From an uncultured bacterium (GTDB taxonomy: Bacteria; Actinomycetota; Actinomycetes; S36-B12): a stretch of DNA of 32,529 nucleotides. The translations under genes and the position numbers were made by a program. Shown here piece after piece: positions 1 through 32,529 of this stretch (its first letter is position 1; each line of letters opens with the position of its first letter). The notes beneath the pieces are model-generated. The model was given only the letters and a program-made list of their open reading frames with translations, searched no databases and was not told the origin of the DNA. The DNA is taken from positions 1 through 32,529 of the forward strand of contig CAINMH010000115.1 in the NCBI GenBank assembly GCA_903850745.1. Direction: 5' to 3'.

Positions 1-45
1 AGTGCGGGCTGGATTACCGGTTTAACCCGTAATCCAGCCCGCACT
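1..45 (-). terminator. Long intergenic hairpin, probable terminator
   Basis: Positions 1-17 (AGTGCGGGCTGGATTAC) and 29-45 are perfect inverted repeats. Two more G-C pairs (19-20 with 26-27) close a TTTAA loop after one C-C mismatch. The hairpin lies 13 nt beyond the stop codon of the minus-strand SDR gene, so it is placed as a terminator. The T-tract that would confirm this on the minus strand would fall outside the window. It could also be a dispersed intergenic repeat or a bidirectional terminator. Confidence 0.6.
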
Positions 46-58
46 TCGAGTAAGCGAA

Positions 59-814
59 CTAGCGGATGATGGATCCACCATCGATCGGGATGGTGTGTCC
101 GTGCATGAAGTCAGCCTCATCACTAGCAAGGAACACAACGAGACGAGCCACATCGATCGCACGACCATAGCGACCAGCTGGTGCTTCCATGGTGAGCTCG
201 TGGAATGGACCACCTTCACATGTCCACTCCGAAGTCAAGGGAGTCTCGATGACGCCTGGGCCGATGGCGATGGAGCGAATGCCCTTGTGGCCGTAGTCGT
301 ACGCGAGCTGCTTTGTGAGGCCCGTGACGCCGTGCTTCGCGGCGGTGTATTCAACACCCGTCGCACTCGCGAGGAAGCCGGAGACCGAGGCAATGTTGAT
401 GATGACGCCCTTGCCCTTAGCCAGCATCGTCGGAATCGCGTACTTCGAGCAGAGGAACACGCCCTTCATATCGACGCCCTGTACGAAGTCCCAAGACTCC
501 TCAGACACTTCGTGTACGGGAAGCAACTGACCAACAACACCAGCATTGTTGACGAGGATGTCGATCGTGCCGTAGTGATCGAGCACTCCTGCAATCATCT
601 TCTGCACAGATGCGCTCTTGCTGACATCGGCCTCAAGCGCGAATGCGTCGCCGCCAGCTGCCGTGATCGTGGCCACGGTCTCCTGCGCGCCTGCGAGGTT
701 GACGTCGGCTACCGCGATGCGGGAGCCCTCCTTGGCCAACTCGATCGCAGACTCGCGTCCTAGGCCAGAGCCCGCTCCAGTGATGATTACTACCTTGCCA
801 GCAAGCCCCTGCAT
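59..814 (-). CDS. SDR family NAD(P)-dependent oxidoreductase
   Basis: A 251-residue classical short-chain dehydrogenase/reductase, a cytosolic enzyme that interconverts alcohols and ketones. The Rossmann glycine motif TGAGSGLG is at residues 12-19 and NNAG at 89-92. The catalytic serine is in IASVSG (about 143-145), and YxxxK is Y156/K160. An aspartate at the end of the second strand (AVADV, D37) favours NAD over NADP. The C-terminal IDGGSIIR ending is typical of the FabG-like group, and the length is normal. A clear AGGAGG lies 5 nt before the ATG. It lies downstream of the FrnE-like gene on the same strand, with 116 nt between them, so co-transcription is possible. The substrate cannot be assigned. 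Confidence 0.93.
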   Translation of the reverse strand: MQGLAGKVVIITGAGSGLGRESAIELAKEGSRIAVADVNLAGAQETVATITAAGGDAFALEADVSKSASVQKMIAGVLDHYGTIDILVNNAGVVGQLLPVHEVSEESWDFVQGVDMKGVFLCSKYAIPTMLAKGKGVIINIASVSGFLASATGVEYTAAKHGVTGLTKQLAYDYGHKGIRSIAIGPGVIETPLTSEWTCEGGPFHELTMEAPAGRYGRAIDVARLVVFLASDEADFMHGHTIPIDGGSIIR

Positions 815-880
815 GTGTCCTCCTCGCGCCGCGCACTCCTGATGAGTGACCCGATGTCTGGAGCAGAATCTGGCACAGAT

Positions 881-916
881 CTACCAAACCTGCGCCCCAA
901 ACCCGCAAATTGGTAG
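881..916 (-). other. Inverted repeat CTACCAA/TTGGTAG between two minus-strand genes
   Basis: Perfect 7-bp arms at 881-887 and 910-916 enclose 22 nt, inside which TGCG and CGCA can also pair on the minus strand. This could form a two-part stem between the FrnE-like stop and the SDR start. It may be an operator for the SDR gene or a weak processing or termination structure. There is no T-tract, so a terminator call is not supported. Confidence 0.35.
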
Positions 917-930
917 GAGGTCTCGCCTCG

Positions 931-1554
931 CTAACTACGAACTTGCTCCAGCGCCCCAACGAAGACCTCCAGCGGCTGAGCCCCAGAGAACCCGACCTTG
1001 CGGTCGAAGACAAAGAAGGGCACCCCAGTAGCTCCATAAGCGGCCGCTTGCGCCTGATCAGCGGAGACCTGATCGGCGTAGGCATCTGATGCGAGCACAG
1101 CGGCCGCGGCGGCACGATCGAGCCCGACCTCCTCGGCAATCGGCAGGAGATCGTCAGTTGTGAACACCGGCTCTGCCAGTTCGAAATAGTGATGGAACAA
1201 CGCCTCGACGAACTCCTGCCCGCGACCTTGCTCCGCTGCCCAAAGGAGCAGTCGGTGCGCATCGCCGGTGTTGCCACTGACGCCGTCGAGGAGTCGGAAG
1301 CTGAGCCCTTCGACAGCTGCTACCGAAGTGACGTTGCCCATCATCTCCTCGGCTTCCGCAGGACTCACTCCGTACTTACGGCTGATGACATCAACCGTGC
1401 GTACGCCATCAGTGGTCGCACTCGGATCAAGCTGAAAGGCTCGGTAGACAATCTCGGCATCACTCACACCAGCCTGCTCAAGGGCAGACTCCAACCGGCG
1501 CTTGCCGATGAAGCACCACGGACACACAACGTCGGACCAGACCTCGATCAGCAT
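931..1554 (-). CDS. DsbA family oxidoreductase, FrnE-like
   Basis: A 207-residue thioredoxin-fold protein of the DsbA/FrnE (2-hydroxychromene-2-carboxylate isomerase-like) group. In numbering from the GTG one codon upstream, the active-site CPWC is at residues 12-15 and the cis-proline loop is GVP at 178-180. The helical insertion between them is of normal length. There is no signal peptide, so it acts in the cytosol, as FrnE does in oxidative-stress thiol chemistry. I chose the ATG at 1554 over the GTG at 1557 because GGAGG lies 6 nt from the ATG but only 3 nt from the GTG. The exact redox partner is unknown. Confidence 0.92.
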   Translation of the reverse strand: MLIEVWSDVVCPWCFIGKRRLESALEQAGVSDAEIVYRAFQLDPSATTDGVRTVDVISRKYGVSPAEAEEMMGNVTSVAAVEGLSFRLLDGVSGNTGDAHRLLLWAAEQGRGQEFVEALFHHYFELAEPVFTTDDLLPIAEEVGLDRAAAAAVLASDAYADQVSADQAQAAAYGATGVPFFVFDRKVGFSGAQPLEVFVGALEQVRS

Positions 1555-1586
1555 CACTTACCTCCGAGATCAGCGTAGGTGACCGT

Positions 1587-2417
1587 TCAGGAGCCGGTCG
1601 CCATGCCCTTCGCTGGGTGCGCACCGTTCTTGCGCACCCAATCGTTGCGGTCGGCGTACGGGGTGGCTACGTAGTCGCGCATCTTCTCGAACGCGATTTC
1701 GGTGACGATGGTCTTCAGCCACTCTTCAGCCTCGATACGCAAGCCCTCAGCGATCGGCAGATTTGCACCGCGCACAACAGAGCGCTTAGCTGCAGCGAGC
1801 GAGACTGGCGACTGATGCACGAGCATCTGGGCGACCTCGATTGCACGCGCACGAGCATCGTCAGCTAGTTCGTTAACAATTCCGAGTTCAAGCGCGCCTT
1901 CGGGGCTGACCGTGCGGCTACGCAACATGAAGTCCAACGCGCGACCATGACCGATTGTGCGCGCAAGCAACTGCGAACCTGTGCCGGTGAGAATGCCGAG
2001 GGCAACCTCAGGGAAGCCAATGACATAGTTGCCACGCTGCGCGATGCGGATGTCACAGTTCAGCGAGAGCTCCAGGCCGCAGCCCATCGTGTCGCCTGAC
2101 ATAGCTGCGATCACCGGGATATCGAGCGTTGTGATCGACTGCAACAGTTGGTGATAGGGGTAGATCAGATCCGGCGCCCACTTACGCAGCTGCTCGAGAT
2201 CGCCACCTGAATTAACTAGCTCTTCAACGCTGTAGTGGGTGATGTACTTGTCCGGCACGTTGCCGGTGATGATCGCGACGCGCACCTTGGGGTCGTCCCA
2301 CGAGCGGATGAGTTCCTTGAGTTCGCCGATGCCGCCGCCCTCCATGTAGTTCATGGGTGGACGGTTGTATGCCGCGACGACGATCCCGTCGAATGAATCG
2401 ACCTTCCAGAACTCCAC
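1587..2417 (-). CDS. Enoyl-CoA hydratase/isomerase family protein (crotonase)
   Basis: A 276-residue crotonase-fold protein. The oxyanion-hole loop is around residues 107-114 (SGDTMGCG). Glutamates E116 (GLELSLNCD) and E137 (FPEVALG) align with the two catalytic glutamates of enoyl-CoA hydratase, so hydratase activity is plausible. The first oxyanion segment is atypical: HYSVEEL replaces the usual F-S-A-G-x-D-L. The start is the GTG at 2417 with AGGAGG 4 nt upstream. A longer open frame to 2543 would run through the divergent promoter region and lacks crotonase homology. It is transcribed away from the amidase gene. The acyl-CoA substrate is unknown. Confidence 0.9.
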   Translation of the reverse strand: MEFWKVDSFDGIVVAAYNRPPMNYMEGGGIGELKELIRSWDDPKVRVAIITGNVPDKYITHYSVEELVNSGGDLEQLRKWAPDLIYPYHQLLQSITTLDIPVIAAMSGDTMGCGLELSLNCDIRIAQRGNYVIGFPEVALGILTGTGSQLLARTIGHGRALDFMLRSRTVSPEGALELGIVNELADDARARAIEVAQMLVHQSPVSLAAAKRSVVRGANLPIAEGLRIEAEEWLKTIVTEIAFEKMRDYVATPYADRNDWVRKNGAHPAKGMATGS

Positions 2418-2529
2418 GATTCCTCCTAGTGCGTTGTCAGTGCATCGGAGGCTACGCCGAAGTGGCCCCTCGCACGTACCGAATGGCCAAGAAGTGCTCG
2501 GAAACTCCGCTCGGCCCTGTGGGACTTGC

Positions 2530-2535
2530 GATAAT
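2530..2535 (+). promoter_or_regulatory. -10 box of a leaderless amidase promoter
   Basis: GATAAT lies exactly 6 nt before the amidase ATG at 2542, and no Shine-Dalgarno sequence is visible. This geometry puts the transcription start at or next to the ATG. The 124-nt gap between 2417 and 2542 must also carry the promoter for the divergent crotonase gene; a TAGCCT box in that gap on the minus strand is a candidate. Confidence 0.5.
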
Positions 2536-2541
2536 GCGGGC

Positions 2542-3963
2542 ATGACACATGAGTCCCTCGCTGACCTCAGCGCTGCAGAGATGACTGCCGGCTACCGTCG
2601 AAAGGAATTCACACCCCTAGACGTCTTCGAGGCGACCGCGGCCCGCATCGACGAGGTCAACCCGGCGCTCAACGCCTTCGTGCTGCTCGACCTAGAGAGT
2701 GCCAAGAAGGCAGCCGAGGAATCCACCACCCGGTGGGCCGGTGGGGAGTCGCTGGGCCTCGCTGACGGGATCCCGACGACGGTCAAAGACACGATGGACC
2801 TCGTGGGCTGGCCCACCCGCAAGGGTTCACTACAGACCGACCCCCACAAGATCGCTAAGGAAGACGCGCCCATGGCCCGTCGCCTGCGCGAGGGGGGCGC
2901 ACTAATCCTCGGCAAGACCACCGCTCCGGAATTCGGCTGGCAGGGCACGAGCTACTCCCCACTGACTGGACTAACACGCAACCCATGGGACCTCAACCGC
3001 ACGACGGGTGGCTCCTCTGCGGGTGCGGCTGCCGCAGCAGCCACCGGCATGGGGAAATTCAACACCGGTAGTGACGGCGCGGGATCCGTACGTATCCCCG
3101 CTGCCTTCACCGGCGTATTCACGATCAAGCCCACATTCAGCGTGATCCCTATCCATCCTCCATCTACGGGCGGCCTGCTTTCCTATGTGGGCCCGATCAC
3201 TCAGACGGTCACAGACGCTGCACACGCGATGTCCGTGGTCGCACAGCCCGATCCCCGGGCCACCTTCCAAAGTCGCCTCGATGAGCGCTCGTGGATCGAT
3301 GGTCTCGAAGCAGGTATTGAGGGGCTCAAAGTCGCCTACGCTCCCACGTGGAGCGGCTTTCCGGTGCATCCTGACGTCGCCGAACGCCTCGAAGACGCAG
3401 TCGATGCTCTTGAGCGCATAGGTGCAGATGTCACGTCTATCTCCCTCGATTTCACGTTGCCCCACTTCGAGTTCATGGCGATCTGGGATTCAATGCTTGC
3501 CCAGACTCTCCGACATATCCCCGAAAATGAGTGGAGCAAGAGCGACCCAGGTCTCGTCGCAACCACTCGCCGAGGGCTGGCGTTGTCCGCATCTGACGTG
3601 ATCGACGCCGAACGAGCTCGACCCATGCTCATGGCCATCTTCCAAGGACTCCTTAGCGAGTATGACGTCATCGTGACACCGACAATGCCGACGACTGCGC
3701 TCCCCATCGGCCAGGCTCTGGCCGAACCTTGGGTCGAGGGGCAACGCATGGAACACTGGATGGACTGGTGCCCTTTCACGTGGCCACTCAATCTCACCCA
3801 GCATCCAGCTACATCCATTCCCATTGGATTCGGAAGTGACGGACTACCTGTCGCTATGCAAATGATCGGGCGGCATTACGACGATCGGTTACTACTTCGT
3901 GCGGCCCGTGCCTACGAGCGCGAACATCCCTTCGCGATGCCAGATCTAAATGTGATCGCATGA
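2542..3963 (+). CDS. Amidase signature family hydrolase
   Basis: A 473-residue amidase-signature enzyme that hydrolyses amide bonds to acid and ammonia or amine. The Ser-cisSer-Lys triad is visible: K82 in TTVKD, S158 in GGSSAG (156-161) and the nucleophile S182 in GAGSVRIPA. The 24-residue spacing from S158 to S182 matches characterised members. The usual SDxGGS reads SDGAGS, with one glycine changed to alanine. The C-terminal part (GLPVAMQMIGR) is the expected substrate-side region. It has no GatB or GatC neighbours, so it is a stand-alone amidase rather than GatA. The ATG at 2542 is chosen because a leaderless -10 box precedes it and homology begins there. Its stop overlaps the HAD start by ATGA. 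Confidence 0.93.
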   Translation: MTHESLADLSAAEMTAGYRRKEFTPLDVFEATAARIDEVNPALNAFVLLDLESAKKAAEESTTRWAGGESLGLADGIPTTVKDTMDLVGWPTRKGSLQTDPHKIAKEDAPMARRLREGGALILGKTTAPEFGWQGTSYSPLTGLTRNPWDLNRTTGGSSAGAAAAAATGMGKFNTGSDGAGSVRIPAAFTGVFTIKPTFSVIPIHPPSTGGLLSYVGPITQTVTDAAHAMSVVAQPDPRATFQSRLDERSWIDGLEAGIEGLKVAYAPTWSGFPVHPDVAERLEDAVDALERIGADVTSISLDFTLPHFEFMAIWDSMLAQTLRHIPENEWSKSDPGLVATTRRGLALSASDVIDAERARPMLMAIFQGLLSEYDVIVTPTMPTTALPIGQALAEPWVEGQRMEHWMDWCPFTWPLNLTQHPATSIPIGFGSDGLPVAMQMIGRHYDDRLLLRAARAYEREHPFAMPDLNVIA

Positions 3964-4580
3964 GACGAGCGCTGATCGTCGATTGGGGTGGTGTTCTCAC
4001 CGCACCGATTGCGCATGCAATGCAGCGCTGGGCGGCCGAGGAGGGCCTTCCCTATGCAGAAACGATGGCGATTCTCGACTGGTACGCACCCCAGCCAGGT
4101 GAAGACCACATGATGCACGCACTCGAGCGCGGAGAGATCGACGCACAGGGCATAGCCAACTGGCTCAGTGATGAACTACACGAGCATTACGGCATCGCAA
4201 TTTCACCGGATGGGCTGATCCAACGGATGTTTGATCACTTCGAACCGCACGATGAGATCTTGAATCTATGCCGCGAGGCGCGTGCTGCTGGATGGGTGAC
4301 TGCATTGCTGTCTAACTCTTGGGATAATCCGTATCCGCGCGAGCGCTGGGACAATGTATTCGATGCGGTTCTCATCAGTGGAGAGATCGGCATGCGTAAG
4401 CCTGAGGAGCGGATATTTCTACACGCACTCGACGTCCTCGGTGTCGAGGCCGCTCACGCCGTCTTCATTGACGATGAAGAGCCCAATATCATCGCGGCTC
4501 GCGAGTTGGGAATCACTGCTATCTTCGCTCAAGACCAACACGTCGCCGCCGCAGAATTACGTACGATTCTACAGGCGTGA
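3960..4580 (+). CDS. HAD-IA family hydrolase, epoxide-hydrolase-N/YihX-like
   Basis: A 206-residue haloacid-dehalogenase-superfamily hydrolase. Motif I is VDWGGVLT with nucleophile D8; the usual second aspartate is glycine, as in the YihX and sEH N-domain type branch that has DxG. Motif II is S118-N119 (LLSNSW), motif III is K147 (GMRKPE) and motif IV is D171-D172 (FIDDEEPN). A helical cap lies between residues 15 and 95. The start overlaps the amidase stop as ATGA, which implies translational coupling and a two-gene operon. A phosphatase role is most likely, but loss of the general acid in motif I leaves dehalogenase or phosphoesterase activity unresolved. Confidence 0.88.
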   Translation: MRRALIVDWGGVLTAPIAHAMQRWAAEEGLPYAETMAILDWYAPQPGEDHMMHALERGEIDAQGIANWLSDELHEHYGIAISPDGLIQRMFDHFEPHDEILNLCREARAAGWVTALLSNSWDNPYPRERWDNVFDAVLISGEIGMRKPEERIFLHALDVLGVEAAHAVFIDDEEPNIIAARELGITAIFAQDQHVAAAELRTILQA

Positions 4581-4581
4581 C

Positions 4582-5220
4582 TTAGGCGCCAAGTCGTCGC
4601 AAGAGAAGGAAGTCGGAAGCCATCTCCCCGATTTCTCCATTTTTGCGCCCTTCAAGAGTGGCAGAGGGATGAATGCGCGTCTCGACGATCTCGAAATCAT
4701 CAAGGTCTTCGAGGAACTTCAGCAGTTCGCGATGCTTCTCGTGCGAACCCTTTTCGTATTTCCGTACGGGCCACAGTGGATCGATAAGAACAACCCAGCG
4801 CAATGAATTATCCAACAGCGCCTGGAGAGTCAGGAAATAGTCATCATCACGCGTTATGTGCATGAGAACTTCGACCGCCATGGTCATGTCGAACGAGCCA
4901 AGCGTCAGGTGTTCGCCAGGCGTGTAGCACCGAAAAGACTTCGTGGGATCGTCTGCGAATTTCGCCAAGCACATATCGACCGCTTCTTGCGTCACGTCTA
5001 GACCTACATAGCGAGGGAATCGGTAGTAAGTCAGTTGATTGCCGTCGCCGCATCCAAACTCAAGAACGCTTTGAACACCTTCACGCTCGACGATTTCGTT
5101 GATGATCGAAGACTTGTATTCGGCGTTAGCACCGTAACTCCCCACCCCGGAGGTGCGACCGCTGGCGTAGCGCTTCTGCCAGTAGTTAATGTAATCGAGG
5201 TCTTCTTCACGAGCCTTCAT
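4582..5220 (-). CDS. Class I SAM-dependent methyltransferase
   Basis: A 212-residue Rossmann-fold methyltransferase. Motif I is VLEFGCGDGNQL (about residues 52-63), followed by YVGLDVT with the acidic SAM-ribose ligand and by the SFDMTMAVEVLMHI segment. There is no substrate domain beyond the core, so the methyl acceptor cannot be named. The stop lies one base from the convergent HAD stop, leaving no room for a terminator. It follows the acyl-CoA dehydrogenase gene closely but has its own leaderless-type promoter (TAGGCT, then 6 nt to the ATG), so it may be transcribed separately. Confidence 0.85.
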   Translation of the reverse strand: MKAREEDLDYINYWQKRYASGRTSGVGSYGANAEYKSSIINEIVEREGVQSVLEFGCGDGNQLTYYRFPRYVGLDVTQEAVDMCLAKFADDPTKSFRCYTPGEHLTLGSFDMTMAVEVLMHITRDDDYFLTLQALLDNSLRWVVLIDPLWPVRKYEKGSHEKHRELLKFLEDLDDFEIVETRIHPSATLEGRKNGEIGEMASDFLLLRRLGA

Positions 5221-5226
5221 ATGCTC

Positions 5227-5232
5227 AGCCTA
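5227..5232 (-). promoter_or_regulatory. -10 box of a leaderless methyltransferase promoter
   Basis: On the minus strand TAGGCT is followed by GAGCAT and then the ATG, the same TANNNT-N6-ATG geometry seen at several other genes in the window. There is no convincing Shine-Dalgarno sequence. Confidence 0.5.
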
Positions 5233-5252
5233 TGCGCTTCAGCGTCAATCTT

Positions 5253-6446
5253 CTACATCCAATCTCCAGGCAAAAGGCCTTTCTCGGCGTTGCGGCTCGC
5301 GCGCCGAGCAATCGCCCGGCGATGGACCTCCGAGGGGCCGTCATAGATGCGAAATGGGCGGATCTCCTGAAAGATTCGCGCCACGGGACGATCGAGCAGC
5401 GTCCCGCTGCCCCCACACAATTGCATCGAGCGATCCGCGATCCGGTAGACGGCCTCGGCCACAAATGTCTTGGTGATCGAGGTTTCCTGCTTGCCTGACT
5501 TGTGCTGGTCGAGTACCCAGGCCGCCTGCCAGATGAGCGCACGAGAGGCCGAGATGTCGATCTCGTTATCGGCGATCAACTGCTGCGCCATGCCTAAGGA
5601 TGCGAGATTGGTGCCGAACATTTGGCGATCACCGGCGTAGGCCACCGCATGCTCGTGAGTACGTCGCGCTGCTCCGAGCCAACGCATGCAATGAGTCAGA
5701 CGTGCCGGAGCCAGACGAATCTGTGCGTAACGGAATCCCTCGTCCACCGAGCCGAGAACCATCGACTCATCTACCCGACAGTCTTCGAAGTCAATGACTG
5801 CGTGTCCGCCTGAGAAGGCAATGTCCATCGTCTCGAGAGCGCACTCGACTTTCATGCCGGGATTACTGCCATCGACAAGGAACATCGTGGCTCCACCAGG
5901 CGTACGAGCCATCACGATAGCGAATCCTGAACCGACGCCACCCGTGATGAACCACTTGCGGCCGTTGAGAACCCAGGAGTTGCCGTCCTTGACTGCCGAT
6001 GTCTTCAAAGACTCCGGGTCTGCTCCGGCGCCGGGTGCGGGTTCGGTCATCGCAAACGCCGAGCGCATTTCACCTCGCACGAGCGGCCCAAGATAGCGAT
6101 CCTTCTGCTCGGGGGTCGCAACCTTGTCAAGCAGCAATATGTTGCCTTCGTCTGGCGCACCGCAGTTCATGGCAATGGGGCCCAGCAGACTCCGACCGCT
6201 CTCCTCGAGGATCACGGCCTGTGCTGTGTGGCTGAGAGCGTGCCCGCCATATTCCGTAGGACCCGTCGGGGCGAATACGCCAGCAGCCTTCGCTAGCCCT
6301 TGAAGCCGAGCGCGCTCGGTGTCCGGGATGCCATGTCGTGAATCAAGAAGGACACCCTCCGCGGGGACACACTGCTCATTTACAAATGCACGAGTGCGGG
6401 CCGCGAGCTCGCGAATCTCATCGGGAACGGCGTAGTCAATGGCCAT
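5253..6446 (-). CDS. Acyl-CoA dehydrogenase, ACAD10/11-like
   Basis: A 397-residue FAD-dependent acyl-CoA dehydrogenase that introduces the alpha-beta double bond in acyl-CoA, passing electrons to ETF. FAMTEP (131-136) and GRKWFITGG (162-170) form the flavin and substrate face; the DRQMFG helix is near 273-278. The C-terminal IYDGPSEVHR (367-376) stands where short- and medium-chain enzymes have the catalytic YEG glutamate. Here it is D369, as in the ACAD10/11-type branch. The start is the ATG at 6446, with AGAGGA 6 nt upstream; an in-frame GTG at 6467 has no better signal. It lies 102 nt downstream of the quinone-oxidoreductase gene on the same strand, a likely operon partner. Confidence 0.92.
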   Translation of the reverse strand: MAIDYAVPDEIRELAARTRAFVNEQCVPAEGVLLDSRHGIPDTERARLQGLAKAAGVFAPTGPTEYGGHALSHTAQAVILEESGRSLLGPIAMNCGAPDEGNILLLDKVATPEQKDRYLGPLVRGEMRSAFAMTEPAPGAGADPESLKTSAVKDGNSWVLNGRKWFITGGVGSGFAIVMARTPGGATMFLVDGSNPGMKVECALETMDIAFSGGHAVIDFEDCRVDESMVLGSVDEGFRYAQIRLAPARLTHCMRWLGAARRTHEHAVAYAGDRQMFGTNLASLGMAQQLIADNEIDISASRALIWQAAWVLDQHKSGKQETSITKTFVAEAVYRIADRSMQLCGGSGTLLDRPVARIFQEIRPFRIYDGPSEVHRRAIARRASRNAEKGLLPGDWM

Positions 6447-6548
6447 CAGGGGTCCTCTCGTCTGCACGAAGAGTGCTCTTCGAGCATAGACAGCAGCGGA
6501 CCTGCGTAGGTGAAGTCTTCGAGAACAGCGACGTGGCGTTGCCCACTT

Positions 6549-7517
6549 TCACCGTACGGCGAGCAGCACCTTGCCATTAACCCGACGCTCATCCAGAGCT
6601 ATGAGCGCATCGGCTGCTCTCGCCAATGGCAAGGTTTCCGCCACAACTGGCCGTAGCTGCCCATCTTCAAAAAGTGGGGTGATTTCGTCCCAAAGAGCGC
6701 GGGTGTAATTCGGGTTCGGCGCCAGGAAGGCGCCAAGGCCCACGCCGACTGCGCTGATGTTGTTCAACAGCAGTCGATTCACGCGCACCGTCGGGATCTC
6801 CCCGCCCGCGAAGCCCACGACAAGCAGGCGGCCCTCCTGCGACAGGCAACGCAGGGAATCCGTGAAGAGGTCGCCACCCACCGGGTCAACGACCATGTCG
6901 ACTCCGCGGCCATTGGTGAGATCGAGGACCGTGTCCTTGAAGCCTTCAGTCGGCACGACTCGCGTGGCGCCCGCAGCCCGCGCAGCGTCAGCCTTGTCCG
7001 GGGAAGACGCTACGCCGATTACCTTCGCTCCGTAGGCCTGCGCCAATTGAATAGTGGCCGTTCCAATGCCACCTCCGGCTCCATGTACGAGGACAGTCTC
7101 GCCCGCCTGAAGCTGGCCCCTGCGGACCAAGCCAAACTGCATCGTCAAATAGTTCATACCTGCGGCCGCGCCTACCTCGAAGGAGACTGAGTCTGGCAGG
7201 GGCAAGACGAAGTGCTCGGCGACAGCGACGGTCTCGGCGAACCCACCCAACATCGAGAACGCCATGACCCGGTCACCGGGTGCGAATTCAGACGACTCTG
7301 GAGCGTTGCGAACAACACCTGCGACTTCAGATCCTGGGACGTAGGGAAGTTCTGGCTTCATCTGGTACGTGCCCTTGGTCTGCAGCAATTCAGGGAAGCT
7401 CACACCCGCGATATGTACGTCGATCAGCACGTGGCCGGGGGTCGCGCCTGGCTCATCAAGGTCTACGAGGACGACCTCTGCCGGGCCACCGAAATTCGCG
7501 ATGTGGATTGCTCGCAT
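6549..7517 (-). CDS. Zinc-independent quinone oxidoreductase, MDR family
   Basis: A 322-residue medium-chain dehydrogenase/reductase of the NADPH:quinone oxidoreductase group. The nucleotide-binding glycine motif is VHGAGGGIG (144-152) and PGSEVAG (61-67) marks the GroES-like domain. The zinc-ligand cysteine of alcohol dehydrogenases is replaced at S40 (GVSFPELL), and no structural zinc cluster is present, so it is zinc-free. AGGAGG lies 4 nt before the ATG. It is the first gene of a probable operon with the acyl-CoA dehydrogenase, which suggests reduction of an enoyl-CoA or quinone-type intermediate; the substrate is inferred only. Confidence 0.92.
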   Translation of the reverse strand: MRAIHIANFGGPAEVVLVDLDEPGATPGHVLIDVHIAGVSFPELLQTKGTYQMKPELPYVPGSEVAGVVRNAPESSEFAPGDRVMAFSMLGGFAETVAVAEHFVLPLPDSVSFEVGAAAGMNYLTMQFGLVRRGQLQAGETVLVHGAGGGIGTATIQLAQAYGAKVIGVASSPDKADAARAAGATRVVPTEGFKDTVLDLTNGRGVDMVVDPVGGDLFTDSLRCLSQEGRLLVVGFAGGEIPTVRVNRLLLNNISAVGVGLGAFLAPNPNYTRALWDEITPLFEDGQLRPVVAETLPLARAADALIALDERRVNGKVLLAVR

Positions 7518-7602
7518 AAACCCTCCTGGTCAATGTGGGTAGCAGCATGTCATAGCCACTCAGGATTTTGCCCCCGATAGGCTCGACTCAAATGGTGCTC
7601 AC

Positions 7603-8484
7603 ATGACTGTGGTGGTGCTACTCGCCTACGCGACCGGCGTGGTTCTTGGCCTCATCGCGTTGCGAGTTGAGCGTTTTCGGTTGGTGTGGTCTCACATCAT
7701 TCGGACTCAACTCCTATTGGTAGCCATCCTCATTTCAGTCACGGCCGTATGGCAGATCGAATCCCTTCCAGACGTGATTTGGCCACTGCTCATCGTCGTT
7801 GCGACGGGCGTGCTCCTAGGCGTGTCTCTCCTTACAACCAAGGGCGAAGGTCGCGTGGGCCGAGCAACGTTGTACGCAATGAGTGCAGCGCCCAACACCT
7901 CATTTTTTGTGCTGCCAGTAGCCGCCGCCACGGTCGGTCCTATCGGGGTGATTGTCGCTGTCCTGCTCGATCGGCTTGCAGCGCCACTGTGGGCCCTCTA
8001 CACATGGATACTCCGCAAACATGCCCCACGCAAGCAACGCAGGCGTACCAGTTGGATTGACCAGTCGCCCAACATTGGCGTTGCTATCGGAGTGGTTCTC
8101 TACTTCACAATGCCGGCACCCGACTGGATAAGTGTGATTGATCTCTGGGCTGGTCCCATTCTTGCGGCGACGGGTGCGGCAATCTTCGTTGGCTCAGCAT
8201 TCCACCCAAGCCAGCGAGTAAACCCGCGCAAGGGCTTTAAGCGATGGGCCGGAATGGTCGCACTACGCATCGGACTTCTCGCGCCGCTATTTATCTTCGC
8301 GCCCAACAAACCCATTGCCATCGTCACCATCTTGGCCGCCTTATCCATTCCGGCATTCGGGCCGAGCCAGTTCTCCACGATGTACGGCTATTCCGAGCCT
8401 GAGGTTGCTGCAGCTAATAAATATGGTTGGTACGTCGGCGCTGTGGGCGTAATCGCTGCCTTACTGCTCGTGCATTATCAGTAG
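7603..8484 (+). CDS. AEC-like membrane transporter
   Basis: A 293-residue polytopic membrane protein with about nine or ten hydrophobic helices and a basic cytosolic loop near residues 139-150. The segment AAPNTSFFVLPVAAATVG resembles the conserved N-x-x-x-x-x-x-P half-repeat of auxin-efflux-carrier family permeases, and the total size fits. The substrate is unknown; members export small carboxylates, amino acids or auxin-like compounds. A TAGGCT box at 7578-7583 gives a short leader. The stop overlaps the convergent sulfotransferase-like stop by 7 nt. The family call is moderate, because it rests on the helix pattern and one motif. Confidence 0.65.
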   Translation: MTVVVLLAYATGVVLGLIALRVERFRLVWSHIIRTQLLLVAILISVTAVWQIESLPDVIWPLLIVVATGVLLGVSLLTTKGEGRVGRATLYAMSAAPNTSFFVLPVAAATVGPIGVIVAVLLDRLAAPLWALYTWILRKHAPRKQRRRTSWIDQSPNIGVAIGVVLYFTMPAPDWISVIDLWAGPILAATGAAIFVGSAFHPSQRVNPRKGFKRWAGMVALRIGLLAPLFIFAPNKPIAIVTILAALSIPAFGPSQFSTMYGYSEPEVAAANKYGWYVGAVGVIAALLLVHYQ

Positions 8485-9389
8485 CCGAGCGCGCTCAACT
8501 CGTCGAAAGATTTGCTCAGTAAATCCGCAAGGTGTGCATTAGACGCCCGATACGTGCTTCTCACCCGTTCACGCAATTCATCGGGCATGACAATTGTTGT
8601 ACGAGATGCGACCCCGTCAAGATTATTTGCTGCACGGGGAATCAAATCGCGAAGTGCCCACTCGTCTTCTACTACTGCGAGAGCGTTCGCAATCCGTTTG
8701 GGCGGAGTAGCGGTTTGCACTCCAAAGAGAGCAGCGGCAGTTTGCCAGTACTCGGGAGTCGACATCTCTTCGAGTAACAAGCAATGCACGTGGTCTGGCC
8801 CAACCGCACCGCGCAGCTGAACTATCCACGACGCCCAATCACAATGCGAAACGCCAGTCGGAGTGGGATCAGTGAGAAATTCGCTCACTCTGCGCTCAAA
8901 ATCCTGCTGTGCAGGCGACACCATTTGTCTCGCTACCTCAGCGTAATTCGAAGGCAACCATGTCGACTGGGCCCGTAGCGTGACGAGGACCTCTATCGCA
9001 AACTCATGCGCCAAAACCTCGAGGAGGCTCACGATCGGAGGTTCCTCATTTTCAAGAAACGGAAATCCCCGTCCCCTGCGCTGAATCACCCGTACGAGAT
9101 CTTCGTCGCTGACAATCGGACTTCCGACCACCTCAATCGCCCTAGCTATGGCTTTCGCGACCGGAGCAATTTCGGCCGCCGCCCACCGCTCGGTAGCCCA
9201 GATGGGCGGACGAGTTACCGCAGCACGAAGCGCGGGAAAGAGATCGAAATCCGGCAGGTCCAATCCAGGGGCCGCTTTGCCGAGGTAGCGACCAGCACAG
9301 TTCTTGGCCAGCCAGCGCTGCAGAGTTGTCGTCCCCGTCTTCGGGAAGCCAACATGCAAGATCAGTCGCCCGCTCCCCCTAATGGCCAA
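8478..9389 (-). CDS. Sulfotransferase-like P-loop protein
   Basis: A 303-residue protein with the 5'-phosphosulfate-binding loop HVGFPKTGTTTLQ (residues 12-24) of PAPS-dependent sulfotransferases. A later VTLRAQSTWLPSNYAE segment (136-151) is placed like the 3'-phosphate-binding Arg/Ser region. It has no signal peptide, so it would act in the cytosol on a carbohydrate or lipid acceptor. The start is uncertain: the frame opens with TTG at 9389, 20 nt from the divergent glutathione peroxidase ATG, without a Shine-Dalgarno sequence. The P-loop begins at residue 12, so little can be missing. Low similarity to named subfamilies keeps the acceptor unknown. Confidence 0.75.
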   Translation of the reverse strand: MAIRGSGRLILHVGFPKTGTTTLQRWLAKNCAGRYLGKAAPGLDLPDFDLFPALRAAVTRPPIWATERWAAAEIAPVAKAIARAIEVVGSPIVSDEDLVRVIQRRGRGFPFLENEEPPIVSLLEVLAHEFAIEVLVTLRAQSTWLPSNYAEVARQMVSPAQQDFERRVSEFLTDPTPTGVSHCDWASWIVQLRGAVGPDHVHCLLLEEMSTPEYWQTAAALFGVQTATPPKRIANALAVVEDEWALRDLIPRAANNLDGVASRTTIVMPDELRERVRSTYRASNAHLADLLSKSFDELSALGY

Positions 9390-9397
9390 ATCTAGTA

Positions 9398-9403
9398 GAC
9401 AAT
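9398..9403 (+). promoter_or_regulatory. -10 box of a leaderless glutathione peroxidase promoter
   Basis: GACAAT is followed by six bases and then the ATG at 9410. There is no Shine-Dalgarno sequence. The box sits inside the 20-nt divergent gap shared with the sulfotransferase-like gene. Confidence 0.4.
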
Positions 9404-9409
9404 GGGCAC

Positions 9410-9895
9410 ATGTCTGACGCGACCATCTACGACCTGTCCTTCACCGACAACCACGGCCAGCAGGTCGACTTGGCCCAATTCGCTGGCCGTCCGGTTCTCA
9501 TCGTCAACACCGCGAGTAAGTGCGGGTTCACGCCGCAGTACGAAGGACTCCAGAAGATGTACGAGGAGTTCAAGGATCAGGGCCTAGTCATCATTGGATT
9601 CCCATGCGATCAGTTCGCCCATCAGGAACCAGGTGACGACGCACAGATTGAAGAGTTCTGTCAGATCAACTACGGCGTGGATTTCCCGTTGTCATCAAAG
9701 GTTGACGTCAACGGCTCAGACGAGCACCCGGTCTTTGGATTCTTAAAGAAGCAATCAAAGAGTCCACTCGGTTCGCGCATCAAATGGAACTTCACCAAGT
9801 TCCTCATCTCCCCTGATGGCAAGACCGTGAAGCGCTACGCCCCCACGACTACTCCCAAAGCAATCGCCCCCGATGTGGAGAAATTGCTCAACTGA
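9410..9895 (+). CDS. Glutathione peroxidase family, thioredoxin-dependent type
   Basis: A 161-residue Cys-type glutathione peroxidase that reduces hydrogen peroxide and organic hydroperoxides in the cytosol. The peroxidatic C38 is in NTASKCGF, followed by Q72 (FAHQEP) and W126-N127 (KWNFTKF), which complete the tetrad. C84 in EEFCQINYG sits 46 residues after C38, the spacing of the resolving cysteine in thioredoxin-dependent members. Thioredoxin is therefore the likely reductant rather than glutathione. The length is normal for the bacterial branch. It stands alone, between the sulfotransferase-like gene and the RNA helicase. Confidence 0.95.
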   Translation: MSDATIYDLSFTDNHGQQVDLAQFAGRPVLIVNTASKCGFTPQYEGLQKMYEEFKDQGLVIIGFPCDQFAHQEPGDDAQIEEFCQINYGVDFPLSSKVDVNGSDEHPVFGFLKKQSKSPLGSRIKWNFTKFLISPDGKTVKRYAPTTTPKAIAPDVEKLLN

Positions 9896-9925
9896 TCAAC
9901 TGCAGGGCCAAACGCGCTCAATTAG

Positions 9926-9931
9926 TAGTTT
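9926..9931 (+). promoter_or_regulatory. Candidate -10 box upstream of leader ORF and helicase
   Basis: TAGTTT fits TANNNT and lies 8 nt before the ATG of a 41-codon leader ORF at 9940. Transcription from here would give the helicase a leader of about 130 nt. No good -35 is visible, so this is tentative. Confidence 0.3.
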
Positions 9932-9939
9932 CGTCCACA

Positions 9940-10065
9940 ATGACGTACAGTCTTATGCGGAACCTCCGTTCCCATCCAATGGACGCGAACTATGCGTCTG
10001 CATGCTGGTCTGGCATCTTCGGCGAAAAGCCACCGCGAGACGAGCTTGTCGTCTCGAAAGTGTGA
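9940..10065 (+). CDS. Possible 41-residue leader peptide before the helicase
   Basis: A small open frame runs from ATG 9940 to TGA 10063-10065 and ends 2 nt before the helicase ATG at 10068, close enough for translational coupling. The peptide starts MTYSLMRNLR and ends PPRDELVVSKV; no family is recognised. Its last codons contain the 8-bp hairpin described separately. Codon composition resembles neighbouring genes but the frame is short, so it may be chance. Its placement, not homology, is the reason for listing it. Confidence 0.35.
   Translation: MTYSLMRNLRSHPMDANYASACWSGIFGEKPPRDELVVSKV
10036..10056 (+). promoter_or_regulatory. Hairpin in the 5' leader of the DEAD-box helicase
   Basis: CGAGACGA (10036-10043) and TCGTCTCG (10049-10056) are perfect inverted repeats around a GCTTG loop. 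The stem ends just before the weak GAAAG ribosome site and 11 nt before the ATG. It could modulate translation of the helicase, as leaders of cold-shock RNA helicases do elsewhere. The regulatory role is inference. Confidence 0.5.
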
Positions 10066-10067
10066 AT

Positions 10068-11342
10068 ATGTCGTTCGAATCCCTCGGGGTTAGCCCCGAA
10101 ATCGTCAGCATGCTCTCTAAACAGGGCATTTCCTCTCCCTTCCCTATCCAGATCGCCACCATTCCCGACGCAATCGCAGGCCGCGATGTGCTCGGTCGTG
10201 GGCAGACCGGATCGGGTAAGACCCTCGCCTTTGGGCTGCCGGTGCTCACGCGCCTTGCAGGCCGCAAGGCCAAGGCACGTAAGCCACTTGCCCTCGTCCT
10301 AGCGCCGACGCGCGAACTCGCGATGCAGATCCACGACGCCCTCGTGCCACTCGCACACAAGGTGGGCCTCAACTCCCAACTCATCGCGGGTGGAATGCCC
10401 TATCGCAAGCAGATCGATGCACTGCGCGCTGGCGTACCAATCCTTGTTGCAACGCCTGGTCGTCTCATGGACTTGATGGAAAAGGGCGAAGCGGATCTTT
10501 CTTCGGTCGAGATTGTGGTTCTTGATGAAGCCGATCAGATGGTTGATCTCGGCTTCCTGCCAGCCGTTCAGCTGATTCTCAACGCCACTCCAGCAAAGGG
10601 CCAACGGCTTCTCTTCAGCGCAACGCTCGATAAGCGCGTACAGAGTTTGGTGAAGTCCTACTTGAAGGACCCTGTTCAGCACTCGGTCAACACCGAGACT
10701 GCCTCAGTCACCACGATGGACCATCACGTACTGGTCATGCACCCCGAGCACAAGGACATCGTCACGGCCCAGATCGCCGCACGCGATGGCCGCACCCTCT
10801 TCTTCGTCCGCACGCAGCGCGGTGCTGATCGCCTCGCAGACAAGCTTGCGCTTCAGGGCGTTCCGGTGGGCTCGTTGCATGGTGGCAAGTCGCAGGCTGT
10901 GCGCACTCGCACGCTCAACGACTTCCGTTCCGGTGAGACATTGACGCTCGTTGCCACTGACGTTGCCGCTCGCGGAATCCACGTTGATGACATCTCACTG
11001 GTCGTACACGTCGATCCCCCGGCAGACCCGAAGGATTACTTGCACCGTGCCGGTCGCACAGCTCGCGCAGGCGAGTCAGGCACTGTGGTGACACTCACGA
11101 CCTCCAAGCAAAAGCACGTGGTCAAGTCGCTCACAGAAAAGGCCGGCGTTGAGGCGGCATTCGTTCGCGTTGAGCCACATGCCAAGGAGCTCGTGTCGAT
11201 CACAGGTTCACGCGAACCGAGTGGTGTGCCATGGCACCCAAAGCCAGAACCTTCCCGCTCAAGTGGTTCACGTCGTGACAAGCCAAAGACGTATGGCTTT
11301 CAGCATGGCAAGAAGCGCTACGGCGGAAAGCGCCCGGCTTAA
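10068..11342 (+). CDS. DEAD-box ATP-dependent RNA helicase, RhlE-like
   Basis: A 424-residue DEAD-box helicase that unwinds RNA in ribosome assembly, mRNA turnover or cold adaptation. All motifs are present: Q motif near 20-28 (GISSPFPIQ), GQTGSGKT 45-52, PTREL 80-84, TPGR 129-132, DEAD 153-156, SAT 184-186, ATDVAARG 296-303 and HRAGRTARAG 326-335. A short, basic and Gly/Ser-rich tail (about 390-424) probably binds RNA. The ATG at 10068 is chosen because homology begins there; the open frame extends upstream to 9873 without homology. Its stop abuts the convergent aquaporin stop. A hairpin and small ORF precede it. Confidence 0.96.
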   Translation: MSFESLGVSPEIVSMLSKQGISSPFPIQIATIPDAIAGRDVLGRGQTGSGKTLAFGLPVLTRLAGRKAKARKPLALVLAPTRELAMQIHDALVPLAHKVGLNSQLIAGGMPYRKQIDALRAGVPILVATPGRLMDLMEKGEADLSSVEIVVLDEADQMVDLGFLPAVQLILNATPAKGQRLLFSATLDKRVQSLVKSYLKDPVQHSVNTETASVTTMDHHVLVMHPEHKDIVTAQIAARDGRTLFFVRTQRGADRLADKLALQGVPVGSLHGGKSQAVRTRTLNDFRSGETLTLVATDVAARGIHVDDISLVVHVDPPADPKDYLHRAGRTARAGESGTVVTLTTSKQKHVVKSLTEKAGVEAAFVRVEPHAKELVSITGSREPSGVPWHPKPEPSRSSGSRRDKPKTYGFQHGKKRYGGKRPA

Positions 11343-12092
11343 TTACTCGCGCTCTGAACCGGCGACCTGTGCCTCGGGCATGGCCTCGTCTTTGCGAGTG
11401 ATCTTCCACAACACCACGGCGATAAGTGCGCCAACGAGTGGTGCCACGATGAAGAGCCACACCTGAGACAGCGCTGTGCCGCCTTCGAAGAGGGCCGGTC
11501 CCAGCGAACGAGCCGGATTCACTGAAGTGCCGGTCAGCGGAATGCCGACAAGGTGGACGAGCGTGAGCGTGAGGCCAATCGCGATGCCAGCGAAACCTGG
11601 TGCAGCGATGCGCTCGGTCACTAGCAAGATCACGAGCACGAACGCGGCCGTGAGCACCACCTCGAGCACGAACGCACCACCCATGTTGATCGCGCCGTTG
11701 TCATAGGAGTTTGTGCCGAGACCACCGGTGTAGTCCGTGACTCCGAATGACGAGACGAAGAGTTTGAGTAGGGCTCCTGCAGCAATCGCACCGATGAACT
11801 GCACGATCCAATAGCTAACTGCTTCCTTCGCTGGCATTCGACGCCCGACGAGCATCGCGAGGGTGACCGCAGGATTGACATGTGCCCCCGAGATTGGTCC
11901 GAAGGCATACGCGATGCCAAGAAGCACCAGGCCAAATGCCATCGCGACACCGACGATGCCGGCGCCTGGACCCTGCTGGTCCTTGCCGATCATCGCCGCG
12001 ATACCAAAGACAGCGGCGCCAACTGCGAGGAAGACGAGTAGGAAAGTACCGACGAACTCCGCGATTAGTTTGCGTACGAGACCGTTGTCCAT
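11343..12092 (-). CDS. aqpZ: Aquaporin, AqpZ-like water channel
   Basis: A 249-residue major intrinsic protein with six membrane helices and both NPA boxes (73-75 in SGAHVNPAV, 192-194 in TSVNPARS). The selectivity-filter residues F53, H180, T189 and R195 match those of AqpZ, which indicates a water channel rather than a glycerol facilitator. A hydrophilic tail with acidic residues ends the protein. TGGAGG lies 6 nt before the ATG. It is divergent from the second crotonase gene across a 150-nt region full of dyads. Confidence in the family is very high; the symbol rests on the filter residues. Confidence 0.95.
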   Translation of the reverse strand: MDNGLVRKLIAEFVGTFLLVFLAVGAAVFGIAAMIGKDQQGPGAGIVGVAMAFGLVLLGIAYAFGPISGAHVNPAVTLAMLVGRRMPAKEAVSYWIVQFIGAIAAGALLKLFVSSFGVTDYTGGLGTNSYDNGAINMGGAFVLEVVLTAAFVLVILLVTERIAAPGFAGIAIGLTLTLVHLVGIPLTGTSVNPARSLGPALFEGGTALSQVWLFIVAPLVGALIAVVLWKITRKDEAMPEAQVAGSERE

Positions 12093-12110
12093 GAAGTGCC
12101 TCCAGGTGTC

Positions 12111-12143
12111 AGCTCAGCGGCCGCCCGCTGAAGCTCAGCTGAG
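12111..12143. promoter_or_regulatory. Overlapping dyads in the aquaporin/crotonase divergent region
   Basis: AGCTCAGCGG (12111-12120) pairs with CCGCTGAAGCT (12125-12135) with one bulged base around a CCGC loop. The right arm overlaps a perfect 10-bp palindrome, CTCAGCTGAG (12134-12143). The dyads lie 19 nt upstream of the aquaporin ATG and about 100 nt upstream of the crotonase ATG. They may be an operator or a leader hairpin of the aquaporin mRNA. Confidence 0.45.
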
Positions 12144-12243
12144 GCGCACGATAGGCCTTTGTCCGCTGGATTCCTCGGAGGCACACATGGGGCAGGGGAC
12201 AAAGCAGGGATGGGATGATTTCATTCTGAACCTGAGGGAGTCC

Positions 12244-12990
12244 ATGATGAGTAATGAAGTCCTAGTTGAGGCGATCGACGGCGTCGCGCTAATCACCCTG
12301 AACGCACCTGAGCGCCGGAATGCGTTCACAGTGCCGATGGCCGAGGAGTTCATCGCTGTTTTGCGCGACATTGATGCGGATCGCTCTGTCGCGGCGACAG
12401 TCTTGAACGGTGCTGGCATCGACTTCTGCTCTGGTGGCGATCTAGCGACCCTGACTGCCGTGGGCAATGAGCCCTTCAGCGAGGACTCTTGGTCGGGCCT
12501 GCGCACGATCTACGACTCCTTCGTCACCTTCGGTTCGATTGCCACGCCCACCATCGCGGCCGTACACGGTGGTGCCGTGGGTGCCGGACTCAATCTGGCT
12601 CTAGCTGCGACGCTGCGCGTCGTTGCGCATGACGCGAAGTTGATGTCGGGCTTCCTGCGGATCGGCATACATCCCGGTGGCGGGCACTTCCATCTGCTTG
12701 AGCGCTACGTCGGCCAGGACACGGCCGCGGCCCTCTCGATATTCGGCGAGCAACTCAATGGCGATGACGCCGTACGTCTTGGACTAGCCTGGCGCGCGGT
12801 GCCGCAGGAGTCTGTGCTCGAGACTGCAATGGAGATGGCACGACGAATTCGTCGTAATCCAGATCTTGCTCGCGCAGCACTTCGGTCATGGCGTACGGAG
12901 TCCCGCGCATCATCAGATTGGGCCGCTGCTGTGGATATCGAACGGCTTCCGCAACTGCGTACGCTCTGGCAGAAATCGCATACGCAGTAA
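12244..12990 (+). CDS. Crotonase-fold protein lacking both catalytic glutamates
   Basis: A 248-residue enoyl-CoA hydratase/isomerase superfamily protein. The acyl-CoA oxyanion segments are intact (FCSGGDL 61-67, HGGAVGAG 108-115). The positions of the two hydratase glutamates hold N117 and F137, so it is probably not a water-adding hydratase. Isomerase, thioesterase, acyl-CoA-binding or another crotonase chemistry is possible. Two adjacent ATGs (12244, 12247) are candidates; GGGAG is 3 nt from the first and 6 nt from the second, so the second may be used. An open frame extends upstream to 11863 but only overlaps the aquaporin gene. It is a single gene, divergent from the aquaporin. Confidence 0.88.
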   Translation: MMSNEVLVEAIDGVALITLNAPERRNAFTVPMAEEFIAVLRDIDADRSVAATVLNGAGIDFCSGGDLATLTAVGNEPFSEDSWSGLRTIYDSFVTFGSIATPTIAAVHGGAVGAGLNLALAATLRVVAHDAKLMSGFLRIGIHPGGGHFHLLERYVGQDTAAALSIFGEQLNGDDAVRLGLAWRAVPQESVLETAMEMARRIRRNPDLARAALRSWRTESRASSDWAAAVDIERLPQLRTLWQKSHTQ

Positions 12991-12993
12991 GAA

Positions 12994-13017
12994 TTTTTTG
13001 CACATTTCTGCAAAAAA
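12994..13017. repeat. AT-rich hairpin after the crotonase gene
   Basis: TTTTTTGCA (12994-13002) and TGCAAAAAA (13009-13017) are perfect inverted repeats, starting 3 nt after the crotonase stop. The loop begins a 10-bp sequence, CATTTCTGCA (13003-13012), that recurs at 13059-13068. The stem is too AT-rich to be a strong intrinsic terminator, though the T-run and A-run could give weak bidirectional termination. Confidence 0.5.
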
Positions 13018-13032
13018 AGTTTGTTGAAATAC

Positions 13033-13061
13033 TTGCCATTGTCAGTCAGGTGATTTATCAT
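13033..13061 (+). promoter_or_regulatory. Promoter of the DUF222/HNH gene
   Basis: TTGCCA (13033-13038) and TATCAT (13056-13061) are separated by exactly 17 nt, a good housekeeping-sigma arrangement. The start point near 13068 gives a leader of about 124 nt before the ATG at 13192. The direct repeat CATTTCTGCA (13059-13068) overlaps the -10 and the start point, which would suit a repressor site. Confidence 0.55.
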
Positions 13062-13077
13062 TTCTGCATACGGTGGA

Positions 13078-13093
13078 GCTCTCGAACGAGAGC
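13078..13093 (+). promoter_or_regulatory. Perfect dyad in the DUF222/HNH leader
   Basis: GCTCTCG and CGAGAGC flank two A bases, forming a 16-bp perfect dyad about 10 nt after the predicted transcription start. As DNA it could be an operator; as RNA it would be a short hairpin with a 4-6-nt loop. Confidence 0.45.
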
Positions 13094-13191
13094 ATGTTTC
13101 ATGAGTTGCTTATGTCCGAGATGTCAATCTCACTGGGTTCTTGATTACGGGTCGTTGTGTTGCTGTCCACCCCGTTCGAAGGTGCCATTTC

Positions 13192-14076
13192 ATGTCCGTT
13201 GCTTCTCCCACTCGACGTCGCAATTCGCGTCGCCGCGTTGAGGTCACCCCGCGTGATGCACGACCACGTGTTGCGCCCTGTGTGTCGATGCATCAGGCAA
13301 TTGATGCGCTCGCCGTCGCGATGGACCAAGTCGTCGCACTTGCAGCTGTGGGCGCTGATGGCGTCACGAATGCCACCGGTCTGGGTGCAGGCGAGGTCGC
13401 CGTTGCACTAGCCGCAGAGCGCCGCCGACTTGAAGCCGCCTTGGCGGATGTTGTGGGAGTGCACGCTGCCAGTGGCGAATGGAACAACGAAGGCTTTGCG
13501 ACTCCCAAGGCATGGCTTCGGGCCCGCACCGGCGAGGGTGCCGCGGCATCCGGTCGCCTGATCGTGCAATCCAAGGCGCGCGAGACCTGCCCCTTGATGA
13601 CTGCCGCGTGGGCGGACGGCACAGTCACTTGGGGCCACGTCGCCGTGCTCACCGATGCCCACAAGTCCTTCCCGCACTTGCGCGAGGGGCTCAAGGCGAT
13701 CGAGGCCGACCTGGCCTACGCCGCCTCCGGGGTTGAGCCCGAAGAGTTCGGTCGCATCCTCTTCGAACACCTGCATGCCCTAGACCCGCAGGCCATGGAC
13801 GACGCTGACGCACAAAAGCGCCGTGATTCTGTGGGTCTACATGTTTCGCGGTGCCTGGACGGCTACGTACGCGTTGACGGACTGCTCGCACCCGAGGTGG
13901 GCGAGGCACTGCTTAGTGCGTTGACGGCCGCCCGCGAGGCAACTCGCGAGCCGAAGGGTGAAACTCCCCCGGGGGTTTCTCATCGACAAGCCGAGCCTGT
14001 CTCAGCGCAATATGTCTGCCCTCGCCCACATCGTCGCCGTTGCCTCACGCGTGGCCGGGGCAGACGGGCTGCCTAA
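13192..14076 (+). CDS. DUF222 N-terminal part of a frameshifted 13E12-family protein
   Basis: This frame encodes the N-terminal DUF222 domain of the actinobacterial 13E12 repeat family, with its alanine-rich helices and the W-x-x-G-x-V-T-W-x-H block (AAWADGTVTWGHVAVL). Genuine sequence runs from the ATG at 13192 (GAAGG about 9 nt upstream) to about 13965. After the C5G5 run at 13966-13975 the frame becomes arginine-rich and stops at 14076 without family features. The HNH half continues in the +1 frame. Dropping one base of the C or G run would restore a protein of about 460 residues, the usual family length. It is either a real frameshift mutation or a homopolymer sequencing error. A DNA-nicking or mobile-element role is suggested only by the HNH domain. 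Confidence 0.75.
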   Translation: MSVASPTRRRNSRRRVEVTPRDARPRVAPCVSMHQAIDALAVAMDQVVALAAVGADGVTNATGLGAGEVAVALAAERRRLEAALADVVGVHAASGEWNNEGFATPKAWLRARTGEGAAASGRLIVQSKARETCPLMTAAWADGTVTWGHVAVLTDAHKSFPHLREGLKAIEADLAYAASGVEPEEFGRILFEHLHALDPQAMDDADAQKRRDSVGLHVSRCLDGYVRVDGLLAPEVGEALLSALTAAREATREPKGETPPGVSHRQAEPVSAQYVCPRPHRRRCLTRGRGRRAA

Positions 14077-14575
14077 TACGCATGGCGAACGGCCAGTCGT
14101 ACACATCACTATCCCGACTGAGTCCCTCATCTGCGAGCGAGACGACAGTGGCGCTCTCCCCGGCTGGATTGAAAACTTCACCGGGCAGCCTGTCACGCCG
14201 ATCACCGCCGAGACGGCACGACGCATCTCTTGCGATGCAACCACACGTCTGATCAGCCTCGACCCACGAGGCTGCATCGACACGATCTCCGCATCAGTGC
14301 GGACGATCTCTCCGAAACTGCGTCGCTATGTCCTCACCCGCGATGGCGGCGTGTGCAGATACCCCGGATGTCACAGTCCAATTCACGAGGTTCACCACGT
14401 GATTCACTGGGCCCAAGGCGGTCCCACAACGACCAATAACCTTGCTGGCCTCTGTTACCACCATCACCATCTCGTGCACGAAGGCAACTGGACGCTGCAC
14501 GGCAATCCCGAATCGACGCTGACTTTCACCAATCCGGCCGGCCTCGAATGGCGAAGTCCGCCACTTCAGACATAG
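13958..14575 (+). CDS. HNH endonuclease C-terminal part of the same broken gene
   Basis: This frame continues the DUF222 protein after the frameshift. Family sequence resumes at RGFLIDKPSLSQRNMSALA and ends in an HNH nuclease domain. The domain has a CxxxxC zinc pair (CRYPGC), the EVHHVIHW catalytic His pair, GGPTTTNNL and LCYHHHHLVHEG. The apparent GTG start at 13958 lies inside the upstream coding frame and is probably not a natural start. Separate translation by re-initiation is possible, because both frames overlap for 119 nt. The small membrane-protein gene converges 13 nt downstream. Confidence 0.75.
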   Translation: MKLPRGFLIDKPSLSQRNMSALAHIVAVASRVAGADGLPNTHGERPVVHITIPTESLICERDDSGALPGWIENFTGQPVTPITAETARRISCDATTRLISLDPRGCIDTISASVRTISPKLRRYVLTRDGGVCRYPGCHSPIHEVHHVIHWAQGGPTTTNNLAGLCYHHHHLVHEGNWTLHGNPESTLTFTNPAGLEWRSPPLQT

Positions 14576-14588
14576 AGGTGAATTTCTG

Positions 14589-14798
14589 TCATTCCCCAGG
14601 TGGTGCGATCTGCCTTGCCTTTTTAAACAACACCACGGCGAAGGCCGCTGCGCCCACACCGGCGAGCAAGAAAACCAAAGCAAGCACGTCGAGTCCGGAG
14701 TAGATAACACGCAATACAAACGCGCCCAGCATCATGAGGGCCGCCGACCCCTGCAACACCATGGAGAAGTGCAGTTGTCGTCGAAGCTTGGCGTCCAT
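14589..14798 (-). CDS. Small two-helix membrane protein
   Basis: A 69-residue protein with two hydrophobic helices (about residues 12-31 and 36-58) joined by a short loop, and a basic segment (KKARQ) at the end of the second. No family is recognised. The ATG at 14798 is supported by a TAGCGT box 7 nt upstream, which gives a leaderless transcript. It lies 42 nt downstream of the giant gene's stop on the same strand but has its own promoter signal. Confidence 0.65.
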   Translation of the reverse strand: MDAKLRRQLHFSMVLQGSAALMMLGAFVLRVIYSGLDVLALVFLLAGVGAAAFAVVLFKKARQIAPPGE

Positions 14799-14805
14799 GC
14801 CGCAG

Positions 14806-14811
14806 ACGCTA
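14806..14811 (-). promoter_or_regulatory. -10 box of a leaderless small membrane-protein promoter
   Basis: TAGCGT on the minus strand is followed by seven bases and the ATG at 14798. No ribosome-binding site is visible. Confidence 0.45.
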
Positions 14812-14840
14812 CACGCTGTGATCTATCCCCCTGCTCCGTC

Positions 14841-17800
14841 CTACCTTCGCAACACTGGACAAATGAAGTCGCCTCGTGTCGATTTCCCGTTGACACCGAC
14901 TACGAGGAGCTTGGTCAACGCTGATCCCCGGCCGCCACCATTGAGGGCTACGAATCGGACGAAGTACGCACACCCGCCTACGAAGCCCGGGATCTTCGTA
15001 TTCGTGCGATTAACCACAACAGGAGCGCCAAATCGCGGTTCGGCCGTGAGCCGGTAGGAGACCTCATACGAGGTCACCCTGGCACCGGTCTTGGGTGCAC
15101 CCCAGCGGAGGTGTGCAACACCATCGGCAGTCACAACGATGCTCGGCCTTGTGACGACTCCTGGCGCGGCTACATCCGCCTTGACCTTGACGCCCAAAGT
15201 CATCGCCCGACGCTGGTTTCCTGGGGTAATTCCCACTGCCTGCAACATGTGCACACCTGCGGTGACCGACATGGGCAATTGAGTCACACCGCTGAACGAA
15301 CCACTCGCGTTAGTAAGCAACGTACCGACATAGATCGCCTTGGCCCGTGTTGCGTGACTGACGCGCGCGCTCCGACTCGTGGGCGGATTGATGTACAACT
15401 CCACATTGGAGTTGGCGCGGAAGCCGGTTCCTGACGTCTGTACGGAACGGTTCGCCTGCAAGAGAAGAACGCCGTTGGCGTCAAGGTTGAGCGGGTTACC
15501 CAATCCATCGAGACCATCAAGGCTCATCGTGAAGCCATTTCCGGAGATCTCCAGACCAGTTTCCTCGCTATTGGGCTCGACCACAACACTGTTATCGGGT
15601 CGACCGTTGACCAGAAGTGCCGAGTCGCCTGGCGGAAGTGGTGCCTGCATCGGTTGAACGACCGGCTCCAGCGGAGTCTCCAGTGGCACCGCACCGAGCG
15701 ATGGTCCAGACGGAGTGGAGTCGCCGTACTCGTTACGTGCCACAACCGTAAAGGTGTAGGTGCGTCCGTTGACCAATCCACGAATGGTGCAACTACCGCC
15801 GCTCGTCGAAGTAAAGGAGCATGTGGCGCCATTGGATGCCGTCACAATGAAACGTACAGGGGTGGTGCCCGAAGGCGCTCGAACCCCGGTGATCACCACC
15901 TGGCCATCACCGGCGACCACGGTGGGGGCTGGGAGCGTGTCTGGTGGCAGGCCGTTACGGGCCCACACGGCGAATAACGTGGTGTCGCCCGCAATGTTGA
16001 ACATTTCGCCCTCGACATAGCTTGTGCCTCGGCCATCTCGTCGGGTATTCCATCCGTCGAAGTGATAACCAGCAAGCTCCAGGGCTCCGCTGTTTCCGAG
16101 TACTACCACGCGTTTGCCTTCGTAGTAGGGGTTAGCCACGTCAGTGGGCGCGGACCCGCTCGCCGCACCATTCGCGTCGTACGTGATGAGGTAGTCAGGC
16201 AGAGCAACCCACTGGGCATACAACGTGACATCAACTGTGGGCACAAATGCTGAGCCCACCGCAAAGGCAGTGCCTGTGCCGTTGGCTACATCGTTCCAAC
16301 CGGCAAACGAGAATCCAGCCTTCTTCATGGTTCCTGCACCGAGGACCGTGATTGTGTCATCAGAGAAGTAGGGGCTCGATGCGTCGACAGGGACTGAGCC
16401 GCCGCTCTTGCCATTGCCGTTGTAGGTCACCGCGTATTGCGGCAGGCTCGTCCACTGCGCGTAGAGCACCAAATTCGCCGCAATTTGGAAGGTCGTACCT
16501 TGACTGTAGGTCGATCCTGAGCCATTCGCTGCTGTGTTCCATCCTGCGAATGAATAGTGCGCACGTGACAGCGCCCCCGGCCCGAGTACGAGCACGGAAT
16601 CACCCAGGTAGTACGGACTGCCGACATCGACAGGTGTCTGACCAGCCGTAGCTCCATTACTGTTATAGCCGATGGTGTGCTGCGGCAGCACCGTCCACTG
16701 CGCATACAAAGTGGTGTTCTGTGTCAGTAGGAACGACGCACCGGCGCTGTAGGGGGTGCCTGTCCCATTGGCAGCCGTATTCCATCCCGCGAACGTGTAG
16801 TGGTTCTTCACGAGGCTTCCCTCGCTCATGACAGTTGCGTATTCATCCGCGTAGTAGGGGCTTGCTGCATCGACAGGAGCGGTGCCACCCGTCGCGCCGT
16901 TGCTGTCGTACGTCATTGTGTAATCCGGCAGAATCTGCCACTGAGCGAACAACGTCGTATTGAGAGCCGCTGAGAATGTGTCGCCTGGCTGATAAGCCGT
17001 GCCACCGCCACCGGGCTGGGTGTTCCAACCGGTGAAGGAGTAGTTGTAGCGGCGCAGCGCTCCACTACCCAGACCAACGCCGGCCACCGTTACCGTCGAG
17101 TTCTCAATGAATGGGCTGGAGTTGTCCGTGGGCACTAGGCCTGCCGTCGAGCCATTGCCCTGATAGTCCACGCTGTAGTACGGAGCGCTCCACTGTGCGT
17201 AAAGAGTGACTCCAGTCGAAAGTGTGAACGTGTCTCCTGAGCTGTAGCCCGTACCCGAGCCATTCGCAGCAGTGTTCCAACCAAGGAAACGTCGCGTGCC
17301 ATTGACAAGCGAACCCGTGTTGCCGACAACTGTCACAGTTGATGACAAGACATACGGCGATGACGCATCAACCGGCACCGAGCCAGACACCGAACCATTA
17401 CCGTCATAGGTGACCTCGTAGACCCACTGCGCATACATTGTCGTCGCACCGGAGAGCGTGAAAGTGTCGTTCACCGCATAGTCCGTGCCCGAACCGTTAG
17501 CTGCAGTGTTCCAGCCATCAAAGACCGCAGCAGTCTTCGATAGACCACTGCCCGAGAGGACCGTCACTGTGGAGCCGTAGGCATAGGGGCTGGAGGAATC
17601 GATCGGCGCAGAGCCGCTCGTAGCGCCATTGGCGTCATAGGTGACCGCTGTCGGATCACCCATCCACTGCGCATACAGCGTCACGTTGGAGGCGATGGCG
17701 AAGGTGTCCGCCGGGCGGTACCACGTGCCCGAGCCATTCGCCGCAGTGTTCCACGCATCGAAGGTGTAATGCGCGCGCATGAGCGTGCCTGTGTTGCCCG

Positions 17801-20522
17801 CAACAGTCACCGTCGCGTTGTTCGCGTATTCAGTGTTGTCGCTCGGCACGCTGCCCGTTTCGGCCCCATTGTCGTTGTAGGTGATCGTGCGGACCACGGG
17901 TATTTGGAAGGCGATGATGTATCCCCCGTCCCTGCCATCCCCTCCGGCGGCGTTGTAATAGCCACCGCCACCGCCACTGCCGTAACGGCCCGTCGCGTCG
18001 TTGTCATGAATGATGGAGTTAACCCCACCGCCCATGCCGCCATAGGTGTTTGGCGGAGTGCCGCCCGCACCTCGGCCGGGTGTTCCGCCATATGCAGCTC
18101 CGCCACCGCCACCCGACCCAAACGGCCCGGTCACCGGATCATCGCTATTCATGCCGTTAAAGAGTCCGAGGCCTACCGAAATGCCCACGCCGCCTTCTCC
18201 GCCATTGGCGCCAGCGCCATCCGTTCCGTCGTAGTCAGCGCCCGCTCCGCCTCCAGCACCTGTCCACGTGGTCGTGCCGCCGGAGAATGAAGTCGATACG
18301 CCATCAACCGTGTTTCCACTTGCACCACCTACTGCGTTACTCGCGCCGGCTGCGCCATTCTGGCCACCGTTGGCGGCCCACGAATTCGACCCAATGGTGA
18401 GCGTCGAAGGATTGCCGTCCGTACCGTCGGCGCCGGCTGCGCCACCGGTGCCGGCCGTACCCAAGATGAAGCTCAGCGAATCACCCGCGGCGACACTCAC
18501 CCCGGTGTCGATCGTGACGTTGCCCCCTCCTCCTCCGGTGCCGCCATAGCCTGCTCCCCCGGCAAGTGCGCCTCCGCCTCCGCCGCCTCCGCCGCCAACG
18601 ACGACCAGATCAATATTGGTCACGCCGGAAGGAATTGTCGACGGGGCCGGAAAGCCTAGGCCGGAACCCCATACACAGATTGTGGGATCGAGTGTCGAAC
18701 TCAGTGCCGAGTAGCCGGCACACGTGGGTGGATCACTCCACTGCGCGTATAACGTCAATCCGGAAGTCATCGAAAATGTGCTGCCCGCGGACACCGCGGT
18801 ACCCGACCCATTGGCCGCAGTGTTCCAACCTACGAAGACCTTGCCGGTGTTTCGTAGTGTGCCCTTCCCAAGCGCCGTAACTGTTGAACCGTATGGTCGC
18901 GCGATATCCACCGGCACCGTGCCACTTGTCGCACCATTAGCGTCGTAGGCCATCGACGTCGGATCGCCGAGCCACTTCGCATAGAGCGTCGTGGCCGCGC
19001 TCATCGTGAGCGAGTCACCTGCGACATACGACGTGCCTGAACCATTGGCAGCGGTGTTCCACCCATTGAAGGTGTAGTTAGTGCGCGCCAACGTGCCGGT
19101 ATTGCCCGCAACCGTCGCACTAGCACCGGCGGCGTAGGCGGTGCCGTCAGTCGGCGCACTTCCCGATGTCGCCCCGTTGCCGTTGTAGGTGACCGAATAC
19201 GTTGAGGAGGTGCTGGCAAAGGTGCAGCCATTGGGGAAGGCCTTCAACGTGGGATAGGAGCCATCCGTCAGGTTCCACACGGCGGATGACAAGCCGGCGC
19301 TCGTCCAGTTGGATGCCGTCTTCATCCAGGCAGTGGTCTGGCCGGTAGCGACTCCCCCCGATGACGAGGAAATGGGTCCCTTCTCTACGGTCACGCCCGA
19401 GACTGTGAGGTCCCAGAAGTTTGTCACCGACGCGGGGGAAGAGGTTTGGTCGTTGACCACCCACCCGAAACTCTCACTTATCCCCGCGAAAGTGCCGGTG
19501 AACGGGGTCACAGCGAACGTGCGGGTTGTTGTGCCTGCGCTCTGGAGTACCCCAACGAAGCCTGCGCCATAGCCAGGGTGGGTGACCGTGCCTGCTGCAT
19601 AGCTGTCCGTTACCGCCGCCACGACAATCTCATCGGCGAATCCAGCCGCGTCTCTACCTGGATCCTCCGAGAACACATTCGCCGTCGTAAAGCTCTCCGA
19701 GACGGGTCTGCTGATCCGTCCCACGAGCCCTCCAGCGCCCCCGAGGATGGCCCCTGACGTGCCGACAGTCTTGACACTCCCGCCATCGACGCACGATTTG
19801 GTGAGGCTGCCGATCGCCGTGGGGCCGCTGTACCTGTCGGCGATTTCCCCGGCCAGCCCACCCACGCGCCCGCCGCCGATGACGGTGGGGTTACGCACGG
19901 CAACTTCCTCGATGACGCCTCCCTGGCTCTTACCGACCAGGGCGCCGACAAACTCCTCGCCAGGCGCTTGAACATCGGGGTCAACAAGATCAAGGTTCTT
20001 GATTACCGCCGGTGACGAGATCCACCCGAAAAGTCCCACGCCAGTCCATTGGCTGTAGGAGAGCGTCGTCGGCCCAGCGACCGTCAGGTTGCTGATCGCA
20101 TGGTTATTGCCGTCATAGCTGCTGCGAAAAGTGCACCAGTTACTGGAGCAGTTGACGCCAAGTCCAACATTCGACTCTCTACCCCCGATGGGATCGAATG
20201 TGTACCCGTCAAGGTCGATGTCCGTGGTCTGGATGAAGTATCGACTTGGTGTCGCGACGACCGTAGTCATGTCCTCGGTGCAGTCGGCGAGCTCTTGAAG
20301 TTCGAGGGCAGTCGAGACCTGATAGGGATCGCTTGAAGTACCGGTGCCTCCCGAGAAGGTCGGGCTACTGCCGCAGACACCATCCGTAGTCCACGACACA
20401 TAGGGAAGAAGCGGAGATGCCGAGGCGGCCTGTGGCACGGCAACACCGCTACCGACCGCGAATGCACCTGCGACCATCAGCGTCGTGAGGACCCCCGAGA
20501 TCAACCTGCCGACCCGATTCAT
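14841..20522 (-). CDS. Giant secreted protein: GLUG-like, InlB B-repeats, Gly-rich, Fn3
   Basis: A 1,893-residue exported protein, probably an adhesin or cell-surface filament. A Sec signal peptide ends at about A35 (AASA/S). Residues about 40-440 form a GLUG-type beta-helical region (GGLAGEI, GGLVGRI, GAGFVGVL). Two InlB B-repeats (about 441-600) come next. A glycine-rich domain (about 600-877) separates them from eight more InlB repeats (877-1525), each with an F-x-G-W-N-T-A-A-N-G-S-G-like core and an L-Y-A-Q-W end. An Fn3 domain, a linker domain and a final Fn3 domain complete it. There is no LPXTG and no C-terminal membrane helix, so it is released or held non-covalently. TAGGAG lies 5 nt before the ATG at 20522. 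Three 20-bp repeats lie upstream. Confidence 0.9.
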   Translation of the reverse strand: MNRVGRLISGVLTTLMVAGAFAVGSGVAVPQAASASPLLPYVSWTTDGVCGSSPTFSGGTGTSSDPYQVSTALELQELADCTEDMTTVVATPSRYFIQTTDIDLDGYTFDPIGGRESNVGLGVNCSSNWCTFRSSYDGNNHAISNLTVAGPTTLSYSQWTGVGLFGWISSPAVIKNLDLVDPDVQAPGEEFVGALVGKSQGGVIEEVAVRNPTVIGGGRVGGLAGEIADRYSGPTAIGSLTKSCVDGGSVKTVGTSGAILGGAGGLVGRISRPVSESFTTANVFSEDPGRDAAGFADEIVVAAVTDSYAAGTVTHPGYGAGFVGVLQSAGTTTRTFAVTPFTGTFAGISESFGWVVNDQTSSPASVTNFWDLTVSGVTVEKGPISSSSGGVATGQTTAWMKTASNWTSAGLSSAVWNLTDGSYPTLKAFPNGCTFASTSSTYSVTYNGNGATSGSAPTDGTAYAAGASATVAGNTGTLARTNYTFNGWNTAANGSGTSYVAGDSLTMSAATTLYAKWLGDPTSMAYDANGATSGTVPVDIARPYGSTVTALGKGTLRNTGKVFVGWNTAANGSGTAVSAGSTFSMTSGLTLYAQWSDPPTCAGYSALSSTLDPTICVWGSGLGFPAPSTIPSGVTNIDLVVVGGGGGGGGGALAGGAGYGGTGGGGGNVTIDTGVSVAAGDSLSFILGTAGTGGAAGADGTDGNPSTLTIGSNSWAANGGQNGAAGASNAVGGASGNTVDGVSTSFSGGTTTWTGAGGGAGADYDGTDGAGANGGEGGVGISVGLGLFNGMNSDDPVTGPFGSGGGGGAAYGGTPGRGAGGTPPNTYGGMGGGVNSIIHDNDATGRYGSGGGGGYYNAAGGDGRDGGYIIAFQIPVVRTITYNDNGAETGSVPSDNTEYANNATVTVAGNTGTLMRAHYTFDAWNTAANGSGTWYRPADTFAIASNVTLYAQWMGDPTAVTYDANGATSGSAPIDSSSPYAYGSTVTVLSGSGLSKTAAVFDGWNTAANGSGTDYAVNDTFTLSGATTMYAQWVYEVTYDGNGSVSGSVPVDASSPYVLSSTVTVVGNTGSLVNGTRRFLGWNTAANGSGTGYSSGDTFTLSTGVTLYAQWSAPYYSVDYQGNGSTAGLVPTDNSSPFIENSTVTVAGVGLGSGALRRYNYSFTGWNTQPGGGGTAYQPGDTFSAALNTTLFAQWQILPDYTMTYDSNGATGGTAPVDAASPYYADEYATVMSEGSLVKNHYTFAGWNTAANGTGTPYSAGASFLLTQNTTLYAQWTVLPQHTIGYNSNGATAGQTPVDVGSPYYLGDSVLVLGPGALSRAHYSFAGWNTAANGSGSTYSQGTTFQIAANLVLYAQWTSLPQYAVTYNGNGKSGGSVPVDASSPYFSDDTITVLGAGTMKKAGFSFAGWNDVANGTGTAFAVGSAFVPTVDVTLYAQWVALPDYLITYDANGAASGSAPTDVANPYYEGKRVVVLGNSGALELAGYHFDGWNTRRDGRGTSYVEGEMFNIAGDTTLFAVWARNGLPPDTLPAPTVVAGDGQVVITGVRAPSGTTPVRFIVTASNGATCSFTSTSGGSCTIRGLVNGRTYTFTVVARNEYGDSTPSGPSLGAVPLETPLEPVVQPMQAPLPPGDSALLVNGRPDNSVVVEPNSEETGLEISGNGFTMSLDGLDGLGNPLNLDANGVLLLQANRSVQTSGTGFRANSNVELYINPPTSRSARVSHATRAKAIYVGTLLTNASGSFSGVTQLPMSVTAGVHMLQAVGITPGNQRRAMTLGVKVKADVAAPGVVTRPSIVVTADGVAHLRWGAPKTGARVTSYEVSYRLTAEPRFGAPVVVNRTNTKIPGFVGGCAYFVRFVALNGGGRGSALTKLLVVGVNGKSTRGDFICPVLRR
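15950..17893 (-). repeat. Eight tandem InlB B-repeat units (C-terminal block)
   Basis: Eight units of about 78-84 codons each follow the scheme TYDxNGxxxGxxPxD..SPY, then V-x-x-x-x-x-L, then F-x-GWNTAANGSGT, then T-L-Y-A-Q-W. The units differ at many synonymous and non-synonymous sites, so they are old duplications rather than a recent expansion. Linkers such as LPDY and LPQH join the later units. Confidence 0.9.
17894..18723 (-). other. Glycine-rich domain inserted between InlB repeats
   Basis: About 275 codons between repeats 2 and 3 encode a glycine-rich domain with runs of up to nine glycines, GTGG, GAAG and GGAGAD turns. It starts with a cysteine-containing strand region (CAGYSALSS, TICVWGSG) and a hydrophobic strand (IDLVVVGGG) and ends in GGYIIAFQIP. 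The hydrophobic entry and exit strands suggest a folded glycine-rich beta-domain rather than a simple flexible linker. Confidence 0.8.
18724..19200 (-). repeat. Two InlB B-repeat units (N-terminal block)
   Basis: Two units with the same core as the C-terminal block (FNGWNTAANGSGT and FVGWNTAANGSGT) join the GLUG-like region to the glycine-rich domain. Both end in L-Y-A-[KQ]-W. Confidence 0.9.
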
Positions 20523-20560
20523 TGCTGCTCCTACCCTGAGATTCGTGCATGATCGCGTTT

Positions 20561-20620
20561 GGATACCGTATATGACATGTAGATACCAGTCATGACTGTA
20601 CGATACCGGCAATGATGATT
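20561..20620. repeat. Three tandem 20-bp units sharing GATACC-N4-ATGA
   Basis: GATACC occurs at 20562, 20582 and 20602 and ATGA at 20572, 20592 and 20612, so three units repeat at exactly 20 bp, close to two helical turns. The middle unit contains a perfect 12-bp palindrome, CAGTCATGACTG (20587-20598). The array sits 38 nt upstream of the giant gene's ATG and 77 nt upstream of the double-TetR ATG. Cooperative binding of a regulator on one DNA face is the natural reading; which protein binds is unknown. Confidence 0.8.
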
Positions 20621-20685
20621 GCTACTTCTCGGCAAAAATTCTTCGTCGTGAGTCGCAGCCCACACCGAGGTCGTATAGAAGGTCA

Positions 20686-20691
20686 TAACCT
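20686..20691 (+). promoter_or_regulatory. -10 box of a leaderless double-TetR promoter
   Basis: TAACCT is followed by exactly six bases and the ATG at 20698. A GTG at 20692 is in frame, but this geometry favours the ATG. Confidence 0.5.
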
Positions 20692-20697
20692 GTGCAC

Positions 20698-21882
20698 ATG
20701 AGTCAGCCGTCCAATGCGAGCTCGCGCCCCCTGCGCGCCGTCCGCAACGACGCAGTGATTCTGGAGGCAGCCACCCGCCTCGCTGCTGCAGAAGGCTGGT
20801 CGGGGCTACTCTTCCCCCGGGTGGCGGCTGATGCGGGCCTCTCCATCCGTCCGCTGCACGAGCGATTTGACGATCGAGAAAGCCTCGCCGCTGACCTTTG
20901 GCGACTTCGACTGGTGAGCGAAATTGTCCCCGCATTGGCAAATGTGGTGGCCGCAATCCACGGTAATGGCCCAGAGGCACTTGACGAGGCGCTTCAACGA
21001 TTCAGCCAGCCAAGCATTCCTCTGCAGGCGGCAAGCGAACTTCTCATGGTTGCGGCTACCTCACCCGATTTGTTCGCCGGAGTGCGCGCAGATTTGGGAG
21101 GGCACCTAGATTCCTGGCTGTCGCCCCGACCGAGGCTGCTCACCCGTGCTGAAGCCGCGCGCAATGCATTCGGGATCGCCGTCGCTCTAGGCCTGCTCAT
21201 AGCCGCTCGGCGCTATCCAAGTCGCGACGTGAATCTGACTGCCTACGCGACCGAATTATGGTGCGCCATGCAGAAACGATTAGCGCCCGCAAAACTGCCC
21301 AGTCGAATCGCCGAGCACCTTGATGTCGCAATCAACTTCGGCACTGACGACCCGGCATGGGAGAAGCTACTCAATGCCACAGTTGTCACCGTCGGTCAGC
21401 TCGGATACGAACGGGCAACCGTGACCGTCATCTCTGAGGCAGCGGGATTTACTAAGGGCTTGCTCTTTCGTCGTTACGAGACCAAACGTGACCTGTTTCT
21501 TGATGCCACCCGCCGTATGAGTGCGTCATCCATGGAAGCCAACCTCGCTTTCCAGCATGCCGTCTCCCAGGAATACTCCCCCGGCATCGCAGGTGCTGTC
21601 GCCATTCGTGAGTTCATGCGCCCCGGCCGCGAGTTGCTACGCAATATCTTTCTTGAGCAACTGCGCCTTGCGATCCATGACCCGGAAATCCGCGCCTCAA
21701 TTGACTCTGAGATCGATCCGGTCATGACTGACGAGGCAGCGCTGATGGGTGCTTCTGAGCAACTCATATACGTGCACACCGGTCAGGCACTGGCCAATGG
21801 AGTGGTGCAGTTGCAGGTGCTCTATCCGAGCGCTTGGAACCTCCCGTACGACGTCGTCGAGAGAGCGCTCGCTGCTGACTAG
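20698..21882 (+). CDS. Tandem double-domain TetR-family regulator
   Basis: A 394-residue protein made of two TetR-like halves. The first DNA-binding domain is at about residues 16-66 (VAADAGLSIRPLHERFDDRESL) and the second at about 221-270 (ISEAAGFTKGLLFRRYETKRDLF); each is followed by a helical ligand/dimer region. The first half is the more degenerate one. Ordinary TetR proteins of about 200 residues act as homodimers; this one could be a single-chain pseudo-dimer that reads a non-palindromic site. The thioesterase gene follows after 9 nt, and the giant secreted-protein gene is divergent across the 20-bp repeat array. Either or both could be its targets. Confidence 0.85.
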   Translation: MSQPSNASSRPLRAVRNDAVILEAATRLAAAEGWSGLLFPRVAADAGLSIRPLHERFDDRESLAADLWRLRLVSEIVPALANVVAAIHGNGPEALDEALQRFSQPSIPLQAASELLMVAATSPDLFAGVRADLGGHLDSWLSPRPRLLTRAEAARNAFGIAVALGLLIAARRYPSRDVNLTAYATELWCAMQKRLAPAKLPSRIAEHLDVAINFGTDDPAWEKLLNATVVTVGQLGYERATVTVISEAAGFTKGLLFRRYETKRDLFLDATRRMSASSMEANLAFQHAVSQEYSPGIAGAVAIREFMRPGRELLRNIFLEQLRLAIHDPEIRASIDSEIDPVMTDEAALMGASEQLIYVHTGQALANGVVQLQVLYPSAWNLPYDVVERALAAD

Positions 21883-21885
21883 ACT
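21880..21885 (+). promoter_or_regulatory. -10 box of a leaderless thioesterase promoter
   Basis: TAGACT overlaps the TAG stop codon of the TetR gene and lies 6 nt before the thioesterase ATG at 21892. The thioesterase can therefore be expressed without the upstream gene. Confidence 0.45.
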
Positions 21886-21891
21886 GCATAC

Positions 21892-22275
21892 ATGGTTGTA
21901 GTCCCGGTCTATCGCAGGTTTAGTGATTTGGATCCGCTCGGCCACGTTAACAACGTGGTCTACCACGACTACCTCCAAGAGGCCCGCGTCGTTCAGATGA
22001 GCGACATAGGCGCCATTGTGAATACGGACTTCGCCCAGATTGTGGTGAAGCAGGAAATTCGCCACATCAAGCCGCTGAGCTACTCACGCGAGCCGATCAT
22101 GATTGAGGTCAGCCTCACCTCGTTGACGCGTGCGACCTATTCACTCGCGTACCGGATCCTTGACGAAAATGGCGAGCTAGTCGCGGAAGCCACGTCGCAG
22201 CTGGCCGTGATCGATCCCACTTCGGGCCGACCGATTCGGATCCCCGAAGTTATCGCGGAGCGACTGAAGAACTAA
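21892..22275 (+). CDS. Acyl-CoA thioesterase, 4HBT hotdog family
   Basis: A 127-residue single hotdog-fold protein that hydrolyses acyl-CoA thioesters. The signature RFSDLDPLGHVNNVVYHDYLQEAR covers residues 9-32, with the likely catalytic D14 and the H18-V-N-N loop. It has no signal peptide and the normal length for a YbgC/4-hydroxybenzoyl-CoA-thioesterase-like homotetramer. Its position 9 nt after the TetR gene suggests joint control. The stop overlaps that of the convergent second TetR gene by 4 nt. Confidence 0.92.
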   Translation: MVVVPVYRRFSDLDPLGHVNNVVYHDYLQEARVVQMSDIGAIVNTDFAQIVVKQEIRHIKPLSYSREPIMIEVSLTSLTRATYSLAYRILDENGELVAEATSQLAVIDPTSGRPIRIPEVIAERLKN

Positions 22276-22928
22276 TCGACCGCTCGCGAGGCATCCACAG
22301 GTAGCGGCAAGTTCACTAGTCTGTGGGCCTTTGCAGGCGATATGCCGATCATAGGTAGCGCGACTTCTAGAGCGGTATCTGAGTCTGCCGGACTAACAGT
22401 TGGATCCAGCACTGCCACTTGGAGTGTGTGCATCAGCACCGCTACGAGATTGCCGACGCGTTGCTCAACGTGGTCAATTTTCAAGACACCACTAGCGACG
22501 AGTTGGCCAATGTGATCGGCGAGGTTGCGCGTCGATAGGGGCAAGGCCACCATGGCCTCCGCGGGACTATTTGCCACCATCCCTCCGAAGATCGGGTGCG
22601 TGACTCCCCCGCGTACGAATAGGCGCATCGGAACAACTAGTTGCTCAAGTGGGTCTGCAACCTCGGCCGTCATTTCGTCCACCCAGGTTTCCCATTCCGC
22701 CATAGCGCTAACTACCGCAGTAGCGAAGAGCAACTCCTTTGTTTCGAAGTGTTTGTAGAGGGTGCTGACTGACATGCCAACCTGCGCCGCGATCTCCTCA
22801 ACAGTGGCCGAGGGGCCTTGCTTCGCCAATACCTCCTGGCCAGCCCGGATGATGGCGGCTCGGTTGCGCGCGAAGTAGGCAGCCTTGCGTCCCTCCTGGG
22901 GACGCTTGGGGTCCGGTGCTGGCGCCAT
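22272..22928 (-). CDS. TetR/AcrR family transcriptional regulator
   Basis: A 218-residue regulator with one canonical TetR DNA-binding domain (about residues 22-70; TVEEIAAQVGMSVSTLYKHFETKELLF) and a helical ligand-binding half. An Arg/Lys-rich N-terminal arm (KRPQEGRKAAYFARNR) may touch the minor groove. A TAGACT box 7 nt before the ATG indicates a leaderless transcript. It is divergent from the RCC1 gene across a 104-nt AT-rich gap that holds an imperfect dyad (GGTA-N5-TACC at 22985-22997), a candidate operator. The ligand is unknown. Confidence 0.92.
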   Translation of the reverse strand: MAPAPDPKRPQEGRKAAYFARNRAAIIRAGQEVLAKQGPSATVEEIAAQVGMSVSTLYKHFETKELLFATAVVSAMAEWETWVDEMTAEVADPLEQLVVPMRLFVRGGVTHPIFGGMVANSPAEAMVALPLSTRNLADHIGQLVASGVLKIDHVEQRVGNLVAVLMHTLQVAVLDPTVSPADSDTALEVALPMIGISPAKAHRLVNLPLPVDASRAVD

Positions 22929-22935
22929 AGGGGGA

Positions 22936-22941
22936 AGTCTA
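22936..22941 (-). promoter_or_regulatory. -10 box of a leaderless TetR promoter
   Basis: TAGACT on the minus strand is followed by TCCCCCT and the ATG at 22928. No Shine-Dalgarno sequence is possible in the C-rich gap. Confidence 0.5.
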
Positions 22942-23032
22942 GAGGGTCACGCAACAGGCTAAATCAAAGCAATACTTGTATATAGGTATATTGTACCATT
23001 ATTCGTCCTTCCCTTCGTCCCCTGAGGTCCAG

Positions 23033-25198
23033 ATGCGAGTTTCGCCCCGTGCCATCGCACTTTCCGCCGTAGCGCTCGCCCTGGCCATCGCCGGGAACCT
23101 AGCGACCAGCGCGCCCTCGCAAGCTGTCGTTCCCACGCCACCGGGCTCCCCGACCTGGGTGCACACGGTGCCGCTATCAGCCCACTCGTTACAGGTGTCG
23201 TGGCTCGCCCCGAAATTTGATGGCGGGTCGCCTATAACCGACTACCGCGTCCAATACCGCAAACTCAGGACTGACGTATGGCGCACGGTCAGCCACGCGG
23301 CGTCCGATGCCACATCAATCGTGGTGCGCGGCCTCACCGAGAGCTCGACGTACGAGTTCCGTGTCTTCGCCATCAACGAAGAGGGCGCAGGTCTCGAGAA
23401 CATCGCGTCCACCCCTGTCGCTGTTGGCAACACCTCATCCTGTGCAATCACGGTCCAGGGCGCTGTCCAGTGCTGGGGGTCAAACACGGGTGGCCAACTC
23501 GGTACCGGCTCTGACGAGAATAGTGCCGAGCCCACGGTTGTGACGGGAATAGACGGACTAACGCCAGCGTCCACTGCTACTTCCATCGCTGTCGGCGAAA
23601 GCTTTGCGTGCGCGGTCATGTTGGACCAAACAGTTGAATGCTGGGGAAGCGGCGCGACTGGTTCTTTAGGTGATGGCGCACGGACAGACCAATACACCCC
23701 CGTCCATGTGAGTGGCTTCGATGGCCTGACACCGGAAACCTCTGTTGTATCGGTCACCACAGGAAATCAACACGCCTGCGCGCTCACTTCCGTAGGCACC
23801 GTGTGGTGCTGGGGATATGGCTACAACGGACAAATGGGAGACGGCGCCCAGGTTAGTCCTGCGACGCCCGTCCTAAGTGGTATCGATGGCTCTAGCGAGG
23901 GATACCTAGCCACCTCAATATCGGCCGGAAGTCAGCACACGTGTGCCGTGGTGATATCTGAAGAAGTCTTGTGTTGGGGCAAGAACTCCATGGGTCAACT
24001 CGGGACAGGTAACACCGCTAACAGGAGTTCTCCGTTTGCGGTCGATGCCACCTACGAGGTGAAAAGCGTTTCAGCAGGTTCCGAACACACGTGCGTCACT
24101 CACATTGATGGATCTGCGACATGCTGGGGATCCAATATGGGCGGCCAACTAGGAGATGGGTCAGATTCAGACTCCAATGATCCAGTAAGTGTCGAGGGCA
24201 TCGACGGCGAGTCGATTTCAAGTTCGGCCATTGCCTTGAGTGCGGGCCAGTTCTCTACGTGCCAAATCACCGAGGACGGATTTATTGGTTGTTGGGGTGA
24301 CAATGGATATGGACAACTTGGACGTGGGGACTACGACGCGGAACTTACTCCCAGTTGGGTCTCGGGCCTGTATGGAGGCGTTGCTGATAACGCGGTGCGA
24401 GCCGTTTCGATTAGCGCACATAACTCGCAACACGTGTGTGCCGGACTCGCAACAGGACAGTTGGCATGTTGGGGCATGAATGAGTCTGGCGAACTCGGAG
24501 ACGGGACCACAACCGACAGGTTGGTCCCGACGCTCGTGCCAGCGTTCACTGCGGTCGATGCTTCGACGAGTGTCAGCACCGGAGCATTCGGTACTACACC
24601 GCAAGCACTACCCATTGTTGTGACGGCCCCGACGGCACCCCAGACAGTGGAGACGACCCGTCTAGCGGCGGAGTCAATCACAGTCTCGTGGTCCGCACCT
24701 GCATCGAACGGACAGGGTCGCATCGATCGCTACCAAGTGAGCTACCGCGCCAGTGGTAGCGTCGCTTGGACAAACGTCAATTCCGATTCCGGTAGTGCAC
24801 GTCAACTCCGCATCACCGGATTAGTCGCTGGAAAGACATACGAGTTCCAGGTGCGTGCTCACAATTCCGCAGGATTGAGTGCAGCATCTCCGAGCGTCAC
24901 GGCTACGGTTGCCTCGACTGCTTCAGCACCGAGAGGTGCGGAGGGTTCTTGGGCCCGTGGACGCATCACCGTTACATGGGAAGCCGCCAAGTCGAAGGCC
25001 GATAGCCCGGTCATCGGCTATGTTGCAAGTTGCAGCTCATCTGAGGCGGACACGCTCAGAAGCCGAGTCGCAGCGAGTGCACGGACGGCATCCATCACCG
25101 CTCGAGCCAATGGCAAGTACTCCTGCCGGGTAGCGGCACTGACAGCAGCGGGGCGCGGTGTCGGCTCAGCAAGAATCGTTGTCAGGACGGGCGCCTAA
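23033..25198 (+). CDS. Secreted Fn3-RCC1 beta-propeller-Fn3 protein
   Basis: A 721-residue exported protein. A Sec signal peptide ends near A31 (APSQA/V). An Fn3 domain (about 38-132) is followed by seven RCC1 repeats (about 136-505), enough for a complete seven-bladed propeller. Every blade carries C-x9-C-W-G followed by an x-G-Q-L-G-like turn; the paired cysteines on neighbouring strands could form seven disulfides outside the cell. Two further Fn3-type domains (about 533-721) end the protein. There is no LPXTG or membrane anchor. GAGG lies 5 nt before the ATG at 23033. Binding to a protein or polysaccharide ligand is a reasonable inference; the ligand is unknown. Sulfatase follows after 81 nt. 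Confidence 0.9.
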   Translation: MRVSPRAIALSAVALALAIAGNLATSAPSQAVVPTPPGSPTWVHTVPLSAHSLQVSWLAPKFDGGSPITDYRVQYRKLRTDVWRTVSHAASDATSIVVRGLTESSTYEFRVFAINEEGAGLENIASTPVAVGNTSSCAITVQGAVQCWGSNTGGQLGTGSDENSAEPTVVTGIDGLTPASTATSIAVGESFACAVMLDQTVECWGSGATGSLGDGARTDQYTPVHVSGFDGLTPETSVVSVTTGNQHACALTSVGTVWCWGYGYNGQMGDGAQVSPATPVLSGIDGSSEGYLATSISAGSQHTCAVVISEEVLCWGKNSMGQLGTGNTANRSSPFAVDATYEVKSVSAGSEHTCVTHIDGSATCWGSNMGGQLGDGSDSDSNDPVSVEGIDGESISSSAIALSAGQFSTCQITEDGFIGCWGDNGYGQLGRGDYDAELTPSWVSGLYGGVADNAVRAVSISAHNSQHVCAGLATGQLACWGMNESGELGDGTTTDRLVPTLVPAFTAVDASTSVSTGAFGTTPQALPIVVTAPTAPQTVETTRLAAESITVSWSAPASNGQGRIDRYQVSYRASGSVAWTNVNSDSGSARQLRITGLVAGKTYEFQVRAHNSAGLSAASPSVTATVASTASAPRGAEGSWARGRITVTWEAAKSKADSPVIGYVASCSSSEADTLRSRVAASARTASITARANGKYSCRVAALTAAGRGVGSARIVVRTGA

Positions 25199-25244
25199 CA
25201 ACGGCCGTCTGCGCCCTCATTAGACGTCTGGGGGGCGTACGCAT

Positions 25245-25250
25245 TAGTCT
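25245..25250 (+). promoter_or_regulatory. Candidate -10 box for the sulfatase gene
   Basis: TAGTCT fits TANNNT and would give a leader of about 22 nt that carries AAGGAG 6 nt before the GTG. Just upstream lie an AGACGTCT palindrome and CGCCC/GGGCG arms, a possible weak hairpin after the RCC1 gene. Confidence 0.35.
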
Positions 25251-25279
25251 TCGGGGACCTGTCCACAAAGGAGACTCCC

Positions 25280-26926
25280 GTGTCCAAGCGCGCCCTACTC
25301 ATCACTGGTGTTGCGGCGCTTGCGCTTGCGCTCGGCGCGACCGGTGCCTCGGTGATCGCCCAACCACTACCGGTCACCGCCGCACCAGCGCCGGCCCCCG
25401 CCTCGCCCTCGGCCAAAGACAACCGTCCCAATTTCGTGATCATCCAGACCGATGACCAAACGGTGCAAGATCTGTCTGTCATGTCGCGCACTAAGCGACT
25501 AATGCGTGACAAGGGCACAATTTTCACGCAGATGATGACTCCGTTCGCCATTTGTTGTCCATCGCGAGCCGCGATGATGTCTGCTGCCTATCCTCACAAC
25601 AACAAAGTGCAGGCAAACTTTCCGCCATCAGGTGGCTATGGCGTGTGGGAGAAAAACAACGGCAAGAAGTTTGTTGGCGCATGGCTGAAGAACGCCGGCT
25701 ACCACACGGTGCACATTGGCAAATACATCAACGGCTACGGCTACATCAACAATCCGCTAGCTCGCGATCCTCAGGGCTGGTCTGAATGGCACGGCTCGAC
25801 CGACCTGTCGACCTACCAGATGTGGGGCTACCGACTCAACGAACCAGACGGAAGCAATGTCTACGGAAAGTTCAATGTCGAGAACCCCGAGTTCTACTCA
25901 ACCGATGTCTACCGCGGAATTGCTGAGAATGTCATCAAAGAGCAGGCCAAGGAAGACGGCCCGTTCTATCTGCAGGTTGCCTTCCTCGCACCTCATGTTG
26001 AGACGAAGCCACTGAAGGAATCCGCAATCAAGAACCTGCTCATCAAGTACGGCAAGAACCCCGGTCAAATGGTGGATGCCGATGATCCGGATCCCGCCAC
26101 GGGCATTCAGACGATCCCGCCACGTCCAGCTCCTCGTCATCAGAACTCGTTGAGAAACGAGCAACTCGACAACGATCCGAGCTTCAACGAAGCCGACGTC
26201 AGTGACAAGCATCCATTCATTCAGGACTTGCCCATTCTTACTGATGAGAAGATCCAGGACCTCAAGGACGACAATCGTCAGCGCCGTCAGTCGCTGCTCG
26301 CGGTCGACCAGGCTGTCGAGGGCATCATCAACACGCTGCGTCAGACGAATCAGCTCGACAATACCTACATTGTCTTTGTTGGTGACAATGGCTACGTGCT
26401 CGGTCAGCACCGGATCAGCAAGGGCAAGTACTTCCCGTACGAGCCTGCGCTCAACATTCCGTTCATCATGCGTGGACCAGGTGTACAGGCAGGCGCACGT
26501 GTTGATCAGATGGTGACCCTGATGGACGTCACGCCGACTGTGCTTGATTTTGCGGGCGTGAAGGCCACGGGACGCGTGCCTGACGGCATCTCGCTACGCA
26601 AGATTCTCACGGCTGGGACGCCGATCGTAAATCGCACTCTTCTCCTGTCAAGTGGCCCTCAGAGTGCACCCAGCGGAGAGCCACTTCCGATGTTTGATGG
26701 CGTACGCAACTCGAGATACTCCTACTGGAAGTACGAGGATGGCTTCGAAGAGCTATATGACCGCGAGATTGATCCATATGAAATGGAGTCTGTCGCGAAC
26801 AACGCTCGCTACGCCGAGGTCAAGGCCGCACTGCTTGCCGAGTGGAATGCGCTGAAGGATTGCGCCGGCAAAGAGTGCCAGGTGGCTTCAGCAGTCATCC
26901 CAGATCCTGAGCCCAACACAGGGTGA
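25280..26926 (+). CDS. Secreted sulfatase (alkaline phosphatase superfamily)
   Basis: A 548-residue arylsulfatase-type enzyme that removes sulfate from organic sulfate esters, probably polysaccharides. A Sec signal peptide (about 1-35) precedes a Pro/Ala-rich linker. The formylglycine motif is C92-C93-P-S-R96, with C92 the residue to be modified. Metal and active-site residues D58-D59 (QTDDQ), K148 (HIGKY), H239 (APHV) and D369-N370 (GDNGY) are in place. The sequence resembles the GNS-type branch (CCPSR). The start is GTG at 25280 with AAGGAG. No maturase (FGE) gene is in the window. Its neighbours are secreted adhesin-like proteins, which suggests extracellular polymer use. Confidence 0.95.
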   Translation: MSKRALLITGVAALALALGATGASVIAQPLPVTAAPAPAPASPSAKDNRPNFVIIQTDDQTVQDLSVMSRTKRLMRDKGTIFTQMMTPFAICCPSRAAMMSAAYPHNNKVQANFPPSGGYGVWEKNNGKKFVGAWLKNAGYHTVHIGKYINGYGYINNPLARDPQGWSEWHGSTDLSTYQMWGYRLNEPDGSNVYGKFNVENPEFYSTDVYRGIAENVIKEQAKEDGPFYLQVAFLAPHVETKPLKESAIKNLLIKYGKNPGQMVDADDPDPATGIQTIPPRPAPRHQNSLRNEQLDNDPSFNEADVSDKHPFIQDLPILTDEKIQDLKDDNRQRRQSLLAVDQAVEGIINTLRQTNQLDNTYIVFVGDNGYVLGQHRISKGKYFPYEPALNIPFIMRGPGVQAGARVDQMVTLMDVTPTVLDFAGVKATGRVPDGISLRKILTAGTPIVNRTLLLSSGPQSAPSGEPLPMFDGVRNSRYSYWKYEDGFEELYDREIDPYEMESVANNARYAEVKAALLAEWNALKDCAGKECQVASAVIPDPEPNTG

Positions 26927-26949
26927 TTTCGCTACGGCACGCGACGAGA

Positions 26950-26955
26950 TAGCCT
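26950..26955 (+). promoter_or_regulatory. -10 box of a leaderless zinc-ribbon gene promoter
   Basis: TAGCCT is followed by exactly six bases and the ATG at 26962. Confidence 0.5.
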
Positions 26956-26961
26956 TCCGCC

Positions 26962-27345
26962 ATGAGCGGTCTCGAAGATCTTGCGCGGATCGAAGCCGAG
27001 TTGGCTGCCGGCAAGAACGGTAAGGCGCTCCGGCTTGCCTGGAACGTAGTGCTCGACGCACTACGCCGTAAGGATGTCGAAGTGCTGCGTCGGGCTGCCG
27101 ACCTCAGCACTCAGATAGCCAAAGCCTCATCGGGCAAGGACCGTGAAAGTGCGGAGCAGCTCGCGCGCTATGCGGTGGCGTCCATCGACGATATCGAGAA
27201 CGGCACCACACAGCCATCCTTCTGGCAAAAGGTCCTCGGCAAGTCGGCGATTCCAACAAAGAAATGTCCAGACTGTGCCGAGACGATCAAGCGCGAGGCA
27301 CAGGTCTGCCGTTTCTGTGGATACCGATACGCGCCTTCGGAATAG
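26962..27345 (+). CDS. Small protein with C-terminal zinc ribbon
   Basis: A 127-residue cytosolic protein. Residues 1-80 are helical and charged. The C-terminal C102-x2-C105-x10-C116-x2-C119 zinc ribbon (KCPDCAETIK, CRFCGYRY) is of the UPF0547 type found at the ends of many bacterial proteins. The helical part is not recognised. The gene is preceded by a leaderless -10 box and converges with the 708-residue secreted orphan after 18 nt. Confidence 0.8.
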   Translation: MSGLEDLARIEAELAAGKNGKALRLAWNVVLDALRRKDVEVLRRAADLSTQIAKASSGKDRESAEQLARYAVASIDDIENGTTQPSFWQKVLGKSAIPTKKCPDCAETIKREAQVCRFCGYRYAPSE

Positions 27346-27363
27346 CTACGGCTTTGCGAGTGA

Positions 27364-29490
27364 TTACGGATTCACGACGTACGTCGATACGAGCATGTCG
27401 ATCCACTCCATCGTGGCAGTAGTCGTGGGCGCCGGAGTTGCTGGAGCTGTCTCGGATGGATTCGGAAGTTTTATGGTGCGACCAGACGCGTTAATGACCA
27501 GGTTTGAACCTGAGAGCGCCCAGTCCAACGCGTTGGGCCAGCCCCAAATGTTGACCCTGCCTTGCGCTCTCGCCGGGATCACTCCGGAGAACGTGTAGGT
27601 ATTAGTGCTTGGGAAGAAACTGCCCGGCAACGAGCTGGCAGAGAAACTCGCCCCCGTAATGGTGACCGTCGGATGGGCATTGGCAACGCGCACATCGACG
27701 AGGCCCGATTTACTCATCACGCTGGCGTAGGCAGGTACACCGACTTCAGCGTGCGGAACATATCGACTGAGTAGTTCTGAGTCACTCCACACTCCACTAC
27801 TGAAGACTCGTCGCACAACGCCTGCCGTAAACTTGCCGCGAGGCGCTGTAAAATCAAGGCTTTGAACGCCCACAATTGCAGTCTGCGTGCCATGCGGCAT
27901 GAAGAGGATTGGGTCACGGAACGACGTAGCGTCAACCCGATCCAAGATGTTCTGCGGCTGACCCCACTTGCCTCCCTTCAAGCTTTGCGCAGAAAACACC
28001 GAACCCCAGACAGCGCCATCTTCACGGTTGATGACTGTCGGGAGATTGTCAATGACCGCAGTGGCAAACACCTGGGTGTTCCTGTCGCCATTGCCTGTTT
28101 CCGCACCCGCTAGTTTCACCGGGACACCTAGTTTACCGGCGGCGAAGGTTCGAGCTATGTTGCCGATCTCGACTGTTTCTACGGCTCGAGTCCAATCCAA
28201 TTCGTACGCTTCCCAGTCGTCGGTGTTGCCGGTGAAAGAGAGGCGGATATTTGTCGCGCTACCAACCAAAGGCACGATAGGACCCGTCACTGCGTACAGG
28301 GATAACACGCCGGTGCGAATATTGAAGATAGTCACCTTTTCCGAGTGGGATCCCGAGTTGTCCTTATAGGTGAGCGTCCACCCACCCGACACACTCCACT
28401 CGGGGCGCTTTAGGTCGGCGGTCGACATGCCAAGGTTCCAGATCCGCGGATACTGGGTGTTGGTTGGATCGATCCGAGAAAGTGACGTGCCGGGAACCGA
28501 GGTGCGCTTGGGAACGGACAGAATCTTCTTATAGCCATTGATCACTGTCATCGACTTGCCGTCGGCGACAACAAGCGCCGCACTGCCTCCAACTTCAACA
28601 TCCCCAACCACGTTCTCGTCTGCGTCCATACGAGCGCGGAAGGTCTCAACTGGGGTGTCCCAGAGCATGCTTCCCACGTCGTACGTCACAAGATAGGAGC
28701 GAGACACGCGAACTATGTCAGCACCACGCAAGATATTTGAGATGGTGAACGTAACCGGAATCTTCTTTCCCAAATAAAGATCAGTCACGCCCGTCGCAGC
28801 ATTTACGCTAACCACTGAAGATCCTGTTGCGCCTTCACCTAGCGCTGCGCCAAATCTGTTGGTGATGGGGCTAATGGTCGGAGTGCCCTTAGTCGAATAA
28901 GTGACGGCATACATTGACTGTCCTGGGCTAAACCCATTACCACGACCGACAATTGCGGTATAGCCATCGCCATGTACAGCCGCACCGATGCATAGGGCGT
29001 CGCTGCCAAACACTGGGTTGATCCTGACGCTGCGCAAAGTGCCCCAACTATTCTTCGCTGTGTCAAAGAGTGCCGTTTCGAGCCACCAATTGAGACCGGC
29101 GTTCACCGAGGACGAGTTCACCCGGCAGAAGAGCAACCCCGACTTGACCGGGAGAATTTTCGGAGCCCCGAGAAAAGTGCCGCTCTGGGGACTAGTAGTG
29201 ATATCGAGCGTCGCGTTAGGGGCGAAGGTCGCGTCGGCCCCAGACTTGGGGAGAAAGCGCCGCACCTGAGCATCGCCTACCTGAGTTGAAGTCACCGGGG
29301 TGGTCCACGCGCGGGTGTAGGTGCCCGTGCTTGCGTAATAGAGTTGACCATTAATCGCGTAGACCTTCGCCTCGCCAGTTCCAAGGGCGACTTGGCTCTC
29401 TACCGCTTCCACCGGGGAAGCCGCGCCGACCATCGCCAAGGGCAAGACCACAACCGCTAGAGCAGCTAGCGGTGCCAACAGACGGCGCAT
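27364..29490 (-). CDS. Large secreted protein of unknown function
   Basis: A 708-residue exported protein. A Sec signal peptide spans about residues 1-29 (PVEA/V). The rest is beta-rich and Ser/Thr/Gly-rich with repeated short strands (for example VYAINGQLYYAS, WTLTYKDNSG), which would suit a propeller or beta-helix, but no repeat register is clear. A Pro/Thr/Ala-rich stretch (ETAPATPAPTTTATME) precedes a short hydrophobic tail (IDMLVSTYVVNP). That tail is too short for a normal membrane anchor. TAGGAG lies 7 nt before the ATG. No family is recognised, so a function is not assigned. Confidence 0.85.
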   Translation of the reverse strand: MRRLLAPLAALAVVVLPLAMVGAASPVEAVESQVALGTGEAKVYAINGQLYYASTGTYTRAWTTPVTSTQVGDAQVRRFLPKSGADATFAPNATLDITTSPQSGTFLGAPKILPVKSGLLFCRVNSSSVNAGLNWWLETALFDTAKNSWGTLRSVRINPVFGSDALCIGAAVHGDGYTAIVGRGNGFSPGQSMYAVTYSTKGTPTISPITNRFGAALGEGATGSSVVSVNAATGVTDLYLGKKIPVTFTISNILRGADIVRVSRSYLVTYDVGSMLWDTPVETFRARMDADENVVGDVEVGGSAALVVADGKSMTVINGYKKILSVPKRTSVPGTSLSRIDPTNTQYPRIWNLGMSTADLKRPEWSVSGGWTLTYKDNSGSHSEKVTIFNIRTGVLSLYAVTGPIVPLVGSATNIRLSFTGNTDDWEAYELDWTRAVETVEIGNIARTFAAGKLGVPVKLAGAETGNGDRNTQVFATAVIDNLPTVINREDGAVWGSVFSAQSLKGGKWGQPQNILDRVDATSFRDPILFMPHGTQTAIVGVQSLDFTAPRGKFTAGVVRRVFSSGVWSDSELLSRYVPHAEVGVPAYASVMSKSGLVDVRVANAHPTVTITGASFSASSLPGSFFPSTNTYTFSGVIPARAQGRVNIWGWPNALDWALSGSNLVINASGRTIKLPNPSETAPATPAPTTTATMEWIDMLVSTYVVNP

Positions 29491-29552
29491 TCGGGAACTC
29501 CTAGGGGCGGATGATCAGACTTTAGCCGCTTACGGGGTCCGATCGCCAGACG

Positions 29553-29558
29553 TAGGCT
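29553..29558 (+). promoter_or_regulatory. -10 box of a leaderless DUF4287 gene promoter
   Basis: TAGGCT is followed by seven bases and the ATG at 29566, in the divergent gap with the 708-residue secreted protein gene. Confidence 0.5.
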
Positions 29559-29565
29559 TACCTTC

Positions 29566-30114
29566 ATGACGGAGCGAAGCAGCGATCGGGAGTCGTACTT
29601 CCCGGCGATCGAGAAGAAGTACGGATTACCGATGTCCTACTGGTTCGAGCAGATGGAGACAGTCGCGGGCCAGAAATACCCCGAGCAGATCGTCTTCCTG
29701 CGGGAAGGACACGGCTTCAGCCAGGCGCACGCAAATGCCCTCGTCATGTACACCCGCGGATCCACCAGCGCTAAGCGGGTGCACACGGTGGAAGGCTACT
29801 TGGCCCCATTCGATGAGACCAAGCGCGCGACGGTCTTGGCTGTCCTCAAAGCGATCACCTCAAAGTGGCCCAAGGCCGAGGTGGTCATCGCGTGGAACCA
29901 TCCGATGGTCAAGATCAACGAGAGTTACGTCTTTGGCATCTCGGTGCACACCAAGCACATCTTGTTAGCGCCATTCAATGCTGATGTCCTCGCGGAGTTT
30001 GGCGGCCGGCTCACGGCATACGAGGTCAACAAGAAGACATTCAAGGTCCCAGTCGACTGGAAGGTCGACAAGAAGCTGATCACCGACCTTATCTCCGCAA
30101 ATCTCTTGGTCTGA
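29566..30114 (+). CDS. DUF4287/DUF1801 domain protein
   Basis: A 182-residue cytosolic protein. Residues about 8-65 resemble DUF4287 (KKYGLPMSYWFEQM, GHGFSQAHANALVMY). Residues about 78-180 resemble the DUF1801/YdhG-like fold (KAEVVIAWNHPMVKINESYVFGISVHTKHILLAPF). Both domains occur together in actinobacterial proteins of unknown function. The leaderless promoter fixes the ATG at 29566. The convergent antitoxin stop is 21 nt downstream. Confidence 0.8.
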   Translation: MTERSSDRESYFPAIEKKYGLPMSYWFEQMETVAGQKYPEQIVFLREGHGFSQAHANALVMYTRGSTSAKRVHTVEGYLAPFDETKRATVLAVLKAITSKWPKAEVVIAWNHPMVKINESYVFGISVHTKHILLAPFNADVLAEFGGRLTAYEVNKKTFKVPVDWKVDKKLITDLISANLLV

Positions 30115-30135
30115 GCTCAAGTTATCTGGTTCTAC

Positions 30136-30444
30136 TTATCCGACCCGCACATGATCATCGCCAAATGTAGCCATGATCTCGAGTTGGCCGCCAATAGCGG
30201 AAACATATCTATCAAGCACGTCCACGCCAGACAGATCGCCGGACTCAATCTGGCTGACTCTTCCCACAGTGACACCCATTGCTTCAGCTACATCCCGTTG
30301 TGTAAAACCCTGCTGTTTCCGGACCTCGGCCAGTCGATGGGCACGAACGCGCGCAAGAACTTCAGATGTGCCAAGAGCGACACGCTCGGCACCAATCTCA
30401 GCGACGTGCTCGGCACGTACTTCGCTCCATTTCTTAGTTCCCAT
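30136..30444 (-). CDS. XRE-family antitoxin of a HigBA-like module
   Basis: A 102-residue protein with an N-terminal helical part and a Cro/C1-type helix-turn-helix at about 38-88 (FTQRDVAEAMGVTVGRVSQIESGD). It is the second gene of a toxin-first pair: its ATG at 30444 lies inside the last codons of the toxin gene, an 11-nt overlap that implies translational coupling. AGGAGG lies 6 nt upstream. As the DNA-binding partner it probably represses its own operon at the dyad at 30829-30846. A longer frame to 30465 lacks a better start. Confidence 0.9.
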   Translation of the reverse strand: MGTKKWSEVRAEHVAEIGAERVALGTSEVLARVRAHRLAEVRKQQGFTQRDVAEAMGVTVGRVSQIESGDLSGVDVLDRYVSAIGGQLEIMATFGDDHVRVG

Positions 30445-30817
30445 TGCCTTCCTCCTCCATCTCACGTTCTTCCAAGTATTGTGCGAAACGCCGCTCCGCT
30501 ATCGGGATACTGATCTCGTACCAGCTGGCCCAGACGCCGGACTTATCTCCGGCCACAATTAGAATCGCGCTACGCCACGGGTCGAAAACGAAGAGAATTC
30601 GAACCTCGCTTCGACCCGTTGAGCCCGGTCGCAACTCCTTGAGGTTGTGCAGACTTGATCCTTTGATTCGGTCAACAAGAGGGCGACCAATTGCAGGTCC
30701 CCCTGCGACTAGAGCTTCGATGGCGACCACGCACTGTACATAGGACTCGAAGTCCCTTCGCGCCAGGTCATGGAGCCATTCGTCGACCTCCGAGGTGAGG
30801 TAAACATCCCACGCCAT
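30434..30817 (-). CDS. HigB/RelE-like toxin (phage Gp49-like family)
   Basis: A 127-residue toxin of the RelE/HigB superfamily (Gp49-like), which usually cleaves mRNA on the ribosome. The family core is GRPLVDRIKGSSLHNLKELRPG (44-65), then EVRILFVFDPWRSAILIVAGDKSG (71-94), with basic residues K60, R63 and R73 in the typical places. The tail is acidic. The start is the ATG at 30817 with AAGGAGG; a GTG at 30841 lies inside the operator dyad and is not preferred. The antitoxin follows with an 11-nt overlap. Confidence 0.9.
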   Translation of the reverse strand: MAWDVYLTSEVDEWLHDLARRDFESYVQCVVAIEALVAGGPAIGRPLVDRIKGSSLHNLKELRPGSTGRSEVRILFVFDPWRSAILIVAGDKSGVWASWYEISIPIAERRFAQYLEEREMEEEGNGN

Positions 30818-30828
30818 GGTCCTCCTTT

Positions 30829-30846
30829 CTTTAGTAAACACTAAAG
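30829..30846 (-). promoter_or_regulatory. Operator dyad of the toxin-antitoxin operon
   Basis: CTTTAGT and ACTAAAG are perfect 7-bp arms around four bases, 11 nt upstream of the toxin ATG. On the minus strand the dyad includes a TAGTGT box (TANNNT), so a bound antitoxin would block RNA polymerase. This is the expected place for autoregulation in such modules. Confidence 0.65.
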
Positions 30847-30894
30847 TCTAGAGCCCCGCGCGTCAACCCTCCTGTCCACAGACGAGAGGGAGAG

Positions 30895-31935
30895 TTAGGT
30901 GACAGAAGGTGGTCGAGTTGGCCAAATGTATGCCGCCGCGGCCACTAACACGCCGGCGATGAGAGTGGACACGATGCGCCATGGAACGGTGTCTGAGAGC
31001 GGGTCATGTTCGATCGAGAACAGGCTTATGACGAAGATGGTTATTCCCGTTGTGCTGTATGAGTAGTTGATCCAGATCATCATGCATACGATCAGACAAC
31101 CCAATACCACCATTGCCGACTCAAGCGAAACCTGATTAGGAAAGACGGTGAAGACTGTGGAAACTACAGCCAACCCCAATAGCGTGCCAAGAACTCGGTA
31201 GACAACCTTATTGACCGTACCGCTGAAGTCTGGCTTAGAGACCCACGCAACAGTCATAGGAATCCAATATGCGTGCGGGAAGTCCAGAACTTCAGCAAGG
31301 ACTGTGCCAATCATGATCACGACAGCCAGACGAATTGCATGCCGCACGAATCCATTGTCAATGCCGTGCCAGGTAAAAAGTGCAGAGCGCCACGGTAACG
31401 GTGTGAAGATTGGAATACGGCGACGCATGTGCATGAGTGGAGTTGTGACGAACGCAAAAAAGCCATAGAAAATGCATCCGCCAAGCACGGCTAGTGGCGT
31501 TTCTACCATGGTAAAGCCATACTCTGGCGTCCCAGCAAATACCGTGAAGAGCACTAGCGTGAGCAGCCCGCCAACAGCACATCGAGTGCCGATGATTCCG
31601 ACATAGCCGCACAGCGCCGCAACGGCTCCCGTTGCAATTACACGTAATACCGGATCTGAAGCGACAAACACCGCCCCAAGCACAGCCACTGTGAAGGCAA
31701 AGGAAGACCGCAACCACACGTGGAATCGCGTACGAAGTGGATCCGGTGCATCCAATAGGCCGATAAAGAGAATGGCGACAGAGGAGGGGATCAAGAAGCT
31801 AATGTGACCTGTGGCAACTTGGGCGCCAACCGAGACCGCGAGGATGGCTGCGGTCCGCAGTGGATAGGCGTACGGGACCTTACGGATGTCCACCTCAACG
31901 GAATGCTTAAGGGACTCAACCCAAGGCGACGACAT
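30895..31935 (-). CDS. FUSC family inner-membrane protein
   Basis: A 346-residue polytopic membrane protein with about ten hydrophobic helices in two blocks. The second block (about 200-270: HAIRLAVVIMIGTVLAEVLDFPHAYWIPMTVAWVSKPDFSGTVNKVVYRVLGTLLG) is the hallmark FUSC segment of aromatic-acid exporters and YccS/YhfK-type proteins, ending in R-x-x-G-T-x-x-G. It lacks the long cytosolic domain of larger FUSC proteins. AGAGGA lies 7 nt before the ATG at 31935. The substrate is unknown, with efflux of aromatic acids only a family-based suggestion. Confidence 0.85.
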   Translation of the reverse strand: MSSPWVESLKHSVEVDIRKVPYAYPLRTAAILAVSVGAQVATGHISFLIPSSVAILFIGLLDAPDPLRTRFHVWLRSSFAFTVAVLGAVFVASDPVLRVIATGAVAALCGYVGIIGTRCAVGGLLTLVLFTVFAGTPEYGFTMVETPLAVLGGCIFYGFFAFVTTPLMHMRRRIPIFTPLPWRSALFTWHGIDNGFVRHAIRLAVVIMIGTVLAEVLDFPHAYWIPMTVAWVSKPDFSGTVNKVVYRVLGTLLGLAVVSTVFTVFPNQVSLESAMVVLGCLIVCMMIWINYSYSTTGITIFVISLFSIEHDPLSDTVPWRIVSTLIAGVLVAAAAYIWPTRPPSVT

Positions 31936-32016
31936 GCGCGAATCCTCTCAGAATCACTCGGCGTCCCACCGGTCAGACTCCAGTGGCACTAGCCGCGGAG
32001 ACCCGCAACGGGAGGG

Positions 32017-32196
32017 TCACCAGCAGGTGGGCTCCAAAGGCGTCCAGACGGTGGAGTTGCCAAGAACCGCCCACGACCTCGATCTCGCGCACGCCCATGG
32101 TTGCACGCCGACGAAAGGCACTACGCCCACTGCGAGCGCAGCAAGCCCAGCGACAACCTTCGCACTGCGAGAGGTACGGGTGAATTGCTTCGTCAT
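32017..32196 (-). CDS. Short signal-peptide ORF, possibly a broken secreted protein
   Basis: A 59-codon open frame starts with a strong Sec-type signal (MTKQFTRTSRSAKVVAG, then LAALAVGVVPFVG). AAGGA lies 5-6 nt before the ATG at 32196. The part after the signal is short and tryptophan-rich. The frame one base away downstream encodes GVREIEVVGGSWQLHRLDAF and continues to a stop at 31973, which reads more like protein. A -1 frameshift near 32100 would join them into a small exported protein of about 75 residues. No family is recognised. Confidence 0.45.
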   Translation of the reverse strand: MTKQFTRTSRSAKVVAGLAALAVGVVPFVGVQPWACARSRSWAVLGNSTVWTPLEPTCW

Positions 32197-32211
32197 ATAA
32201 ATCCTTATCGA

Positions 32212-32227
32212 GTCGAAATTTCTCGAC
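32212..32227 (-). promoter_or_regulatory. Short hairpin upstream of the signal-peptide ORF
   Basis: GTCGA (32212-32216) and TCGAC (32223-32227) flank AATTTC, forming a small stem 15 nt upstream of the ORF start. It may be an operator or leader hairpin. Confidence 0.3.
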
Positions 32228-32345
32228 AGGATTTACTGGAAGCCACGACAGCGCAACCGAAAAGCGCAGCGTCAGGGCATTCCACGGGTAGAAAAACTCA
32301 TGGGCAATCAGTGCGCGAAGCCCCAGGGCGTCACGCAAAAAATCA

Positions 32346-32529
32346 CTAGGACGTGCGAGTGATTCTGTTGCCCTTACCCAAATTGACAATGGCACCAATG
32401 TCGCCGACCGACAGAGTGTTGTCGTAAGTGCTGCTGCCGAGGTAGACAATCGCGCGGGACGCAATGAACTGCTTGAACGAGTTGTCGTACATCACGTTGT
32501 TATGCCCCTTGTTGACCACAGCCATACCG
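32346..32529 (-). CDS. C-terminal end of a gene cut by the window edge
   Basis: The last 60 codons of a minus-strand gene end at a TAG at 32346-32348; the beginning lies beyond the window, although an internal ATG at 32525 could be a start. The residues (for example GHNNVMYDNSFKQFIASRAI and YLGSSTYDNTLSVGDIGAI) are beta-rich with Asn, Ser and Gly turns, which would suit a secreted beta-helical or surface protein. Codon composition looks coding. No family is recognised. Confidence 0.55.
   Translation of the reverse strand, partial: GMAVVNKGHNNVMYDNSFKQFIASRAIVYLGSSTYDNTLSVGDIGAIVNLGKGNRITRTS

Follow-up and report, generated by a model that had tools for sequence, protein, structure and literature searches.

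Three Head-to-Tail Operator-Like Repeats Between a Double-TetR Gene and a Giant Secreted Protein Gene in an Uncultured Actinobacterium

The window analyzed here is a stretch of 32,529 nucleotides (contig CAINMH010000115.1) from an uncultured actinobacterium. The gap between two of its divergent genes, one encoding a giant secreted protein and the other a double-TetR regulator (P0001), contains the motif GATACC-N4-ATGA in three exact copies at 20-bp steps (Table 1). The array is real and non-random, and it probably represents a row of three non-palindromic operators, arranged head-to-tail, to which the adjacent double TetR would bind. An initial annotation had read the repeats as a protein-binding array controlling one or both of the neighboring genes; this interpretation is partly supported, being right in outline and needing correction for the double nature of the regulator.

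Table 1. Features of the window discussed in the text.
Feature	Position	Strand	Description
Presence/absence cassette (giant gene, array and regulator)	14817..21890	.	7.07 kb; about 16 bp in G001
Giant secreted protein, 1893 aa	14841..20522	-	ATG at 20522; signal peptide, Flg_new repeats, fn3
Divergent intergenic region with the array	20523..20691	.	169 bp; GC 48% vs 59% for the window
Shine-Dalgarno sequence of the giant gene	20528..20532	-	AGGAG
Operator-like box 1	20562..20575	+	GATACC-GTAT-ATGA; 17-mer ATACCGTATATGACATG (ATACCGT-ATA-TGACATG)
Weak promoter candidate of the giant gene, inside the array	20565..20593	-	ATGACT (20593-20588), 17 nt, TACGGT (20570-20565)
Operator-like box 2	20582..20595	+	GATACC-AGTC-ATGA; 17-mer ATACCAGTCATGACTGT (ATACCAG-TCA-TGACTGT)
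Operator-like box 3	20602..20615	+	GATACC-GGCA-ATGA; 17-mer ATACCGGCAATGATGAT (ATACCGG-CAA-TGATGAT)
Double-TetR regulator P0001, 396 aa	20692..21882	+	GTG at 20692; 394 aa from ATG at 20698

The Repeat Array

The positions first annotated for the constant blocks are exact (GATACC at 20562, 20582 and 20602; ATGA at 20572, 20592 and 20612). In pairwise comparisons among the three copies the 10 block columns are identical throughout (30/30), while the 10 fill columns match in 5 of 30 cases, fewer than the roughly 7.5 that chance would give. The three-copy periodicity score of the gap is 8.2, a value reached by none of 5000 dinucleotide-preserving shuffles, the best of which scored 5.96. Constant blocks with random fill are what a protein-binding array should show and a recent duplication should not, and the distinction drawn on this point in the initial annotation is borne out by these counts. 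Moreover, when 2428 windows of 260 bp from the window and the related loci were scored, the array was the only high-scoring periodicity match of its kind in the window; the other 260-bp windows that equaled or exceeded its score consisted of low-complexity sequence, gaps (N) or in-frame repeats, as judged from the printed units. No fourth copy is recognizable by sequence beside the three boxes. The corresponding 17-mers succeed one another with 3 bp in between and are not palindromic, pairing at 0, 3 and 2 of 8 positions, respectively.

The genome scan for phased boxes that had been suggested at the outset gave no random recurrence, since the two-box pattern occurs at one place in the 2.57-Mb genome, also when one mismatch is allowed. 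With one mismatch in 166 genomes of the order, three other matches were found vs two for a reversed control, which corresponds to background. Exact single boxes number eight genome-wide, three of them being the copies of the array. Single boxes at one mismatch (142, vs 34 for the reversed pattern) were set aside as evidence because the listed matches are scattered singles and the reversed pattern differs in word composition.

The boxes span 39 bp to 93 bp upstream of the ATG of the giant gene, and the regulator starts 76 bp from the array (within about 80 bp). A stricter scan for the sigma-70 consensus found no promoter in the gap, the candidate of Table 1 included. A consensus scan for terminators and a search for tRNAs found none, and an Rfam search of the window gave no match and so no sign of a riboswitch-type RNA leader.

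The Double-TetR Regulator and Its Resemblance to Mce3R

P0001 is a single polypeptide of about 400 aa in which Pfam recognizes TetR_N domains in two stretches, with helix-turn-helix motifs (HTHs) near residues 22-66 and 226-271. Both HTHs are kept across 28 aligned proteins of the family, in which R58 and K265 are invariant. In the same taxonomic family, 27 of 85 genomes contain matches to P0001 at E<=0.001, some of these matches being ordinary single TetRs, and further matches were found in other families of the same order. Those relatives that have names come from MAGs of actinobacteria or uncultured bacteria, and several of the MAGs are named after lakes (e.g., Lac Pavin). A search of the genome contigs with P0001 gave no match. 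As the alignment of 28 members proved too diverse, a closer sub-alignment was used. The AF2 model built from an alignment with nine relatives has a pLDDT of 89.3 and a pTM of 0.89, compared with a pLDDT of 35 for the single-sequence prediction.

In a Foldseek search of the PDB with this model, the sole match at E<0.001 was Mce3R of Mycobacterium tuberculosis bound to DNA (Rv1963c, PDB 9b7y; E 5.4e-7). The match covers the full length (415 columns, 17% identity) with a TM score of 0.56 and an rmsd of 7.5, which suggests that the two halves of P0001 are arranged somewhat differently from those of Mce3R. Similarity at the sequence level is seen only by profile and only in HTH2 (positions 219-273, 44.8 bits), and Mce3R was not among the matches of a single-sequence search with P0001. 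Mce3R is an asymmetric TetR pseudo-dimer made of one polypeptide, whose two different HTHs lie 32 A apart and occupy neighboring major grooves of a non-palindromic site; it binds asymmetric sites of 25 bp through these non-identical HTHs (PMC11667970). Besides the two TetR units and the chain of about 400 aa, it shares with P0001 a divergent target and asymmetric sites in multiple copies, both of which are candidates in the window. The DNA-contacting residues R53 (in HTH1) and K262 (following HTH2) of Mce3R may correspond to R58 and K265 of P0001, going by position in the HTH and not by residue alignment. The two systems differ in that the Mce3R sites are 25 bp long and 53 bp apart, whereas the boxes follow at 20-bp steps, and in that Mce3R controls a lipid-transport operon while P0001 adjoins a giant secreted protein.

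Direct repeats beside a TetR-like gene had been considered unusual in the initial annotation. There is no paradox, because a homodimer needs a palindrome but a fused pair that carries two specificities does not: P0001 is a double TetR, and its nearest solved relative binds non-palindromic DNA. Two unlike blocks centered 9 bp apart would fit an Mce3R-like protein. Classical pairs of the TetR-tetA type likewise have the regulator divergent from its target across a gap of <200 bp (PMC3511530), but their operators are palindromes read by homodimers, whereas the boxes pair at 0-3 of 8 positions. Phased direct repeats are also found in iterons and other arrays with a period of about 20 bp. The cassette described here has no replication gene and its array lies instead in a divergent promoter gap; in place of the replication initiator that adjoins plasmid iterons, the neighbors encode the secreted protein, the TetR and a thioesterase.

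Operator-Like Sites at Related Loci

The upstream gaps of 51 double-TetR genes from actinobacterial genomes were compared. Three ortholog groups conserve a site of 17-22 bp (AAAGCACACGGTGCTTT, ATAGCACACGGCACTTTT and TAAAGCACAGTTCACTTTA), whereas the non-coding DNA around it has diverged in large part. Such ortholog footprints were used in place of shuffle tests at each locus, as the tests on single repeats or palindromes in individual relatives were mostly not significant alone. Among perfect palindromes with 7-bp arms in 40 gaps, a total length of 17 is the commonest (7, vs 1-5 at other lengths), although one of these seven belongs to a longer hairpin (G032:C142). A length of 17 bp (7-3-7) is therefore a likely footprint core. 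Several relatives have clear palindromes, which means that strict asymmetry is no rule of the family.

The closest parallel to the boxes lies in the gap between a double-TetR gene and another giant secreted gene in G055:C294 and its near-copy G057:C12, where ATACCGCATTGCGGTAT is followed, after 4 bp, by ATACCAAAGTGCCGGAT. Here the ATACC edge recurs at a 21-bp step in the same orientation as in the window; no other pair of ATACC at 19-22 bp was found in the 411 kb searched, and a uniform base model predicts about 0.1 such pair for the searched gaps. Furthermore, the regulators of these two loci are the only ones among the 51 whose second recognition helix begins with TKG, as it does in P0001. 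Both the ATACC match and the link between TKG and ATACC are suggestive, coming from one independent locus and one comparison. Otherwise the sites of the relatives differ from the boxes, and the array was found in no other genome because P0001 has no close ortholog (best identity 42%) for a base-by-base comparison.

Other repeats were observed in these gaps. The gap upstream of the second double TetR of the same genome, the paralog on contig C8, lacks an array of the GATACC-N4-ATGA type; this locus (L005, G000:C8:22000-32000) has an inverted repeat, GCGAAGT...ACTTCGC, and no direct repeats. On the minus strand of L045 (2277-2347, G020:C50), a double-TetR gene is preceded by a triple repeat with a 21-bp unit (AGGNAAA...), which is suggestive; the regulator of this locus groups with P0001 in the tree. 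In G104:C31, TACTCNNGATAG occurs twice at 24 bp, which is likewise suggestive.

A Presence/Absence Cassette

The giant protein had been annotated as an adhesin. The 1893-aa product is secreted and has a signal peptide, ten Flg_new (Listeria-Bacteroides) repeats, a Gly-rich stretch and fn3 domains; a role as an adhesin is plausible but a guess. In G001, a genome of the same genus, the flanks align at 89-92% and the missing block corresponds exactly to the giant gene, the array and the regulator. These three elements are linked as one unit, although gain and loss are indistinguishable from one comparison, and they appear to come and go as one cassette. In the comparison of orthologous loci proposed in the initial annotation, the cassette was wholly absent from G001; the best relatives of P0001 are 40-42% identical and carry other sites. 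A transposon was considered and is unsupported, as the cassette has no terminal inverted repeats of note and inspection of the junction by eye revealed no target-site duplication.

A second block of the window (22269-26992) is likewise missing from G001. It consists of a minus-strand gene for a single TetR (22272-22928) and two plus-strand genes, one encoding a secreted RCC1/fn3 protein (from about 22976) and the other a sulfatase (25280-26926); its divergent gap contains the near-palindrome AATACTTGTATATAGGTATATT.

Among about 50 double-TetR loci, ten relatives, the C8 paralog included, have a large secreted protein as their divergent neighbor. By Pfam, nine of these ten proteins carry fn3, Ig, He_PIG, Gly-rich, Flg_new or OmpA domains, and the tenth carries a GDSL-like domain. 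The C8 regulator, for example, is divergent from a 1377-aa secreted protein with fn3 repeats. Other double-TetR relatives adjoin unrelated genes, so that the secreted neighbor is a tendency and no rule; as for the single TetR genes of the same genome, 2 of about eleven are divergent from secreted proteins. At L126 (G000:C64:16000-25107), the divergent neighbor of a single TetR gene is a secreted protein of 684 aa that, by eye, resembles a chitin-binding/LPMO protein at its start. Several of the divergent secreted proteins (L039, L047, L048, L049 and L058) end in an OmpA-like C-terminal domain beside repeats of the Ig/fn3 type. The largest expansion seen is that of G033, with about ten double-TetR genes (L042, L049, L053-L055, L058, L063 and L064).

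Proposed Mechanism and Alternative Explanations

According to the explanation favored here, P0001 would fold as a covalent TetR pseudo-dimer whose two different HTHs read unlike half-sites about 9-10 bp apart, one on the GATACC side and the other on the ATGA side. Each box would then have a polarity that permits direct repetition, and the two helical turns between boxes would align three P0001 molecules on one face of the DNA; the spacing suggests that binding is cooperative. Bound P0001 would cover the promoter region of the giant gene and repress it, until a small ligand releases it from the boxes. The initial annotation had left the target as the giant gene, the regulator or both. A gap of <200 bp between divergent genes is a published predictor of direct control by TetR proteins (PMC3511530); as the gap is of this kind and the array and both genes are present or absent together, the adjacent double TetR is the most likely binder and the giant gene the most likely target. 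Autoregulation is probable, as the regulator starts so close to the array.

A different host regulator, global or unlinked, might instead bind the boxes while the double TetR acts elsewhere. The link between P0001 and the boxes is that of a candidate, and the paralog of the same genome has no such boxes. Nevertheless, the pair of boxes occurs nowhere else in the genome, which is not predicted for a global regulator and is what a dedicated local regulator needs; in addition, the array appears to move with the regulator in one cassette and the relatives have operator-like sites in the same gap, so that this alternative is unlikely. It is improbable that the repeats are duplicated elements of stacked promoters (e.g., ATGAC as -35 and TA-NNN-T as -10): the array does contain ATGACT-N17-TACGGT (minus strand) and TACGAT (plus strand), but the sigma-70 scan recognizes no promoter, the -10-like hexamers use fill bases and vary between the copies, and the invariant GATACC is unlike either hexamer.

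Slippage could also give three equal steps of 20 bp. A functionless tandem duplication in decay is nonetheless hardly credible, since decay should strike all columns and not leave 10 perfect beside 10 random ones, and a fresh duplication would retain the fill. Finally, it is very unlikely that the same regulator uses the boxes in another register (ATGA-N6-GATACC) or with the opposite sign, activating the giant gene. The 20-bp period permits either pairing of the blocks, 9 or 11 bp apart, but GATACC-N4-ATGA gives three complete copies vs two, and ATACC forms the outer edge of the 17-mer in C294. As regards the sign, activation is known for some TetR proteins. Most of those studied act as repressors (PMC3511530).

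Significance

If the reading of the array as three polarized operators for P0001 is true, the single double-TetR structure found, that of Mce3R, would gain a broad family of counterparts with a compact, easily tested natural operator array, and it would become clear how fused regulators escape the palindrome rule of TetR sites. The relatives with matched operators would offer a ready set for working out the recognition code of the two HTHs. For the lake actinobacteria, the locus represents a cassette, subject to gain and loss, that combines giant surface proteins with a candidate switch. More tentatively, and with considerable doubt, freshwater actinobacteria might possess a whole family of such self-contained cassettes, each combining a giant secreted surface protein with its own covalent-heterodimer TetR on a polarized head-to-tail array, and each with a private operator code that would allow many of them to coexist within a single genome without cross-talk.
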